DNA of 64,000 nucleotides from Oceanobacillus iheyensis HTE831 (GTDB lineage: Bacteria > Bacillota > Bacilli > Bacillales > Amphibacillaceae). The notes under the pieces were generated by a model, which searched no databases, was not told the DNA's origin, and saw nothing but the letters and a program-made list of their open reading frames with translations. Made by a program: the position numbers and the translations under genes. The stretch is taken from assembly GCF_000011245.1 (NCBI RefSeq), contig NC_004193.1, forward strand, positions 1,404,501-1,468,500. Direction: 5' to 3'. This document shows positions 1 through 64,000 of the stretch, piece after piece; the stretch's first letter is position 1; each line of letters starts with the position of its first letter.

Positions 1-1019
1 TGATCATCATTTTTCTACCTTTATAACCATGTACATATGCATATGCGAGATTATGTCTAGCTTCCCATAGTTGGTTTCTAGCTGCAGTATCAGACTCAAA
101 GGTGATATTTGTACAGTCAAAATCTGAAAATAGTTGTTCTGTGAATGCCATATCTTCTGCAAGACCCGATTTATTCCCATGAAATTCAATAAATAAGGTT
201 GGTTCTATCGAAAGATCTAACTCGCTATACTGATTGACCTGCAAAATAGAATCTTCGTCGACGATCTCCATTCGCGCGATTGGAATACCTGCTTGAAGTA
301 CGGAAACTACTGCTTCAATAGCTTGATGAACGGTAGGGAAGGTAGCTCTTCCAGCAGCAATATGTTCTGGAATACCAAAAACTTTTAAGGTTAGTTCCGT
401 GATGCATCCTAATGTCCCTTCGGAGCCAACAAATAATCCATTTAAATGATATCCAGAAGAAGATTTTGCAGCTTTTGTACCTGTTTGAATCGTGGTGCCG
501 TTTGCGAGGACCACTTCCATTGTCCGTACATTATCTCGCATCGTTCCATATTTTACAGTTAGTGTACCACTGGCATTTGTAGCGGCCATTCCTCCAAGTG
601 TTGCATCCGCTCCTGGATCAACAGGAAAGAATAAACCATACTTTTTCAGTTCCTTTTCTAGTTGCGTACGGGTAACACCTGGTTGCACTCTTACAATTAA
701 ATCCTCTGGATTAATCTCCACGATGTTGTTCATTAGCGAGAAATCTACCGAAATTCCTGGCTGATTTGGAATCACATGTCCTTCTAAACTAGTTCCGACA
801 CCAAAAGGGTAGATTGGTACTTTAAACTGTGAGCAACATCTCGTTATGTGTTGGACATCTGTCGTATCTTTAGGAAATATGACAGCTAATGGCTTATGAG
901 GTGCGTGGTAAGATTCGTCTTTACTATGTTGTTCTAACAGCGTTTCGTTTTGAGTGATTTGTGCTGTTTCTAAATATTTGCTTAATTCTTCTATCAAGGA
1001 AGTAATGGTTGTTTCCATG
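1..1019 (-). CDS. FAD-linked D-lactate dehydrogenase / glycolate oxidase (GlcD-type), 3' end outside window
   Basis: The first 339 residues are present and the C-terminus runs off the left edge. The FAD_binding_4 fold is clear: PFGVGTSLEGH at residues 71-81, GGMAATNASG at 142-151 and GSEGTLG at 198-204 form the nucleotide pocket of the vanillyl-alcohol-oxidase flavoprotein class. The start of the FAD-oxidase C-terminal domain follows (LWEARHNLAYAY near the edge). The family oxidises D-2-hydroxy acids such as D-lactate or glycolate and passes electrons to a membrane acceptor. The GTSLEGH wording is closest to the D-lactate dehydrogenase branch, but substrate cannot be settled from this fragment. 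The start is the ATG preceded by AAAGGAG with good spacing. It is divergent from tatA. Confidence 0.88.
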
Positions 1020-1137
1020 TGGAGCACTCCTTTTTAGTAGTTATAAAATTTTATGTCTGACTTTTTAAATGTATAGCAAAGTGTTTAAAAATATTGAAAA
1101 AAGGTTTATAATATGGACAGGATGGAGGTGATATCCT

Positions 1138-1356
1138 ATGGGTATCGCAAATATAGGTATACCAGGTCTAATCCTAATAATTGTTATCGCTTTAATCATT
1201 TTTGGACCTAAAAAGTTACCTGAAATTGGAAAAGCTGCTGGACAAACTCTACGTGAATTTAAATCTTCTGCGAACAGTATGATGGATGAAGAAGAACAGA
1301 AAGATAAAAAAAATGAAAAGCAGTTGAATCAATCTTCTTCCAATAATAATAAATAG
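1138..1356 (+). CDS. tatA: Sec-independent (twin-arginine) translocase subunit TatA
   Basis: This 72-residue protein is TatA: a short periplasm-facing N-terminus, one membrane helix (about residues 7-21), the [14 protein letters not shown] hinge and amphipathic helix (22-45) and a charged low-complexity tail. TatA oligomers form the conducting part of the Tat pore for folded proteins. No tatC lies next to it, so its receptor partner must be elsewhere. The metallophosphoesterase at 35.7-36.6 kb carries a twin-arginine leader and is a plausible client. The ribosome site GGATGGAGGTGA sits 7-8 bases before the ATG. A strong terminator follows directly, so the gene is monocistronic. Confidence 0.95.
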
Positions 1357-1361
1357 TAGTG

Positions 1362-1402
1362 AAAAAGACGCTTAACAGTAATTGAACTAAGCGTCTTTTT
1401 AT
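1362..1402 (+). terminator. Rho-independent terminator of tatA
   Basis: AAAAAGACGCTTA pairs with TAAGCGTCTTTTT around a 13-base loop. The A-run/T-run symmetry means it can also stop transcripts arriving from the minus-strand gene downstream. Confidence 0.9.
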
Positions 1403-1430
1403 TTGGGAATATTGTTTATAGCGTGTATTT

Positions 1431-3116
1431 TTATGATGGTTGCTGTAGTAACATTGTCATAATTTCATTGGGTTGAACAGGTTTACTAAAGAGATATCCT
1501 TGTCCTTCGTGGCATTGCTGACTTTTCAAGTATTCGAGCTGTTTTTCACTTTCAATTCCTTCAGCAATAATACGGAAGTGCAAATTTTTCCCCATATTAA
1601 TGATTGTATTTGTAATAATTTCTCCATCTCGATCAAGATCATCGATAAATGACTTATCAATTTTTAATGTATCGATAGGAAGTTGTTTTAGATAGCTTAA
1701 CGATGAATAACCTGTCCCAAAATCATCAATAGACACATGCATTCCTAAGCTCTTTAATTCTAAAATGGTCAACATCGAACTTTCTAGATTAAGAATCGTA
1801 CTTTCAGTTATTTCAATCTCAAGATATGAGGCATCTAGCATTGTATCATTGAGTATTTCTTTCACGTCTTGTACAAAGTACTTATCTTTAAATTGTATTG
1901 GAGAAACATTTACGGAAATACGTTGCATGAGTAAGCCTTTTTCCTGCCATGATTTCATCCTTCTACAGACATTTTCTAATATCCACTTTCCGACAGAGAT
2001 AATCATTCCAGATTCCTCTAATTTGGGTATGAATTCATCAGGAGAAACAAAACCAAGCTCTCGGTTATTCCATCGTAGTAACGCTTCTGCACCAACTACT
2101 TTATGACTTTTAAGATTAATAATTGGTTGGTACATAATGCTGAACTCTTCGCGAGCTAGGGCTTCCTTTAATTCTAAATCTATTATATAGCCCCGTTCCA
2201 GAGGTTTTTCCTGATGATGAGCATGTATACAATATCGGTTTCCACCTTTCTTTTTAGCAAGATCCATTGCTTTTCTTGCTTGTTTAATGGAAGTATCTAT
2301 TTCATCATACTTAGAGTGCCCATTCGTATAGGCGGATTTGTAAGGAAAACGAATTCCGATGCTAACCGTTATTGAAATTTGGCTATCTTGTATTTTATAT
2401 GGGATGCGCAACTTATTTACGATACTTTCTGCTTTCGCCATACATTCCTCTTGATTTAATTGTTCTTTTATAATAACAACAAATTCATCTCCATCTTTAC
2501 GAAACAGAAAGTTATCTTTCGTTTGGAAGTTTTGCAATCGTTCTGCTACCATTCTAATAACTTTATCTGCAATACGTTTACCGAAAGCTTCATTAATTTG
2601 TTTGAATCGATCTAAAGAAATATATAATATGGCCTTTGTATTATTGATATCTATTTGTTGTTCGTCTATCCAATGATAAAGTTGATTCTGATTCGGTAAC
2701 TTCGTTAAATAATCCGTAAATGCAATTCCTTCGATATACTCTTCATAATGTTTTCTTGCAGTAATATCATAGTAAGTTGTTATCGTTTTATCTGGATTTC
2801 CATCTTGATCATAATAAGGTACCATCGATGCTTCAAACCAACAAGTGGTATCATCTTTTGTTTGGATTTGAATTTCCTCTTTCCAAACAGCTTTTTTATT
2901 TTGTTCTCTTACGATATGTAGGGGGAAAGGTGACTTTAGTATTCTATTAAACGGTTTGCCAAATATGTCTTCTTCGGTGTAATTTAGACGCTTGCAGAAA
3001 GAATCATTCGCATATATTAAATTCCCATTCACATCTATGATGGAAAACATAGTTGTCTGATTTATTGCGGATTGTACCCTACTATCAGTTAAATAATGTT
3101 TTCTTTTTTCATTCAT
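1431..3116 (-). CDS. PAS-GGDEF-EAL cyclic-di-GMP protein
   Basis: About 561 residues. An N-terminal PAS domain (about 20-120) is followed by a GGDEF domain (about 140-300) and an EAL domain (about 315-560). The GGDEF signature is altered to DGDEF and no RxxD inhibitory site is seen upstream, so cyclase activity is doubtful. The EAL domain keeps its metal and catalytic motifs: EALLRW, SVNVSP, EITES, DDFGTGYSSL, KIDKSF, AEGIE and GQGYLFSKP, so c-di-GMP phosphodiesterase activity is the better prediction. No membrane segment is visible, so it is probably cytosolic with PAS-sensed input. I chose the ATG that has GCGAGG upstream at proper spacing. An in-frame ATG 30 bases earlier has no ribosome site. 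Confidence 0.9.
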   Translation of the reverse strand: MNEKRKHYLTDSRVQSAINQTTMFSIIDVNGNLIYANDSFCKRLNYTEEDIFGKPFNRILKSPFPLHIVREQNKKAVWKEEIQIQTKDDTTCWFEASMVPYYDQDGNPDKTITTYYDITARKHYEEYIEGIAFTDYLTKLPNQNQLYHWIDEQQIDINNTKAILYISLDRFKQINEAFGKRIADKVIRMVAERLQNFQTKDNFLFRKDGDEFVVIIKEQLNQEECMAKAESIVNKLRIPYKIQDSQISITVSIGIRFPYKSAYTNGHSKYDEIDTSIKQARKAMDLAKKKGGNRYCIHAHHQEKPLERGYIIDLELKEALAREEFSIMYQPIINLKSHKVVGAEALLRWNNRELGFVSPDEFIPKLEESGMIISVGKWILENVCRRMKSWQEKGLLMQRISVNVSPIQFKDKYFVQDVKEILNDTMLDASYLEIEITESTILNLESSMLTILELKSLGMHVSIDDFGTGYSSLSYLKQLPIDTLKIDKSFIDDLDRDGEIITNTIINMGKNLHFRIIAEGIESEKQLEYLKSQQCHEGQGYLFSKPVQPNEIMTMLLQQPS

Positions 3117-3464
3117 GAAGAATACCTCGCTTATGTATATGTACACTCTATTTTACTAGATTTGATTCTGCATAGCTATGGAAATTGACGAAAAATATGA
3201 AATATTTTCATGTATAGGTTAGAACATTTTTAATTGAGGGAGATAGAATTTCTCGATGTTTTTGCGGGACGTACAAGTTTGAAGATAGAGTTTTACTCTT
3301 ATATAGAGGGGGGAGGACGAGATAAGACTAACTCAGTAAAGTGCTTTCTTTTCTGAGTTAGCTAAATCGATGTCCATGGAAAGATCATATTAGTTAGCAC
3401 AGCATCCTGCTTCTAGAGATCCTATTAAATACTCTCTATTACCATTATCAACAAGTCTATTTGG
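3117..3464. other. Intergenic stretch with one unexplained hairpin
   Basis: No gene is visible in about 350 bases. CTAACTCAG at 3328-3336 pairs with CTGAGTTAG at 3353-3361 around a 16-base loop. There is no T-run after it, so it is not a standard terminator. A G-rich patch precedes it at 3307-3317. Confidence 0.5.
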
Positions 3465-4073
3465 TTATTCTGTTTTTTCTGGCTCTCCGTAGTCTTGTCC
3501 TTTGGTATCTACAGTTATTTCCTTAATGGTTGGAACTTCTTGTCCAGAAGTTCCTTGTTCCACAATGTTATCTACCGTTTCCATGCCTTCAATGACTTTT
3601 CCGAACCCTGCATAATCTTTATCAAGATGGTCGGCTTTGTCTAAAACAATAAAAAATTGAGATCCTGCCGAATCAGGATGTTGACTTCTAGCCATTGAAA
3701 GGACACCACGTTCGTGGATTAAATCATTTTCAAATCCATTCGAAGTGAATTCTCCTGGGATAGAATATCCGGGTCCTCCAGTTCCATTTCCTTCAGGATC
3801 GCCACCTTGGATAACAAATTCGGGGACAATCCGGTGGAAAGTTAATCCATCATAAAAGCCATCTTCAATTAGAGAAATAAAATTAGTTACTGTGTTAGGA
3901 GCAATTTCAGGATAAAGTTCCACAGTAATAGTTTGTTTATTATCCATCGTAATAGTAGCTATCGGATTATCCTCCGATTGAGTTTCTTCGCTCGGTGTTT
4001 CTTCGGTATCAGCGCATGCTGATAAAAGAAGAGTTATCATTAGCATTAGTATAAATAGATATCTTTGCTTCAT
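3465..4073 (-). CDS. Lipoprotein peptidyl-prolyl cis-trans isomerase (cyclophilin type)
   Basis: 202 residues with a lipoprotein signal (hydrophobic 5-17, lipobox LLSAC), a short acidic linker, then a full cyclophilin domain (about 40-195). Diagnostic stretches are FHRIVPEFVIQGGDP, GTGGPGYSIPGEF and GVLSMARSQHPDSAGSQFF, which include the catalytic Arg and Phe residues. It should be anchored on the outer face of the membrane and assist folding of secreted proteins, unlike the cytosolic PpiB of B. subtilis. The start has AAAGGAG at 7 bases. The leader (4074-4150) holds a second very strong TAAGGAGGTGA on the same strand, with only very short ORFs after it. Confidence 0.93.
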   Translation of the reverse strand: MKQRYLFILMLMITLLLSACADTEETPSEETQSEDNPIATITMDNKQTITVELYPEIAPNTVTNFISLIEDGFYDGLTFHRIVPEFVIQGGDPEGNGTGGPGYSIPGEFTSNGFENDLIHERGVLSMARSQHPDSAGSQFFIVLDKADHLDKDYAGFGKVIEGMETVDNIVEQGTSGQEVPTIKEITVDTKGQDYGEPEKTE

Positions 4074-4323
4074 TTTAGTTCTCCTTTGTTTTTAATCACG
4101 GTGAGGACTTGTCCATAAAACTTCGATTTCACCTCCTTAGACAGAGAAGTGAAATGTGTGAAGAAGACGCTAACACGGAGATAAATATAGCTTCATATTA
4201 GTGCATCGTCCCACTTTAATGTCATTATAGCATGAATTTACATGATTGGAATTCAGAATGTGCATTAGTTTATCCCGCATGTATCGGACAGTATTACATG
4301 ACAAAATGAAGGTTCCCTTTATA

Positions 4324-5574
4324 TTAAGCGTAGTGCCCGCCAATTTTTTTGCTTCGTTCTATAGTGATCCCAGCTTGGGTATAACTGGATGCACGCAGAA
4401 TGGCGGTGGATCCATATTTATCGCGGATTGCATCCATGACATATCCAATATCATTTTTTTTCGTACGATCTTCAAATAAGTCCAACTGTGTTTCCTGCTT
4501 ATCTTTAAGGTTGGTTAGTGTGACATATACATGACGAACCATACTTTTACCATCGTAAAATTTATTAAATAATTGCATGCAAATATCGTAAACATCTAAG
4601 GTAATATTTGTTGGAAGATCAATGGATTGTGATCGAGAAAATCCTCCGCCAGTTTCTTTTGAATAAGAAATCCCTAAATGAATGGTTCTACCTGATTTAT
4701 TTGCTGTACGAGCTCTTCGACATACTTCTTCACAGAGGTCGAGAATACAATAAGGAATATCTTCTTTTGTATAATCACGTAGCAAAGATATACCATGCCC
4801 AAAGCCTTTTTGTTCTTGTTTTGAAAAATCACCGAACACAGGGCTTAAATCGATTCCCCATGCGTGCCAATAAAGTTGCTCTCCCATTACTCCGAATCGT
4901 TTTTTTAAATGGTCAAGATTATAATTCGCAAGCTGGCCTAACGTAATAATGCCCATTCGGTTCAAATTTCGCTTCATTCTTCTGCCGATTCCCCAGATAG
5001 ATTCAATCGGGTGTGGCCAAAGCTTTTCTTTCACATCTTCATACGTACATTCCGCAATTCCTTGTTTTTTTGCATGAAGATCCATGACAACTTTTGCTAA
5101 AAATTTATTATCACCAATTCCAACGGAACAAGTAATACCAAAGGAATCTAAAATATCAGCTTTAATTTTTTCAGCAATTTCTTCTCGGGTTCCAAATAAG
5201 TGTTGTAAACCATTAACTGTAATCCATACTTCATCGACCGAATAAGGATGAATTGCCTCTATAGGTGCATATTGCTGTAGTAAATCAGTAATTTGCAAAG
5301 ACATGTGTATATAGTCTGCCATATGGGCAGGGACAATATGAATTTCCGGGTCATCTGGCAATTCAAAATAACGACTGACATTACTTATTCCATAACGTCG
5401 CTTTAACTCAGGAGAAGCGGCGAGCACAATGCTTCCCGATCGGTTGGGGTCGCCAACAACAGCAAGCATTACTTTCATCGGATCTAATCCGAGTTTGACT
5501 GCTTCTACACTCGCATAGAATGAACGCATGTCAATACATAGAACATCATTACGTGGATAACTGGAATAATCCAT
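4324..5574 (-). CDS. uvrX: Y-family DNA polymerase, UvrX/YqjW type
   Basis: About 416 residues. The palm begins with DMRSFYASVEAV (first catalytic Asp at residue 15). The second catalytic pair is in SVDEVWITV (about 105-113). A helix-hairpin-helix segment (IWGIGRRMKRNLNRMGI) and a little-finger domain follow. This layout is the UvrX/YqjW branch of translesion polymerases, implicated in UV-damage bypass. The start is the ATG 8 bases after AAAGGG. A GTG three codons earlier abuts the ribosome site and is rejected. A LexA box lies about 20 bases upstream, so it is an SOS gene. The YolD-like partner found beside many relatives is absent. Confidence 0.92.
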   Translation of the reverse strand: MDYSSYPRNDVLCIDMRSFYASVEAVKLGLDPMKVMLAVVGDPNRSGSIVLAASPELKRRYGISNVSRYFELPDDPEIHIVPAHMADYIHMSLQITDLLQQYAPIEAIHPYSVDEVWITVNGLQHLFGTREEIAEKIKADILDSFGITCSVGIGDNKFLAKVVMDLHAKKQGIAECTYEDVKEKLWPHPIESIWGIGRRMKRNLNRMGIITLGQLANYNLDHLKKRFGVMGEQLYWHAWGIDLSPVFGDFSKQEQKGFGHGISLLRDYTKEDIPYCILDLCEEVCRRARTANKSGRTIHLGISYSKETGGGFSRSQSIDLPTNITLDVYDICMQLFNKFYDGKSMVRHVYVTLTNLKDKQETQLDLFEDRTKKNDIGYVMDAIRDKYGSTAILRASSYTQAGITIERSKKIGGHYA

Positions 5575-5592
5575 ATTTATCACCCTTTCATA

Positions 5593-5606
5593 AGAACGTA
5601 TGTTCT
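5593..5606. promoter_or_regulatory. LexA (DinR) SOS box of the Y-family polymerase
   Basis: AGAACGTATGTTCT fits the Gram-positive SOS consensus GAAC-RNRY-GTTC exactly at the eight half-site bases and the spacer. It is centred about 25 bases before the uvrX start codon, where bound LexA would block transcription. Confidence 0.9.
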
Positions 5607-5708
5607 ATTATATGTAGAACAGTAAAAAATAACAATGGAAATTTGTTACAGGATAACTGCAAGCAAGAACATAGGCAAGCGAAGTATATTTCTGAAGCAG
5701 GTTCATAG

Positions 5709-5734
5709 GCCAATCATTCGGATTGGTCTTTTTG
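5709..5734 (+). terminator. Orphan plus-strand terminator
   Basis: GGCCAATC - ATTCG - GATTGGTC is followed by TTTTTG. No recognised plus-strand gene lies upstream: the region to 5575 is the uvrX promoter on the other strand. Either a short transcript divergent from uvrX ends here or the hairpin is a relic. Confidence 0.65.
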
Positions 5735-5810
5735 TCTCAACATCACCAGGCGATGCTGATTGAGGTATTTAATTATATACAGCACACAAATTAAAATATT
5801 GCTGCGCAAT

Positions 5811-5838
5811 AAAAAAAGGATGCAGGAAGCATCCTTCA
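5811..5838 (-). terminator. Terminator of the YjcZ-type gene
   Basis: GAAGGATGC and GCATCCTTTTTTT pair around a short loop and end in a T-run when read on the minus strand, 55-80 bases past the 31-codon gene. Confidence 0.85.
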
Positions 5839-5892
5839 ATCCGATACATACGAGAGGAGGAAAGAAATTTTAATCATGAAGAGGGGTTAATT

Positions 5893-5988
5893 TTAGTTCC
5901 AGTAAGAGCCGCCGACTATGATAAGCAAAATAAACAACACTACTAAAAAAGTAAAGCCAAATTCACCACGTTTTTCATATTCGCTCAT
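5893..5988 (-). CDS. YjcZ-family sporulation micro-protein
   Basis: A 31-residue ORF: a charged N-terminus (MSEYEKRGEFGF), one membrane helix rich in F, L, V and I (about 11-25), then GGSYWN. Small proteins of this form, a G-rich or charged head plus the FxLLVVLFILLIIVG-like helix, make up the YjcZ/SscA-like group, which is tied to spore formation in Bacillus. GGAGGTGG precedes the ATG by 5-6 bases, and a terminator follows. A second member is at 30.0 kb. The function of this copy is inferred only from family resemblance. Confidence 0.82.
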   Translation of the reverse strand: MSEYEKRGEFGFTFLVVLFILLIIVGGSYWN

Positions 5989-6215
5989 ACTTACCACCTC
6001 CTACGATATATGACTATTATATGTGTGGAAATAAGAACAGGGAGGGCCGATGAACTAGTCGTGAACATAAAATCACAAGAAAAATGTAGACGATTCATTC
6101 AATGACATATGAATTACGGCACGTATATATGTTTACGATTAAAAAGGAATCTCGTTCGTTTCTGTAGAAATATAAATATTAGATATAGTTCAACTTGAGA
6201 ACAGGGGTGAGAGTA

Positions 6216-7586
6216 TTGAAAGAGCTTATAACATATATCAGTAAACAAGAAAAATGGGCAGGGGGGATACTTGGTTTAAGTGTACGATCTGCGGATACGG
6301 GGGATATTTATTTTAGTCATAATGGAGATATACGTCTTCATCCTGCATCAAATATGAAAATCCTAACTGCTGTAGCTGCTTTAAAAATATTAGGGCCCGG
6401 CTATAGATTTACCACGGAGATAAGGTTAGAAGGGAAACTTGTTGGAGATGTGTGGGAAGGAGATGTCTATATTGTCGGAAAAGGCGATCCTACATTGCAA
6501 TTGAATGATTATCAGAGGTTTGCAACTATACTCCATAAGTATGGTATCAGAAAAATTACAGGTAGTATTATTGCGGATGATACATGGTACGATGACATAC
6601 GTTTATCGGAGGATTTAATTTGGTCGGATGCACAATATTATTATGGAGCGGAAGTATCAGCATTAACACTATCTCCTGATAAGGATTATGATACTGGGTC
6701 TGTAAAAATTATTATTAAACCAGGTCAATTAGGTGATCCTCCTGAGTATCAACTGTATCCTAATACATCTTATGTCATGATAGAGAATCATGCAGTTACC
6801 GTAGATCACGCTGAGGAAGAAGAATTGTGCATTACTAGAGAACATAATGGTAATCGTATTTATATAAAAGGGAAAATCGGTATTAATCAAGACATAAGGA
6901 AAGAGTGGATGGCTGTATGGGGAGTGACAGATTATGTAGTAAATACATTTGTGCAAGCATTAAATGAAACGGGGATAACTATAAAGGATAAATCTAAAAC
7001 AGGAAGGTCCGTTCCAAGCGGTACAGCGTGTATACATGTACATTCTTCTCCTACATTAGCAGAGATCTTAATCCCATTTATGAAACTAAGTAATAATGGA
7101 ATTGGGGAAATGCTTGTAAAAGAAATGGGACGTTTTGTATATGAAGAAGGTACGTGGGAAGCGGGATTGAAGGTAATGAAAGAACAAATTCAGTCCTATG
7201 GAGTAAATATGAAGACGTTGCAAATAAAGGATGGTTCCGGAATCTCGCACAATAATTTGTTACCCGCAAATGAATTGACCCATTTATTACATTGTATTCA
7301 AACGGAAGAATGGTTTCCTTTGTTGTTAGATACTTTACCATTAGCGGGCGAGCAGAATCGAATGGTCGGTGGGACTTTACGAGAACGAATGAAGGGGCTC
7401 TCTGTTAAAGCAAAGACTGGAACAATAGAAGGGGTAAGTACTTTATCTGGGTACATCAAAATGGAAACGGACCAAAGGGTGATCTTCTCCATTTTGTTGA
7501 ATAATTTAATTGATGGAGAAATAGGTAAAGAGATTGAGGATGAAATAGTCACTTACTTACATGAACATGAATTAGCAAAGGTATAG
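6216..7586 (+). CDS. dacC: D-alanyl-D-alanine carboxypeptidase, peptidase S13 (DacC/PBP4a type)
   Basis: 456 residues. The three penicillin-binding motifs are present: SxxK as S45-N-M-K48, SxN as S292-N-N294, and KTG at 400-402. The wide gap between the first two is typical of class C low-molecular-weight PBPs such as B. subtilis PBP4a, which carry an extra inserted domain. The enzyme should trim D-Ala from peptidoglycan stem peptides. I chose the TTG five bases after AGGGGTGA; an in-frame TTG seven codons upstream has no ribosome site. Oddly, no signal peptide or membrane helix is seen from either start, although B. subtilis DacC is exported. Confidence 0.9.
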   Translation: MKELITYISKQEKWAGGILGLSVRSADTGDIYFSHNGDIRLHPASNMKILTAVAALKILGPGYRFTTEIRLEGKLVGDVWEGDVYIVGKGDPTLQLNDYQRFATILHKYGIRKITGSIIADDTWYDDIRLSEDLIWSDAQYYYGAEVSALTLSPDKDYDTGSVKIIIKPGQLGDPPEYQLYPNTSYVMIENHAVTVDHAEEEELCITREHNGNRIYIKGKIGINQDIRKEWMAVWGVTDYVVNTFVQALNETGITIKDKSKTGRSVPSGTACIHVHSSPTLAEILIPFMKLSNNGIGEMLVKEMGRFVYEEGTWEAGLKVMKEQIQSYGVNMKTLQIKDGSGISHNNLLPANELTHLLHCIQTEEWFPLLLDTLPLAGEQNRMVGGTLRERMKGLSVKAKTGTIEGVSTLSGYIKMETDQRVIFSILLNNLIDGEIGKEIEDEIVTYLHEHELAKV

Positions 7587-7827
7587 TGTTTAAATTTACC
7601 ACTGTGTCAGTATATGCCTGGTCGGTACAAGGACTTTAGTTTAATCCTCCGTGGGACTAACTTTCAAAGCTGGAAACGAATGCCTAGCTTTATGCATAGT
7701 TTCACTTTATTAAAGAAATAATTTTCCACTACTTTACCATAGTTTTACCACATTTCGGTGATAAGGTATAGATGTAGGATGCTAGATGTCCTCTTTAAGA
7801 ATGTCAAAAAAAATAAGGAGAATGAAC
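7587..7827. other. Intergenic stretch
   Basis: There are 240 bases between dacC and the Spx-like gene. No terminator, RNA or small ORF with a ribosome site could be supported. Confidence 0.4.
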
Positions 7828-8235
7828 ATGACAGTCAATATATACGGAGCATCTTGTTCATCAACCAGAAAAGCTCGACAGTGGTTTAAAAAACACGGAA
7901 TAGCTTATAAAGAAAGAAATATATTAAGACAACCGTTAACAATTAATGAATTACAAGAAATCTTACGAATGACGGTAGAAGGAACAGATGAGATTATTTC
8001 TACACGCTCAAAAATATTTAAGGAACTTAATTTAAATTTAGACGAATTACCATTACAAAAATTATTAGAATTAATACACGAACACCCTAGGTTATTAAAA
8101 AGTCCGATATTAATGGATGAAAAACGTTTTCAAGTAGGCTATCATGAAGACGATATACGACAATTTCTTCCAAGAAAAACAAGAGAACACTTGTGGTTAC
8201 AGTGGAAATTAGATCTAGGTCTCGTGAAAGGTTAA
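7828..8235 (+). CDS. Spx-family (ArsC-like) transcriptional regulator lacking the CXXC switch
   Basis: 135 residues matching Spx over its length: a thioredoxin/ArsC-like core, the RMTVEGTDEIISTRS segment that in Spx contacts the RNA polymerase alpha C-terminal domain (the conserved Gly is present), HPRLLKSPI, and GYHEDDIRQFLPRKTRE at the end. In canonical Spx, Cys10 and Cys13 form the disulfide redox switch. Here the site reads C10-S-S-T13, so only one cysteine is left. It is therefore an Spx paralogue with altered or no disulfide sensing. The start is the ATG 7 bases after AAGGAG; an in-frame ATG 42 bases earlier lacks a ribosome site. A terminator follows. Confidence 0.92.
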   Translation: MTVNIYGASCSSTRKARQWFKKHGIAYKERNILRQPLTINELQEILRMTVEGTDEIISTRSKIFKELNLNLDELPLQKLLELIHEHPRLLKSPILMDEKRFQVGYHEDDIRQFLPRKTREHLWLQWKLDLGLVKG

Positions 8236-8245
8236 TATGTAGACG

Positions 8246-8289
8246 AAAAAGGGATGAAGAATCGTTAAGCGGTTTTTCATCCCTTTTTA
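8246..8289. terminator. Bidirectional terminator after the Spx-like gene
   Basis: AAAAAGGGATGA pairs with TCATCCCTTTTT around an 18-20-base loop. Confidence 0.9.
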
Positions 8290-8448
8290 TCCTATATAAC
8301 AAGATTGAATTATTTCCATTTCCTAAAACAAATTCTTCTTTATGGGTGTCGAATCCGAAAAAAGATTTGAAAAAATTATCGAATTAGGCTTACAATAGTG
8401 AAGAGTGCAACTAGATATCTACATATAGTCTAAATTAGGAGCGGGAAG

Positions 8449-9204
8449 ATGAGAAATAAAAAGTTACTCTTTGTAAATCTCGGGATACTTTTTGCCCTTA
8501 TGGTAGTTGTTATTATTGGGGTTTCAAGAATGAATGCAACAACGGGAGAAGATAAACCGACTGTTAGGAAAAATACATTAGAAAATCAATCCATGCAAAT
8601 TTCCGGTCTAACACAGTTAAGTAAAAAAGTTGTCTTTTCAGGAAAAGAGATATATAAGCCGCGAAATTTATTAGCGCGGGGCGATAATGGATCTTTCGCG
8701 TTGACTTCTGGAAATATAGATAAAGAAACATCATCTACAGAAGAAGACGAAGTGGACGCTACGATTGAAACACCACAATATAGTAATTCAGATCAATCAC
8801 AGAAACAAGTTACCTTTGTAACAAACCATACATCTAATTCTAGTTCGGAGCCTGATAATTCAGAGGAAGAGACTTCTTCTACGAATAACGGGGAAAAAGA
8901 CAAAGATACAAAGCCAAATAATGATTCTAATTCGGATAGTGATGAGAACTATAATGAGGATAACGACAATCAAGGTGATGGTGGTAAAGACCAAACTGAA
9001 GATAATGAACAAGGTGGTGAAGATGAAAACACCGAAATTCCTACAGAACCGACACTGCCGGATCCAGATGATGATTCTGAAAATGAAGAGGAAGATAAAG
9101 GTGACGAGACGGAAGATCAAGAAGAAAACACTGATAAAGAGGAAGAAGATACTAGCGATGGTGGAGTGGAGCCAAAAGATCCGGAGACTTCTAATAAAGA
9201 ATAA
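8449..9204 (+). CDS. Membrane-anchored protein with long acidic low-complexity tail
   Basis: 251 residues of unknown function. One N-terminal hydrophobic helix (about 6-24) looks like an uncleaved signal anchor. Residues 30-90 are moderately complex, and from about 95 to the end the chain is dominated by Asp, Glu, Asn, Ser and Thr with scattered Lys. Such an extracellular acidic, disordered tail fits a halotolerant organism and could bind cations or act as a wall-spanning stalk. No catalytic motif, LPXTG or repeat unit is recognisable. AGGAGCGGGAAG directly precedes the ATG. No partner gene is suggested by the neighbours. Confidence 0.75.
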   Translation: MRNKKLLFVNLGILFALMVVVIIGVSRMNATTGEDKPTVRKNTLENQSMQISGLTQLSKKVVFSGKEIYKPRNLLARGDNGSFALTSGNIDKETSSTEEDEVDATIETPQYSNSDQSQKQVTFVTNHTSNSSSEPDNSEEETSSTNNGEKDKDTKPNNDSNSDSDENYNEDNDNQGDGGKDQTEDNEQGGEDENTEIPTEPTLPDPDDDSENEEEDKGDETEDQEENTDKEEEDTSDGGVEPKDPETSNKE

Positions 9205-9381
9205 TATATGTAAGTCGAGTTTTTTATAACATTCATGAGGAAAATTAGCCTATTCTAAAAAAATTTGATATTATATTTTTATGGAGTAATAAGTTTCTAT
9301 GCGTTTGTAGGATGAATGGCTATAGATGATAGGGCTTATACTACTTTTATGACATTTATAGAATGATGGAAAGGAATGAAA

Positions 9382-9396
9382 ATGATTTATGAGTAA
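9382..9396 (+). other. Four-codon leader ORF overlapping the ndh start
   Basis: ATG ATT TAT GAG TAA (MIYE) carries the only well-spaced ribosome site here (AAAGGA, 6-7 bases). Its last codons overlap the ndh ATG at 9389 in another frame, so ribosomes ending the leader could restart on ndh. Confidence 0.55.
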
Positions 9397-10597
9397 GCCA
9401 AAAGTTGTTGTACTTGGAGCTGGCTATGCAGGACTTGTTGCAACAAGACGTCTAACACAAAAATTATCAGCAGATGAAGCTGAAATTGTACTTATTAACA
9501 AACATAATTACCATTATGAGAGCACATGGCTACATGAAGTAGCAGCAGGTACGATTAATCCGAACCAAGCTCGCTTTATGTTAACTGATGCTGTTAATCC
9601 GAAGCGCGTTCGTTTAATTTATGACACTGTAACTGAGGTGAATCGTGACGAACAACGTGTTATTTTGGATAATAGTGAAGTGAGCTATGATTACTTAGTT
9701 TTTGCATTAGGCTTTGTTTCTAATACATTTGGAATCCCAGGAATGGACGAGCATGCATTTGCAATCACTGATATTGACTCTAGTCGACATATTGCAGAAC
9801 ATATTGAGTATCAGTTTGCTCAGTATTCCACAGATGAAAATAAAAATGACGATCAACTAACTATTTTAGTAGGTGGCGGCGGATTCACTGGTATTGAGTT
9901 TGTTGGTGAATTAGCTGAGAAGGTTCCAGAACTATGTCAAAAATATGATATTGACCGCAGTAAGGCAAGAATTATTAACGTTGAGGCTGCACCTTCTATC
10001 CTTCCGGTATTTGATGATGATCTCGTATCTTATGCGAAGAAAGCATTAGAAGATCGTGGAGTAGAATTCCGCATTGGCGCTCCAATTAAAGAGTGTACGG
10101 AAGAAGGATTCATCGTTGGTGATGATAAGGAATTAATTAAGGCTGGCACAGTTGTATGGACTGGCGGAGTAACTGGTAACCCTGTTCTTGCTAAATCTGG
10201 TTATGAGTTATTTAAAGGTAAAGTTAATGTAGGTCCTGATCTTCGTCCTGAGGGTGAAGAGAACGTATTTATCCTTGGTGATTGCTCATGGACATTAGAT
10301 CAAGAGACTGGACGTCCATACCCACCAACTGGACAATTAGCAACACAAGAAGGTGCTCAAGTAGCAGAAAATATTGCAGCACTTATTAATAATCAACCAA
10401 TCCAAGATTTTGTTTACAGTAACAAAGGAACTGTAGCTTCGCTTGGATTATCAGATGGAATTGGTAATGTATTAAATGGTAACAAACTTCGAGGAAAATC
10501 TGCGGCTGCAATGAAAAAAGTTGTAGATGACCGTTCATTATTCCTTGTAGGTGGACCAAAAGTGTTACTTAAGAAAGGTAAATTCCGTCCTTTCTAA
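9389..10597 (+). CDS. ndh: Type II NADH dehydrogenase (NDH-2)
   Basis: 402 residues. The N-terminal FAD motif VVVLGAGYAG (6-15) and the NADH motif LVGGGGFTGIEFVGELAE (around 165-180) are the two Rossmann folds of the NDH-2 family. ILGDCSW and PPTGQLATQEG near 295-325 close the FAD and quinone sites. The C-terminus (GPKVLLKKGKFRPF) is the amphipathic membrane contact. It oxidises NADH and reduces menaquinone without pumping ions. It is closest in wording to B. subtilis Ndh (YjlD). The start lacks its own well-spaced ribosome site and overlaps a four-codon leader ORF. No Rex-like box was found upstream. Confidence 0.95.
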   Translation: MSKPKVVVLGAGYAGLVATRRLTQKLSADEAEIVLINKHNYHYESTWLHEVAAGTINPNQARFMLTDAVNPKRVRLIYDTVTEVNRDEQRVILDNSEVSYDYLVFALGFVSNTFGIPGMDEHAFAITDIDSSRHIAEHIEYQFAQYSTDENKNDDQLTILVGGGGFTGIEFVGELAEKVPELCQKYDIDRSKARIINVEAAPSILPVFDDDLVSYAKKALEDRGVEFRIGAPIKECTEEGFIVGDDKELIKAGTVVWTGGVTGNPVLAKSGYELFKGKVNVGPDLRPEGEENVFILGDCSWTLDQETGRPYPPTGQLATQEGAQVAENIAALINNQPIQDFVYSNKGTVASLGLSDGIGNVLNGNKLRGKSAAAMKKVVDDRSLFLVGGPKVLLKKGKFRPF

Positions 10598-10662
10598 TTG
10601 TAGGAAGCTCTATAATAAAATCAAATAATGATAAAAAGCTCCATAGGGAGGTAAGGTTAAAG

Positions 10663-10761
10663 ATGAGAAAATTATTTTGCTATCTTTTACTTGTCGTGAC
10701 AGCTTTAGTAGGGTATAGAGCTGCAAGCGAGTATTTAGAAGATAATCGTGATTTTAGATAA
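10663..10761 (+). CDS. 32-residue single-helix micro-protein
   Basis: A short ORF with a strong GGGAGGTAAGG ribosome site and its own terminator. It starts MRKLFCYLLLVVTALVGYRA, so a basic end followed by one hydrophobic helix, then a charged tail SEYLEDNRDFR. It could be a small membrane protein co-transcribed with ndh (65 bases downstream, no terminator between). I do not recognise a family. The ribosome site plus terminator is the reason to call it real. Confidence 0.65.
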   Translation: MRKLFCYLLLVVTALVGYRAASEYLEDNRDFR

Positions 10762-10765
10762 AAAT

Positions 10766-10808
10766 AAAGAGGCTTAACAGGATGAAAATTCCTGTTAAGC
10801 CTCTTTTT
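10766..10808 (+). terminator. Terminator of the ndh transcript
   Basis: AAAGAGGCTTAACAGG pairs with CCTGTTAAGCCTCTTTTT around 8 bases. It is very strong. Confidence 0.93.
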
Positions 10809-10953
10809 CTTATGGCATAGGAAATTATGACAATAAGTGCTTACTGAATAATGGTAATCGCTGAAACTAAATAAAATTACATTTGATAATGGTCAGCAAT
10901 TTTTTACATAGTACATGACAGGAAATCGCATACTACATTTGAGGTGGTATGAA

Positions 10954-11850
10954 ATGAAGGTTTATTATTTTATTATTTTTATTTGTTTTATATTGTTGTT
11001 TCCTAAAGTCTCCGATGCTGCAATTATAGACCTGTATATTGACGAAAATGTACGTGGGAACTTAGATTTAAATCAATATCAGCTCTTAGGAAATGAAGGA
11101 TTTTTTGATTTACAGAAATTAAATACGTTTATGGATGAATTACAAAAAGAGGTAAATAAAGAACCAAAAGATGCTTACTATGATTCAACGGGAAAGCTAA
11201 TAATGGAAAAAGTAGGTTATACGCTTGATCGAGAAAAGTTCATAGAACTTATTTATCAATCATATTACGTTGAAAATAATGATAAAGTAACTGTCCCAAA
11301 ACGTCCTGTACATGCCAGGGTGAATCATGCACTGTTAAGAGAAATTAGTCAAAAACAGATTGGATTTTACACTACTACATTTCGTGAAAGTAATACACAG
11401 CGAGCAAATAATATTAAGCTGGCCGCCGAGTCTATCAATAATACTGTGTTGTTTCCAGGAGAAGTCTTCTCGTTTAATGATACAGTGGGGGAACGTACAA
11501 GAGAAAAAGGATATCAAAAAGCTCCTGTCATTATTAAAGGAGAGTTAGATGAAGATATTGGAGGAGGCATATGTCAAGTGTCATCTACATTATTTAATGC
11601 AGTTGATTTAAAGGGAATACAAATAACAGAGAGATACGCACATAGTAAGCAAGTTCCGTATGTTCCTCAAGGAAGAGATGCAACGGTAAGTTGGTGGGGC
11701 CCTGACTTTGCATTTAAAAATTTATATAATGAACCATTATTAATTCGAGCGAGGTCAGTGAAAGGCAGGCTGTCTATTTTCATTTATTCCTCAGAGGATA
11801 TCGATCTCTTTAAAAAAGAATCTATGGATTTACAAAAAAAGAGTGAATAA
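10954..11850 (+). CDS. VanW-family secreted protein
   Basis: 298 residues. A signal peptide (MKVYYFIIFICFILLF, cleavage near SDA-A) is followed by a variable region and a VanW domain in the C-terminal half. Its hallmark residues are visible: FPGEVFSFNDTVGERT, GYQKAPVI, GGGICQVSSTLFNA (with the conserved Cys) and GRDATVSWWGPD. VanW domains occur next to glycopeptide-resistance and G5-type wall proteins, and their biochemical role is still open. It resembles B. subtilis YoaR. I chose the ATG with GAGGTGG 6 bases upstream over an earlier in-frame ATG. Confidence 0.88.
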   Translation: MKVYYFIIFICFILLFPKVSDAAIIDLYIDENVRGNLDLNQYQLLGNEGFFDLQKLNTFMDELQKEVNKEPKDAYYDSTGKLIMEKVGYTLDREKFIELIYQSYYVENNDKVTVPKRPVHARVNHALLREISQKQIGFYTTTFRESNTQRANNIKLAAESINNTVLFPGEVFSFNDTVGERTREKGYQKAPVIIKGELDEDIGGGICQVSSTLFNAVDLKGIQITERYAHSKQVPYVPQGRDATVSWWGPDFAFKNLYNEPLLIRARSVKGRLSIFIYSSEDIDLFKKESMDLQKKSE

Positions 11851-11852
11851 GG

Positions 11853-11899
11853 AAAAACCACATGAATGCAGGTGAATTAACCTAATCATGTGGTTTTTT
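11853..11899. terminator. Terminator of the VanW gene
   Basis: AAAAACCACATGA and TCATGTGGTTTTTT pair across a loop of about 20 bases. It is usable in both directions between two convergent genes. Confidence 0.9.
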
Positions 11900-11934
11900 G
11901 ATTATAGTTTTAACTGAATTTCGCAAGTAGTGAG

Positions 11935-12471
11935 TTATTCAGCTTTATGAAGTTCTAATTCAAAATTAATGTTTACATCTTCCCCAACTAGTACGCCACC
12001 AGTTTCTACTGCAGCATTCCATGTAAGTCCAAACTCCTTACGGTTAATCTTGGTAGAGCCACTGAAACCTGCCACCATTGAACCGCTCATTGGATCTTTA
12101 CTTTGGCCTTCAAATGAAACATCTAATGTTACAGGTTTTGTAGTACCTTTTAAAGTTAAGTTACCAGTAACATCGTAATTAGAATCAGCTGTTTTCTTAA
12201 TATCTGTAGCTATAAAAGTAATCTTTGGATAATTTTCTGCGTCAAAAAAGTCTGCAGAACGTAAGTGATCGTCACGGTCTTTATTACGTGTATTAATGCT
12301 AGTAGTATCAATAACAAATTCTATTTTAGCATCTGTTAAGTCTTCAACATCTGCCTCGATAGTAGCTTCAAATTGATCAAAAGTACCTTTTGCTTTTGAA
12401 ATCATCATGTGTTTTACGGAGAAACCTACTTCACTATGTGCTTGATCGACATTCCAATTTGTTTTTGCCAT
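11935..12471 (-). CDS. YceI-family lipid-binding protein
   Basis: 178 residues with the YceI lipocalin-like beta barrel: WNVDQAHSEVGFSVKHMM at the start, DDHLRSADFFDAENYP in the middle, VTGNLTLKGTTKPV and the final GFSGSTKINRKEFGLTWN. Family members bind long-chain isoprenoids or fatty amides. No signal peptide is present, so this copy should be cytosolic as in other Firmicutes. The ATG with GAGAGG 9 bases upstream is used; another ATG abuts the ribosome site. The upstream 240 bases are very AT-rich and hold no other gene. Confidence 0.93.
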   Translation of the reverse strand: MAKTNWNVDQAHSEVGFSVKHMMISKAKGTFDQFEATIEADVEDLTDAKIEFVIDTTSINTRNKDRDDHLRSADFFDAENYPKITFIATDIKKTADSNYDVTGNLTLKGTTKPVTLDVSFEGQSKDPMSGSMVAGFSGSTKINRKEFGLTWNAAVETGGVLVGEDVNINFELELHKAE

Positions 12472-12715
12472 TTTTAACATCCTCTCAATTAATGATTATT
12501 TTATACTAACTTACTTTATGTTACTAAGTGTAAATTAATTAATTATTAAAGTCAAGTATCTTTAATTAAAAATATATTCCTTTAATTATTATCTATTTTT
12601 AGTTGTTTTCCCTATAACTTCTAAAATAAACACGCTCTCTGGTATGGGAGCCGTTACAAAAACATCGGGATTTGAAAATAATGGAATATAAGGTTTACAA
12701 GGGGGTTATTTAAAA

Positions 12716-12955
12716 ATGGACAAAGGTACAATTATTAGTATCATTGCAGTAATTATTGCAGCAGTTAACCAAGTATTTGTATTATTAGGAAAATCCCCGA
12801 TGCCAATTGATAGTGAACTAATAGAACAGTTCCTATCAGCAGTATTCACAGTAACAACCGCTATTATTGCCTGGATTAGAAATAGGAGATCAAATTCTGA
12901 AATTGATAAAGCAAATCGAAGAACCCAGGCAAAGGGAAAGAAAAAATTGAAATAA
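12716..12955 (+). CDS. SPP1-family phage holin
   Basis: 79 residues with two hydrophobic helices (about 4-24 and 37-56), the linker LGKSPMPIDSELIEQFLSAV between them and a very basic tail ending KGKKKLK. This is the class II holin pattern of the SPP1 holin family. Holins make the membrane lesion that releases an endolysin. No endolysin or other phage gene is next to it, so it is a prophage relic or a domesticated lysis protein. CAAGGGGG precedes the ATG. Confidence 0.85.
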   Translation: MDKGTIISIIAVIIAAVNQVFVLLGKSPMPIDSELIEQFLSAVFTVTTAIIAWIRNRRSNSEIDKANRRTQAKGKKKLK

Positions 12956-12972
12956 GTGATGCTGCAATAAAC

Positions 12973-13064
12973 TGGTTGGAACAGATAAAAAGTATAATTC
13001 AAAAGCAGAAGAAGCAAAATGGAACTCTCTTTTGAGTGAAATACTTTTGTTCCAACCAATTTTT
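12973..13064. repeat. GGTTGGRACA-type long hairpin element, copy 1
   Basis: TGGTTGGAACA at 12973-12983 and TGTTCCAACCA at 13048-13058 form an 11-bp perfect stem around about 64 bases, followed by ATTTTT. A related element with AGGTTGGGACA ends sits at 62764-62901. Both lie just 3' of a gene, so they act at least as terminators. Confidence 0.8.
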
Positions 13065-13134
13065 AATGTTTATTTTCAAAACTTTCGTTATAATTAAGAA
13101 GACAAAAGATTTTAAATAATGAAGGAGGGATTTG

Positions 13135-14913
13135 ATGTCATTTACACTATCACCAGTCTGGGATTTAGATACCATATTCCCAGGAGGAAGCCATTCTAAG
13201 GAATACCAGAATCATGTTCAACAGGTAAGAGAAGATATAACTTTAGTATCACAACAAGTTACACAAATCGATACGTCTATTATTAGAGTAGATGAATGGA
13301 CTAATCTCTTTATAAAATTGGAGAAGTTGCAAAAAGAATTTCGTGAGGCAGCAGCTTTTGTTAGTTGTTTAAGTGCTCAGGACGTAAAAGATGAACAAGC
13401 GAATCTACTTGTTGCAGAGCGAAGTGAGTTATCAGCTGAAATGGAAGGATTAACTACATTAATTGACCAAAAAGTAGCTCAAGTTCCAGAAAAAGAATGG
13501 GAAGAATTAATAGGCTCACCTGAATTAAAAGATTTAGAATTTGTATTAAGGGAAAAAAGAGAAAAAGCAAAGAAACAATTAGCGAAAGAAGTAGAAATGT
13601 TAAAAAATGACCTTTCTGTTGATGGGTATCATGCATGGAATCAAATGTATGGTACTATTGTTGGGAAGATGAGTGTTGAACTTGAGGAAGATGGAGAGAT
13701 TAAAGCGTACTCTGTTGGACAGGCTGCGAATAAAGCAAATCATCCAGATCGTAAAAACAGAAAGTATGTATTTGATCAAATATCTAAAGCGTGGGAGAAA
13801 GACGCAGATTTAATTAGCCAAACATTAAATCATCTGGCAGGATTTCGACTACAAACATACAAGCATTATGGATGGAACAATGTATTAAAAGAACCGTTAG
13901 AGAAGAATCGTATGAAACAAGAAACGCTTGATGCGATGTGGAATGCAATAGAAAAAAATAAACATCATTTTGTAAAATATTTAGATAAGAAAGCTGAGTT
14001 ACTAGAGTTGGATAAATTAAGTGTTTATGACATTGGTGCTCCACTCGGTAAAGAAGAAGAAAAGAAAAGTTATTCAGAAGGTGCAGCATTTATTGTTAAT
14101 CATTTTGCGAAATTTAGTCCTAAAATGGCAGACTTTGCACAAATGGCTTTTGAAAAAAATTGGATAGAAGCAGAAGATAGACCAGGGAAACGTCCTGGTG
14201 GATTTTGTACAAGCTTTCCGAATAGTGAGCAGACAAGAATTTTTATGACTTATTCTGGAACATCTTCTAATATAGCAACATTGGCGCATGAACTCGGACA
14301 CGCTTATCATCAACATGTCATGAATGATGTTAATGGATTAAATCAAAGATATGCGATGAATGTAGCCGAAACAGCTTCTACCTTTGCGGAAATGATTGTT
14401 GCTGATGCATCTGTACAATCTTCAACAACTAAGGAAGAGAAGCTATCTCAGCTTGAAGTAAAAATCAAGCGTAGTATTGCATTTTTTATGAATATTCATT
14501 CCCGCTTTTTGTTTGAAACACGTTTTTACGAAGAAAGAAAAAAAGGAATGGTGTCGGTAGACCGTTTAAATCAATTGATGGTGGAAGCGCAGAAAGAAGC
14601 GTATTGCGATAGATTGGATGAATATGATCCAAACTTCTGGGCTTCAAAAATGCATTTCCATATTACTGGAGTACCTTTTTATAACTTCCCGTATACATTT
14701 GGATACTTATTTAGTCTAGGAATTTACAAGCATGCTCAAGAACAAGGAGGAAGTTTTGAAGAGGATTATATCGCATTATTAAGAGATACTGGAAGAATGA
14801 CTGTAGAAGAACTAGCACAAAAACATTTACAAGTAGATCTAACAAAACCTGATTTTTGGGAAGAGGCAATTTCCTTATGTGTTAAGGATGTTGAGACATT
14901 TCTTCAATTATAA
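13135..14913 (+). CDS. M3-family oligoendopeptidase (PepF-like)
   Basis: 592 residues, the usual length of the pepF/M3 group. The zinc site is H385-E-L-G-H389, followed by the downstream conserved NVAETASTFAEM that supplies the third ligand. Other family stretches are GGFCTSFP, YSGTSSNIATLAHE and FHITGVPFYNFPYTFGYLFS near the end. It is a cytosolic metallopeptidase for small peptides. The start is the ATG after GGAGGG; a TTG one codon upstream is less likely. It is monocistronic, between a repeat-type terminator and a TPP riboswitch. Confidence 0.94.
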   Translation: MSFTLSPVWDLDTIFPGGSHSKEYQNHVQQVREDITLVSQQVTQIDTSIIRVDEWTNLFIKLEKLQKEFREAAAFVSCLSAQDVKDEQANLLVAERSELSAEMEGLTTLIDQKVAQVPEKEWEELIGSPELKDLEFVLREKREKAKKQLAKEVEMLKNDLSVDGYHAWNQMYGTIVGKMSVELEEDGEIKAYSVGQAANKANHPDRKNRKYVFDQISKAWEKDADLISQTLNHLAGFRLQTYKHYGWNNVLKEPLEKNRMKQETLDAMWNAIEKNKHHFVKYLDKKAELLELDKLSVYDIGAPLGKEEEKKSYSEGAAFIVNHFAKFSPKMADFAQMAFEKNWIEAEDRPGKRPGGFCTSFPNSEQTRIFMTYSGTSSNIATLAHELGHAYHQHVMNDVNGLNQRYAMNVAETASTFAEMIVADASVQSSTTKEEKLSQLEVKIKRSIAFFMNIHSRFLFETRFYEERKKGMVSVDRLNQLMVEAQKEAYCDRLDEYDPNFWASKMHFHITGVPFYNFPYTFGYLFSLGIYKHAQEQGGSFEEDYIALLRDTGRMTVEELAQKHLQVDLTKPDFWEEAISLCVKDVETFLQL

Positions 14914-14978
14914 ACTATTGTATAAATAGCCAGATTAACGTACAATAAAATATAGCAAAAAAGTAAATAGAAAAAAGC

Positions 14979-15065
14979 CTGCAAGGGGAGCCATATGGCT
15001 GAGAGTGGACGTATAATGTTCTGACCCTTTGAACCTGTTAGTTAGTACTAGCGTAGGGATTGTAG
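14979..15065 (+). ncRNA. TPP riboswitch (THI box)
   Basis: The aptamer core is unmistakable: GGGGAGCC, GGCTGAGAG, GACCCTTTGAACCTG and TAGCGTAGGGA occur in order. Closing helix P1 is CTGCAA with TTGTAG. It binds thiamine pyrophosphate and here precedes the thiamine transporter gene thiT by about 120 bases. Confidence 0.97.
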
Positions 15066-15156
15066 TCTTTTTGATGGACAGTAGTAATGTGTGAGCGAAG
15101 CAATGACTGTATAATGCAGTCCCATCAAGAAGCTTCCCGATGGCATTACTTTTTTG
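15066..15156 (+). terminator. Expression platform of the TPP riboswitch
   Basis: AGTAATG (15083-15089) can pair with CATTACT before TTTTTTG, with an inner GACTG/CAGTC hairpin: a transcription terminator. CTTTTTGATGG and CCATCAAGAAG can pair instead and would compete with it. The architecture fits ligand-induced termination. Confidence 0.75.
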
Positions 15157-15185
15157 TTGTGTAAAAAAATAGGGGAGAGTAGATA

Positions 15186-15755
15186 ATGACAACAAAAAAG
15201 ACGTTATTTTTAGTCGAGGTAGCTGTTTTCACAGCGCTTGCACTATTACTAGATTTAATTCCGTTACAAATAAAAATATGGCCACAGGGTGGCTCTATTG
15301 ATTTTGCTATGATTCCAATATTCATTGTAGCCTTTCGATGGGGATTAAAAGGCGGCTTAATATCAGGATTCCTATGGGGAATGTTACAAATTGCTATAGG
15401 GACTGCGTATGTATTGGTGCCATTGCAAGGATTCATCGATTACGCAATTGCATTTACTGGCATTGGTTTAGCGGGAGTTGTCGCAAAATCAGTACAAAAA
15501 AATGTTCGAGAAAATAAGGTTAAATCATACTTATCTTTAATTACTTTAGGAGTATTTATCGGTTCATTCGCACGTTTTATTGCACATTATATTGCAGGGA
15601 TAGTATTCTTTGAATCTGCAGTAGAAGGGCAACCAGTATGGTTATATTCTCTTCTGTATAATGGCTCGTATATGTTACCTTCTTTTGTACTGAGTGCAGT
15701 AGCTGTATTCTTTTTATTCCATAAACAACCAAAAACATTACTTCAAACAAAGTAG
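15186..15755 (+). CDS. thiT: Thiamine ECF transporter S-component ThiT
   Basis: 189 residues with six membrane helices. Family stretches include WPQGGSIDFAMIPIFIVAFRWG near residue 40, GLISGFLWG, and HYIAGIVFFE. ThiT captures thiamine for the energy-coupling-factor module (EcfA, EcfA', EcfT), which is encoded elsewhere. The TPP riboswitch just upstream confirms the substrate and gives feedback control. GGGGAGAG lies 7 bases before the ATG. A terminator follows. Confidence 0.96.
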   Translation: MTTKKTLFLVEVAVFTALALLLDLIPLQIKIWPQGGSIDFAMIPIFIVAFRWGLKGGLISGFLWGMLQIAIGTAYVLVPLQGFIDYAIAFTGIGLAGVVAKSVQKNVRENKVKSYLSLITLGVFIGSFARFIAHYIAGIVFFESAVEGQPVWLYSLLYNGSYMLPSFVLSAVAVFFLFHKQPKTLLQTK

Positions 15756-15774
15756 ACAATTTGCTCACACAAAC

Positions 15775-15808
15775 AAAGTCTGAGGACCAAGAGTCCTTAG
15801 ACTTTTAT
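15775..15808 (+). terminator. Terminator of thiT
   Basis: AAAGTCTGAGGAC pairs with GTCCTTAGACTTTT around CAAGA, with one mismatch. Confidence 0.9.
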
Positions 15809-15890
15809 TATTAAATGAAGATAGTTACAGTAGCGAAAACACTTCTCTTTGCATAGGCTATAGTACATTCAAGGAGAGGAAGAATGTAGG

Positions 15891-17303
15891 ATGACATTAA
15901 CCCTAGCGCATTTCATTTATGGGTTGTTTACACTTGTAATTATCATCACTATGATTTTTCGGAAAGGAATTGTACTACCGACCTTATTAGGAACTTTCAT
16001 ATTGTCATGGGTTTTTAATGGCAGTATCGTTTCAGGATTTACAGCCATCTTTCATGCCAATCTAGTCGCCGCGCAAGAATTATTTAGTATATTTTTAATT
16101 ATTACATTTATGCTTGCTTTATTACATTCATTAAAAGACCTTGGTGCCGATGTGCGAATGATCCAGCCAATACAAAGCGTAATGGTAAATGGACACGTAT
16201 CATTCTTTGTATTAATAGGAGTAACCTATGTAATTTCATTATTCTTTTGGCCAACCCCGGCTGTACCATTGATTTGTGCATTATTGGTTCCTGCTGCAAT
16301 TAGAGCGGGGTTACCAGCAATGGTAGCTGCAGTTGCAATTGCAATTGCCGGTCAAGGCATGGCACTATCATCTGATTATATCGTTCAAGTAGCTCCAAAT
16401 CTCTCGGCAACTGCTGCAAATATAGATACAAGTGTTGTTGCCGACCGTTCACTCATTCTCTCTTTAGTTGCTGGTGGAGTCGCTATCGCAATTGCATATA
16501 CACTTTATCGAAAACATATACGCTCAAAACATGATCCGGAAAATGAAAGGGAGTTAGAACAACTGCAGCAATCGGAGCATTCTCTACACCACCCCAAAAC
16601 GAAACAGTTAGAAACATGGAGCAAACTTTTTGCAGTTATTGTACCAACTGCTTTGTTAGCTGTAGTCGTGTATATGCTTTATGGTAAGTTTATTGCGAAT
16701 ACAGAATTAGTAGGTGGTGATGGAGCTGCATTTGTTGGTGGAGTTGCAGTAATATTGTTATTGCTCTCGACAATAGCGTTTGGAAAACAAAACGCATTAG
16801 ACTATGTAGGGAGTCATATTACAAATGGTTTTGTATTTGCTTTTAAGGCTATGGGGCCAGTTATACCTATCGCTGGATTTTTCTTTCTTGGCAGTCCCGA
16901 GTTTTCAGGTAGAATATTAGGTGTGGAAGAAGGACCTGCATTATTATTTGATCTAGTTGCTTCTATTCAGCAATATCTACCAGAAAGCTCATTCTTAGTT
17001 GCTTTCAGTGTGTTAATCATTGGAATAATAACAGGTTTAGATGGTTCTGGTTTTTCAGGCTTGCCCTTAACGGGAGCATTAGCTGCTTCTCTTCAGACAG
17101 GAGGAGTGGATGCTGCTACACTAGCCAGTATCGGTCAATTAGGAGCTATTTGGACGGGGGGCGGCACCATTGTTGCTTGGTCGTCATTAATTGCAATAGC
17201 AGGTTTTTGTGGTGTATCTGTAATGGATTTGGTTCGAAAGAATTTTATCCCTGTAATAGTCGGATTGATTATAGCGACAATCGTAGGAGTTATCTTTCTT
17301 TAA
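15891..17303 (+). CDS. Multi-spanning membrane permease, family uncertain
   Basis: 470 residues with about 12 hydrophobic segments and a charged central loop (about 200-240, HIRSKHDPENERELEQLQ). The two-repeat look, with re-entrant-like stretches FFWPTPAVPLICALLVPAAIR near 125 and GLDGSGFSGLPLTGALA near 385, resembles the ion-transporter superfamily (gluconate/citrate/C4-dicarboxylate type). The substrate cannot be named. The ATG follows AAGGAGAGGAAGA. Curiously, an ATG-TAG start-stop pair sits four bases before the real start and overlaps the ribosome-site spacer. A nested terminator follows. Confidence 0.75.
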   Translation: MTLTLAHFIYGLFTLVIIITMIFRKGIVLPTLLGTFILSWVFNGSIVSGFTAIFHANLVAAQELFSIFLIITFMLALLHSLKDLGADVRMIQPIQSVMVNGHVSFFVLIGVTYVISLFFWPTPAVPLICALLVPAAIRAGLPAMVAAVAIAIAGQGMALSSDYIVQVAPNLSATAANIDTSVVADRSLILSLVAGGVAIAIAYTLYRKHIRSKHDPENERELEQLQQSEHSLHHPKTKQLETWSKLFAVIVPTALLAVVVYMLYGKFIANTELVGGDGAAFVGGVAVILLLLSTIAFGKQNALDYVGSHITNGFVFAFKAMGPVIPIAGFFFLGSPEFSGRILGVEEGPALLFDLVASIQQYLPESSFLVAFSVLIIGIITGLDGSGFSGLPLTGALAASLQTGGVDAATLASIGQLGAIWTGGGTIVAWSSLIAIAGFCGVSVMDLVRKNFIPVIVGLIIATIVGVIFL

Positions 17304-17316
17304 GATTCTTATTTTA

Positions 17317-17391
17317 TGATACCTTTATATGTTACGTATTCTTCCATTATAAACAATGGAAGAATAGTAAACGTGTGAAGGTATTTTTTAT
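17317..17391 (+). terminator. Nested terminator after the permease
   Basis: The inner stem ATTCTTCCATT / AATGGAAGAAT and outer stem ATACCTT / AAGGTAT end in TTTTTT. Confidence 0.8.
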
Positions 17392-17474
17392 CTAATTTAA
17401 TATAAAAATAGGTTATACAAATTTGTCGAATATGTTAGAATAATTTTAATAATAAAACAAAGGAGTGATGACAA

Positions 17475-17513
17475 TTGAATGTGAAAAGGAATTACAAAAC
17501 AGATAGTACATAA
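17475..17513 (+). other. Possible 12-residue leader ORF before cstA
   Basis: AAAGGAGTGATGACAA-TTG opens MNVKRNYKTDST and stops. The ribosome site is as good as that of cstA. It may be a leader peptide or the relic of an older start region: the site and TTG-AAT start resemble those of cstA 127 bases later. Confidence 0.4.
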
Positions 17514-17546
17514 AAACTGACCAAAAATAGTCATGGTTGTACTAAA

Positions 17547-17560
17547 TAAAAGCGCTTACA
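17547..17560 (+). promoter_or_regulatory. Catabolite-responsive element (cre) for CcpA
   Basis: TAAAAGCGCTTACA matches the cre consensus TGWAANCGNTNWCA at 13 of 14 positions and lies 42 bases before cstA. In this position CcpA would act as a roadblock, shutting the operon when sugar is plentiful. Confidence 0.85.
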
Positions 17561-17601
17561 CATAAATTGATACAAATATATTTCAAAAAGGAGGTAATCA
17601 A

Positions 17602-19335
17602 TTGAATGCTATCGTTGTTGCTCTAATTGGTATTGTTATCTTTATATTGGGTTATCGTTATTATTCTAAGTTTGTTGCAGAAAAGATTTTTCGGTTAGAC
17701 CCAAACTATGTTACTCCTGCACATCGCTATAAAGATGGTGTGGATTATGTTCCGACAAATAAGTTTGTTTTGTGGGGGCATCATTTTACTTCTGTAGCAG
17801 GTGCAGCTCCAATACTCGGTCCCGCAATCGCAATCTATTGGGGATGGTTACCAGCTTTTCTATGGGTAGTATTAGGTACGGTATTTGCAGCAGGAGTTCA
17901 TGATTTCGGGACTTTAGCATTGTCTGTCCGCAATAAAGGATATTCTGTCGGTACCATTGCCGATAAGTTAATCGGTAGAAAAGGGAAGCTATTATTTTTA
18001 TTTATTATATTAATATTAGTTTTAATGGTAAATGCAGTATTTGCATGGGTAATTTCCAATTTATTTATTAGTTATCCATCTAGTGTTTTGCCAGTGTTTA
18101 TTCAAATACCGCTAGCAATCTGGATTGGATACGCTGCTTATAAACGAAGTAAAAAAATGTTAATCCCTTCTCTAGTTGCACTCGCTATCATGTATTTAAC
18201 GGCAATTTTAGCAAGTAGATTTGACTTTTTACAAATTGATCTTGTGCGTTTTATGGGTGGAGAAGATGGAGCAGGGTTGTTTGGGTTAGGAAGTGTATCA
18301 ACGGCATTTTTAATTTGGATTGTTATTCTAATGGTTTATGTGTATATTGCTTCGACATTGCCGGTATGGAAATTACTACAACCGAGAGATTTTATTAATT
18401 CACATCAGTTAGTAGTAGGACTAGGTATTCTTTATTTAGGGCTTATTTTCACAAATCCTAGTATTTCAGCTCCAGCTATTAATGAGAGCCCAGATAAAAG
18501 TCTATTGCCGTTACTATTTATTACCATAGCATGTGGGGCTATTTCCGGTTTTCATGGGCTGGTATCTTCTGGTACATCATCGAAGCAATTAAATAAAGAA
18601 ACAGATGCAAGATTCGTAGGTTATTTTGGGGCTGTAGGTGAAGGAGTACTTGCACTTGTATCTATACTTGCGGTAGGAACGTTATTTGCAAATACAGATG
18701 CATTTTCTCAAGCGTATGCATCATTTTCAGACGCAAACGCAATTGGACTAGGAAATTTTGTTGAAGGTGCAGCTAATCTGGCACAAGGATTATGGATACC
18801 AACTGAAATAGCTACAACAATAGTTTCTATCATAGTTGTTAGCTTTGCAGCGACAACATTAGATACATCCGTACGCCTTATGCGTTATATTATTGCAGAG
18901 TTAGGTATTGAATATAATATTAAGCCATTAACAAAAACACATGTTGCTACCTCGGTAGCCGTGTTATCCAGTACAGCTCTAGTTCTGATTCCAGAAGGGC
19001 CGAATGGATTTGGGTCTGGTGGTTATCTCATATGGCCATTATTTGGTACTGCAAACCAACTCCTAGCAGCGATAAGTTTATTCCTTATTTCGATTTGGTT
19101 AAAACGTAGAGGAAGTAACTATCTCGTCACACTCATTCCGATGATTTTCGTTATATTTATGACCTTATATGCGATGTTCCAACAAGTATTCTTTGAGTGG
19201 TCTTGGTTTGGAAGCGGATCAAATATGTTATTATTTGTATTAGGAGCAATCATTTTTGTATTTGCTATTTGGATTGCTTTAACCGCCTTTCATGAATTAA
19301 CGAAAAAACAAGATGATCCATTCGATAGAGAATAA
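17602..19335 (+). CDS. cstA: Carbon starvation protein CstA family transporter
   Basis: 577 residues with about 15 membrane helices. The CstA signature region is complete near the N-terminus: KFVLWGHHFTSVAGAAPILG, GPAIAIYWGWLPAFLWV, and FAAGVHDFGTLALSVR. Family members take up peptides or pyruvate under carbon limitation. The start is TTG, 8 bases after AAAGGAGG. A near-consensus cre site upstream supports carbon-source control. It heads a run of same-strand genes (Cys-Cys protein, ArsA-type ATPase, oxidoreductase) with short gaps and no terminator, so they probably form one operon. Confidence 0.95.
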   Translation: MNAIVVALIGIVIFILGYRYYSKFVAEKIFRLDPNYVTPAHRYKDGVDYVPTNKFVLWGHHFTSVAGAAPILGPAIAIYWGWLPAFLWVVLGTVFAAGVHDFGTLALSVRNKGYSVGTIADKLIGRKGKLLFLFIILILVLMVNAVFAWVISNLFISYPSSVLPVFIQIPLAIWIGYAAYKRSKKMLIPSLVALAIMYLTAILASRFDFLQIDLVRFMGGEDGAGLFGLGSVSTAFLIWIVILMVYVYIASTLPVWKLLQPRDFINSHQLVVGLGILYLGLIFTNPSISAPAINESPDKSLLPLLFITIACGAISGFHGLVSSGTSSKQLNKETDARFVGYFGAVGEGVLALVSILAVGTLFANTDAFSQAYASFSDANAIGLGNFVEGAANLAQGLWIPTEIATTIVSIIVVSFAATTLDTSVRLMRYIIAELGIEYNIKPLTKTHVATSVAVLSSTALVLIPEGPNGFGSGGYLIWPLFGTANQLLAAISLFLISIWLKRRGSNYLVTLIPMIFVIFMTLYAMFQQVFFEWSWFGSGSNMLLFVLGAIIFVFAIWIALTAFHELTKKQDDPFDRE

Positions 19336-19434
19336 CATGGATGATACTGCCTTTATAACTGGAACAATCATTACGTGTTGTGCTGGTTTTGAGGCAGTAT
19401 TTTCATTTTTCTATAAGAGAAAGGAGTGTTCATA

Positions 19435-19695
19435 ATGATGTTGGAAAATATAAAGAAACTAATTTCTTATTATGAGGAAGTCATAAGTTTGCCGCATCGT
19501 AATGAAGTAGCTAGAGAATTACGAAATGAGGATGATTTCTTTTTGCTATTACTTTATTCGGAAATGCTTGGAATCCCGAATCCAGTTTACTACTATACAT
19601 TAGAGTTGTACCCGTATATTATCGAAGATTTTCATGATTGGCATTTGCGAATGGGGATGGATAAATCTCCATTAAGTGGTATTCGTTGTTGCTAA
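19435..19695 (+). CDS. Small protein ending in Cys-Cys (cory-CC-star type)
   Basis: 86 residues, no membrane helix. The chain is mostly helical and rich in Leu, Tyr and acidic residues, with LLLLYSEMLGIPNPVYYYTL in the centre and SGIRCC as the last six residues. The terminal Cys-Cys-stop is the hallmark I recall for the so-called cory-CC-star family, whose genes accompany CstA and ArsA-type ATPases. No activity is established to my knowledge. A metal, metalloid or thiol hand-over role is possible. The start is ATG 8 bases after AAAGGAG. It lies between cstA and the ATPase. Confidence 0.75.
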   Translation: MMLENIKKLISYYEEVISLPHRNEVARELRNEDDFFLLLLYSEMLGIPNPVYYYTLELYPYIIEDFHDWHLRMGMDKSPLSGIRCC

Positions 19696-19716
19696 TAGTT
19701 GAGAGGGGGATTTGGT

Positions 19717-20640
19717 GTGGAAGTATTACATAAACGTATTATTTTTGTTGGTGGTAAGGGGGGAGTAGGTAAGTCAAGTTCTGCTGCTGCAATTGCTTGG
19801 AAATTAGCAAAGGAGGGCAATAAGACATTACTTATATCAACCGACCCTGCACATAATGTGGGGGATATATTTCAAACCACCATAGGCGGGAAAATAAAAA
19901 AATTAGCTAATTCCCTTTATGGATTAGAGATTGACCCTGAAATAGAGACTGAATCTTATATCCGATCCGTGAAGGAAAATATTCAAGGTGTGGTTCATGT
20001 AGGAATGATTGAGGAGGTTAATCGACAGCTGGATACTGCAAAAGCCTCTCCTGGTGCAGACGAAGCAGCTTTATTTGATAAATTAATCTCAATTATTTTG
20101 GAAGAAGGGAATCAGTTTGATAAACTAATATTTGATACTGCTCCAACTGGACATACGATTCGCTTGTTGACCCTACCGGAATTAATGGGAATTTGGATAG
20201 AGGGATTATTAAAAAAACGAAAGAAAACGAACGATAATTATTCGCAACTATTGAATGACGGAGCACCTGTAGAAGATCCAATATACGATGTTTTACATGA
20301 AAGACAGCTTCGTTTCTCAAAAGCAAGAGAAATTTTACTCGATCAACAACAAACAGGCTTTCTATTTGTATTAAATCCTGAACGACTTCCTATATTGGAA
20401 ACAAAAAAGGCCATCGATTTGTTAGGACAGTACCATCTTCTTGTTGATACTGTAATAATAAATAAAGTGTTACCTGAAAATGTAGATGGCACGTTTTATA
20501 AAAGAAGAAAAGAGCACGAACAACAGTATATGAAATTAATTCATGAATATTTTCAAGATCAAAATAAAGTTATAATCCCTTTATTTACTGAAGATATAAC
20601 AAGTATGGAGCAATTGGAAAAAATGAATAGCTTTTTATAG
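19717..20640 (+). CDS. ArsA/Get3-family ATPase without cysteines
   Basis: About 307 residues, single ATPase domain. The deviant P-loop GGKGGVGKSS (residues 12-21), STDPAHNVGD (switch I) and DTAPTGHTIRLL (ArsA/Get3 signature, about 145) are intact. ArsA uses cysteines to bind arsenite and eukaryotic Get3 uses a CXXC zinc clasp. This protein has no cysteine at all. Its job is therefore unlikely to be arsenite export, and no arsB is nearby. The neighbour upstream ends in Cys-Cys and may supply thiols. GTG start 6 bases after GAGGGGGA; a TTG six codons earlier has no site. Confidence 0.87.
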   Translation: MEVLHKRIIFVGGKGGVGKSSSAAAIAWKLAKEGNKTLLISTDPAHNVGDIFQTTIGGKIKKLANSLYGLEIDPEIETESYIRSVKENIQGVVHVGMIEEVNRQLDTAKASPGADEAALFDKLISIILEEGNQFDKLIFDTAPTGHTIRLLTLPELMGIWIEGLLKKRKKTNDNYSQLLNDGAPVEDPIYDVLHERQLRFSKAREILLDQQQTGFLFVLNPERLPILETKKAIDLLGQYHLLVDTVIINKVLPENVDGTFYKRRKEHEQQYMKLIHEYFQDQNKVIIPLFTEDITSMEQLEKMNSFL

Positions 20641-20654
20641 AAAGGAAGATTTTG

Positions 20655-21635
20655 ATGAGAGGGTTAGTACACGAACGTAATCAAGTAACAATCAAAGATA
20701 TGGACGAGCCAACACCAGCTTCAAATGAAGTTGTTGTTAAATTAAAGGCAGCTGGCTTAAATCGAAGAGACTTGGCAATTCCGAAACGTAGAGGCGATGA
20801 ACAAGAAGCTTTAATTCTTGGCTCTGATGGTGCTGGAGTGATCGATTCTATTGGAGATGAAGTAGAGAACGTACAAGTTGGTGATGAAGTGATAATTAAT
20901 CCATCATTAAGATGGAAGCAAAATAGTGATGCACCTCCGAAAGGATTTGATATTTTAGGAATGCCTGATCACGGAACTATAGCTGAGAAAATTGTAATTG
21001 CTTCAGACCAAGTAGAACCAAAGCCATCTTATTTGTCTTGGGAAGAGGCAGCAGTGTTTTCGTTGGCAGCACTTACAGGTTATCGGGCAATCTTTACGAA
21101 AGGTAAGTTACAACCGGGGGAGACTGTATTTATTCCAGGTGCGGGAAGTGGAGTTGCATCATTTCTAATTCATTTTGCTAAAAATCATGGTGCACGAGTA
21201 ATTACTACATCTCGTAGTAAGGATAAACAAGAAAAAGCAAAGGATTTAGGAGCAGACGTTGTATTGGATACTTCGGATGATTGGGAAGCAGCTTTACAGG
21301 ACGAGACGATAGATATGGTTATTGACAGTGTAGGAAAAGCCACTTTTCATCGCTCTTTAGCAGTACTGAAAAAAGGGGGAAGATTTGTTACATTCGGGGC
21401 AACGACGGAAGATGTCATTGATTTTGACTTACGTTCATTCTTCTATGGACAATACCAATTAATCGGCACAACGATGGGATGTAAAGAAGAGTTAGAGGCT
21501 GCATTAAATCATTACATTAAATATGAAACACGTCCTGTTGTAGATAAAGTATTTAACTTAGAAGAAAGCCTAGATGCTTTAGAGTATTTAAAAGAAGGGA
21601 AACAATTTGGGAAGGTAGCGATACGTATTTCATAA
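20655..21635 (+). CDS. Medium-chain dehydrogenase/reductase, quinone-oxidoreductase-like (YogA-like)
   Basis: 326 residues. The GroES-like domain (1-130) contains AAGLNRRDL and LGSDGAGVIDSIGDEV. The Rossmann domain carries IPGAGSGVASFLIHFAK (about 158-175), binding NAD(P)H. The catalytic zinc ligands of true alcohol dehydrogenases are missing, as in the zinc-independent quinone reductase branch. It follows the ATPase gene by 14 bases and is likely in the same operon. AAAGGAAG precedes the ATG. No clear terminator is seen after it. Confidence 0.88.
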   Translation: MRGLVHERNQVTIKDMDEPTPASNEVVVKLKAAGLNRRDLAIPKRRGDEQEALILGSDGAGVIDSIGDEVENVQVGDEVIINPSLRWKQNSDAPPKGFDILGMPDHGTIAEKIVIASDQVEPKPSYLSWEEAAVFSLAALTGYRAIFTKGKLQPGETVFIPGAGSGVASFLIHFAKNHGARVITTSRSKDKQEKAKDLGADVVLDTSDDWEAALQDETIDMVIDSVGKATFHRSLAVLKKGGRFVTFGATTEDVIDFDLRSFFYGQYQLIGTTMGCKEELEAALNHYIKYETRPVVDKVFNLEESLDALEYLKEGKQFGKVAIRIS

Positions 21636-21921
21636 GGTAATAAAATAGTTCTATACATCAGAGCAGTTGAAAATAGGGAGTAATCAAATCGGGTACTGAA
21701 TGAATCGGAACTACTTATTTTTGTTCGCAAAATAAGCTTGGTGCCTAAGTACCGTTGAAAAACCTATTTTCACACTGCAATGTTTTTTGATACAAGAATT
21801 CCTGTGGGATGAAGGCATAGGTGAGATACCGGCATATGAGCAACCCGATACTGACCAGTCCATGGACGAGCGGAATTTAATTCTAATCTTGATTATCAAT
21901 TAACACTTATAGTAGTCTTTC
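21636..21921. other. Unexplained intergenic segment with RNA-like folding potential
   Basis: There are 286 bases between convergent operons. GGTACT...AGTACC (about 21691-21753) enclose CTTATTTT / AAAATAAG, giving a stacked hairpin. The following 130 bases are GC-richer than usual here and stay open on both strands for over 50 codons without a ribosome site. It could be a structured RNA, a mobile-element relic at the end of the spoVA-type operon, or a decayed gene. I cannot assign it. Confidence 0.4.
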
Positions 21922-22779
21922 TTAATTTAAATGAGGTTCTAGAATACGCTTGACTTTGTTCATTTTTTCACTACAAGCTTGATAAATAGCTTTTGAAGTG
22001 GGATTATCTGTTGCTAAGGCAAAAAGTTCTAAATCTGCTTGTGATTTTTTTATCTTTGCTAATAGTAAAGCAGATTGATTTGGAGTCGCCACTGCTAGAT
22101 GATCGTCGTAAAGATCCACGTACAATTGACCTTGATGGTCTACTTGTCCTAGGAATACATTTTCTAGTGTGATATTTTGCTTTTCAAGTTCTGTATGAAG
22201 CCATTCTGGATTTAAAGCAGCATTTGCTAATGGTTCTAACATGATATTGCCATCCATAATGACTGTTTGCGGTTCTTTATCAGGCGCTACTGCTATTCCT
22301 AAATCTTTCGCTGTTAAAGGTCGGTTTTCTTTTTTAGGAAGTATATTGAATGTACCAGAAGGCTCTAGTACAGCAAATTCTACATCGGATGCTAAGAAAA
22401 CATTATTATCTCTTAGTTTTTCCATCAATTCATCAGTAGAGTACCCTTCTTTTTTCAAATTATCTTCCATTATTTTTCCATCTTGTATAAATACAGTGCT
22501 TTTTCCCTCTGTAAAATCTCGAACTCGTTTACTTTTTAAGGAGAGCTTTTCCATTCCATAAGGCACGATAAACCAGATAAACATAGCAAGCAGTGCATAA
22601 TAAAAATTAGTACTTGGATCCATGGTATGGACGGCAGCGATTCCTCCTAGCACAATGCCTGTAATGGTCTCAAAAATATTAAATTGTGATATCTGTTTTG
22701 TACCAAGCCACTTTACTAAAAGGAAAAGAATAATAATCAAGGTGAGGGATCGAAATATTACAATTGTCCATTCTGGCAT
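21922..22779 (-). CDS. DUF421-DUF1657 fusion membrane protein (2Duf type)
   Basis: 285 residues. Three N-terminal membrane helices (about 5-23, 33-50, 58-75) and the cytosolic DUF421 domain (to about 210) resemble YetF/YrbG. The last 45 residues (AKIKKSQADLELFALATDNP onwards) are a DUF1657 domain, clearly related to the two free DUF1657 proteins of this operon. In the B. subtilis spoVA2mob element the matching protein, called 2Duf, is credited with most of the extra wet-heat resistance of spores and sits in the spore inner membrane. It is the last gene of the operon here as well. Confidence 0.9.
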   Translation of the reverse strand: MPEWTIVIFRSLTLIIILFLLVKWLGTKQISQFNIFETITGIVLGGIAAVHTMDPSTNFYYALLAMFIWFIVPYGMEKLSLKSKRVRDFTEGKSTVFIQDGKIMEDNLKKEGYSTDELMEKLRDNNVFLASDVEFAVLEPSGTFNILPKKENRPLTAKDLGIAVAPDKEPQTVIMDGNIMLEPLANAALNPEWLHTELEKQNITLENVFLGQVDHQGQLYVDLYDDHLAVATPNQSALLLAKIKKSQADLELFALATDNPTSKAIYQACSEKMNKVKRILEPHLN

Positions 22780-22790
22780 ATGACATCCTC

Positions 22791-22994
22791 CTATGATTTA
22801 TATTGTGGTTCCTCTTTTGTCAATTTTATTACTTGATTGTTCATATCATTTTTTACTTCTTCTAAAAGTATATTTGCTTGTTCAATAGCTGATTGCAATT
22901 CAGTATTTCGAGTGGTCTCATGTAAGGACTCTAAGGCGCTTTCTATACTTTTTATGGAAGCGTAACAGCTTTTTACTTGTGATCCTACAGTCAT
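22791..22994 (-). CDS. DUF1657 protein, second copy
   Basis: 67 residues, all helical. MTVGSQVKSCYASIKSIESA opens with the same MTVG-QVK head as the first copy at 25.5 kb and ends EEPQYKS versus EEPQYRQ. It has no membrane segment. It lies 11 bases before the DUF421-DUF1657 gene and 12 bases after spoVAEb. The same position in spoVA2mob holds a DUF1657 gene. Function unknown; expected in forespore-expressed operons. Confidence 0.88.
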   Translation of the reverse strand: MTVGSQVKSCYASIKSIESALESLHETTRNTELQSAIEQANILLEEVKNDMNNQVIKLTKEEPQYKS

Positions 22995-23006
22995 AAATTA
23001 TAGCTC

Positions 23007-23357
23007 CTATCCTTTAGGTTTAAATATTAATGCTCCAATTACACCAAAAATGATTGCCGCTGAAATACCAGCACTTGTAACTTCAAACATCCCTGTTACT
23101 ACTCCAATTAGTCCATGCTTTTCAGCCTCTTGCATTGCTCCATGCACAAGAGAGTTACCAAAGCTAGTAATAGGAACTGTTGCTCCAGCGCCAGCAAAAT
23201 CAATTAAAGGCTCATATAATCCGATTCCATCTAGAATTGCACCACTAATAACTAAAATAGTCAGCGTATGTGCAGGAGAGAGTTTAAATACATCAAACAT
23301 TATTTGGCCAATCACGCAGATGAGGCCGCCGACCACAAAAGCCCAGAAAAAAATCAT
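23007..23357 (-). CDS. spoVAE: Stage V sporulation protein AE, SpoVAEb type
   Basis: 116 residues with four hydrophobic segments. [21 protein letters not shown] in the centre is the SpoVAC/SpoVAE family motif, shared with SpoVAC upstream. In spores these proteins form the channel that moves dipicolinic acid across the inner membrane. The ATG overlaps the spoVAD stop by four bases (ATGA), indicating translational coupling. Confidence 0.94.
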
Positions 23358-24370
23358 TCGTTATCACTCCCTGATTCAATAGATACTGCATGAGCAATAC
23401 AAGGAATAGGATCTTTTTGATTCACTGATAATGGAGAATGCAGGGACCCAGTCGCTACCATTAAGATACGTTTTAGTTTACCCTCAGCCATTTGTTTTAG
23501 AAAATGTCCGTAAGTTACAATAGCTGAACAGGCGGGACCACTAGCACCAGATAAGACTGGCTGACCTTCTCGATAAATGGTTAAGCCACAATCTACATAT
23601 TGATCAGGATTAATATCGATATTTCTTTCATGCATATAATCTAACGAAACTTCTCTACCAATATGTCCAAGATCTCCCGTAATAATTAAATCATAATAAG
23701 AAGGGTCAATATTCCTATCTTGTAGATGTGCCTCGATCGTATCAGCGGCAGCTGCAGCCATTGCCCCGCCCATATTAAATGGATCGGTCATTCCCATGTC
23801 TACGATTTTTCCAATCGTAGCGGATGTTACATAAGGTCCGTTTCCTTGTTTTGCTACTAATGCACAACCAGCGCCGGTTACTGTCCACTGCGCAGTAGGT
23901 GGTTTTTGTCCGCCATATTCTGTTGGGTAACGAAATTGTTTTTCTGCTGCAGCATTATGACTTGAAGCGCCAGTTAAAATATAATTTGCACCACCAGAAT
24001 TAATAATTGTTGCGGCAAGTGCTAAGCTTTCCATAGAGGTGGCACAAGCACTAAAAACACCTAAGTATGGTGTACCTACTGTTTTAGCAGCAAAACTAGT
24101 AGGGGTGATTTGATTTATTAAATCACCAGCAATAAAAAATTCAACATTTTCTTTTTCGATAGGGGATTTCTTTATCGCTATTTGACAAGCTTCTTCTAGC
24201 ATTTTTTGTTGTGCTTTTTCAAAGGAATCTTGTTTAATCCACATATCTTCGTGTAAAGTGTCAAAGGCTTCTGGAATACTTCCGTTTGCTTCAAAAGGTC
24301 CACCTACAGTTCCAGTTGTTATAATTGATGGTCTATTGATGAACTCCCATGTACGGTGCCCAGTTAACAT
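23354..24370 (-). CDS. spoVAD: Stage V sporulation protein AD
   Basis: 338 residues. [10 protein letters not shown] opens the protein as in all SpoVAD, followed by the thiolase/ketosynthase-like fold: [13 protein letters not shown] around 113, [12 protein letters not shown], and [16 protein letters not shown]. SpoVAD binds dipicolinic acid and is needed to load the spore core. The start ATG shares a base with the spoVAC stop (TAATG). GGGGTGG lies upstream. The gene is co-transcribed with the flanking spore genes. Confidence 0.95.
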
Positions 24371-24849
24371 TAGAATCCACCCCATTGAATAAGAATAGTT
24401 TTAATTAGTGCAACAACAAATGCGGAAAATACACCGTAGACTATGACAGGTCCTGCTAGCTTTAACATATTTCCGCCGACACCTAAGATAAATCCTTCTG
24501 TACGATGTTCAATAGCGGCTGAAATAACCGCATTACCAAATCCAGAAACAGGAACCGCAGAACCAGCGCCAGCAAATTGACCAATTCGATCGTATACACC
24601 AAATCCCGTTAATAACATGGTTATAAAAATCAGTGTTGCAGTCGTAGGATTACCGACTGTTTGTTCTGTAAATTGAAATTGATAAATATAAAATGTAGAA
24701 ATAATTTGTCCAATAAAGCAGATTAACCCGCCAATTAGGAATGCTTTAATACAATTTTTTAGTATCGGGCGTTTAACTTCTCTTTTTTCTTGGAAATCTT
24801 GGTATTGTTGTTGTTCAGGCGGTAAATTCTTCTTTTTGTTATCAGCCAT
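24370..24849 (-). CDS. spoVAC: Stage V sporulation protein AC
   Basis: 159 residues: a charged N-terminus (MADNKKKNLPPEQQ) then four or five membrane helices. FAGAGSAVPVSGFGNAVISA carries the family motif. SpoVAC is the mechanosensitive channel of the spore inner membrane that passes Ca-dipicolinate. I use the ATG after AAAGGGTGAG. A longer reading frame upstream has no ribosome site and would overlap the preceding lipoprotein gene. Confidence 0.95.
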   Translation of the reverse strand: MADNKKKNLPPEQQQYQDFQEKREVKRPILKNCIKAFLIGGLICFIGQIISTFYIYQFQFTEQTVGNPTTATLIFITMLLTGFGVYDRIGQFAGAGSAVPVSGFGNAVISAAIEHRTEGFILGVGGNMLKLAGPVIVYGVFSAFVVALIKTILIQWGGF

Positions 24850-24865
24850 TGCACTCACCCTTTCT

Positions 24866-25330
24866 TCAAGTTTGTTCTCTAGCAAGGTGAATAATTCTAT
24901 CCACTTCTTTATTGATCTGTTTATTGGTAATATCATTTTGTTTAATCTTTTTTTCAATTTCTCTTGTTTCAATTAATATTTTCTTATCTGTAGAAAGCTC
25001 TACATGTTCACCTTTAAATTCTTGTTCTAATAACTTTTGGTACTGTTTTCGTTTTTTGGCTAACATAAAACGTTTGTGATGCTCTATATTAACAGTCACG
25101 AGTAACGTATGCTTCGTATTGACAGCATGTACTTCCGTAACTTCTTCGAATTGAGATAGTAGTTCTTTTGCTTTGTTAGAAGGTTGCTGACGAATAATAT
25201 TAAAATTGGTATTTATTTGTTCGATAGATGGGTTTTTATTAGGATCTTGTGTATTTTGATCCGTTTCCTGGTTACATGCTGTTAATAAAAATATACATAT
25301 AATAGCTATCCATATAATTTTTTTCCTCAT
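24866..25330 (-). CDS. YhcN/YlaJ-family spore lipoprotein
   Basis: 154 residues. The lipoprotein signal MRKKIIWIAIICIFLLTAC has the lipobox Cys at 19. Then an acidic/Asn linker and the YhcN/YlaJ domain follow, with ATVNIEHH-like VTVNIEHHKRF and a basic C-terminal helix. Family members sit in the spore inner membrane. It precedes spoVAC by 16 bases. The same gene occupies this slot in the spoVA2mob operon. GTGAGG is 9 bases before the chosen ATG. Confidence 0.88.
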   Translation of the reverse strand: MRKKIIWIAIICIFLLTACNQETDQNTQDPNKNPSIEQINTNFNIIRQQPSNKAKELLSQFEEVTEVHAVNTKHTLLVTVNIEHHKRFMLAKKRKQYQKLLEQEFKGEHVELSTDKKILIETREIEKKIKQNDITNKQINKEVDRIIHLAREQT

Positions 25331-25515
25331 CTTCAAATACCTCACTTTTTGTATGTAAATGAGATAGGGACAAAAAGTAATAAAACAAAAGACAATCAAA
25401 CAAAAAAGGAAGGAGTAATCATTGATGTGTAACAGTTTTAGTGTAATTGATTCTTCACAAATGGTTGATTATCTTTTGAAATTAACCTTCTATGCTATGT
25501 CCCAATCTCTATATA

Positions 25516-25719
25516 TTATTGACGATATTGCGGTTCTTCTTGTTCGATTTGTTGCATACGTGGCTCCACACTATCTAGAATAGCTTGTGTTTGTTGCGCA
25601 GCTTGCTGATAAATTTGTTGCGCTTGCTTGTTTTCTGTTTGTAAGGCAAATTGTTCAAAGCTAGCTTGTGCGCTTTTTAATCCTGCAATGGTTTGTTTTA
25701 CTTGTGTTCCAACGGTCAT
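25516..25719 (-). CDS. DUF1657 protein, first copy
   Basis: 67 residues; MTVGTQVKQTIAGLKSAQAS, then a Gln-rich helix, ending EQEEPQYRQ. It is the promoter-proximal gene of the seven-gene spore operon, with GATGAGG before the ATG. About 185 bases separate it from the lipoprotein gene, more than the other gaps. I could not pick out a confident sigma-G promoter by eye. Confidence 0.87.
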   Translation of the reverse strand: MTVGTQVKQTIAGLKSAQASFEQFALQTENKQAQQIYQQAAQQTQAILDSVEPRMQQIEQEEPQYRQ

Positions 25720-25874
25720 ATTACCTCATCCTTTCTTTAACAGATATACATATTTATTTTGTAAACACACTCTCTTTTTTATTCTTTTAATACATTTCCA
25801 TTTAATGACAAGAAAAAATAAATGAAACTTTTTACATAGGTAAGTCGTCTAATATAATAGGGAGAGTAGGTAAA

Positions 25875-26306
25875 ATGCAAAAATGGATTCGATGGATTAT
25901 TTGCCTTATTTTGATTACAGGTATATGGATTTTCTTAAGTCTGGATAAAGAAAAAGTAGTATTAGGAAAAACATCAACGGTTTCCTTTGAAGACGATTTT
26001 TTATTACATATACGTATTCAACAGACAGATGAGGGTGTTCAAGTACAAAACTCAATACAGTATTTAGGAGAAAGTACAGTAGTAGTGGAACATAAACAAC
26101 CTTTAATCTCTGTATCGTATAATACACATTCATTTGAAGGAGAAACAGTTCAAAGAGAAATGAAAAACGGAAATATTTATTATCAACCTAAGGCAGATTT
26201 GGAATTTCCTGAAGATAAGGAATATATTCGATTTAAAGTGAAATGTAAAGTTGATGGAGAGGATTTAGAGTTTGATTACACGGAAAAAATTCAATTTGAT
26301 ACATGA
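25875..26306 (+). CDS. Hypothetical secreted or anchored protein
   Basis: 143 residues with one N-terminal hydrophobic helix (about 7-23), then a beta-rich extracellular region. The alternation in FLLHIRIQQTDEGVQVQNSI and IRFKVKCKVDGEDLEF suggests an Ig-like or immunoglobulin-fold sandwich. There is a single Cys late in the chain. No family recognised. GGGAGAGTAGG precedes the ATG, and a strong terminator follows. It is divergent from the spore operon. Confidence 0.7.
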   Translation: MQKWIRWIICLILITGIWIFLSLDKEKVVLGKTSTVSFEDDFLLHIRIQQTDEGVQVQNSIQYLGESTVVVEHKQPLISVSYNTHSFEGETVQREMKNGNIYYQPKADLEFPEDKEYIRFKVKCKVDGEDLEFDYTEKIQFDT

Positions 26307-26347
26307 AAAAACCGAGGTGTTTAATTATTTAAACAACTCGGTCTTTT
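26306..26347. terminator. Terminator between convergent genes
   Basis: AAAAACCGAG-TGTTTAA pairs with TTAAACA-CTCGGTCTTTT, with a small internal mismatch. Confidence 0.85.
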
Positions 26348-26420
26348 GTTATTTTGTATTGGGTTGGCATTTATTATGGGATAAGAGTGAAATTATCTCC
26401 ATGGTATAGAGAAGAACGAT

Positions 26421-27170
26421 TTATTTTCTATTCAACTGTTTTTCCTGAACAAAAGAACTAACATCCATACGTGTTGGAATTGCGAATTTTCTTTTCATTT
26501 GATTGGACCAGGTATCAATTTTATTATTTGAAGAACGGCTTGCATAATAATCCGATACAGTTTCATCATATTTTTGTATGTAACTTTTTTGATCCTCAAA
26601 TGGTTTATATGTATTCTCATGATAGATAGTTTCCATTGGTAAGCGCGGTTTGATATCGGGTTGATGATCAGGGTGTCCAATTGCTAAACCAAATAACGGG
26701 ATAACATGTTGAGGTAAATGCAATAAATCATTAAATTTACGTATGTTATTACGTAAACTACCTAAATAACAAATTCCCAATCCCATTGATTCAGCAGCTA
26801 TTGCTGCATTTTGTGAAGCTAGGGTAGCATCAATAACAGATACCATAAATTGCTCGGTGCTTTCCAAATTATTGAGGTAATCAGGATTTTCATCGGGATT
26901 ATCTTCTAATTGATGTATTCGATGTAAATCTGCACAAAATAGTAATAAATGTGCACTTGTTTTTACATGATTATGTCCAGAGATTTCATACAGATCTTGC
27001 TTTAATGTGGTATCGGTAACACCGATAATTGTATATGCCATGACATTACTCGATGTAGATGCACATTGAGCTGATTCTATAATTTCCTTTATTTGATAAT
27101 CGGTTAGAGGTTGATTCGTAAATTTTCTAATTGATCGGTGATTTTTAAGTGTTTCAATAATTTTATTCAT
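26421..27170 (-). CDS. nfrA: NfsA/NfrA-type FMN nitroreductase
   Basis: 249 residues, the length of B. subtilis NfrA1. FMN-contact motifs are HRSIRKF near 14, QCASTSSN near 38, ATLASQNAAIAAESMGLGICYLG around 122-145 and GLAIGHPD. It reduces nitroaromatics, flavins or quinones with NADPH. AGGAGG lies 9 bases before the ATG, and I prefer this start over one seven codons earlier. It follows a lipoprotein gene by 13 bases and is probably co-transcribed with it. Confidence 0.92.
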   Translation of the reverse strand: MNKIIETLKNHRSIRKFTNQPLTDYQIKEIIESAQCASTSSNVMAYTIIGVTDTTLKQDLYEISGHNHVKTSAHLLLFCADLHRIHQLEDNPDENPDYLNNLESTEQFMVSVIDATLASQNAAIAAESMGLGICYLGSLRNNIRKFNDLLHLPQHVIPLFGLAIGHPDHQPDIKPRLPMETIYHENTYKPFEDQKSYIQKYDETVSDYYASRSSNNKIDTWSNQMKRKFAIPTRMDVSSFVQEKQLNRK

Positions 27171-27183
27171 ACACTTATACCTC

Positions 27184-27930
27184 CTAGTCATTGATATTCT
27201 TTGATATTATCATGGTGTGATTTTCGTGCTTTTTTTCTTCAGATTCATCCCAAGAACGGTATGATTGGTCTGTTATTTCATCTAGTTTAGGGGATATTAC
27301 ATTGATCTCTTGATCATTTATCCAATCTATACCTATAATTGGTCGAGTATATTCTATTATCGTATCATCGCTTTCAGGCATAATCAATGAAACAACTCGC
27401 CAATCTATTAAATCAATAGATACTAAATGAGATAGGGGAACATTTTGGGATTCCCTTATAAATTGAAAGATAATATTTTGATTATTAGGGGAGACATAAT
27501 AATTTGAAAACCTTGCAACATCAGCTAATAATATTGCAGCGTTACTTTCGTCATCATGATTAAAAATAATGTAGGAACATCGTTCATTCATACAAGCAAA
27601 TTCAAGTAAATATATTAATCGATCTTCAATTGGAAGATGTTGCATATTCATGTTCTTTATTGCTTCATCTCTGTTTTCTGCACCTTGTAAATAATAATCG
27701 AGTATAGGAACTCTGTTTAAATGAATGGTTAGTTGTTCATCTTCTAGAAAAAACTCAATAAATTGATCGACTTCTTCATCTTTTTCATCTACTTCCTCAA
27801 TAAGTACAGGGTCTTTTGCTTCTTCTGCAGATTCTACTTTCTTAATAATTACATCATTATTATCGGAGCAAGCAACTAATCCGATTAAGAGAATGATAAG
27901 CATAATCAATGTAAAATATATGTACTTCAT
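27184..27930 (-). CDS. Lipoprotein of unknown function
   Basis: 248 residues. The signal MKYIYFTLIMLIILLIGLVAC has the lipobox Cys at 21. The mature part is acidic at first (EEVDEKDEEVDQFIEFFLED) and later has a pattern like a beta-propeller or sensor (SYIIFNHDDESNAAILLADV, IIGIDWINDQEINVISP). AAGGAG sits 9 bases before the chosen ATG; the frame stays open upstream without a ribosome site. It is the likely first gene of a two-gene unit with the nitroreductase. Confidence 0.75.
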   Translation of the reverse strand: MKYIYFTLIMLIILLIGLVACSDNNDVIIKKVESAEEAKDPVLIEEVDEKDEEVDQFIEFFLEDEQLTIHLNRVPILDYYLQGAENRDEAIKNMNMQHLPIEDRLIYLLEFACMNERCSYIIFNHDDESNAAILLADVARFSNYYVSPNNQNIIFQFIRESQNVPLSHLVSIDLIDWRVVSLIMPESDDTIIEYTRPIIGIDWINDQEINVISPKLDEITDQSYRSWDESEEKKHENHTMIISKNIND

Positions 27931-28098
27931 AAGACTTTTCTCCTTGACTATTAGTATATAAATCCTATTATATATCATTTTGTGGTACTTTTCTGTAAAT
28001 AATAAAAATTTGATATTAACAATTATTTTTACCATAGGGTAATTTTTTTGGTACACTCGATAATAAGAGGTTAAAATGTTACTCAGGATGGTGATAAA

Positions 28099-28500
28099 GT
28101 GAAGACGTTTAAATTACGTAAGTTGGAAATACTTGAACACGATAAACAAATGGATCCGTATGAAATCAATTTATTAGATGGTTTAATAATTAATAGAGAA
28201 GATGAACATGATCAATGGTTAGTAGAAGCATATATTGATAAAACTTATGAGGATTATTTCATAAATAAACAAAATGAAGAAATAATGATACAAGCTACTA
28301 TTACGAAGGATACCAATGAACCGGCAACTTTTATTACCAATATAGAATCAATTAATGAAATTGGTAATCACATTAATGTATTATTGTTAGGAAAAATTAT
28401 TGATAAAAGAAAAAGTATAGTGGAGGAGTTATTAACAACATTAGTTAAAGAAGGTTATGAGGGCAATGAGCTTATCCATAAATTCAAAAATAGTTTCTAA
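28099..28500 (+). CDS. ywpF: YwpF-like protein
   Basis: 133 residues resembling B. subtilis YwpF in length and wording: MKTFKLRKLEI, LLDGLIINREDEHDQWLVEA, and INEIGNHINVLLLGKI. No signal peptide. Function unknown. GTG start after GGATGGTGA. The potassium channel gene starts 30 bases downstream, so co-transcription is possible. Confidence 0.85.
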   Translation: MKTFKLRKLEILEHDKQMDPYEINLLDGLIINREDEHDQWLVEAYIDKTYEDYFINKQNEEIMIQATITKDTNEPATFITNIESINEIGNHINVLLLGKIIDKRKSIVEELLTTLVKEGYEGNELIHKFKNSF

Positions 28501-28530
28501 TAATCATATTGCTTATATAGGAGAAAATAT

Positions 28531-29898
28531 ATGTCAAAGAATAAATATCAACGTAATGTACTGAATCAATTATCGCCAGTACAATTATTATTACTGTTTT
28601 ATGGGATCGCAGTCGTTTTTTCTACGGTACTTTTATCCCTGCCAGTTGCTCATAAACCGGATGTGAATATACCGTTTATCGATATCATGTTTACGGCGGT
28701 TAGTGCAATTAGTGTGACAGGGTTAAGTACAATAACCATAGTAGATAGCTTTAGTACTATCGGAATTGTTTTTTTGGCAATTATCATGCAGCTCGGTGCG
28801 GTAGGAATCATGGCAATCGGAACATTGATATGGTTAATTTTAGGGAAAAGAATCGGTTTCAAAGAACGCAGTATGATAATGACAGACCAAAACCAAACTC
28901 ATTTTGATGGTATGGTCAGGCTAATTAAAGGAATCATTTATGTGTTATTGATTATTGAATTAATCGGTTTTTTAATACTAGGAACATATTATTTGCAATA
29001 TTTTCCTACTGCTAGAGAAGCATACATACAAGGCTTTTTTGGTACGATTAGTGCTATTTCTAACGGAGGTTTTGATATAACTGGACAATCGTTGGTTCTT
29101 TTTAAAGACGATTATTTTGTTCAATTTATCCAAATCTTATTAATAATATTTGGAGCAATTGGTTTCCCAGTACTAATTGAATTAAAAGAGTATTTATTCC
29201 GTAAGAGAACGGAGAGAAATTTATTTCACTTTAGTTTATTTACAAAGGTTACTACAGTTACTTTTTTTGTACTAATTGTAATCGGTGCTCTAGGAATTTA
29301 TCTTTTAGATATGAACGCATTTTTTAAGGGATTAACGTGGCATGAGAGTTTATTTTATGCTTTATTCCAATCCGTGACAACTAGAAGTGGTGGATTATCC
29401 ACAATGGATGTTAGCTTACTTACAGAAACAAATCAATTGTTTATGTCTGGGTTAATGTTTATTGGAGCCTCACCGAGCAGTGCCGGAGGTGGGATACGTA
29501 CGACGACTTTTGCATTAGCTATTATCTTCGTCTTTACATATATTAGAGGGGGGAATAGTGTACGCATTTTTAATCGAGAAGTATACAACGACGATCTAAT
29601 AAAAGCAGTTTCTATCACTTTATTTGCGATTACATTGGTTATTTTTTCAACATTGGTTTTGACTGCGTTAGAGCCATTATTTACATTAGAAGAAATTTTG
29701 TTTGAGGTAACATCTGCTTTTGGAACAGTTGGGTTATCGTTGGGTATCACAAGTGAATTATCAAATATAAGTAAAATATTAATCATGTTATTAATGTTTA
29801 TAGGACGGATTGGAATTGTTACATTTTTACTTATATTTAAGCGGAAAAAGAAGAAAGCGAAGTATCATTATCCGAAAGAAAGAATTATTATTGGCTAA
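28531..29898 (+). CDS. Potassium uptake membrane subunit KtrB/KtrD (TrkH superfamily)
   Basis: 455 residues made of four MPM repeats. The selectivity-filter glycines sit in SAISVTGLST, SAISNGGFDI, TTRSGGLST and SAFGTVGLSLG. It forms the sodium-coupled K+ channel gated by a cytosolic KtrA/KtrC ring. A KtrC homologue is encoded at 45.3 kb in this window, so the two subunits are on separate transcripts, as with ktrC and ktrD in B. subtilis. AGGAG lies upstream of the ATG. Confidence 0.94.
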   Translation: MSKNKYQRNVLNQLSPVQLLLLFYGIAVVFSTVLLSLPVAHKPDVNIPFIDIMFTAVSAISVTGLSTITIVDSFSTIGIVFLAIIMQLGAVGIMAIGTLIWLILGKRIGFKERSMIMTDQNQTHFDGMVRLIKGIIYVLLIIELIGFLILGTYYLQYFPTAREAYIQGFFGTISAISNGGFDITGQSLVLFKDDYFVQFIQILLIIFGAIGFPVLIELKEYLFRKRTERNLFHFSLFTKVTTVTFFVLIVIGALGIYLLDMNAFFKGLTWHESLFYALFQSVTTRSGGLSTMDVSLLTETNQLFMSGLMFIGASPSSAGGGIRTTTFALAIIFVFTYIRGGNSVRIFNREVYNDDLIKAVSITLFAITLVIFSTLVLTALEPLFTLEEILFEVTSAFGTVGLSLGITSELSNISKILIMLLMFIGRIGIVTFLLIFKRKKKKAKYHYPKERIIIG

Positions 29899-29960
29899 GT
29901 TATAACGCTTTATACTGACGTGGAAAGAAAAATCATTGCCTTTATCTTCAATAAAAACAA

Positions 29961-30000
29961 AATGGCTTGTGCATTTTGTTCAGCACAAGCCATTCTTTAT
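29961..30000. terminator. Terminator of the potassium channel gene
   Basis: AATGGCTTGTGC and GCACAAGCCATT form a 12-bp perfect stem followed by CTTTATT. Confidence 0.9.
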
Positions 30001-30009
30001 TGATTAAAA

Positions 30010-30132
30010 TTAGCAGTAAAATGCAGCGCCTACAATTACCAACAAGATAAAAAGCACTACAATCAATGCAAAACCATTACCGTAGCCGCCGCCATAACCG
30101 CCGCAGCCGTATCCGCCGTATCCATAGCCCAT
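30010..30132 (-). CDS. YjcZ-family glycine-rich sporulation micro-protein
   Basis: 40 residues. The first half is Gly/Tyr-rich ([20 protein letters not shown]) and the second is one membrane helix ending GAAFYC. This is the classic YjcZ/SscA-like pattern seen in many Bacillus spores. GGGAGGTG precedes the ATG. The GC content of the first half is far above the surroundings because of Gly codons. Confidence 0.9.
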
Positions 30133-30416
30133 GCTTTTTCACCTCCCGATGTTACATTAATACTGTATGCATCTATGGTAAATGTGTATAGACGTTTGTA
30201 CCGGGTGTGTAAAAATCGTAGTATATCTTATTAAAAAATTGAAGGTTAAGAAAGAGGTAAGAGTGGTGCCAAGAACGAAAGCACCTTTCTGTGTGAAATT
30301 TCATTCTACAAAAGAGAAATATGTTTATTTTCAAATGATTTATTGGTAATATGGAAGAAGCAGGATATACTACATTTATAGGTTTTGTACATAGTATGGA
30401 AAGGGGTGCCTATTTA

Positions 30417-30494
30417 ATGGAACTACTATTCGGTGTTGTTTGTTTTGGAATTATCGTACTAAATATCGGGTACTGCTTAATGGATAATGAATAA
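30417..30494 (+). CDS. 25-residue single-helix peptide
   Basis: MELLFGVVCFGIIVLNIGYC followed by LMDNE: one hydrophobic helix with a short acidic tail. GAAAGGGG is 8-9 bases before the ATG, and a strong terminator begins two bases after the stop. The tight gene-plus-terminator unit argues for a real small membrane peptide. No family recognised. Confidence 0.6.
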   Translation: MELLFGVVCFGIIVLNIGYCLMDNE

Positions 30495-30496
30495 TA

Positions 30497-30534
30497 AAAA
30501 GACAGATTCGTTTAAAATCGAATCTGTCTTTTTT
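30497..30534. terminator. Bidirectional terminator between the micro-peptide and sip
   Basis: AAAAAGACAGATTCG pairs with CGAATCTGTCTTTTT around TTTAAAAT. Confidence 0.93.
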
Positions 30535-31057
30535 AATGAGTTAGTCCTAGCTCGTTAAAAGGATAAATTATTAATTCTGATTTACCGATAATATCTTCTT
30601 TCGGTATATATCCAAGCCCGTTTCGACTATCCTTACTAATAAGTCGATTATCTCCCATAACAAAATAATTTTCTTCAGGGATAATGATTGGCCCGAAGTT
30701 GCTTGTAGAATATAAGGCATCTTTGGATAGGAAGGATTGAGTATAAGCATCACCATTAATATACAATTGATGATCTTTTATTTCTATCTCTTCACCGGGT
30801 AAGCCAATGATACGTTTTACATAATTTTTAGGAGGTTGACGAATAATTACAATATCTCCACGGTCAGGCTCATCAAGCATATAAACTACTTTATTAAAAA
30901 TAACTCTTTCACCGTTTTCAAGTGTAGGGGCCATGCTTTCACCTTCTACAATAGAAGTTGCAAATATAAATGTTCGCAAAAAAAGGGCGATAATGATAGC
31001 TAATACAATTGCTTTAATGCCACTGACCCATTCATTCCTATCTTTTTTGTTAGTCAC
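30533..31057 (-). CDS. sipS: Type I signal peptidase (SipS/LepB)
   Basis: 174 residues with one N-terminal membrane helix (about 15-33). The catalytic serine is in EGESMAPTL (about residue 41) and the lysine in YVKRIIGLPGE (about 80). GDNRLISKDSR is box D/E. It cleaves secretory signal peptides on the outer face of the membrane. Length and single helix match the prokaryotic Sip class. AGGATGG precedes the start. Confidence 0.95.
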   Translation of the reverse strand: MTNKKDRNEWVSGIKAIVLAIIIALFLRTFIFATSIVEGESMAPTLENGERVIFNKVVYMLDEPDRGDIVIIRQPPKNYVKRIIGLPGEEIEIKDHQLYINGDAYTQSFLSKDALYSTSNFGPIIIPEENYFVMGDNRLISKDSRNGLGYIPKEDIIGKSELIIYPFNELGLTH

Positions 31058-31151
31058 AATGGACCATCCTCCGATGATAAAAGGTTATACTAATCGTAGC
31101 ATAATTTATATTATATTTCGAGATTAATTATCTAAAAATTTCTCAATATTT

Positions 31152-32303
31152 TTACTGGTTTAGAAACTTTTCTATTCGATCTAGTCCTTTATTTAATACA
31201 TCTTCATGGTAGGCGTAAGATAACCTCATAAATCCTTCTCCATATTGTGAAAAACTATTACCAGGTACAAGTGCTACTTTTGCTTGTTTTACTAATGTCA
31301 ATCCGAATTCAAATGAGTTTTCGTTTCTCATTGGAAAACGAGGAAACATGTAAAACGCTCCTTCTGGTAGTTGAACATCGATTCCCATTGATGTAAGGCG
31401 GTTGTAAACTAAATCTCTTCTACTTTTATACGTATCTTTTATCAGTTGCAAATGATCATCGTTAGAATTAAAAGCTTCTAGTGCAGCATATTGACTTATA
31501 GAAGAAGCACAAGAAACATTGTATTGATGAACTTTTAACATATGTTTAGACAACCAATGAGGGGCTAGCGCATATCCAATACGAAAGCCGGTCATGGAAT
31601 GAGACTTTGACAAACCATTAATTACAATTGTTTGATCTCTCATCTCAGGATACGATGCTATAGATACATGAGGTTGATCAAAGATAATTTCACTATAAAT
31701 TTCATCAGACAGTATAAATAGTTTTTTATCTTTTAATACAGAAACAATTTCATCAAGCTCCTTCTTCGTATAAGCTGCACCAGTTGGGTTGGAAGGAGAA
31801 GGGATAATTATACATTTTGTCTTCTCTGTAATGGTCTCTTCTAGTTGAGACTTAGTTATTTTGAAATTGGTCTTTGTTGTGTCCATATGTATAGGTTTGG
31901 CACGTGCTAGTGTAATTAATGGTTCATACCCAGGGTAAATTGGTGCTGGTAAGATCACTTCATCACCAGGCTCTAAAATTGTACGGAGGGTAATATCAAT
32001 AGCCTCTGAAGCTCCTGCAGTTACGATAATTTCTGATTCTGGATGATATGGAATCTGATATCGAGATTCATAGTAGTTAGCAATAGCTTTACGTAACTCT
32101 ATTACACCAGCATTTGCGGTGTAAGTTGTATGATTATTATTAACCGCATTTATGGAAGCTTGTTTTATTGCATGTGGAGTATAAAAGTCAGGTTGACCAA
32201 TGGTTAACGAAACAATATCTTTTTCGTTAGAAACGAGATTAAAAAACTTTCGAATTCCTGATATTTCAATGTTTTGTACTTGCTGATTTAATAAATGTTC
32301 CAT
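31152..32303 (-). CDS. patA: N-acetyl-LL-diaminopimelate aminotransferase PatA
   Basis: 383 residues, class I PLP aminotransferase. MEHLLNQQVQNIEISGIRKF closely follows B. subtilis PatA. PLP contacts are ASEAIDITLR, PSPSNPTGAAY, LSDEIYSE and NGLSKSHSMTGFRIGY (Lys of the Schiff base in SKSHSM). It makes the amino-transfer step in the acetylated branch of lysine and diaminopimelate synthesis. The partner enzymes DapH and YkuR are encoded at 38.8-40.6 kb. The chosen ATG has the better spacing from GGTG than an ATG four codons earlier. Confidence 0.93.
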   Translation of the reverse strand: MEHLLNQQVQNIEISGIRKFFNLVSNEKDIVSLTIGQPDFYTPHAIKQASINAVNNNHTTYTANAGVIELRKAIANYYESRYQIPYHPESEIIVTAGASEAIDITLRTILEPGDEVILPAPIYPGYEPLITLARAKPIHMDTTKTNFKITKSQLEETITEKTKCIIIPSPSNPTGAAYTKKELDEIVSVLKDKKLFILSDEIYSEIIFDQPHVSIASYPEMRDQTIVINGLSKSHSMTGFRIGYALAPHWLSKHMLKVHQYNVSCASSISQYAALEAFNSNDDHLQLIKDTYKSRRDLVYNRLTSMGIDVQLPEGAFYMFPRFPMRNENSFEFGLTLVKQAKVALVPGNSFSQYGEGFMRLSYAYHEDVLNKGLDRIEKFLNQ

Positions 32304-32422
32304 GTATTTCACCATGCCTTTTTCATAATTGAGGAAAATTTTAATAAAATGTTCAAATAATTTAGATTTATAATATATTTTTCGGGTATAATAATAATAA
32401 CAGATAAATAGGAGGATTACTT

Positions 32423-32599
32423 ATGCGACCTAAAGCATTAGATTTTGAACAACTAGTTAGTCAAAATAAACAAGAACTATTGAACGATGAAGAAAGTATA
32501 ACACAAATCGAGCTTCGATTAGAAAATAAACAAGAAGCAATTGTTCTTGCAGAAAGACAAAAGAATCAACAGAAAATAATTGCAGGGGACCGTTTTTAG
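32423..32599 (+). CDS. FbpB-family small protein
   Basis: 58 residues: MRPKALDFEQLVSQNKQELL, then a Glu/Gln/Lys helix with a spacing like the Fur-regulated basic protein B family (LVxxNKxELLxDxxxxxxIExRLExK). In B. subtilis FbpB helps the FsrA small RNA to spare iron. AGGAGG is 8 bases before the ATG. No convincing Fur box was found upstream. The stop overlaps the end of the convergent transporter gene by four bases. Confidence 0.75.
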   Translation: MRPKALDFEQLVSQNKQELLNDEESITQIELRLENKQEAIVLAERQKNQQKIIAGDRF

Positions 32600-33498
32600 G
32601 TTTCCTGTTTTTTTATTTGTTGTTTATTAGAGAATTGCATGAGTAGAACTGCTCCGATAATTGCAAGCATACCTGCAAATTGTACAACCGAGAGTGGCTC
32701 GGTAAACACCATAATACCGATAAAAGTAGCTACTACCGGTTCTATAGTTGACAGTATTGACGCTTTTGAAGCTTCTACAAATTGTAAGCCATATGTATAA
32801 AAGATATAGGCTAACGCTGTAGGCAAAAACCCAAGTCCTATAGCAAGAAGGAGAGGAGCGGGATTCATAAGCAAGGTTATTTTTTCTTGATATGGGAAAA
32901 ATGGAATCAATGCTACAGCTGCCACAATAAAGGTAAATGTTGTAACGGTTAAACTGGAATACTTTTGCAGCGCATATTTACTAAAAATACTATAGAGTGC
33001 GTATCCAAAACCTGAACCTAGTCCAAATAAAACTCCAGTTATATGTAGATTTTGCAAGCTGGATCCAGCAATACCAGCAACTAGACATGTTCCAATTAGT
33101 GTGCTAAATAAGGCAATAATTTTAATTTTGGTCAGTTGTTCTTTAAACAACATCCATGACAGTATAGTAACGAATGCTGGTCCTGTATAAAGCAAAGAAG
33201 TAGCGACTGGTATAGTTGTTAATTCAATAGCAGTGAACATACAAAAATTGAAGAAAATGATACTGAAAATACCGGTTCCTATAAAATATTTGATATCAGT
33301 CCACGCTTTTAATTTTAATTGATTTCTATTAGTTATTATTAAGAAAGGTACTAAAATAATTGCAGTAGACCATGCGCGTAATATTACAATTTCCATCGGG
33401 GTAAACCCAAATTCACTTAAATGCTTTACATACCAGCTAATCGTACCCCAAAGCCCTGCCCCAATAACAATGAGCAAAATATAACGATTCAAAGACAA
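32596..33498 (-). CDS. EamA-family (DMT) transporter
   Basis: 300 residues with ten hydrophobic segments in two EamA repeats (about 5-140 and 150-285). GLWGTISWYVKH, LLYTGPAFVTILSW and the second-half SILSTIEPVVATFIGI are characteristic. DMT proteins export amino acids or other small metabolites. The substrate is not predictable. GGGGG lies close to the start. Confidence 0.9.
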   Translation of the reverse strand: MSLNRYILLIVIGAGLWGTISWYVKHLSEFGFTPMEIVILRAWSTAIILVPFLIITNRNQLKLKAWTDIKYFIGTGIFSIIFFNFCMFTAIELTTIPVATSLLYTGPAFVTILSWMLFKEQLTKIKIIALFSTLIGTCLVAGIAGSSLQNLHITGVLFGLGSGFGYALYSIFSKYALQKYSSLTVTTFTFIVAAVALIPFFPYQEKITLLMNPAPLLLAIGLGFLPTALAYIFYTYGLQFVEASKASILSTIEPVVATFIGIMVFTEPLSVVQFAGMLAIIGAVLLMQFSNKQQIKKQET

Positions 33499-33603
33499 TG
33501 TCCCCCTTAACTACCATAAACCGGAATGTGTGAAAATAATATGTATATATCTTCTAAATATGTCAATAATGCAAGGAAAATCACAGATATAGGAAGATGA
33601 ATT

Positions 33604-33933
33604 ATGCTATTAAATGATATTATTACATTTGGAAACATAGGTATTGATGAATTATATGTCTATATAATTCTATTTTTCCTGTTTTGCATGCTTGTTTATT
33701 ACTTTATCAGACCATTATCTCTTTGGGCAATAAATAAAAAGATGCATCGTTTAATTTCTTATGTAGTAGTTACGCTTCTATTGGTTATATGTATATTAAT
33801 GGTGACAAATTATATGGGTAGTGTTCAGTTACATCGGGCTTTAAAAGTAGGTTTGCAAATTAGTGCTTTTTTTGGATTTTGTATTATGATAATATCTCCA
33901 ATTATGCGTTTTTTGCAAAAACCAGTAAAATAA
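33604..33933 (+). CDS. Small membrane protein of unknown function
   Basis: 109 residues with three hydrophobic helices (about 18-37, 50-72, 83-101). A short basic loop (KKMHR) after the first helix sets the topology. No family recognised. AGGAAGATGAATT precedes the ATG, and a bidirectional terminator overlaps the stop. Confidence 0.7.
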   Translation: MLLNDIITFGNIGIDELYVYIILFFLFCMLVYYFIRPLSLWAINKKMHRLISYVVVTLLLVICILMVTNYMGSVQLHRALKVGLQISAFFGFCIMIISPIMRFLQKPVK

Positions 33934-33960
33934 CCAAAGGAATAATATCCTTTGGTTATT
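33931..33960. terminator. Bidirectional terminator
   Basis: AACCAAAGGA and TCCTTTGGTT pair around ATAATA, followed by ATTTTAT. Confidence 0.88.
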
Positions 33961-34171
33961 TTATATCTTGATGGGTATTTAATTGTTCTGTAGTATTTTC
34001 CAACCATTCATAGACTGGGTGGAAATATTCATTAGGAGTTTTTAAACTATCTGGAGCTGCATTCATCACAAGTTGTTTTTCTGTATCAGATAGTTTCTCA
34101 AACTTGTCTTTTAATACATGTGTTTGTTCAGCATATTTGTGTGATTCATAAATGAAGTCTTGAAGTTCCAT
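33956..34171 (-). CDS. Small hypothetical protein
   Basis: 71 residues, helical and soluble (MELQDFIYESHKYAEQTHVL ... FHPVYEWLENTTEQL). AGGAGGAATGAAGAC before the ATG is a strong ribosome site. It is 50 bases downstream of ykyB and on the same strand. No function can be proposed. Confidence 0.75.
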   Translation of the reverse strand: MELQDFIYESHKYAEQTHVLKDKFEKLSDTEKQLVMNAAPDSLKTPNEYFHPVYEWLENTTEQLNTHQDIK

Positions 34172-34221
34172 GTCTTCATTCCTCCTTTATGTTCTATACC
34201 CCAAATAAAAATAAAACAAAC

Positions 34222-34692
34222 TTAAAAACGCTTTGATTTAGTAGGTGGCCATTCCATTTTCCCTAGAGAAGAAGGGGTATAATAATTCGATTGGTATCTT
34301 CTTGTTTGCGAAGGATTCTTTTTTTCCTGTTTCCAACCAATGTATTGATAAACTAATTTTTTTGCTTGAGAAAGTGGCATCTTTGTATGTGGATTTCGAT
34401 ATGTTTCATCTAATGAACCCAAATGCTCCAAAGTTTTAAAATCTTCCTTTGTCGGAGGGATATGAAAAAAGTAGTGGTCTACTTTTACAAGTAATGTAGA
34501 ATGTTGGCTACTCAGCTTTGGATGATCACTAAAATGTAATCCAATTTTTCTAGCTTTTTTTTCTTTTAATAATTGATGGATAGCTTTCTTTTTAATTTGG
34601 TATAAGTGCTTTGGCTCCGGAGCAGTTTTAGCGTGTTTATTTATAGAAAATAATGCTTGTGCAAGTTTATGCACGGTTACATCATCGGACAT
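34222..34692 (-). CDS. ykyB: YkyB-like protein
   Basis: 156 residues, matching B. subtilis YkyB in NKHAKTAPEPKHLY, RKIGLHFSDHPKLSSQHSTL and FHIPPTKEDFKTLEHLG. It is basic and lacks a signal. Function unknown. GGGAGGAG precedes the chosen ATG, six codons inside the longest open frame. Its position near ykuE matches the B. subtilis order. Confidence 0.88.
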   Translation of the reverse strand: MSDDVTVHKLAQALFSINKHAKTAPEPKHLYQIKKKAIHQLLKEKKARKIGLHFSDHPKLSSQHSTLLVKVDHYFFHIPPTKEDFKTLEHLGSLDETYRNPHTKMPLSQAKKLVYQYIGWKQEKKNPSQTRRYQSNYYTPSSLGKMEWPPTKSKRF

Positions 34693-34837
34693 TTTTCTTT
34701 CTCCTCCCAATAAGAAAAGATATACTATATCCTAACGCAACGCTTGTCCATTTTCAATAAGTTGTAGTAAAACATTTTAAAAATATTGTTTTTAAAGTGA
34801 AAAAGTAGCTGAAAATGAACATATATTAATAAATTTA

Positions 34838-34873
34838 AGAAGATCCTATCAAAATGTATGATGGGATCTTCTG
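34838..34873 (-). terminator. Terminator of the Sco gene
   Basis: AGAAGATCC-ATC and GAT-GGATCTTCT pair with small mismatches. It lies just past the 3' end of the Sco gene. Confidence 0.7.
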
Positions 34874-34891
34874 GGAATTTATCTATTAAAT

Positions 34892-35464
34892 TTATTGTAC
34901 CTTATTTAAATCTTCTGCAATTGCTTCCATATTTTGTTCTTCTATTCCATTGTAATTTTTAATTACTTCACCTTCAGGACTAACTAGAAAAAATGAGGTG
35001 CCGTGTGTCACTTGATCTGTGCCTTCGGGAGGAGCTTGAACAAAGTTTTTAAATGATTTTATCGATAGTTCTCGAATTGTTTCAAAATCATATCCAGTTA
35101 ATAAAGACCAGTTCTCAAAGCTAGCATCATAATTTTGTGCATATTCTTTTAAAACTTCTGGGGAATCGTTTTCAGGATCTACACTGAACGAAATTAATTG
35201 AACATCTAAATCTTCAGATTCAATCATTCCTTGTAGCTGTGACATATTATATGTCATTGGCATACAGACAGTCGTACAATTAGTGAAGATAAAGTTGGCA
35301 ACCCACCATTCGCCTTCAAGGTCGCTTAATGAAACAGCTTCATTGTCTTGATTTGTAAATTCAAAATCAGCTACTTGCTCTGACATCGTAGATTCAATAT
35401 TATAATCTTCCCCGCAACCTACCAGAACCATGCTTAATAAAAGTAATAATATTAAATTTCTCAT
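34892..35464 (-). CDS. SCO1/SenC-family copper chaperone lipoprotein
   Basis: 190 residues. The lipoprotein signal ends LVGC17. The thioredoxin-like fold carries the copper site C63-T-T-V-C67 (the CxxxC of Sco) and the third ligand in QVTHGTSFFL. Sco delivers copper or keeps thiols reduced for CuA assembly in cytochrome c oxidase, as B. subtilis YpmQ does. AGGGAA lies before the ATG. A terminator follows. Confidence 0.94.
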   Translation of the reverse strand: MRNLILLLLLSMVLVGCGEDYNIESTMSEQVADFEFTNQDNEAVSLSDLEGEWWVANFIFTNCTTVCMPMTYNMSQLQGMIESEDLDVQLISFSVDPENDSPEVLKEYAQNYDASFENWSLLTGYDFETIRELSIKSFKNFVQAPPEGTDQVTHGTSFFLVSPEGEVIKNYNGIEEQNMEAIAEDLNKVQ

Positions 35465-35718
35465 TTTTATAAATTCCCTTTCAATACTGTTTTATCGTAA
35501 TTGTATCATGTAATTAAATATAGTGTGATGAACGATTTATGAACATTTATTTATGTACTTTCAGACATTCATTACTTCGATATGAGAGGATAAGCAACAG
35601 AAAATATGGGGGATGAACTGATTTAAGATGTCCGATGCTACTTATGAGTAATTAGGTTTATGGTAATACATACCGTAATGGCTGGACGAAAACCATCACG
35701 GAATGCAATATGTGTGAT
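35465..35718. other. Intergenic stretch
   Basis: There are 254 bases between two minus-strand genes. An imperfect inverted repeat, CCGTAATGGCTGGACG... facing CCATCACGG (about 35670-35702), may end the ykuE transcript. Nothing else is supported. Confidence 0.4.
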
Positions 35719-36567
35719 TTATTCTGACTTTAATTCATACATATGAAGTTCTGGCTTACATAAGAACCGATATGGGAGCCTAGTAGTACCGATACCACTG
35801 TTAACGTAAAGGTTGAAATTGGGATGAAGATCATATTTACCCTGGACATATTTTTCTGCATATGGGGGAGTATAAAGATCCCCAATAAAAGGAAAACGAA
35901 CTTGACCACCATGACTATGTCCCGATAGTTGAACCTGAACAGGATAATTTTTTGTGATATCCGCAAAATCTGGTTCATGAGACAATAGAATAGTAAAATC
36001 ATTTTCTTGTTGATTCTGCAAAGCTTTATTTAAATCAGGTTTACCTAACATAACATCATCAATACCTGCCAACGTAAAATAACTACCATCTTTACTTATT
36101 GGGACAGATTCATTTTGTAGTAAGGAAAATTCTCCAGCTTCCATGATATCTTTTACAATCTCCGTGCCGTAACCCCCATGGTCGTGATTACCGTATATCC
36201 AATACTTTCCATATTCTGCATTCATTGATCGAAGAATTTCGACGATTCGATCGTCCCAATAAAATTGATTTGGTTTATCAACTAGATCACCACTAAAAAG
36301 TATTAAATCTGGCTGAAGCTGATTTATTTTTATCGCAAGCTCTTTAAACTGATCTAAATCATAATGGAAACCGATATGTGTATCAGAAAATTGAATGATT
36401 CTAAAGTTATGAAAGGCAGCTGGAATATTGGGGAAGTGGATGGGTTCTTCTGTGACTTTCAACAGATTTGGTTCTATATCTTTTGCATAAAAGTACGTCC
36501 CGCCACTAAGTCCAATCAACGTTATTAAACTCCCGAAAGAGCGTTTCAAAAAAGTTCTTCGGTTCAT
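35719..36567 (-). CDS. ykuE: Tat-targeted metallophosphoesterase, YkuE-like
   Basis: 282 residues. The leader NRRTFLKRSFGSLITLIGLS has a twin-arginine motif (RRTFLK) before a hydrophobic core. The calcineurin-type metal site is complete: FSDTHIGFH, SGDLVDK, GNHDHGG, LSHEPDFAD and SGHSHGGQV. B. subtilis YkuE is, from memory, a Tat-exported wall-associated phosphodiesterase. TatA is encoded at 1.1 kb here. The start is ATG, in the usual place for this family. Confidence 0.93.
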   Translation of the reverse strand: MNRRTFLKRSFGSLITLIGLSGGTYFYAKDIEPNLLKVTEEPIHFPNIPAAFHNFRIIQFSDTHIGFHYDLDQFKELAIKINQLQPDLILFSGDLVDKPNQFYWDDRIVEILRSMNAEYGKYWIYGNHDHGGYGTEIVKDIMEAGEFSLLQNESVPISKDGSYFTLAGIDDVMLGKPDLNKALQNQQENDFTILLSHEPDFADITKNYPVQVQLSGHSHGGQVRFPFIGDLYTPPYAEKYVQGKYDLHPNFNLYVNSGIGTTRLPYRFLCKPELHMYELKSE

Positions 36568-36732
36568 TTATCTCATGCCTCTCTTAATAAACAGATGTAG
36601 AAAGTATAGCATGAAAATATATAAATTTTAATTAAAAAGTGCATTGTTTATTGAATGAATCCACTTTCTAAGTTTGTCTGAAAAATGAATATTTTAGTAA
36701 GAATTACATTTAATAAAAGAAAAAAGCTAAAA

Positions 36733-36782
36733 AGAAGAACTACATAGTTCATAAGTGTTGTACTACCACCATGTAGCTTCTT
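36733..36782 (-). terminator. Terminator of the czrA-czcD operon
   Basis: Read on the minus strand, GAAGCTACATGG and CTATGTAGTTCTTC pair and end in a T-rich run. Confidence 0.75.
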
Positions 36783-36793
36783 TAAATAATGCG

Positions 36794-37696
36794 TTAGGAG
36801 TGATCACATGATTCACAAGAAGAGATGTTCCTTCCTTCCATTTGAATTGTGCAATGAGATATAGAGAATGAATCTTGAAGTATTTTTGTTGCTTCTTCTA
36901 ATAATTGATCTCTATTTGTTTGTTCTGTTACTTGTATATGACAACTCATGGATGGAAATTCGGAAGTAATAGACCATACATGAAGATCGTGTACGTCTTG
37001 TACTCCTGATAATGACAGTAAACTTCTTTTCATTTCATCAATATTAACATTCGTTGGCTTACCTTCCATTAAAATATGCAACGAATCTTTAGTAATACGA
37101 ATGCCAGAAATAATAATTAATATTGCTACGATAATACTCGCTATTGGGTCCGCAATATTCCAATTAAATAGTAAAATCAAAGCTCCTGCAACCAAAGCTC
37201 CGATAGATCCTAATAGATCACCCATTACATGGAGTAGGGCACTTTTTAAATTTAAATTTTCTTCTGCGTTCCCTTTCATTAATAGCCAAGCAACGAGTAT
37301 ATTAACACAGAAACCGATAAAAGCTATAATCATCATAGCTCCACTAACTTCAGGTGGTTCAACAAATCGTCGAAGGGCTTCGATAAAAATAAAGATCGAA
37401 ATTAAAATAAGCGTTACACCATTAATAAACGCAGCTATAATTTCAAACCGCTTATAACCAAACGTTTTATTAGCGGTAATGCTTTTTTCTCCGATATTAA
37501 ATGCAAGGAGTGTTAACCCTAAAGCAGCTGCATCACTTAACATATGCCCTGCATCCGATAGTAATGCTAAACTATTTGTGAGTATACCCCCAACAGCTTC
37601 CATAATCATAAATGAGAATATAATAAGAAAGCTCCAAAATAGTACTTTCTTATTTGTTGTATGGTGATGATGGGAATGATCATGATTGTGTTCCAA
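36794..37696 (-). CDS. czcD: Cation diffusion facilitator CzcD
   Basis: 300 residues. A His-rich head (MEHNHDHSHHHHTT) is followed by six membrane helices and a cytosolic domain. The zinc site is visible as HMLSDAAAL (helix II) and HVMGDLLGS (helix V). It exports Zn, Co or Cd in exchange for protons or K+. The start is TTG, 7 bases after AAGGAGG, and that ribosome site lies inside the last codons of czrA, so the two are translated as a unit. The C-terminus has a CESCDH metal-binding tail. Confidence 0.94.
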   Translation of the reverse strand: MEHNHDHSHHHHTTNKKVLFWSFLIIFSFMIMEAVGGILTNSLALLSDAGHMLSDAAALGLTLLAFNIGEKSITANKTFGYKRFEIIAAFINGVTLILISIFIFIEALRRFVEPPEVSGAMMIIAFIGFCVNILVAWLLMKGNAEENLNLKSALLHVMGDLLGSIGALVAGALILLFNWNIADPIASIIVAILIIISGIRITKDSLHILMEGKPTNVNIDEMKRSLLSLSGVQDVHDLHVWSITSEFPSMSCHIQVTEQTNRDQLLEEATKILQDSFSISHCTIQMEGRNISSCESCDHS

Positions 37697-37698
37697 TA

Positions 37699-38010
37699 TT
37701 ATACCTCCTTCGTTGTATGCTCCATATGTTCAATAGCTTGTTCTAACAATTTAATTACATGCTCATCATCAGGAGAATAAAAGTACATGTTTTTTTCTCT
37801 TCTTTTTTTAACTAGCTGCAATTGTCTTAGATATTTTAATTGATGAGAAATCGCTGACTGAGTAAGATCCAAATGCTGTACAATTTCATTTACGGAACTT
37901 TCTTTTTGGAAAAGTAAATGTAAAATTCGAATACGTGTAGGGTCGGATAAAGCTTTAAATATCTGCGAAATATGTTCTATGGAGTTTTCTTCTAAATAGT
38001 TAATCGTCAA
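37699..38010 (-). CDS. czrA: ArsR/SmtB-family metal repressor CzrA
   Basis: About 103 residues. The winged helix-turn-helix includes ALSDPTRIRILHLL and LTQSAISHQLKYL. The alpha-5 zinc site is kept: D-D-E-H and H-M-E-H near the C-terminus (SPDDEHVIKLLEQAIEHMEH). With Zn or Co bound it leaves DNA and frees czcD. I prefer the TTG nine bases after AAAGGA; the ATG three codons earlier touches that ribosome site. A palindromic operator lies just upstream. Confidence 0.9.
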   Translation of the reverse strand: MTINYLEENSIEHISQIFKALSDPTRIRILHLLFQKESSVNEIVQHLDLTQSAISHQLKYLRQLQLVKKRREKNMYFYSPDDEHVIKLLEQAIEHMEHTTKEV

Positions 38011-38026
38011 TGGAATCATTCCTTTA

Positions 38027-38050
38027 CAATATGATCATATGCTCATATTG
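38027..38050. promoter_or_regulatory. Operator of the czrA-czcD operon
   Basis: A 24-bp inverted repeat with half-sites CAATATGA and TCATATTG around TCATATGC, the ATATGA-type site expected for CzrA/SmtB repressors. It ends 16 bases before the TTG start, so it overlaps the transcription start region. Confidence 0.82.
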
Positions 38051-38189
38051 TATAATTTGTTTTTGAAGTTTGCAAAAGATAATACGATATAGAGGTGTCA
38101 TTTATTTTTATATGGTAAAATATAGTTGGAGTGTTTTGGGGGATGTGTGGATTTATTTTGCAAGATGTAAATAGAAAGGGGCGAGTGTA

Positions 38190-38639
38190 TTGAGTACAAT
38201 TCAGGAAACCCAGTTATCTGACTTGTTAATTAGAGATTATTTTGTTCCGTCAGAAAAAGTTGCCCATGTACAGTTAAATAATCCATTAGAACATGCTTTG
38301 TTAGTATTAGTAAAATCAGGCTATGCAGCGGTACCTGTACTTGATTCCTCCTATAAATTTGTTGGAATCATAGGGAAAACAGTCATTTTGAATGAAACAT
38401 TAGGTTTAGAGAAATTTGAAATGGAAAGACTTGCTGAAATAAAGGTTGAAGAAGTAATGAACACAGACGTACCTACGTTGACAAGAGATCATACAATACT
38501 TGATGGGTTAAATGCAGTGATTAATCATGCCTTTATATGTATTGTAGATAATGAAGGTTATTTTGATGGAATACTAACTAGAAGGGCAATTTTGAAACAA
38601 GTAAAGAAAAACATATATATAAATGCGTACAAAAAATAA
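38190..38639 (+). CDS. cbpB: CBS-pair protein CbpB/DarB, c-di-AMP receptor
   Basis: 149 residues, two CBS motifs. VAHVQLNNPLEHALLVLVKSGY and VEEVMNTDVPTLTRDHTI resemble B. subtilis YkuL (DarB/CbpB) along the whole length. That protein binds c-di-AMP and, when free, activates the (p)ppGpp synthetase Rel and pyruvate carboxylase. TTG start 8 bases after AAAGGGGCGAG. The neighbouring dapH gene repeats the B. subtilis order ykuL...ykuQ-ykuR. Confidence 0.93.
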   Translation: MSTIQETQLSDLLIRDYFVPSEKVAHVQLNNPLEHALLVLVKSGYAAVPVLDSSYKFVGIIGKTVILNETLGLEKFEMERLAEIKVEEVMNTDVPTLTRDHTILDGLNAVINHAFICIVDNEGYFDGILTRRAILKQVKKNIYINAYKK

Positions 38640-38768
38640 CAGCTTCTTTTATGAAGGCTGTTTATTTTTTTTGAATTCTAGTACCAAAATCTACATAGTC
38701 TTAGTTGCGACATAACTTACCGTCTGCTAAAGTAATAAAGAGATTATAATATTGGAGGAATAGAAATA

Positions 38769-39479
38769 ATGATGGATGCTAATGAAATTATACAATTTAT
38801 ATCAGATAGTAAAAAAAGTACACCTGTAAAGGTATATGTAAAGGGCGAATTAGACAAGCTTTCAGCTTCTAATACAATAAAAACCTTTGTTGATTCTAAA
38901 AGTGGAACGATATTTGGTGAGTGGAAGGACATTCAAGCTTACTTAGAAGAAAATAAATCTTTAATTGAAGACTATATTATTGAAAATGATCGCAGAAATT
39001 CGGCTATTCCCATGCTTGATTTGAAAAATATTAATGCTCGTATTGAACCTGGTGCAATCATTCGTGACCAAGTTGAAATTGGTGATGGTGCTGTTATTAT
39101 GATGGGAGCTTCGATTAATATTGGATCAGTTATTGGCGAAGGAACTATGATAGATATGAATGCAGTATTAGGCGGTAGAGCAACTGTAGGTAAGAATTGT
39201 CATATTGGAGCAGGTTCTGTTCTTGCAGGGGTAATTGAGCCACCTTCTGCTAAACCAGTAATTGTAGAAGATGATGTTGTGATTGGAGCTAACGTAGTAA
39301 TTCTAGAAGGAATTACTGTTGGAAAAGGATCTATTGTTGCAGCTGGTTCAATTGTGACAAAAGATGTTGCTCCTAATACGCTTGTTGGTGGAACACCAGC
39401 AAAAGTATTAAAGGAAATTGATGAACAGACAAAATCTAAAACTGAAATTAAACAAGAGCTTCGTAAATTAGATAATTAA
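38769..39479 (+). CDS. dapH: Tetrahydrodipicolinate N-acetyltransferase DapH
   Basis: 236 residues. The N-terminal domain (1-85) is followed by a left-handed parallel beta helix of hexapeptide repeats (about 88-205; [51 protein letters not shown]). It acetylates tetrahydrodipicolinate at the start of the acetylated diaminopimelate branch. GGAGG is 9-12 bases before the paired ATG ATG. ykuR follows after 13 bases. Confidence 0.96.
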
Positions 39480-39492
39480 GGTTGCTGCAGGT

Positions 39493-40608
39493 ATGATGTT
39501 ACAATTAGAACAAATTCGAAGAGATTTACATCAAATACCAGAATTAGGCTTTCAGGAATTTAAAACGCAAGCGTATCTATTAGAACGAATTAATGAAATT
39601 GCAACAGAAAATGTTGAAATAAAAAAATGGAGTACCGGAATACTTGTATATGTTCACGGTAAATCCCCAGCTAGAAAAATTGGTTTTCGTGCAGATATAG
39701 ATGGATTGCCAATTTTAGAGCAAACGAATCTACCTTATGCATCCTTGCATGAAGGAAGAATGCATGCTTGTGGGCATGATTTACACATGACGATTGCTCT
39801 AGGGGCACTGGAAAAACTTATTCAAGATCCAATTAATGATGATGTTATCTTTGTATTCCAACCTGCAGAGGAAGGACCCGGTGGAGCAAAGCCAATGTTA
39901 GAATCAGAGGAGTTTCAACAATGGAAACCAGATATGATGTTTGCATTGCATATTGCTCCTGAGCTACCAGTAGGAACTGTTTCTTCTAAAGCTGGTTTAT
40001 TATTCGCGAATACAAGCGAATTATTTATCGACTTTGAAGGGGTAGGTGGACATGCAGCTTACCCACATTTGACAAAAGATATGACAGTTGCTGCCAGTAA
40101 TTTTGTAGTTCAATTACAACAAATCGTATCCAGGGGACTAAATCCACTTGATGGGTCAGTGATTACAATTGGAAAAATGGAAAGTGGATATGTTCAAAAT
40201 GCTATTGCAGAAACAGCTCGCTTAGAAGGAACGATCAGATCTACGGATGCAGATGCAATAGATATGATTAAGAGTAAACTAAATCGGTTAATGAAAGGCT
40301 TTGAAATTAGCTATGATTGTACTATAAAAGTAGATTATGGTGCTAATTATTACCAAGTAGTAAATGATGCTACTTATGTGCAGCAATTTGAAAATGTAAT
40401 AAATCAAACACAAACCATAACTTATCAACAAGCTGATGCCGCAATGACAGGGGAAGACTTTGGTGATATGTTAAAAGAAATTCCTGGATTTATGTTTTGG
40501 TTAGGCGTGGATTCTTCTTATGGATTGCATAATGCACGATTAAACCCTAAGGAAGAAGCAATCGATGTTGGAGTAAATGCTGTAATTTCAATGATTACGT
40601 CATTTTGA
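39493..40608 (+). CDS. ykuR: N-acetyldiaminopimelate deacetylase
   Basis: 371 residues, M20 amidohydrolase fold. MHACGHDLHMTIALGALEKL holds the metal Cys/His ligands, FQPAEEGPGGAKPM the catalytic Glu, and FADEDFG-like MTGEDFGDML the late metal contact. It frees LL-diaminopimelate after PatA has acted. The gene directly follows dapH. Its ribosome site is weak (GCAGGT), so translation may depend on read-through from dapH. Confidence 0.95.
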   Translation: MMLQLEQIRRDLHQIPELGFQEFKTQAYLLERINEIATENVEIKKWSTGILVYVHGKSPARKIGFRADIDGLPILEQTNLPYASLHEGRMHACGHDLHMTIALGALEKLIQDPINDDVIFVFQPAEEGPGGAKPMLESEEFQQWKPDMMFALHIAPELPVGTVSSKAGLLFANTSELFIDFEGVGGHAAYPHLTKDMTVAASNFVVQLQQIVSRGLNPLDGSVITIGKMESGYVQNAIAETARLEGTIRSTDADAIDMIKSKLNRLMKGFEISYDCTIKVDYGANYYQVVNDATYVQQFENVINQTQTITYQQADAAMTGEDFGDMLKEIPGFMFWLGVDSSYGLHNARLNPKEEAIDVGVNAVISMITSF

Positions 40609-40714
40609 TGATAAAAATACAAACAATTAGTACTGCTAGTAAATGCTAATCGTCAAAATGCCCATCAAACCTATGCTTGATAAACAACAAGTGATTATAC
40701 CTTAATGTAAATGT

Positions 40715-40754
40715 AAGTACCTGTGGAGAATAATTTTTCCGCAGGTACTTTTAT
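40715..40754 (+). terminator. Terminator of dapH-ykuR
   Basis: AAGTACCTGTGGA and CCGCAGGTACTT pair (one G-T and a small mismatch) before TTATTTT. Confidence 0.85.
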
Positions 40755-40846
40755 TTTGCGTTGGTTTAAATGCAGTAATTTGTGTCAGATTGTCATTCAC
40801 TTACATATATAAGAAATGACAATATTTCAAGAGGTGAGTAATATAA

Positions 40847-41287
40847 ATGCGGATTAATGATACTATGCCAGAAAATCTTCATAGACAAGGAAATTGGTAT
40901 CAAGGTCGTCCAATTCAAACAAAACATTTACTGGGTAATCCAACATTAATTGTATTCTGGTCGGTTAGCTGTAATAGCTGTTTGGTTGCTATAAGACAGT
41001 TATCGAGATTACAAAGTAAGTATAATGATGCACAAATACTTTTTATTCATACACCACTAATGGAGGAGGACAATAATTTAAATTTAATTCGTAACAAATC
41101 TTCACAATTTAATGTCCATGGATCAAAGATTGCAGATAGAGATGAAAGTTTAAGTAAATTATTTCAAGTAAAATATGTACCTGCATTTTATTTATTCGAT
41201 CAACAAGGGAAGCTTCGTTACATTCAGTCCGGAAAAAGTAATACATCGTTACTAGATAATAAATTAGCGAGATTATACCGGAAATAG
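40847..41287 (+). CDS. ykuV: Thioredoxin-like protein YkuV
   Basis: 146 residues with a thioredoxin fold. The redox site is C42-N-S-C45 in FWSVSCNSC. VKYVPAFYLFD provides the cis-proline loop (VP). It matches B. subtilis YkuV, a cytosolic thiol-disulfide oxidoreductase, in length, the opening MR/K-x-x-x-x-MPE and the ending. No signal peptide. Ribosome site AAGAGGTGAG. It sits in the position expected from the B. subtilis gene order. Confidence 0.9.
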   Translation: MRINDTMPENLHRQGNWYQGRPIQTKHLLGNPTLIVFWSVSCNSCLVAIRQLSRLQSKYNDAQILFIHTPLMEEDNNLNLIRNKSSQFNVHGSKIADRDESLSKLFQVKYVPAFYLFDQQGKLRYIQSGKSNTSLLDNKLARLYRK

Positions 41288-41583
41288 AGTATTTATAAGG
41301 AGATTAATTCTTCTAAATAAAATTAATGGTATATACATGCAGATGAAAAGTGTCCGTATTCGTATTGGTGCAAACAAGTTTAAAGCCTATTTTTAAACTT
41401 GAGACCATTAGGATATTACACAATCATCTGCTTTTTGTTGTTTAAAAATCGATAGCTATGTAGTAATTAAAGATATAATAGTTAGCAAAAAAATAATTTT
41501 AAAAAAATTTAAAAATATAGTGGATATTTATTTCGGAAACCGTTATATTAATAATTACGGTAAAAGTGAAAGGAGGAATAAAT
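41288..41583 (+). other. Leader region of the ABC exporter operon
   Basis: A 19-codon ORF opens at 41338 (MQMKSVRIRIGANKFKAYF) but has no ribosome site. Its end overlaps a hairpin, AAGTTTAAA with TTTAAACTT. In B. subtilis bmrCD is controlled by a translated leader with an attenuator, and this region could do the same. No clear terminator with a T-run was found, so this is only suggestive. Confidence 0.35.
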
Positions 41584-43332
41584 TTGGAAACATTTAAGAA
41601 ACTGAAGCGTTTTTATTGGCCATACAAAAAATATTTTATATGGTCGATACTGTTTATGTTAGTTGTTACTTCGATTACTGTCGTTTATCCGATCATGCTA
41701 CAAATTACGATTGATGATGTTGTGGTTCAGTCACGTTATGAATTAATTCCATGGATCTGTGGACTTTTCTTAGGGTTAATGGTTATCAAAGGTTTCTCTA
41801 CTTTTTCATTCCAATATTTAGGCGATTTATTTGGAATGACTTCCGTTTATAAGTTAAGAGAATCTCTTTATGATAAGTTACAAACGTTAGCATTCAAATA
41901 TTATGATAATGCTAAAACCGGAGATATTATGTCTAGGTTAACTGCTGATGTAGAAGGATTCAGGTTTTTCCTTTCAGTTGGATTTGCGGAATTGTTACGA
42001 ATTATATCACTTATACTTATTAGTTTATCTATTATGTTTTATTACTCTGTACCATTAGCACTTGTAACAATGGCAGCTATGCCTTTTTTAGCAATTGTTG
42101 TTTTTCAATTCGATAAACGTGTACATCCAGCTTTTCGTAATGTAAGAAAATCTTTTGGACAGTTAAATACAAGAGTCCAAGAGAATATAAGCGGGATGAA
42201 TACTGTCAAATCATTATCTAGAGAAGACTTTGAAATTGGGAGATTTTCTAACAGTAATGATAATTATCGGCAGAAGTATTTATTTACATCAAAATTGTGG
42301 GCACGATTCTTTCCGATGATGGAGTTTATCGGTAATGTATCCGCAGTAGTTTTACTTGCTTATGGCGGTTACTTAGTTATCAATGAAACCATGAATCCGG
42401 GAGAATTGGTCGCTTTTTTCAGTTTAGTGTGGTATATCATGGGGCCGCTAATGAATTTAGGGTTTATTATTAATCAATTTTCTCAAGCGAAAGCATCTGG
42501 AGAGAGATTATTAGAAATATTAGAAGCGAAGGAAGATATTGTTGAGAAGGAATCAGCAATAGAAACAACTATCAAAGGGCATGTTGAGTTTAATGATGTC
42601 ACTTTAACTTATATTAAGGATGATGATGAAGCATTAAAGAACATTAGCTTTGATGCTCCGCCAGGAAAAACGATTGGATTAATTGGGGCTACCGGATCTG
42701 GAAAAACAAGTATTACCCAATTAATTACTCGATTTTATGAACCGGAACAAGGAGAAGTATTGCTTGATGGGCGCCCGGTAAGTGATTATAAGTTAAAGAC
42801 ACTTCGAAGTCAGATTGGGTTTGTGCTACAAGAGCCGTTCCTTTTTTCTACAACAATTCGAGAGAATATATCTTATGGAAATCCTGAGGTTACAGAAGAT
42901 CAAATAGTTCAGGCTGCAAAAATGGCTCAGGCACATGATTTTATTATGGAGCTACCTAATGGGTACGATACACTTTTAGGAGAGAGAGGGATGGGATTAT
43001 CAGGAGGTCAAAAACAAAGGATAGCAATTGCGCGTGCAATTTGTATTGATCCAAGTATTCTCATTCTCGATGATGCTACTTCTGCAGTGGATATGCAGAC
43101 GGAATTTAAGATTCAAAAAGCATTACGTGAAGTAATGAAAAATCGTACTTCCTTTATTATAGCTCATCGTATTTCTTCATTAAAACACGCAGATGAAATT
43201 TTAGTATTAGAAGATGGAGAAATTGTAGAGAGAGGTACACATGATGACCTCGTAAACAATAATGGTCCGTATGAACGGATATTTAATATCCAATATCAAG
43301 ATCGAGAAGAAATCTTGAGTGCGGTAAAATAG
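41584..43332 (+). CDS. bmrC: ABC exporter half, degenerate ATPase site (BmrC/YheI-like)
   Basis: 582 residues: six membrane helices (about 15-310) then an ABC ATPase domain. Walker A is GATGSGKTS, the signature is LSGGQKQR, and the H-loop is in IIAHRISS. Walker B ends in ILILDDATS, so the catalytic Glu is Asp497. This is the degenerate partner of a heterodimeric multidrug exporter. TTG start 7 bases after AAAGGAGG; a GTG six codons earlier overlaps that site. The second half-transporter begins 12 bases after the stop. Confidence 0.92.
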   Translation: METFKKLKRFYWPYKKYFIWSILFMLVVTSITVVYPIMLQITIDDVVVQSRYELIPWICGLFLGLMVIKGFSTFSFQYLGDLFGMTSVYKLRESLYDKLQTLAFKYYDNAKTGDIMSRLTADVEGFRFFLSVGFAELLRIISLILISLSIMFYYSVPLALVTMAAMPFLAIVVFQFDKRVHPAFRNVRKSFGQLNTRVQENISGMNTVKSLSREDFEIGRFSNSNDNYRQKYLFTSKLWARFFPMMEFIGNVSAVVLLAYGGYLVINETMNPGELVAFFSLVWYIMGPLMNLGFIINQFSQAKASGERLLEILEAKEDIVEKESAIETTIKGHVEFNDVTLTYIKDDDEALKNISFDAPPGKTIGLIGATGSGKTSITQLITRFYEPEQGEVLLDGRPVSDYKLKTLRSQIGFVLQEPFLFSTTIRENISYGNPEVTEDQIVQAAKMAQAHDFIMELPNGYDTLLGERGMGLSGGQKQRIAIARAICIDPSILILDDATSAVDMQTEFKIQKALREVMKNRTSFIIAHRISSLKHADEILVLEDGEIVERGTHDDLVNNNGPYERIFNIQYQDREEILSAVK

Positions 43333-43344
43333 GAGGTGGGATAG

Positions 43345-45177
43345 ATGGCGAAAAATAAGGATAATTTAAAATCAGAAAGTAAACATTTACAACGATTTCA
43401 TTACACAATCGATCAAGCGATTGAAAAACCGTTTAACTGGCAACAAATGTGGAGACTGTTGCAATTTTTAAAACCATATTCGAAGACTTATTTACCAGGA
43501 GCAGTCCTGGCTATGATGGTATCAACAGCAATCCGCTTAGCTATACCGATTTTAATTGGTAAAGTAGCATTCGATGTAGCTATTGCAAATAAAGATACTA
43601 CGTTGTTAACCTATTTAGTTATCGGTATTGCGGTTCTTTATAGTATAAGTTTTGTCGCAAATACATTTCGAATCAAGTGGGTAAATATCTTAGGACAAAA
43701 TGTTATCTATGATTTGCGACAAAAGTTATTTTCCCACGTGCAACGATTGTCACACCGATTTTTTGATAGTCGTTCAGCAGGTTCTATTTTAGTTCGAATT
43801 CTCAATGATATAAATTCTCTGCAGGAATTATTTACGAATGGAATCATCAACTTATTAATGGATTTATTAATGTTATCGGGGATTTTAGTAATTTTATTTG
43901 TACTAAGCCCACCACTTGCTTTAGCAGTAATTATTATTATTCCATTGATGTTTTTAATATCAACCACATTACGTCGTAAAATACGTCGTTCATGGCAAGT
44001 AGTAAGATTACATCAATCCAGAATGAACTCACATTTAAATGAAGGCATTCAAGGGATGCGTATTACCCAATCTTTCTCACAAGAGAAAGAGAACGCGGAG
44101 TTTTTTGACGGTGTAAATTCTGGATTTTTCCAGAGTTTTCGTGATGCAGCTAAGAAGAGTGCTATGTTTCGTCCGCTTGTAGATATTTGTGATGCTGCAG
44201 GTACAATTATACTTATTTCTTATGGTGCATACTTAATATTAAATGGAACCATAACTGTAGGTACATTTGTCTCTTTTGCTTTTTTCTTGGGAATGTTTTG
44301 GGAACCTATATCACGTCTTGGGCAGATGTATAATCAGCTCTTAATGGCAATGGCATCATCTGAGCGAATTTTTGAATTCCTGGATGAACGCCCAAACGTA
44401 GCAGAAAAGAACAATGCGCTTCAAATGGAAGAGATGCGCGGAGAAATCGAATTTGATAAAGTTGAATTCTCATACAATAAAGACAGAATTGCATTGAAAA
44501 AACTATCCATTCATATTCATGCTGGAGAGACCATAGCTCTAGTCGGTCATACAGGAAGTGGTAAGTCTACAATTGCGAATTTAATAAGTAGGTTTTATGA
44601 TCCTACTTCTGGTGCAGTAAAAATTGATGGAAGTGATTTGCGAGATGTTACCATTGATAGTTTGCGACAAAAAATTAGTGTTGTATTACAAGATACATTT
44701 ATTTTTTCGGGTACAATAATGGAAAATATTCGTTTTGGAAGACCTAATGCAACAGATGAAGAAGTTATTGATGCTGCTAAGGTAGTAGGGGCGGATGATT
44801 TTATTCAGCGCCTTGCAGACGGGTATCAGACAGAAGTGGAAGAGAGAGGAAATATTCTTTCAGCTGGAGAAAGACAGTTATTATCGTTTGCAAGAGCTCT
44901 GTTAGCAAATCCAAGTATTATTATTCTTGATGAAGCAACTGCCAGTATTGATACAGAATCAGAAGTGAAGATACAGCAGGCATTAAAACGATTATTAAAA
45001 GGAAGAACTTCTATCATTATTGCGCATAGATTGTCTACAATTCGAGAAGCAGATAATATTTTTGTTCTTGAACAAGGAGAAGTTTTGGAGCAAGGAAATC
45101 ATCAATCGTTAATACAACAAAAAGGAAAATATTACGAACTGGTGAAGTCACAGTTTACTATGTTAGATGCAATGTAA
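43345..45177 (+). CDS. bmrD: ABC exporter half, catalytic ATPase site (BmrD/YheH-like)
   Basis: 610 residues: six membrane helices (about 45-340) and an ABC domain with Walker A GHTGSGKST, and Walker B IIILDEAT with the catalytic Glu530. The signature reads LSAGERQLL rather than LSGGQ, the usual asymmetry of the partner subunit. Together with the preceding gene it should form a heterodimeric drug exporter with one working and one degenerate ATP site. AGGAGGTGGG lies before the ATG. A T-rich sequence follows the stop. Confidence 0.93.
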   Translation: MAKNKDNLKSESKHLQRFHYTIDQAIEKPFNWQQMWRLLQFLKPYSKTYLPGAVLAMMVSTAIRLAIPILIGKVAFDVAIANKDTTLLTYLVIGIAVLYSISFVANTFRIKWVNILGQNVIYDLRQKLFSHVQRLSHRFFDSRSAGSILVRILNDINSLQELFTNGIINLLMDLLMLSGILVILFVLSPPLALAVIIIIPLMFLISTTLRRKIRRSWQVVRLHQSRMNSHLNEGIQGMRITQSFSQEKENAEFFDGVNSGFFQSFRDAAKKSAMFRPLVDICDAAGTIILISYGAYLILNGTITVGTFVSFAFFLGMFWEPISRLGQMYNQLLMAMASSERIFEFLDERPNVAEKNNALQMEEMRGEIEFDKVEFSYNKDRIALKKLSIHIHAGETIALVGHTGSGKSTIANLISRFYDPTSGAVKIDGSDLRDVTIDSLRQKISVVLQDTFIFSGTIMENIRFGRPNATDEEVIDAAKVVGADDFIQRLADGYQTEVEERGNILSAGERQLLSFARALLANPSIIILDEATASIDTESEVKIQQALKRLLKGRTSIIIAHRLSTIREADNIFVLEQGEVLEQGNHQSLIQQKGKYYELVKSQFTMLDAM

Positions 45178-45269
45178 AGTAAATGGGGGAGCAATATAAA
45201 ATTAGTTGCTCCTTTTTTTATGTACTAGTATGATAGATGTAGTTTTAGTTTATAATTGGAGGCTATATA

Positions 45270-45932
45270 ATGAATAAAGATTTTGCTGTAATTGGATTAG
45301 GTCGTTTTGGCGGAAGTATTTGTCGAGAGCTTAGCAAAGAAGGAATGCATGTTTTAGCGATTGATTCAGACGAAGAAAGAATAAATGAATATAAGAATAT
45401 AGCCTATCATACAGTGCTAGCGGACTCAACCGATGAAGATGCGTTAAAAGAAATAGGTATTAGTAATTTCGATCACGTAGTAGTAGCTATAGGAGAAAAC
45501 ATCCAAGCAAGTATACTTACAGCAGTGATTTTAACGGATATGGGAGTAAATAAAATTACGGTTAAAGCACAAAATGATTACCATGAAAAGATTTTAAATA
45601 AAATTGGAGTACATCAGGTTGTGCATCCTGAAAGAGATATGGGTAAGCGATTAGCACATAATTTTATTTCAAGTAACATTTTAGACTATCTAGAGTTATC
45701 GGATGATCATAGTATTGTTGAAGTAAAGGCAGGAGAAAGAATGATTGGAAAGAGTTTGATTGAACTCGATATCCGAGCTAATTTTGGTTGCAATATTGTA
45801 GCTATTAAAAAGGGACATGAAATAAATGTATCCCCAAGTGCTGATCAAGAACTGCGAGAAGGGGATGTACTAATTGTTATTGGAGCAGATAAAGATATCA
45901 CAAGGTTTGAAAGAGAGCTAGTTATTGATTAA
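45270..45932 (+). CDS. ktrC: Potassium channel regulatory subunit KtrC (TrkA family)
   Basis: 220 residues. The RCK_N domain starts FAVIGLGRFGGS (Rossmann nucleotide site), and the C-terminal TrkA_C domain (about 140-218) binds c-di-AMP in relatives. Wording is very near B. subtilis KtrC (YkqB), including VVAIGENIQASILTAVIL, VKAQNDYHEKIL and HPERDMGKRLAHN. It gates KtrD/KtrB; a candidate membrane subunit is at 28.5 kb. The next gene is rnjA, as in B. subtilis. Confidence 0.95.
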   Translation: MNKDFAVIGLGRFGGSICRELSKEGMHVLAIDSDEERINEYKNIAYHTVLADSTDEDALKEIGISNFDHVVVAIGENIQASILTAVILTDMGVNKITVKAQNDYHEKILNKIGVHQVVHPERDMGKRLAHNFISSNILDYLELSDDHSIVEVKAGERMIGKSLIELDIRANFGCNIVAIKKGHEINVSPSADQELREGDVLIVIGADKDITRFERELVID

Positions 45933-45943
45933 TATTTACTTAT

Positions 45944-46012
45944 CAAAAAAAAGAACTATCTACTGGGTTCGGTAACAAATACCTTCCTAAAAGAATAGTT
46001 CTTTTTTTGATT
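45944..46012 (+). terminator. Terminator of ktrC
   Basis: AAAAAAGAACTAT and ATAGTTCTTTTTTT pair across a long loop. Confidence 0.8.
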
Positions 46013-46080
46013 TATATAGATAAAAATTGTGTGTTCCGTGGATAGCAAAATATCTGGATATTACCCACGTTGAGGAACAA

Positions 46081-46100
46081 GGCTATTTCATGAAATAGCC
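46081..46100. repeat. Perfect 20-bp palindrome
   Basis: GGCTATTTCATGAAATAGCC is fully self-complementary. It lies between convergent ktrC and rnjA, between two terminators, with no T-run. Role unknown. Confidence 0.6.
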
Positions 46101-46132
46101 CTCAATAAATATTTGAAAAATCCTGTATATAA

Positions 46133-46164
46133 AAAAGAAGTTCGACCAGAGTCGAACTTCTTTT
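46133..46164. terminator. Bidirectional terminator between ktrC and rnjA
   Basis: AAAAGAAGTTCGAC and GTCGAACTTCTTTT form a 14-bp perfect stem around CAGA. Confidence 0.93.
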
Positions 46165-46220
46165 AGAAAAGGGGGGGCGTACTAGCTCCACTTCTAAACG
46201 AGCGAATGCGCCTTTGTTCT

Positions 46221-47888
46221 TTAAATCTCCATGATAATTGGAAGTACCATTGGACGTCTTTTTGTTTTTTCATATAGGAATGGAGCAATTGTATCAGTGA
46301 TTTCATTTTTAATCTCTGACCATTGTGTTGTTTTACGCTCCATTACTTTTTCTAAGTGATTAGACACTAATTTTTGAGCTTGGTTTATTAAGTCTTCAGA
46401 TTCTCTCATATATACAAAGCCTCGAGAGATAATATCTGGCCCAGAAGCTATCTTGAAGTCACTCATGTTAATGCTCACTACAACAATAACTAATCCTTCT
46501 TCAGATAAGATGCGACGATCTCGTAGAACAATATTTCCTATATCACCAATTCCACTACCGTCAACGTATACGGATCCAGAAGGTATTTTCCCAGCAATAG
46601 CTGCATGATCCTTGCTTAGTGCTAGAACATCACCATTATCCATTACAAAAGAATTTTCAGCTTCTACATCACATAATTCTCCTAATTTAACATGTTCTTT
46701 TAGCATACGATATTCTCCATGTATTGGCATGAAAAATTTCGGACGAATTAAGCGAAGCATTAGTTTTTGTTCTTCTTGACTACCATGACCAGAGGTATGA
46801 ATATTACTCAACTTACCATGAACAACATCTGCCCCTGCTCGATAAAGTTTATTAATGGTTCTGCTTACGCTGACAGTATTCCCCGGGATTGGAGAGGAAG
46901 AGAATACTACAGTGTCTCCAGGAATTAATTGAATTTGTCTATGTGTACCATTTGCAATTCGAGATAGTGCAGCCATTGTTTCACCTTGGGAACCAGTACA
47001 GAGGATCGTTACTTCATTTGCAGGAAGACGATTAATCTGGTTACCTTCAATAAATGTATCTTTCGGCGCTTGGATATAACCTAATTCCAGGCCAATATTT
47101 ATAGCAGATTCCATACTTCTACCAAATACAGCTACTTTACGATTGTACTTAACAGCTGCTTCAACAACTTGTTGTAAACGATAGATGTTGGAAGCAAATG
47201 TTGCGAAGATCAATCTACCATCGACTCTGCTGAATATATCGTGAATACTTTCTCCAACGACACGCTCGGACATTGTAAACCCAGGTACTTCACTATTAGT
47301 ACTATCTGACAGAAGGCATAATACACCTTCTGAACCAATCTCAGCCATTTTTGCAAGGTTAGCGGGTTCACCAACAGGTGTGAAATCAAATTTGAAATCA
47401 CCAGTATGAACAATGTTACCAGGTGGTGTTTTTACTACGACGCCATAAGAATCAGGGATACTATGTGTCGTACGGAAGAAGCTAACGGATGTTTTTCGGA
47501 ATTTAATAATATCATCTTCTTGAATGGTAATTAGTTTTGCATTTCTTAGTAAGCCATGCTCTTCTAATTTATTGCGAATTAGTCCAATTGCTAATGGACC
47601 TGCGTAAATTGGCACATTAATTTCACGCAGTAAAAATGGAATACCACCAATGTGGTCTTCATGACCATGGGTAATAATTAACCCTTTTATTTTATCTTCG
47701 TTTTGTACTAAATACGTATAATCAGGGATAACATAATCAATTCCTAAAAGTTCATCTTCAGGAAATTTAATCCCAGCATCAATTAAAATAATTTCATCTT
47801 GAAATTGGATGGCATACGTATTTTTGCCGATTTCACCTAGTCCACCTAGAGCGAAAACAGCAGCTTGATCATTTTTGACAAATTTCAT
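46221..47888 (-). CDS. rnjA: Ribonuclease J1
   Basis: 555 residues. The metallo-beta-lactamase core has [11 protein letters not shown] (two-zinc site), TTHSIPDS and HTGDFKFD, then the beta-CASP domain ([20 protein letters not shown]) and a C-terminal domain. RNase J1 is the main 5'-3' exonuclease and also an endonuclease in mRNA turnover and rRNA maturation. rpoY lies three bases upstream on the same strand, the conserved rpoY-rnjA pair of Bacillales. Confidence 0.97.
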
Positions 47889-47891
47889 CGG

Positions 47892-48107
47892 CTACAGGTT
47901 CTCCAATTCTAATTTTCCAGTGTCTTTTTCATATTGGAGGTGTGCCTCATCCAACGGTTGAACAAATTCAATATTATAGTTATGGTCACTATCACTTATT
48001 TTTTTACGTACTTCACGTATAGTTTCAGCTTCTACGTATAAGCTCTTTGTACGCTCTCTAATTGGAACTTCATTTGGAAGTTCCTGATATAAAACTTTAA
48101 AAATCAT
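47892..48107 (-). CDS. rpoY: RNA polymerase epsilon subunit RpoY
   Basis: 71 residues, [20 protein letters not shown] through [19 protein letters not shown]. This is the YkzG/RpoY family that binds core RNA polymerase. AGGAGAGATG precedes the ATG. The three-base gap to rnjA signals translational coupling. Confidence 0.96.
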
Positions 48108-48238
48108 TTCATCTCTCCTAACATATTAAAAAAATTGTATCTATGATATTACATTCCGTTATATAGGTAAGTTTCCGTGGGCTTACCTAGTTTTGATAAA
48201 TGGCTTATTGCAGTGATTGGTCATTCATAAAATAAATT

Positions 48239-48325
48239 CTATCTAAAAGTAGTTGGTACACGTCCTTCTTTGCCTAAAAAATCTTTAAACCGTTTCTTCA
48301 GCTTTTCTTTTAGGCGCTTCAGCAT
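48239..48325 (-). CDS. 28-residue cationic amphipathic peptide
   Basis: A short ORF, MLKRLKEKLKKRFKDFLGKE followed by GRVPTTFR. The i, i+3/4 alternation of L/F and K/R would give an amphipathic helix of high positive charge. AAGGAGACGTGAG lies upstream, but at 12 bases the spacing is long. It sits 130 bases before rpoY with no terminator between, so it may share that transcript. No family recognised. It could be a membrane-active peptide or a leader. Confidence 0.5.
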   Translation of the reverse strand: MLKRLKEKLKKRFKDFLGKEGRVPTTFR

Positions 48326-48757
48326 GAGGACTCACGTCTCCTTCCAATATTTTATGAAAAGCAACATTAACCCTCTACCGTCCAATCCTCTTATCTATAG
48401 TATAGTACGAAATCGTAAATAATTAAATAAAAATCCATAAATTATAAAAAAATAGTTTCGATATTTAATCATCTATATAGTATGTTTTACCAAAGTAAAG
48501 ATTCTATACGTACGATGTACTGACCCTGGCAGTATTCAATAAAAAAATCCTATATTTAATGTTGTAAGTGAAGTATGTACAAGATGATTATATATAGAGG
48601 GCAGCAAGATAAGTGCAATATTGCTTGTTTTGAAGAACAAAGAGGTCTAGCGAAAGAGAATAAAAGAAGGAGGAGTTCCAGTGAATGTCTATTCTGTTTA
48701 ACTAACATTCAGTGGAGAAAAAGCTTAATCACTGAATGTTAGTTTCATTTTATTTAA
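48326..48757. other. Gene-poor region upstream of rpoY and downstream of def
   Basis: 432 bases. On the plus strand a very strong AAGGAGGAG at 48667-48675 precedes a six-codon ORF (GTG at 48681, MNVYSV) whose stop abuts a long hairpin. No larger gene fits on either strand. Confidence 0.5.
48702..48753 (+). terminator. Strong hairpin after a six-codon ORF
   Basis: CTAACATTCAGTG and CACTGAATGTTAG pair perfectly (13 bp) around 15 bases, then TTTCATTTTATTT on the plus strand. It may also serve def on the minus strand, though its minus-strand tail is poorer. Confidence 0.75.
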
Positions 48758-49309
48758 TTATTGAATAGGGGAGGAATTTTCAGGTATGTTAAAAGGATCT
48801 TCTGTATTAATCCGATCGAAAAACATAATTCCATTAATGTGATCAATCTCATGTTGAAATACTATTGCTGGATACCCTTTTAGTCGTAATTTAACTGGTT
48901 GGTCATTAATATCGGTAGCTTTGATAGTAATCCTAGCATGGCGAGGGACATACCCTTCTACTGGACGATCGACGGATAAACATCCTTCTCCACTCGATAA
49001 ATAAGACTGTTCTACTGAATGGCTGATTATTTTAGGATTAACCAATCCCATACTATATAATTTCCCATCTATATCTTCAAAATGGATAGCAATAATCTGC
49101 TTTTCAATACCCAATTGGGGAGCTGCTATACCGACACCTGCACGCAATTCGTATTTCTCTGCTATTTCTTCATCCTGACTATTTTTCAAGAATTGCATCA
49201 TATCTTCTAGTAATTGTTTATCATCTTTTGATAATGGAACCTCCACAACTGCTGCACTTCTTGTTAAAGAAGGGTGGCCCTCACGAACAATATCTTTCAT
49301 TGTAATCAT
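48758..49309 (-). CDS. def: Peptide deformylase
   Basis: 183 residues. The three deformylase motifs are [10 protein letters not shown] (about 60), EGCLSV (with the metal Cys, about 111) and [12 protein letters not shown] (metal His pair and catalytic Glu, about 155). It removes the formyl group from nascent proteins. It matches B. subtilis DefB (YkrB) by length and position beside ykyA. AAAAGGAG precedes the start. Confidence 0.97.
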
Positions 49310-49546
49310 GATACTATCTCCTTTTCATGTGTAAATTAAGTTATTATTGGGTAATCATATATAATGATAATGAAAATACACTTCATTTTAATACCTCTAT
49401 CATTTTAACATAATCATATTCATTCCTTCATAGAATATACATAAGATAGAGATATTAAGAGATAATTTACTTTTTCATCAAATTATTTATGGTATAATTT
49501 ATAAAATATGGTAATCAATGAAACAGAGACATAGGAGGAGTTATAA

Positions 49547-50230
49547 GTGTTAAAAAGGGGTTTGCTATCGGTATTATCCATTCTATTTATTCTAGTTATT
49601 ACAGGCTGTAACAATGAAAGTACTGAAGAAAAGATACATAATCATCTGGAAGAGGCTGTTGCATTAGAAGAGGATTTTGAAAATCAACAACAAGAAATTA
49701 CGGAATTAGAAGAAAAAGAACAAGAGATTTATAATCAAATTATCGATCTTGGTGTAGAAGAAATTGATAAAATCAAAGAGTTAGCAAATGAGGCAACGTC
49801 AGTTATTGAAGATAGAGAAGAAAAAATTACTGCTGAAAAGGAAAGTATTGAAGCATCAGAGGAAGAATTTAGCAATATTGAAGAACTAATTAGTGATATT
49901 GATAATGAAGAAGCGTTATCCAATGCAGAAAATATGGTAGAAGTAATGAATCAACGATACGAATCTTACTATACATTGAATGATGCATACATGGAATCTT
50001 TAAGCTTAGAAAAAGAACTTTATGAACTATTACAAAAAGAAGATTTAGAGCAGGAACAATTAACGGAACAAATAAATGCTGTGAATGATAGTTATGATAA
50101 AGTAATTAATGCTAATGAATCTTTTAACGAATATACAGTTGAGTATAATGCTTTGAAAAGAGAGTTTTATGAAAGTACAGATTTAAATGTAACTTATGAT
50201 GAGGAATCAGAAGCAGAACAGAAAGAATAA
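49547..50230 (+). CDS. ykyA: YkyA-like cell-wall-binding lipoprotein
   Basis: 227 residues. The signal ends with lipobox VITGC (Cys21). The mature chain is a long, highly acidic coiled coil with heptad-like Leu/Ile and Glu runs (about 30-200). B. subtilis YkyA has the same form and the same position before pdhA. GTG start, 8 bases after AGGAGGAG. A perfect terminator separates it from the pdh operon. Confidence 0.9.
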   Translation: MLKRGLLSVLSILFILVITGCNNESTEEKIHNHLEEAVALEEDFENQQQEITELEEKEQEIYNQIIDLGVEEIDKIKELANEATSVIEDREEKITAEKESIEASEEEFSNIEELISDIDNEEALSNAENMVEVMNQRYESYYTLNDAYMESLSLEKELYELLQKEDLEQEQLTEQINAVNDSYDKVINANESFNEYTVEYNALKREFYESTDLNVTYDEESEAEQKE

Positions 50231-50250
50231 AAATATTAAATAATTACACG

Positions 50251-50292
50251 AAAACACGCGATGATAAGATATCTTATCATCGCGTGTTTTTT
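50251..50292. terminator. Terminator of ykyA
   Basis: ACACGCGATGATAAGAT is self-complementary with ATCTTATCATCGCGTGT, flanked by AAAA and TTTTTT. It is among the strongest hairpins in the window. Confidence 0.95.
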
Positions 50293-51804
<1,512 letters not shown>

Positions 51805-51807
51805 ATC

Positions 51808-52785
51808 ATGGCACAAATGACAATGATTCAAGCTATCACTGATGCAATGCGCGTAGAATTGAAAAATGATGAAAACGTGCTTGTTTTTGGTGAAGATGTT
51901 GGACAAAATGGCGGAGTATTCCGTGCAACAGAAGGTCTTCAAGATGAATTTGGTGAAGATCGTGTGTTTGATACACCACTTGCTGAATCTGGAATCGGTG
52001 GACTTGCGATCGGTTTAGCATTAGAAGGATTTCGTCCGGTACCTGAGATTCAATTCTTCGGCTTCGTATATGAAGTAATGGACTCTATTAGTGGACAAAT
52101 GGCACGTATGCGTTATCGTTCTGGCGGTCATTATAATGCACCGATTACAGTTCGTGCACCATTTGGTGGAGGAGTACACACTCCAGAATTACACGCGGAT
52201 TCTTTAGAAGGTCTAATGGCTCAACAACCAGGTTTAAAAGTGGTTATTCCTTCAACACCTTACGAAGCAAAAGGTCTATTAATTTCTGCAATCCGTGATA
52301 ACGATCCGGTTGTATTCTTAGAGCATATGAAATTATATCGTTCTTTCCGTGGCGAAGTTCCTGAAGAAGACTACACTGTTGAAATTGGGAAAGCTGATGT
52401 AAAACGCGAAGGTTCTGATGTAACATTAGTATCCTATGGAGCAATGGTACATTCATCCTTGAAAGCTGCTGAAGAATTAGAAAAAGACGGAATTCAAGCA
52501 GAAGTAATTGATTTACGTACAGTTTCTCCAATTGATTACGAAACAATCCTAGCATCTGTTAAGAAAACAAATCGCGTAGTCGTTGTACAAGAAGCACAGC
52601 GTCAAGCAGGAGTTGCTGGTCAAGTTATTTCTGAAATTCAAGAAAGAGCAATTCTAGACCTAGAGGCGCCAATTCTTCGTGTTAGTGCACCTGATACGGT
52701 TTATTCATTCTCTGATGCAGAGGAAACATGGTTGCCTAACCATAATGATATCGTAGAGAAAGTTAATGAAGTAATTAATTTCTAA
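51808..52785 (+). CDS. pdhB: Pyruvate dehydrogenase E1 component, beta subunit
   Basis: 325 residues. [39 protein letters not shown] and [20 protein letters not shown] are E1-beta signatures. It contributes the transketolase-type pyrimidine-binding half of the active site. AAAAGGAG lies before the ATG. The three-base gap from pdhA implies coupled translation and 1:1 supply. Confidence 0.97.
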
Positions 52786-52808
52786 AATAGTTTAGGAGGT
52801 TTCATAGC

Positions 52809-54092
52809 ATGGCATTTAATTTTAAGTTACCGGATATCGGTGAAGGTATACATGAAGGTGAAATAGTAAAATGGTTCGTAAAAGAAGGCGACGAAGTAAA
52901 AGAAGATGATGTACTTTGTGAAGTACAAAATGATAAATCCGTTGTAGAAATTCCTTCTCAAGTAGATGGAAAAGTTACAAAGATTCACGTTGCTGAAGGT
53001 GACGTTGCAGTTGTAGGAGATACACTAATTTCTTTTGAAGCAGAAGGTTATGATGATGAAGAAGGCGACAGTGCTGATGATTCATCTTCAGATTCAAAAG
53101 AAGAGAAATCAACGGATTCGAAAGAAGAAGAAAAAGAAGCTTCTAAAGAAGAGTCAAGTGAGCAATCTGATGATACTCGAGTGATTGCAATGCCTTCTGT
53201 ACGCAAATTTGCACGTGATAATGATGTTAATATTAAAGATGTTAACGGAACTGGTAAAAATGGACGTATTCTTAAAGAAGATGTAGAAAGCTACCTAAGC
53301 GGTGATCAGCCATCTAGTGAAGTAGCCGAGGACAAAGCTGAAGCTTCTTCTGAAGATAAGCAAGAAACGAAAGCTGCACCTCAAGGTCAATATCCAGAGA
53401 CTCGTGAGAAGATGACTGCAATCCGTAAATCTATTGCTAAATCAATGGTTAACTCGAAATCAAAAGCACCACATGTTACACTAATGGACGAAATTGATGT
53501 AACTGAATTAGTAGCACATCGTAAGAAGTTTAAAGCAGTTGCTGCTGAGCAAGATATTAAATTAACTTATTTACCATATGTAGTTAAAGCATTAGTATCT
53601 GCGTCTAAGAAATTCCCTATTCTAAATTCTTATATTGATGAGAATACAGATGAAATTGTTGAGAAACATTATTACAACATTGGTATTGCAGCAGACACAG
53701 ATAGAGGTCTACTAGTTCCAGTTGTAAAAGATTCTGATAAGAAATCTATTTTCCAAATTTCTCAAGAAATCAATGAATTGGCAGGGAAAGCTCGAGATGG
53801 TAAACTTAAACCTGATGAGATGAAAGGTGCTTCTAACACTATTTCTAATATTGGTTCTGCTGGTGGACAGTGGTTTACTCCAGTATTAAATTATCCAGAA
53901 GCAGTAATTCTAGGTATCGGACGTATTGCTGATAAACCAGTTGTTCGCGATGGAGAAATTGTTGTAGCTCCAGTTCTCTCTGTATCTCTAAGCTTTGATC
54001 ATCGTATCGTTGACGGCGCAACAGCACAACTTGCACTAAATCAAATTAAACGATTATTGAATGATCCACAATTAATTATGATGGAGGCGTAA
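52809..54092 (+). CDS. pdhC: Dihydrolipoamide acetyltransferase (E2)
   Basis: 427 residues with one lipoyl domain (1-80; lipoylated Lys in NDKSVVEI), a very acidic Ser/Glu/Lys linker (about 85-125), a peripheral-subunit-binding domain ([13 protein letters not shown] ... [12 protein letters not shown], about 128-165), a second linker, and the catalytic core (195-427) ending with [16 protein letters not shown] (active His and Asp). It forms the icosahedral core of the complex. AGGAGG upstream. Confidence 0.97.
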
Positions 54093-54095
54093 GTA

Positions 54096-55502
54096 ATGGT
54101 AGTAGGAGATTTTCCGGTAGAAGTAGACACTCTAGTCGTTGGGGCAGGACCTGGTGGCTATGTTGCAGCGATTCGTGCTGCACAATTAGGTCAAAAAGTA
54201 ACAATCGTAGATAAAGGAGCTTTAGGTGGAGTTTGCTTAAATGTTGGTTGTATTCCTTCTAAAGCACTTATTGAAGCTGGCCATAAATATGAAAATGCGC
54301 ATGGATCTGAAGATCTTGGAATTAAAACAGATAAAGTAGAAGTAGACTTTTCTAAAGTTCAAGACTGGAAAGGTTCTGTTGTTAACAAACTTACTTCAGG
54401 TGTTGAGAGCTTATTAAAAGGTAACAAAGTAGATATCGTAAAAGGTGAAGCATATTTCGTTGATGCAAATACTGCTAAAATCGCTGGAGAGAGCAGCTCT
54501 CAAACGTATAAATTTAAAGATTGTATCATTGCAACAGGTTCTTCACCAATTGAAATTCCGTCATTTAAGTTCTCTGATCGCGTGTTAGATTCTACAGGCG
54601 CATTGAGCTTAAAAGAAATTCCGAAGAAAATGGTAGTAATTGGTTCTGGATATGTAGGTACAGAACTTGGTACTGCATATGCTAACTTTGGAACTGAAAT
54701 TACTTTCTTAGAAGGTGCGAAAGACATCTTAGGTGGATTTGAGAAACAAATGACGCAACTTGTTAAGAAAGGCCTTAAGAAAAAAGGTGCTACAATTATC
54801 ACAGAAGCAATGGCTAAAGGCGTTGAAGAAACAAAAGACGGTGTAAAAGTTTCTTATGAAGTAAATGGTAAAGAAGAAACTATTGAAGCAGATTATGTAC
54901 TTGTAACAGTAGGTCGTCGTCCGAACACTGATGAGCTTGGTTTAGAGCAAATGGGTGTTAAGATGACAGATAGAGGCCATATTGAAATAGATAAACAATG
55001 TAAAACAAGTGTTGATAATATCTATGCAATTGGTGATATCGTTGAAGGACCTGCACTTGCACACAAGGCTTCTTATGAAGGTAAGATTGCTGCTGAAGCT
55101 ATTAGTGGTGAAAAATCTGAAATTGACTATGTAGGAATACCTGCAGTGGCATTTACAGAACCTGAACTAGCAACAGTAGGTTTATCTGAACAAGACGCGA
55201 AAGATGCTGGTTATGATGTGAAGGTTGGTAAATTCCCATTCGGAGCAAACGGCCGTGCACTTTCTTTAAATAACACAGAAGGTTTCTTAAAACTAATCAC
55301 TCGTAAAGATGATGGATTAGTTATCGGTGGTCAAATTGCTGGTCCAAATGCTAGTGATATGATTTCTGAAATTGGTTTAGCAATTGAAGCAGGCATGACT
55401 GCTGAAGATATTTCTCTAACTATCCATGCTCATCCAACACTAGGTGAGATTACAATGGAAGCAGCGGAAGTCGCTTTAGGAACACCAATTCATACTATGT
55501 AA
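54096..55502 (+). CDS. pdhD: Dihydrolipoamide dehydrogenase (E3)
   Basis: 468 residues. FAD motif [19 protein letters not shown], redox disulfide [15 protein letters not shown] (about 43-57), NAD motif [24 protein letters not shown], and the catalytic [13 protein letters not shown] at the end. It reoxidises dihydrolipoamide and makes NADH. ATG three bases after the pdhC stop, ribosome site GGAGG inside the pdhC end. Last gene of the operon, with a terminator just after. Confidence 0.97.
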
Positions 55503-55508
55503 TATAGG

Positions 55509-55546
55509 AAAAACTGCCAAGTAATTTTTACTTGGCAGTTTTTTGC
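55509..55546. terminator. Bidirectional terminator of pdhABCD
   Basis: AAAAACTGCCAAGTAA and TTACTTGGCAGTTTTTT form a near-perfect stem. It also ends the opposing lipoprotein gene. Confidence 0.93.
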
Positions 55547-55576
55547 TTATTCTATAGTAATGTTTCAATCTCTTGA

Positions 55577-55584
55577 ATAATCTC
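55577..55584. repeat. Target-site duplication, left copy (ATAATCTC)
   Basis: Identical to the eight bases at 56934-56941 directly after the right inverted repeat. Eight bases is the normal duplication length for ISL3 elements. Confidence 0.95.
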
Positions 55585-56933
55585 GGCTCTACAATGAATG
55601 TGGTGGTGCTTCTTGTCCTGTCAATGTTTTAAAGATGTAAAAAATGCACCGTTCTCTCTCTTTTGATACCCTAAAGTTGCGACACAAAAGGCAAAGGAGA
55701 GAGAACGAATGCAAAACCATTTTATCATAGAAATGTTAGGGATAAAAGATACTAATGTGAAGGTGTGGGATATATCTCAGGGTTCGGATGCTTTGATTGT
55801 TGAACTTTATACCGAAAAACGTCAGCAGAAATGTCCGTTCTGTCGATGTAAAACGAAACGGGTTCATAGTTATCGAATTCAACCGATTCAAGGTCCCGTA
55901 TTACCTAACCAACAGGTAAAACTTTTCCTTCGGAAACGCAGATATTTGTGTAAGGATTGTGGTAAGACCTTTTACGAACGACTTCAAATGATTGATCGCT
56001 ATCAACGTTGTACCACCTCTCTGCAAGCAGAAGCTTTGATGTATACATCTTCCAGCTCATTTAAAACAGCTGCGAGATGGACTGGGCTGACGGACACTCG
56101 CCTTTTGCGACTGTTTGATCGTCGAAACATAAAGACAAACCGAGTACTGCCGAGAGCGATAGCCATAGATGAATTTAAAGGGGACGCCGGAGGAGAACGG
56201 TTTCAAACGGTCATTGTCGATGTGGAAAATAAACATATTATTGATATTTTAGAAGATCGAAAAGTGGATACCATTAAAAAGTATCTGCGATCCCGCGATA
56301 CAGGTCAGGTGGAAATTGTCGTTATGGATATGTCGAAGTGGTTCAAGAAAGCAGTCTGTGATGTGCTTAATCATCCTCTTATTATCGCCGATCGTTTCCA
56401 TTTCATGCGTCAAGTATATTGGGCTTTGGATGAAGTGAGACGGCAGGTGCAGGCAGATGTCGATAAACCCATCCGTCTTCAAATGAAGAGAAGTAAGAAG
56501 TTATTGTGGAAGTCGCATTTTAATCTGGACGAAGATCAAGAAGAAAAAGTTGAAAAGCTTCTAGAGATTGATACCCGTTTAAGAGAGGCCTACCAATTGA
56601 AGGTCATGATGGAGAAATGGTTTAAGGAAAGTGATCATCAAACGGCAAGTAAAAACCTAGATCATTGTTTAGCATCCTTAAAGAGGTCAGGGATTGAAGC
56701 CTTTCATCGTCTAAGAAAAACTTTTATAAATTGGAGACAAGAGATTTTACAAGCCTTTGTATATCCTTATAACAACGGATATATCGAAGGTGTGAACAAC
56801 ACGATTAAAGTAATAAAACGCAATTCTTATGGAATCAAAGGCTTCGAGAGATTAAAGAAGAAAATCCTGTGGCAACAAGAAATGAAAAAGGTGATGGGTT
56901 GATTCAACCCACCACCACATTTGACATAGAACC
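55585..56933 (+). mobile_element. Complete ISL3-family insertion sequence, 1349 bp
   Basis: Terminal inverted repeats at 55585-55608 (starts GGCTCTAC, ends ATGTGGTGGTG) and 56910-56933 match at 18 of 24 bases. A perfect 8-bp duplication (ATAATCTC) flanks both ends, and one intact transposase fills the interior. The exact duplication and the uninterrupted transposase point to a recent insertion. Confidence 0.95.
55709..56902 (+). CDS. ISL3-family transposase
   Basis: 397 residues. The N-terminal zinc-binding module reads CPFCRCKTKRVHSY and then CKDCGKTFYERL (about 44-92). The DDE transposase core has IAIDEFKGD (first Asp), VVMDMSKWFKKAV (second) and NNGYIEGVNNTIKVIKRNSYG (Glu), the arrangement of IS1165/ISL3. 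It is full length and without frameshift. Ribosome site GGAGAGAGAACG. It cuts and pastes the element that carries it. Confidence 0.95.
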   Translation: MQNHFIIEMLGIKDTNVKVWDISQGSDALIVELYTEKRQQKCPFCRCKTKRVHSYRIQPIQGPVLPNQQVKLFLRKRRYLCKDCGKTFYERLQMIDRYQRCTTSLQAEALMYTSSSSFKTAARWTGLTDTRLLRLFDRRNIKTNRVLPRAIAIDEFKGDAGGERFQTVIVDVENKHIIDILEDRKVDTIKKYLRSRDTGQVEIVVMDMSKWFKKAVCDVLNHPLIIADRFHFMRQVYWALDEVRRQVQADVDKPIRLQMKRSKKLLWKSHFNLDEDQEEKVEKLLEIDTRLREAYQLKVMMEKWFKESDHQTASKNLDHCLASLKRSGIEAFHRLRKTFINWRQEILQAFVYPYNNGYIEGVNNTIKVIKRNSYGIKGFERLKKKILWQQEMKKVMG

Positions 56934-56941
56934 ATAATCTC
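56934..56941. repeat. Target-site duplication, right copy (ATAATCTC)
   Basis: See the left copy. It is part of codons that encode E-I-I in the split lipoprotein gene. Confidence 0.95.
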
Positions 56942-57575
56942 TTCTTTTGTAATATCTCCGTTTAACTCATCTTTTATTTTCCCGTCTTCTAATATATACA
57001 TGCTGCTTTCTGCACTAGTATATTCTATGTTGTAATGCTCTAAATTACTATTCTTTGTTAATTTTTCGGTTGAAAAAGCACTTGGGTGTTTTGCTTTTAA
57101 TTCAAAAATAGCATCTAAATATATATCAGGGTTCTTTTTAGATTGTATATAAAGGATCTCGTGGTTTGTTAAATTGATAGAAATAACATCATATGGAGTA
57201 GTTTCTTTCTGACATGCAGTAAGCAAGGCAATAATGATAATGAAGAAAACTAGAATAGAGAATTTTTTCATGCTTATTCACGCCTCTCGTTAATTTTACC
57301 TAATAATTATCTTATCAAAGAAATCTGAGTAAAAAGTCGCTGTTATTAAATAGTAAAATAAATGATAAGGCTCCAACATAATACGACAATTTATTGTTAA
57401 TTTGTAAACATAATGTCAAATATAATTCAAAAAATGGACGACAATTATAAGTATTCAACTTATTTTTATATGTATCATTCATTACCTAAAATAGACATAC
57501 ATGATTGAAGGAGGTAATGTAATGGCCTATAATGAAACTAGTAATCTATTAAATTCACCTTGGAGGTACTATTTA

Positions 57576-58454
57576 ATGAAGAAATTTCGCCTTAACACCT
57601 TTCTATACATAGCAATATTCTTATGCGTTGTTTTGATAGCGTGTAGTAATGAATCGGATTCTGTCGGAAAAGAAAAACCAGATGAAGAAAATGAAACAAA
57701 TGAAAGTGCCAACGCACAAGACAAGGATGAACCGAAGGAGAATGATGATCAAGATCAATCAGAAGAAGGGAAAGAAGAAGAATTAGAAAACCAGGAACCA
57801 GAATATTACATATCTGAAGAAACTGCGACGGTGCTACCACTAGACGATGCAAATGAAAATATAGTACTTCTCACAATTGATGATGTTCCTGATGCTAATG
57901 CTGTGAAGATGGCGCATACTTTAAAAGACTTAGGAGTAGGAGCTATATTTTTTGTGAATGGACATTTTATAAATGACGATGATGGTGCAGAAAAATTAAA
58001 AGAAATTCATGACATGGGCTTTTTAATTGGAAATCATACTAATACTCATCCCGTTCTTCCAGAGTTATCAAAAGAGGAACAAACTGATGAGATTGTTTCT
58101 GTAAGTAATCGTGTAGAAGAGATAATTGGCGAGCGTCCAAAATTCTTCCGTGCACCACATGGGATGAATTCAGACCATTCAAAAGCTATTGCAAAAGAAG
58201 AAAATATGACCATTATGAATTGGACGTATGGTTATGACTATTTTGAAGCTTATACAGAACCTAAAGCTTTAGCAGAAGCGATGATTACCGGTGAAGGACC
58301 TGAAGCAGGTGTCGATTATTCATTATTGAAACCAGGAGCGAATTTGCTAATGCATGATCGTGATTGGACGAATGAGGCATTAAAGGATATTGTAGAAGGA
58401 TTACAAAATCAGGGATATGAAATAGTGGATCCTCATTTAATAGAAACATCATAG
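57576..58454 (+). CDS. Polysaccharide deacetylase lipoprotein (CE4)
   Basis: 292 residues from this start. Signal MKKFRLNTFLYIAIFLCVVL-IAC (lipobox Cys), an acidic linker of about 65 residues (E/D/N/K/Q-rich), then a CE4 NodB-type domain: LLTIDDVPD (motif 1, variant of TFDDG), GNHTNTHP (metal His pair), FFRAPHG and a late LLMHDRD. It likely deacetylates peptidoglycan or another surface glycan. GGAGGTACTATTTA precedes this ATG. A second start with an equally good AAGGAGG lies in frame at 57522 and would add 18 residues. Confidence 0.88.
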   Translation: MKKFRLNTFLYIAIFLCVVLIACSNESDSVGKEKPDEENETNESANAQDKDEPKENDDQDQSEEGKEEELENQEPEYYISEETATVLPLDDANENIVLLTIDDVPDANAVKMAHTLKDLGVGAIFFVNGHFINDDDGAEKLKEIHDMGFLIGNHTNTHPVLPELSKEEQTDEIVSVSNRVEEIIGERPKFFRAPHGMNSDHSKAIAKEENMTIMNWTYGYDYFEAYTEPKALAEAMITGEGPEAGVDYSLLKPGANLLMHDRDWTNEALKDIVEGLQNQGYEIVDPHLIETS

Positions 58455-58460
58455 TATGAT

Positions 58461-58501
58461 AGAGAGTTAATCGGTTATGATAACCAATTAACTCTTTTTT
58501 T
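58461..58501 (+). terminator. Terminator of the deacetylase gene
   Basis: AGAGTTAAT-GGTTAT pairs with ATAACC-ATTAACTCT, followed by TTTTTTT. Confidence 0.9.
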
Positions 58502-58508
58502 GTTTTAT

Positions 58509-58519
58509 TATGTCATACT
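58509..58519 (+). promoter_or_regulatory. CcpN-like box 1 upstream of SR1
   Basis: TATGTCATACT matches the CcpN consensus as I recall it (TRTGHYATAYW) at all 11 positions. It lies 9 bases before the -35 hexamer. Confidence 0.7.
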
Positions 58520-58527
58520 AATTTATG

Positions 58528-58556
58528 TTGACAGATTAAATATGTCATAATATAAT
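58528..58556 (+). promoter_or_regulatory. Consensus sigma-A promoter of SR1
   Basis: TTGACA, a 17-base spacer and TATAAT: both hexamers perfect. Expected start of transcription about 58563. Confidence 0.93.
58541..58551 (+). promoter_or_regulatory. CcpN-like box 2 inside the SR1 promoter
   Basis: TATGTCATAAT matches the recalled CcpN consensus at 10 of 11 positions and abuts the -10 hexamer. It starts 32 bases, about three helical turns, after box 1. Confidence 0.68.
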
Positions 58557-58562
58557 ATTAAT

Positions 58563-58763
58563 AGGACGACATAAACTGTAAAAGGAGATGACTTCATGGG
58601 TACAATAATATGTCAGGATTGTCAACATGTTATCGAACACTTTGAAGGGGAAAAGGTAACGACCTTGTATAGTACTTGTCCAACCTGTTCTTCAAAAAAA
58701 CAACCGAAATAATATATATTTTTATGCAATAGAAGCTGTACATAAATGCGGCTTCTATTTTTT
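58563..58763 (+). ncRNA. sr1: SR1-type dual-function small RNA
   Basis: About 200 bases from the predicted start to the terminator TAGAAGC...GGCTTCTA-TTTTTT. It encodes SR1P and lies between the pdh operon and yktA, the same neighbourhood as B. subtilis SR1 (pdhD/slp-speA). SR1 there is a base-pairing RNA for ahrC mRNA and is repressed under glycolytic conditions by CcpN. The ends are estimated by eye. Confidence 0.85.
58596..58712 (+). CDS. sr1P: SR1P, GapA-binding peptide
   Basis: 38 residues: MGTIICQDCQHVIEHFEGEK then VTTLYSTCPTC and a basic tail. It matches B. subtilis SR1P in the MGTIxCQxC start, HFExEKVTTLY core and the second Cys pair. SR1P binds GapA and through it RNase J1, promoting mRNA decay; rnjA is also in this window. 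The two CxxC pairs suggest zinc. AAAGGAGATGACTTC is a strong ribosome site. Confidence 0.93.
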   Translation: MGTIICQDCQHVIEHFEGEKVTTLYSTCPTCSSKKQPK

Positions 58764-58845
58764 ATGGTTATGATATTCAAGAATTAGCATCTGCCAGTTT
58801 TTCATGGTAGGATGAGTTATATTGCTTTAATAAAGAGGTGTAAAA

Positions 58846-59112
58846 ATGAGTTATCAATACCCAATGGATGAAACCTGGTCAACAGAAGAAATAATCGATG
58901 TAGTAAACTTTTTTTCATTAATTGAAAAAGCATACGAGAAACAAGTGGATCGAGAAGAAATATTAGCTTTGTATAGAAGGTTCAAACAAATAGTTCCTTC
59001 TAAGAGCGAGGAAAAAAAGTTATTCACTCAATTTCAAGAGGCTTCCGGCTATTCAAGCTATCACGTCGTAAAGAAAGCAAGAGAAACAAATGAGTCCAAT
59101 ATCCGTATGTAA
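58846..59112 (+). CDS. yktA: UPF0223 family protein YktA
   Basis: 88 residues, helical: [39 protein letters not shown], and [20 protein letters not shown]. This is the UPF0223/YktA pattern. Function unknown. AAAGAGGTG precedes the ATG. It is convergent with yktB, and the gap has a hairpin terminator. Confidence 0.93.
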
Positions 59113-59200
59113 TAAGTAACATCGACAAGATAATAGGATTGATAAAGCGAGCGATAATTTAGTGGGATGTAAATATAAGTGAAGTGGTGATAAATGTAAA

Positions 59201-59242
59201 GGTGAGTTCCGTTATTCAATCGATTCGGAGCTCACCAGTTTT
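59201..59242 (+). terminator. Terminator of yktA
   Basis: GGTGAGTTCCG and CGGAGCTCACC pair with one mismatch; CAGTTTTG follows. Confidence 0.7.
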
Positions 59243-59282
59243 GCCGAATGAGTAAAATATACCCATTCTATCAACTTTTTAT

Positions 59283-59900
59283 TTATTCATCTCTAGAATC
59301 TATTGCCAATTGGTATAAAGGTAATAGTTGCTCAAATACATCCATTATGAATTGATATAGTTCATCCCCGTTAGCGAGGATAGGGTCTCCTTTTTCAATA
59401 TGCTTTCCAATTAAGAATTCTGCCTTTTTTACATCTCGGAATCGTTCAAGGTGACTTTTATTTAAATCAGTTAATGAGATAGCATCTTTCTTTGTATGAT
59501 CAAGAGATACAACATACGATGTGGGAAGATTTTTCACTTCATCAAAATGATTAATATAAGCACTAGCTATTTTTGATTTGTTCGGTAATTCATAAATTAG
59601 TGCTAACCAAATAAATACATGATCATCAAATACACCTACTTGAAAGTGTGGGTGTTTTTTGTATCCGCGCTTGTTATCAGCTATTGCGAGCCATGTATCA
59701 TTTGGCGGATTTACCGTGCGACGAGCATGTTTTGCAATATGTAAGTATAACTCATTATTTGTTTTTTTAGATAGATCCTCAGCAAGCGATTCTCCAATTT
59801 GTTGAAACTTTGGTTGTATTCTTGTTTGAATTGCTTCCATACGTTCATCAAGTCCGTTAATATTAAATGTTTCAAAATCTTTATTCGTGAAGCCGTTCAT
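59283..59900 (-). CDS. yktB: UPF0637 family protein YktB
   Basis: 205 residues. MNGFTNKDFETFNINGLDER, HARRTVNPPNDTWLAIADNK, RGYKKHPHFQVGVF and LYQFIMDVFEQLLPLY identify the YktB/DUF1054 family. Function unknown; cytosolic. GGATG lies before the ATG. It is adjacent to yktA, as in B. subtilis. Confidence 0.94.
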   Translation of the reverse strand: MNGFTNKDFETFNINGLDERMEAIQTRIQPKFQQIGESLAEDLSKKTNNELYLHIAKHARRTVNPPNDTWLAIADNKRGYKKHPHFQVGVFDDHVFIWLALIYELPNKSKIASAYINHFDEVKNLPTSYVVSLDHTKKDAISLTDLNKSHLERFRDVKKAEFLIGKHIEKGDPILANGDELYQFIMDVFEQLLPLYQLAIDSRDE

Positions 59901-60138
59901 AAGTCCAAATTCATCCTTTCATACGCCTAGATTGTAATAATTATTATTAAGTAAATAGAAGAATAAGTCAAGTATTGTAGTTTTATTAGGTTTGATTGGC
60001 TTAATGAGAGGGAATAGAAACCTAAATATTTTCATTATTTTTGTTATTATGATGAACAAATAATCACTACACTCATAAAATAAAACAAATAAGTGACAGG
60101 CGTATCATAAGGTATGCCTTTAGCTAAGGAGTGAGGGA

Positions 60139-60339
60139 ATGAAGTACGTGATGGATGCTCTGAGAAGGAAAGAGGCCGAGGAAAAATTACCTGTCATTCG
60201 ATTGGAAATTGATTATGAATTAGCTACTTTGTTTGAAGCGTTGCAAGAGAATGATACGGTACTTATTATAAAAACAAAAGAACGACTAAAACAATTAAGA
60301 AAACAATGGCTAGAAATTGAACACGGAGATGTTATCTAA
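60139..60339 (+). CDS. Small helical protein, YkzI position
   Basis: 66 residues: MKYVMDALRRKEAEEKLPVI, then RLEIDYELATLFEALQ and a basic C-terminal helix. It lies between yktB and the inositol monophosphatase gene, the slot occupied by ykzI in B. subtilis, and the size agrees. The assignment rests mainly on position. AAGGAGTGAGGGA is its ribosome site. Confidence 0.75.
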   Translation: MKYVMDALRRKEAEEKLPVIRLEIDYELATLFEALQENDTVLIIKTKERLKQLRKQWLEIEHGDVI

Positions 60340-60451
60340 TAAAAGACCCTAGTATGAATTGAGAATAAATTTTTGATGCGTATTAGGGTCATTATGTTCA
60401 TGAAAGGTATACTTTGATACAATATGTTTAAGTACTGTTTGGAGGGATTAT

Positions 60452-61258
60452 ATGGAAATACATCACAGGGATACTGTGTATCAAGATGCTAAGAAATGGG
60501 TATATGAAGCTGGAAAGATAATAAAAGAACAAATGAACAACCCGCTAAATATAGAAACAAAATCAAATGCGAATGATTTAGTTACCATTTTAGATAAACA
60601 AACAGAGAAATTTTTTGTAGAAAAGATTAAAGATAAATATCCTGATCATCAAATAATAGGTGAAGAAGGCTACGGTGATCAACCGAAAGAATTGGACGGA
60701 ACGATTTGGGTAATTGATCCGATTGATGGAACAATGAACTTTGTCCATCAGAAAAAATTCTTTGCAATATCTGTAGGTATTTTACATAATGGTGTTGGTG
60801 AAATTGGATTAATTTATGATGTGATGAACGATACTTTGTACCATGTGAAAAAGGGAGAAGGGGCTTTTAGAGATAGTCAACAATTACCTTTACTTTCAAG
60901 AAATAAGCAATTAAATGAAGCAATAGTAGGTATGAATTATTTTTGGTTATGTGAAAACCGTCTCGTTGACTATCAAGTAATGCAGGGCTTTATCCGTACA
61001 GTTCGAGGGGCTAGAACATATGGTTCAGCTGCACTGGAACTAGCCTATATAGCTGATGGCACGTTAGATGGTTATCTATCAATGAGATTATCACCGTGGG
61101 ATGTTGCTGCAGGAATTATTTTGTTGCAAGAAGTAGGTGGTATTGTTAGTAATATTGATGGAAATGAATGGGATCCATTAAAGAAATCATCTATTCTTGC
61201 AAGTAATCCAGCATTGCATAAAACCATTTTAGATATAATAAAAAAAGGGAGAAAGTGA
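60452..61258 (+). CDS. suhB: Inositol-1-monophosphatase family protein (SuhB/YktC)
   Basis: 268 residues with the complete lithium-sensitive phosphatase signature: IIGEEG (about 68-73), DPIDGTMNFVHQ (metal site, about 90-101) and SPWDVAAGIILLQEVGG (about 213). It dephosphorylates inositol phosphates or related sugar phosphates. GGAGGG is 7 bases before the ATG. The stop lies inside the stem of a shared terminator with the convergent ylaF-like gene. Confidence 0.94.
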   Translation: MEIHHRDTVYQDAKKWVYEAGKIIKEQMNNPLNIETKSNANDLVTILDKQTEKFFVEKIKDKYPDHQIIGEEGYGDQPKELDGTIWVIDPIDGTMNFVHQKKFFAISVGILHNGVGEIGLIYDVMNDTLYHVKKGEGAFRDSQQLPLLSRNKQLNEAIVGMNYFWLCENRLVDYQVMQGFIRTVRGARTYGSAALELAYIADGTLDGYLSMRLSPWDVAAGIILLQEVGGIVSNIDGNEWDPLKKSSILASNPALHKTILDIIKKGRK

Positions 61259-61282
61259 AATATCACTTTTTCCCTTTTTTTC
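61243..61282. terminator. Shared terminator overlapping two gene ends
   Basis: AAAAAAGGGAGAAAGTG and CACTTTTTCCCTTTTTT pair. The stem contains the last codons of suhB and of the convergent small membrane protein gene. Confidence 0.85.
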
Positions 61283-61433
61283 TTGACAAGACGATACCGA
61301 AAATGCCAAATCCGAGAAGTATAAATAATAGAATGAACCATATATTTCGAAACGCAATTGATAAACCAACTAAAATAAACATTAAGACGACTAAAAACGC
61401 AAGTAATAACATTGGTAAATTTATATTTTTCAT
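61263..61433 (-). CDS. ylaF: YlaF-like small membrane protein
   Basis: 56 residues with two hydrophobic helices (MLLLAFLVVLMFILVGLSI and WFILLFILLGFGIFGIVL) and a basic tail RKKGKK. The wording (GLSIAFRNIW) and position next to suhB agree with B. subtilis YlaF (DUF5325). GAAGGGG is 9 bases before the ATG. Function unknown. Confidence 0.8.
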   Translation of the reverse strand: MKNINLPMLLLAFLVVLMFILVGLSIAFRNIWFILLFILLGFGIFGIVLSRKKGKK

Positions 61434-61584
61434 GTTGACAACCCCTTCTTTATCTCCCTAGAATAGTATATCGAAAATTGTATAATACTTCAAAAATCAG
61501 ACATAAAAAAGTAGATATTTCTGTGGTATCCATGATTTAGATTTAGTATGATAAATATAGTGTCAGGAAGAGGGTGGGAAGAGT

Positions 61585-61872
61585 ATGAGTTTTGTGCATG
61601 AATTTATCCTAGATTCATTCGGGGTAGGAAATATTTTTTGGATTTTTTATGTAATTAATCTAGTCCTATCAGCCGTAGCTTACAAATTAGGGTTTGCAAA
61701 AAAGTTACCAATTGCTAAGAATATTATTGTATATCTACTATTGATGTTTGGGGTATTTATTCTAACTATTTTCTCTACGGTTATGCGAATGCCTACAGTA
61801 GAATGCTTGTTAGTTATTATAGTGGTGTTAGGTATATATCGTCTTCGATTACATAATGAAAGAAAAGAATAA
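61585..61872 (+). CDS. ylaH: YlaH-like membrane protein
   Basis: 95 residues with three hydrophobic helices (about 17-35, 47-64, 70-88). GFAKKLPIAKNIIVYLLLMF and MRMPTVECLLVI match the YlaH family. GGAAGAGGGTGGG is upstream. A strong terminator follows. Function unknown. Confidence 0.88.
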   Translation: MSFVHEFILDSFGVGNIFWIFYVINLVLSAVAYKLGFAKKLPIAKNIIVYLLLMFGVFILTIFSTVMRMPTVECLLVIIVVLGIYRLRLHNERKE

Positions 61873-61880
61873 TATAATAC

Positions 61881-61931
61881 AAAAAGCGATTAAGATAATT
61901 GTCAGTAATTAATTATCTTAATCGCTTTTTT
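61881..61931. terminator. Terminator of ylaH
   Basis: AAAAAGCGATTAAGATAATT pairs with AATTATCTTAATCGCTTTTT around about 11 bases. Confidence 0.95.
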
Positions 61932-62085
61932 ATATAAGACGAATTGTAACGCAGAATAACAGAGCTTGAAATCTAATAGAAAAAGTTTTTTTCTATTCCT
62001 AATTAATCAATGTGTGCCTTCTAAAAAAGTGCCATAGCGGAAATCATACAACTTTATATCAATTATATAAAGAACGGTGTATTTA

Positions 62086-62289
62086 CTATAAAAAGTCATC
62101 TACTTTTTTAGTTTCTTTATATAACTTAAACTTACCTGTGGAAAGGCGTTGCTTTGTATTTTTTTCAATCCGATCATAGCAAGGCTTACATAGGTACATA
62201 TTTTTTCTTCGATTTCGAAGTCGCTTTGCCAGTAAGGAATAATGTTCAATTTCTTCGACTTTGTCGCAAATAGTGCACTTTACTTGCAT
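62086..62289 (-). CDS. ylaI: YlaI-like zinc-ribbon protein
   Basis: 67 residues. CTICD and CKPCYDRI give two CxxC-type pairs, a zinc ribbon, around LLAKRLRNRRKNMY. The sequence follows B. subtilis YlaI (DUF2197). It is probably a small regulatory or structural zinc protein. AGAGGTG precedes the ATG. Confidence 0.9.
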   Translation of the reverse strand: MQVKCTICDKVEEIEHYSLLAKRLRNRRKNMYLCKPCYDRIEKNTKQRLSTGKFKLYKETKKVDDFL

Positions 62290-62462
62290 ATTTTCACCTC
62301 TAATTGGGGAAATTTATATTAGTTTAATATTAATAATAGTATAACATACAACTATTTGATGAAAAGTCAATAACACCTTAAATGTTTAAACGAAAGATAT
62401 TAGGGGAAGTGTGTTATTAAGTTACTTGAAAAACTGGGAATATTATTGAAAGGATGATTTTC

Positions 62463-62753
62463 ATGAAAAAACGTTATGTACTATCTGCTGTTGGTGCAGT
62501 CGGGGCTGGAATTGCTAGTTACTATTTAGTTGATAGCAACAACCGTCAAAAACTTAAAGATATGGCAAAAAATTCTGCAAAGAATGTAAATCGAGTATTT
62601 GAAAATGCTGGGGTACCTGACCAATCCTCTGAACAAGAGTTAGATCAATTAGAGAATTCGAAGATGGTATCAGAAGGTTCTCAATTCGGAGTTCAATATT
62701 ATAATGAAAATAAAAATGAAAATAGCTCAGAACAACAACAAAATACAAATTAA
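62463..62753 (+). CDS. YtxH-like small protein
   Basis: 96 residues: a weak N-terminal hydrophobic helix (AVGAVGAGIASYYLV) and then a Ser/Asn/Glu/Gln-rich tail with NRQKLKDMAKNSAKNVNRVF. The form is like YtxH-type stress proteins. AAAGGATGATTTTC leads to the chosen ATG; an ATG three codons before touches the site. A long repeat hairpin follows directly. Confidence 0.68.
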   Translation: MKKRYVLSAVGAVGAGIASYYLVDSNNRQKLKDMAKNSAKNVNRVFENAGVPDQSSEQELDQLENSKMVSEGSQFGVQYYNENKNENSSEQQQNTN

Positions 62754-62763
62754 TAAAAAGAAG

Positions 62764-62901
62764 AGGTTGGGACATAACTAAAAGTTCTGGTCAAAAGACG
62801 AATCAAAGCTAGAATTAGCGCAGTAATTTTCTGAAGCGTTTTTTCCAAAGCTAATCATTCAGATTTATCTTTTGCAAGAATACATTTTGTCCCAACCTTT
62901 A
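62764..62901. repeat. GGTTGGRACA-type long hairpin element, copy 2
   Basis: AGGTTGGGACA at 62764-62774 and TGTCCCAACCT at 62888-62898 pair perfectly around about 113 bases, then TTATTT. The interior is unlike copy 1 at 12973-13064, but the ends and gene-end position are shared. Confidence 0.82.
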
Positions 62902-62908
62902 TTTATAC

Positions 62909-63358
62909 TTAATCGATTACAATCTCTTTTATATATTTTACAGGGTTATCTTGATTAGAACCATCTCTGTAATAAAAATGAACAGGGCCATCTTCTTTTA
63001 ATGGTTTACCATTGTTAGAGAATAAAAAGTACCCGTTAATAAGATCTTCATAAGCTATCGTTTCATAAGAACCATCACTTCCAGATACTAACTTAGCTGT
63101 TTTTGCTTCGCTTGTAGGTTCTGCGTTATGAATAAAATCATTTAAAGGCATAACATAACTGTTTTTTAAAAATTCTTCTCCTTCCATTTTAGATATACTT
63201 CTATTAACTGGAGGTTTTTGAAATCCGCTGTATTCTTCCTGTTTATCTTCTTTTAATTCAAAAGCTTCTTCTAATTTTATTTTACGATCATCAAAAATCC
63301 ATACAGTTGGATCCAGTGTTATTGGGTATTTTACCTTCCCTTTTATCATGACTATCAT
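62909..63358 (-). CDS. ylaL: YlaL-like protein
   Basis: 149 residues, soluble. MIKGKVKYPITLDPTVWIFD and DRKIKLEEAF open the protein, and FYYRDGSNQDNPVKYIKEIV closes it. Identity as YlaL is based on the family wording as I recall it and on the place between ylaI and ylaN. No known activity. GGGGGAAAT precedes the ATG. Confidence 0.75.
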   Translation of the reverse strand: MIVMIKGKVKYPITLDPTVWIFDDRKIKLEEAFELKEDKQEEYSGFQKPPVNRSISKMEGEEFLKNSYVMPLNDFIHNAEPTSEAKTAKLVSGSDGSYETIAYEDLINGYFLFSNNGKPLKEDGPVHFYYRDGSNQDNPVKYIKEIVID

Positions 63359-63523
63359 ATTAAATATTTCCCCCTATCTAGGTATTACCATTTAAGAATA
63401 GCAGACATCGCTTTCATTTTCATCTATTTGAATTGTAAGTTTTTTTCACTTTTATTTGCATTTTTTGGTTGCTAACGATAATATAATATAAAGAAAGTCT
63501 TTTTGTGGAGGGGATTTATATTG

Positions 63524-63805
63524 ATGCCTGATTTAATGATAGACCATCGTGAAAAAGCCCACGCCCTTCTTAAGGCTGATGCTGATAAAATTTTACGACT
63601 TATTGAAGTTCAGATAGAAAACTTAACCATGCCACAATGTCCTGTTTACGAGGATGTACTTGATACGCAAATGTATGGCTTATCTCGTGAAATTGACTTT
63701 GCAGTGCGTCTTGAATTAATCAGTGAAATAGAGGGGAAGGCGTTACTTGAAAACTTGGAGAAGAAGCTCAACATTCTACATGAGGCTTCACAAAATACAT
63801 TGTGA
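63524..63805 (+). CDS. ylaN: YlaN (UPF0358) family protein
   Basis: 93 residues. [40 protein letters not shown] and [14 protein letters not shown] are nearly invariant in the family. YlaN is needed for growth under iron limitation and interacts with Fur in B. subtilis and Staphylococcus. GGAGGGG is 9-10 bases before the ATG; the TTG one codon earlier is possible. ftsW is expected next. Confidence 0.95.
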
Positions 63806-63839
63806 GCGAGGTTCATGTATTGGCGTAGAGGTACAAAAG

Positions 63840-63876
63840 CAAAAACTTTGCCAGCATAAACGGCAAGGTTTTTTTG
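63840..63876 (+). terminator. Terminator of ylaN
   Basis: AACTTTGCC and GGCAAGGTT pair around AGCATAAAC (one G-T), then TTTTTTG. Confidence 0.88.
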
Positions 63877-63991
63877 TTTACATAATAGGGTATATGTGAA
63901 AAAACATAAAAAAGAGAAATAAATATAACACACTAATTAATAAAAGTGTTATACTAATATCAATCTCTTAATCTATTTATAGGGAGAAGCA

Positions 63992-64000
63992 ATGATGCTA
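63992..64000 (+). CDS. Start of next gene, probably ftsW
   Basis: AGGGAGAAGCA-ATG-ATG-CTA at the right edge is a good ribosome site and start. Only three codons are visible. The ftsW guess comes from the ylaN-ftsW order of B. subtilis. Confidence 0.4.

What the first reader, a model, noticed from the sequence alone, without database searches (positions are those of the whole stretch)
21922..25719. Chromosomal spoVA2mob-type spore heat-resistance operon ending in a 2Duf protein
The sequence shows seven minus-strand genes in the order DUF1657, YhcN/YlaJ lipoprotein, SpoVAC, SpoVAD, SpoVAEb, DUF1657, DUF421-DUF1657, with stop-start overlaps at SpoVAC/SpoVAD (TAATG) and SpoVAD/SpoVAEb (ATGA). As I know it, this is the composition and order of the spoVA2mob operon, which raises spore wet-heat resistance in B. 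subtilis and is carried there on a Tn1546-like element. Here no transposase, resolvase or element ends are seen around it. It may be an ancestral chromosomal form. Inference: spores of this strain may be unusually heat resistant.
Basis: partly seen in the sequence, partly recalled or inferred. Interest (0 to 1): 0.8.

Follow-up and report, generated by a model that had tools for sequence, protein, structure and literature searches.

The report
Spore DPA channel core swapped out
This bacterium and its relatives appear to have lost the standard core of the channel that loads spores with dipicolinic acid and to rely on a distant cousin of it, best known from a mobile heat-resistance element, while keeping part of the old operon.

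Summary
In detail: seven minus-strand genes at 21922-25719 (DUF1657, YhcN/YlaJ lipoprotein, SpoVAC, SpoVAD, SpoVAEb, DUF1657, DUF421-DUF1657) match spoVA2mob gene for gene. The interpretation changes. This is not an added heat-resistance cassette: it holds the only SpoVAC, SpoVAD and SpoVAEb genes found in a one-contig genome. The canonical sigF-lysA operon survives elsewhere as spoVAA-spoVAB-spoVAF, with spoVAC-D-Eb-Ea missing. SpoVAD falls on the SpoVA2 side of a tree split supported 100/100, in a clade with its own family (99/99); the spoVA2mob copy sits with Bacillus/Peribacillus/Priestia. SpoVAD is on another contig than SpoVAA, or over 380 kb from it, in 28 of 28 genus genomes. At the old site 37 of 38 genera opened in the family lack the core; so do 19 of 19 'split' loci opened in 18 other families. 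All 40 SpoVA2 loci opened in the family keep lipoprotein-C-D-Eb, the published SpoVA2 tetramer; 14 of 40 lack 2Duf. Best reading: SpoVA2 is the sole inner-membrane DPA transporter here, after a gene-precise core replacement, and the 2Duf module is a separable add-on. Unusual heat resistance does not follow. My paper searches found no description of this replacement.

The parts
25755..25784 (-). candidate sigma-G promoter, GAATA-N18-CAAAATA, 65 nt upstream of the first start codon
   Evidence: the pattern occurs in 18 of 54 upstream regions of SpoVA2 operons, in 16 of the 18 at 57-69 nt before the start, against a mean of 0.9 and a maximum of 4 regions in 200 mononucleotide shuffles; the mobile copy has one at -66. 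The regions are related, so not independent. Pattern only; the consensus is recalled.
25516..25719 (-). DUF1657 protein (67 aa), first gene
   Evidence: PF07870, 77.6 bits
24866..25330 (-). SpoVANJ2-type YhcN/YlaJ lipoprotein (154 aa), proposed outer cap of the channel
   Evidence: PF09580, 28.2 and 28.8 bits, cut-off 26.3; lipobox Cys invariant in 34 rows; AlphaFold2 mean pLDDT 86.5, pTM 0.70
24370..24849 (-). SpoVAC, SpoVA2 type (159 aa), channel subunit
   Evidence: PF03862 138.6 bits; TIGR02838; 76% identical to the mobile copy, 53% to the canonical copy of genus g15
23354..24370 (-). SpoVAD, SpoVA2 type (338 aa), cytoplasmic plug
   Evidence: NF009069/PRK12404 600.7 bits, PRK08304 453.5; trees; relatives of known structure 3LMA and 3LM6
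23007..23357 (-). SpoVAEb, SpoVA2 type (116 aa), channel subunit
   Evidence: 85% identical to the mobile copy, 64% to the canonical copy of genus g15
22791..22994 (-). second DUF1657 protein (67 aa)
   Evidence: 48.2 bits
21922..22779 (-). 2Duf: YetF_N + DUF421 + DUF1657 (285 aa)
   Evidence: YetF structure 3C6F matched over residues 82-225

Best explanation
The operon encodes a SpoVA2 complex that is this organism's only inner-membrane dipicolinic acid (DPA) transporter. SpoVAC and SpoVAEb form the channel, SpoVAD plugs it from the core side, and the YhcN/YlaJ lipoprotein caps it from outside; it loads DPA during sporulation and releases it in germination. The canonical SpoVA core (C, D, Eb, and in this lineage also Ea) was lost from the sigF-lysA operon. 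SpoVAA, SpoVAB and SpoVAF remain there and are inferred to serve the substituted core, or germination signalling independent of it. The DUF1657/2Duf genes are a separable accessory module, probably tuning inner-membrane properties and heat resistance. Shown here: gene content, absence of the canonical core, tree position, conserved chromosomal place, purifying selection, constant versus dispensable parts across relatives. Inferred: the biochemistry (from B. cereus group and B. subtilis work), the direction of change (loss), and the cooperation with SpoVAA/AB/AF.
For: Own genome (one contig, 3,630,528 bp): 1 SpoVAD, 2 PF03862 proteins, both in this operon, 1 SpoVAA 442 kb away, no SpoVAEa. The sigF-lysA site reads sigF-[IS]-AA-AB-AF-lysA, with 24 nt between AB and AF. 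Genus: SpoVAD in 28 of 28 genomes (27 with one copy, 1 with two), SpoVAA in 28 of 28, in 9 on the same contig at over 380 kb and in 19 on other contigs; SpoVAEa 0 of 28; DpaA above cut-off 28 of 28. Family: of 41 old-site loci from 38 genera, 1 full operon, 11 AA-AB-Ea-AF, 29 AA-AB-AF. SpoVA2 loci: lipoprotein-C-D-Eb in 40 of 40, 2Duf in 26 of 40. Tree: 20 canonical SpoVAD rows against 58 others, 100/100; window with 14 family rows, 99/99. Selection: dN/dS 0.04-0.08 for AA, AB, AF and 0.008-0.19 for the seven operon genes against the nearest relative. Function: PMC13059800 (abstract, Introduction, four Results sections, Discussion and passages read) shows that SpoVA2 is needed for full DPA import, that the lipoprotein copurifies with C, D and Eb, and that a B. 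cereus SpoVA2 operon replaces the spoVA operon of B. subtilis.
Against: No wet experiment in this organism; DPA import by this operon is inferred from orthologues. The lipoprotein is a marginal Pfam match (28 bits), and Foldseek gave no hit with E <= 0.001; B. subtilis YhcN 7PEG came 38th (E 0.2, TM 0.48 by query and 0.66 by target). That SpoVAA/AB/AF cooperate with the SpoVA2 core is untested; they might act elsewhere. In five genomes of two other families (f40, f12) SpoVAC and SpoVAEb lie apart from SpoVAD; in the two opened, SpoVAD sits with DUF1657 and 2Duf. So the four-gene unit is not universal outside the family.
Confidence: 0.87

Rival explanations
1. One reading: an accessory operon that adds high wet-heat resistance on top of a normal canonical spoVA operon.
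For: Gene order is identical to spoVA2mob, and 2Duf is present. A passage in PMC5376575 cites that knocking out the 2Duf orthologue of the mobile operon severely cut heat resistance.
Against: No canonical C, D or Eb exists in this genome; in the 28 genomes of the genus no SpoVAD lies beside SpoVAA on a contig.
Confidence: 0.04
2. Recent horizontal capture of the mobile operon, loss of its transposon ends, then decay of the native core.
For: Same gene order as the mobile element.
Against: SpoVAD is only 68% and 2Duf 52% identical to the mobile copy. Family SpoVA2 rows with the window form one clade, 97 (SH-aLRT, 41 rows) and 99/99 (15 rows), and the mobile copy lies in another. Chromosomal neighbours are conserved: YwpF gene in 38, TrkH gene in 37 and the ADH gene in 31 of 53 loci examined.
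Confidence: 0.03
3. The split operon is ancestral and the seven-gene canonical operon arose later by insertion of a core between spoVAB and spoVAEa.
For: Counts of changes on the old-site tree (8 for core present/absent) cannot tell gain from loss.
Against: Canonical SpoVADs form one clade, and the SpoVAD of genus g15, the one full operon opened in this family, groups with those of families f36 and f7, the families that also share a side with f1 in the sigF/SpoIIAB/LysA tree. All full operons opened have the core at the same place, so later losses are needed in any case.
Confidence: 0.07
4. spoVAA-spoVAB-spoVAF are dead remnants without function.
For: Their core is gone and, in this strain, an insertion sequence sits upstream. 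Four of the 40 genomes whose SpoVA2 locus was opened have no SpoVAA.
Against: One frame covering at least 85% of each of AA, AB and AF at 59 of 59 core-less loci; dN/dS 0.036, 0.076, 0.037; SpoVAA in 28 of 28 genus genomes. A block just upstream of spoVAA is shared, by eye, with the nearest relative and lies on the gene side of the insertion sequence.
Confidence: 0.06
5. The canonical core is present but missed through assembly or search failure.
For: Many relatives are drafts.
Against: One-contig genome with completeness 100; closed synteny sigF-AA-AB-AF-lysA; searches with three Pfam models agree, each finding B. subtilis among the 14 controls.
Confidence: 0.01

Closest known systems
SpoVA2 (5A2) locus of the Bacillus cereus group (PMC13059800; PMC10126465)
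   Different: There it coexists with a full canonical spoVA1 operon; here the canonical C, D, Eb and Ea genes are gone and SpoVA2 is the only core.
spoVA2mob of Tn1546-like elements (PMC5133452; here pDMB05-2, L248)
   Same: Same gene order; C 76%, D 68%, Eb 85% identical; a sigma-G-like site at nearly the same distance.
   Different: Here no transposase, resolvase or element ends seen; different SpoVAD clade; conserved chromosomal neighbours; not an addition to a canonical operon.
Canonical spoVA operon (spoVAA-F) of B. subtilis
   Same: spoVAA, spoVAB and spoVAF remain between sigF and lysA.
   Different: The core C-D-Eb and Ea are missing from it; the substitute core is 47-64% identical to the canonical one of genus g15.
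Clostridial spoVA loci with DUF1657-2Duf-C-D-Eb
   Same: SpoVAD 58-65% identical to the window; same side of the canonical split.
   Different: In most, 2Duf lies upstream of C; no lipoprotein detected in 25 of 25 with a profile from Bacilli. The clostridial rows were picked by similarity to the window, so they do not stand for all clostridial loci.

Membership tests
SpoVA2 (5A2) DPA transporter | Gene set DUF1657, YhcN/YlaJ lipoprotein, C, D, Eb, DUF1657, 2Duf in that order | tested here: met
SpoVA2 (5A2) DPA transporter | SpoVAD on the spoVA2mob side, not the canonical side, of the tree | tested here: met
   (100/100 split; the mobile copy is the reference, no named B. cereus group row was included); PRK12404 above PRK08304
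SpoVA2 (5A2) DPA transporter | Operon-encoded lipoprotein of the YhcN/YlaJ family (NJ2) | tested here: met
   marginal Pfam score, below the NCBIfam cut-off; structure search weak
SpoVA2 (5A2) DPA transporter | Forespore (sigma-G) expression | tested here: inconclusive
   pattern match only
SpoVA2 (5A2) DPA transporter | C2/D2/Eb2/NJ2 form a complex that imports DPA | not testable with these tools
   shown for B. cereus group proteins in PMC13059800, not here
spoVA2mob | Carried on a Tn1546-like transposon | tested here: not met
   conserved chromosomal neighbours
spoVA2mob | Same lineage as the transposon-borne copy | tested here: not met
   (one transposon-borne copy, L248)
spoVA2mob | Raises spore wet-heat resistance above that of the host without it | not testable with these tools
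   needs mutants
canonical spoVA operon | spoVAA-AB-AC-AD-AEb-AEa-AF contiguous | tested here: not met
canonical spoVA operon | SpoVAD in the canonical clade | tested here: not met

The most novel reading that the evidence does not exclude
SpoVAA-SpoVAB-(SpoVAEa)-SpoVAF is a signalling/gating module that does not care which DPA channel core it serves. In many Bacillales lineages, several times independently, the canonical core was removed gene-precisely and an NJ2-capped SpoVA2 core took over, after a stage with both cores in which either could be lost. The textbook seven-gene spoVA operon is therefore two functional units, and SpoVA2 is an everyday DPA transporter of many spore formers rather than a special heat-resistance device.
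Probability: 0.55. Interest if true: 0.75.

Novelty: new variant of a known kind. Interest (0 to 1): 0.6.

Why it matters
DPA loading underlies spore dormancy, and the seven-gene spoVA operon is usually treated as one unit. A natural, probably recurrent, gene-precise core replacement separates core from accessory subunits without any mutant. It predicts that SpoVAA/AB/AF work with an unlike core, that lipoprotein-C-D-Eb is the minimal unit (40 of 40 loci opened in the family), and that 2Duf/DUF1657 is dispensable for transport (2Duf absent in 14 of 40). It also warns against reading a spoVA2mob-like operon in a genome as a marker of extreme heat resistance, and against surveys that score spoVAC/D/Eb as present without telling the two cores apart.

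Tried and rejected
Heat-resistance cassette beside a canonical operon: rejected, no canonical core. Recent transposon capture: rejected by tree and synteny. Missing core as an assembly artefact: rejected by a one-contig genome and 37 of 38 genera opened. The idea that loci without the lipoprotein carry a change at the Eb residue altered in the published suppressor (PMC13059800): tested and not supported; a different residue there occurs in 4 of 114 sets with the lipoprotein and in 0 of 48 without it (162 of 166 sets gave an Eb protein). Foldseek of the lipoprotein model against PDB: no match with E <= 0.001; YhcN (7PEG) ranked 38th. Sigma-70 promoter and terminator scan of the region: no more promoter-like sites than in shuffles (12 against 17.4) and a terminator-like count near chance (3 against 2.2).

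Rows dropped and limits: the tree used 78 of the 119 SpoVAD rows (seven long or odd rows left out, the rest thinned); of 80 named loci, 31 were given. The profiles were built from named loci L012-L051, mostly of this family, so the 40 loci are not independent of them. The order tally leaves 24 of 130 genomes undetermined (SpoVAD rows not all printed; G041 of genus g15, canonical, is among them) and 8 without SpoVAA; 'split' there includes genomes in which the two genes lie on different contigs. One 'split' genome (G189) had its old site opened but not its SpoVAD locus.
Full report
What is there. Seven genes on the minus strand at 21922-25719 are confirmed. The junctions TAATG (SpoVAC/SpoVAD) and ATGA (SpoVAD/SpoVAEb) are in the sequence. 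The order is identical to that of the operon beside a Tn3-family transposase on B. velezensis plasmid pDMB05-2, which I use as the spoVA2mob reference.

Which organism. The window lies at 1,404,501-1,468,500 of a one-contig genome of 3,630,528 bp. That the genome is O. iheyensis HTE831 is my recall of its size; a paper search on the size did not confirm it.

No canonical core. The own genome has one SpoVAD and two SpoVAC/SpoVAEb-family proteins, both in this operon. SpoVAA is 442 kb away, SpoVAEa is absent. At the canonical site (L100) the order is dacF-spoIIAA-spoIIAB-sigF-[insertion sequence]-spoVAA-spoVAB-spoVAF-lysA, with 24 nt between spoVAB and spoVAF (dacF, spoIIAA, spoIIAB and spoVAF are named by place and recalled order, SpoVAF being a GerA-family match); spoVAC, D, Eb and Ea are missing. 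In the genus, 28 of 28 genomes have SpoVAD (27 one copy, one two) and 28 of 28 SpoVAA; the two lie over 380 kb apart in the 9 genomes that have them on one contig, and on different contigs in the other 19. 0 of 28 have SpoVAEa; 28 of 28 have DpaA above its cut-off.

How far it goes. In 146 genomes of the family, 142 have a SpoVAD match, 131 SpoVAA and 32 SpoVAEa. I opened the canonical site in 41 genomes of 38 genera (of 39 with SpoVAA, of 46 sampled): one genus (g15) has the full operon, 11 loci read AA-AB-Ea-AF, and 29 (four of them from the window's genus) read AA-AB-AF. By position, all ten g15 genomes in the sample have SpoVAD beside SpoVAA. In 130 genomes of the order, 61 have a SpoVAD beside SpoVAA, 37 have SpoVAD only elsewhere or on another contig, 24 could not be decided and 8 lack SpoVAA. 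I opened 19 of the old sites of these 37, in 18 other families: all 19 lack C-D-Eb between AB and AF, 14 keep Ea, 5 do not. The 18 SpoVAD loci that I fetched from these 19 genomes are all nearer the window's SpoVAD than the canonical one. Of the 61 with an adjacent SpoVAD, 32 have a further match and 29 do not, so either core can be absent. At the 59 core-less sites opened, each of AA, AB and AF has one frame covering at least 85% of the window genome's protein, and AB and the next frame are at most 197 nt apart.

Tree. In a careful tree of 78 SpoVAD rows, 20 canonical rows (with B. subtilis 3LM6 and B. licheniformis 3LMA) are split from all 58 others with 100/100 support. The window lies with 14 family rows (99/99). 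The mobile copy lies with Bacillus sp. SD075 and a Peribacillus plasmid (100/95) inside a mostly Bacillus/Priestia group (98/93). A quick tree of 119 rows agrees. On a quick tree of SpoIIAB+SigF+LysA from 81 sites, presence of the core needs at least 8 changes; strongly supported branches force only 3 for the 'full' label, and 41 of 78 inner branches are open, so 'several times' is likely, not proven. The count cannot tell gain from loss.

Vertical and under selection. Neighbours are conserved: YwpF gene in 38, TrkH gene in 37 and the ADH gene in 31 of 53 loci examined, some of which are from other families. Against the nearest relative, dN/dS is 0.036 (AA), 0.076 (AB), 0.037 (AF), 0.045 (D), 0.008 (Eb), 0.098 (C), 0.189 (lipoprotein), 0.049 (2Duf), 0.036 and 0.061 (DUF1657) (stop-to-stop frames, so C and the lipoprotein include some upstream codons).

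Constant and optional parts. With profiles made from named loci L012-L051, 40 of 40 SpoVA2 loci opened in the family hold lipoprotein, C, D and Eb in a row; 26 of 40 have 2Duf (25 with DUF1657; one of these, L218, in two frames), 14 of 40 have neither. The four of these genomes without SpoVAA are all reduced to lipoprotein-C-D-Eb. This matches the tetramer found by experiment in PMC13059800: SpoVA2 is needed for full DPA import in B. anthracis, the lipoprotein NJ2 copurifies with C, D and Eb, and the B. cereus operon substitutes for spoVA in B. subtilis (abstract, Introduction, Results sections on the screen, the complex, the Eb mutant and B. subtilis, Discussion, and passages of others read). 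Outside the family the unit can be broken up: in five genomes of families f40 and f12, SpoVAC and SpoVAEb lie apart from SpoVAD.

Mechanism. Shown here: the genes, their uniqueness, their relationships. Inferred from orthologues: SpoVAC/SpoVAEb channel, SpoVAD plug, lipoprotein cap; DPA in at sporulation, out at germination. In B. subtilis SpoVAA or SpoVAB loss gives premature germination, and SpoVAF with FigP forms an ion channel that speeds germination (PMC11841064, passages read); that they serve the SpoVA2 core here is my inference. 2Duf is a DUF421 protein like YetF and is believed to be the main cause of the extra heat resistance of spoVA2mob spores (PMC10126465, abstract and three sections read); its absence in 14 of 40 loci argues that it is not part of transport.

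Known or new. SpoVA2 loci beside canonical ones are known in the B. cereus group, and 2Duf is known from many Bacilli (PMC10126465, PMC13059800). A 2012 survey lists spoVAC, spoVAD and spoVAEb among genes of all spore formers; the passages I read do not separate the two kinds (PMC3533761). I found no paper that reports loss of the canonical core with retention of spoVAA/AB/AF among the listings. Of those listed I read only the papers named in this report, plus passages of PMC12331253; a term search inside PMC12700454 found nothing. The library lacks most subscription journals and the first spoVA2mob paper, and supplements could not be read.

Verdict. Observation confirmed; interpretation partly supported; a new variant of a known kind. 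The value is not heat resistance but a natural, probably recurrent, exchange of the DPA channel core.

Noticed in passing
L100:8436-9798 (own genome, between sigF and spoVAA): An insertion sequence in two overlapping frames (DUF772 and DDE_Tnp_1_6) lies between sigF and spoVAA here; in the nearest relative (L205) the two frames are 149 nt apart, and a block just upstream of spoVAA shared with it stays on the gene side of the insertion (by eye).
   Followed up: partly
L314, L315 (genomes G236 and G169); also G197, G265, G214: In two families (f40, f12) a SpoVAC-SpoVAEb pair lies apart from SpoVAD; in the two SpoVAD loci opened it sits with DUF1657 and 2Duf. The core itself is split.
   Followed up: partly
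L046, contig JARUXA010000054.1 labelled Sphingomonas sp. PsM26: A 10.6-kb contig carries a whole SpoVA2 operon like that of Priestia flexa (L047); probably contamination of the assembly.
   Followed up: no
CP079755.1, 313382-314382 (plasmid record of Klebsiella grimontii): An unannotated SpoVAD-like reading at 64% identity in a Gram-negative plasmid record; probably foreign sequence in the assembly.
   Followed up: no
L248 (B. velezensis pDMB05-2), L071, L222, L320: At the SpoVAEb position altered in the published suppressor, 110 of 114 lipoprotein-bearing SpoVA2 sets share one residue and four, the mobile copy among them, have another; no link with absence of the lipoprotein.
   Followed up: partly
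nine genomes of the genus: A second DpaA (dipicolinate synthase subunit A) copy above the curated cut-off; the window's genome has one.
   Followed up: no
L348-L350 (family f7): Canonical core present but no SpoVAEa detected by BLAST: Ea may be lost without the core.
   Followed up: no
L218 (genome G042): 2Duf is in two overlapping frames, so it may be broken, with lipoprotein, C, D and Eb frames beside it.
   Followed up: no
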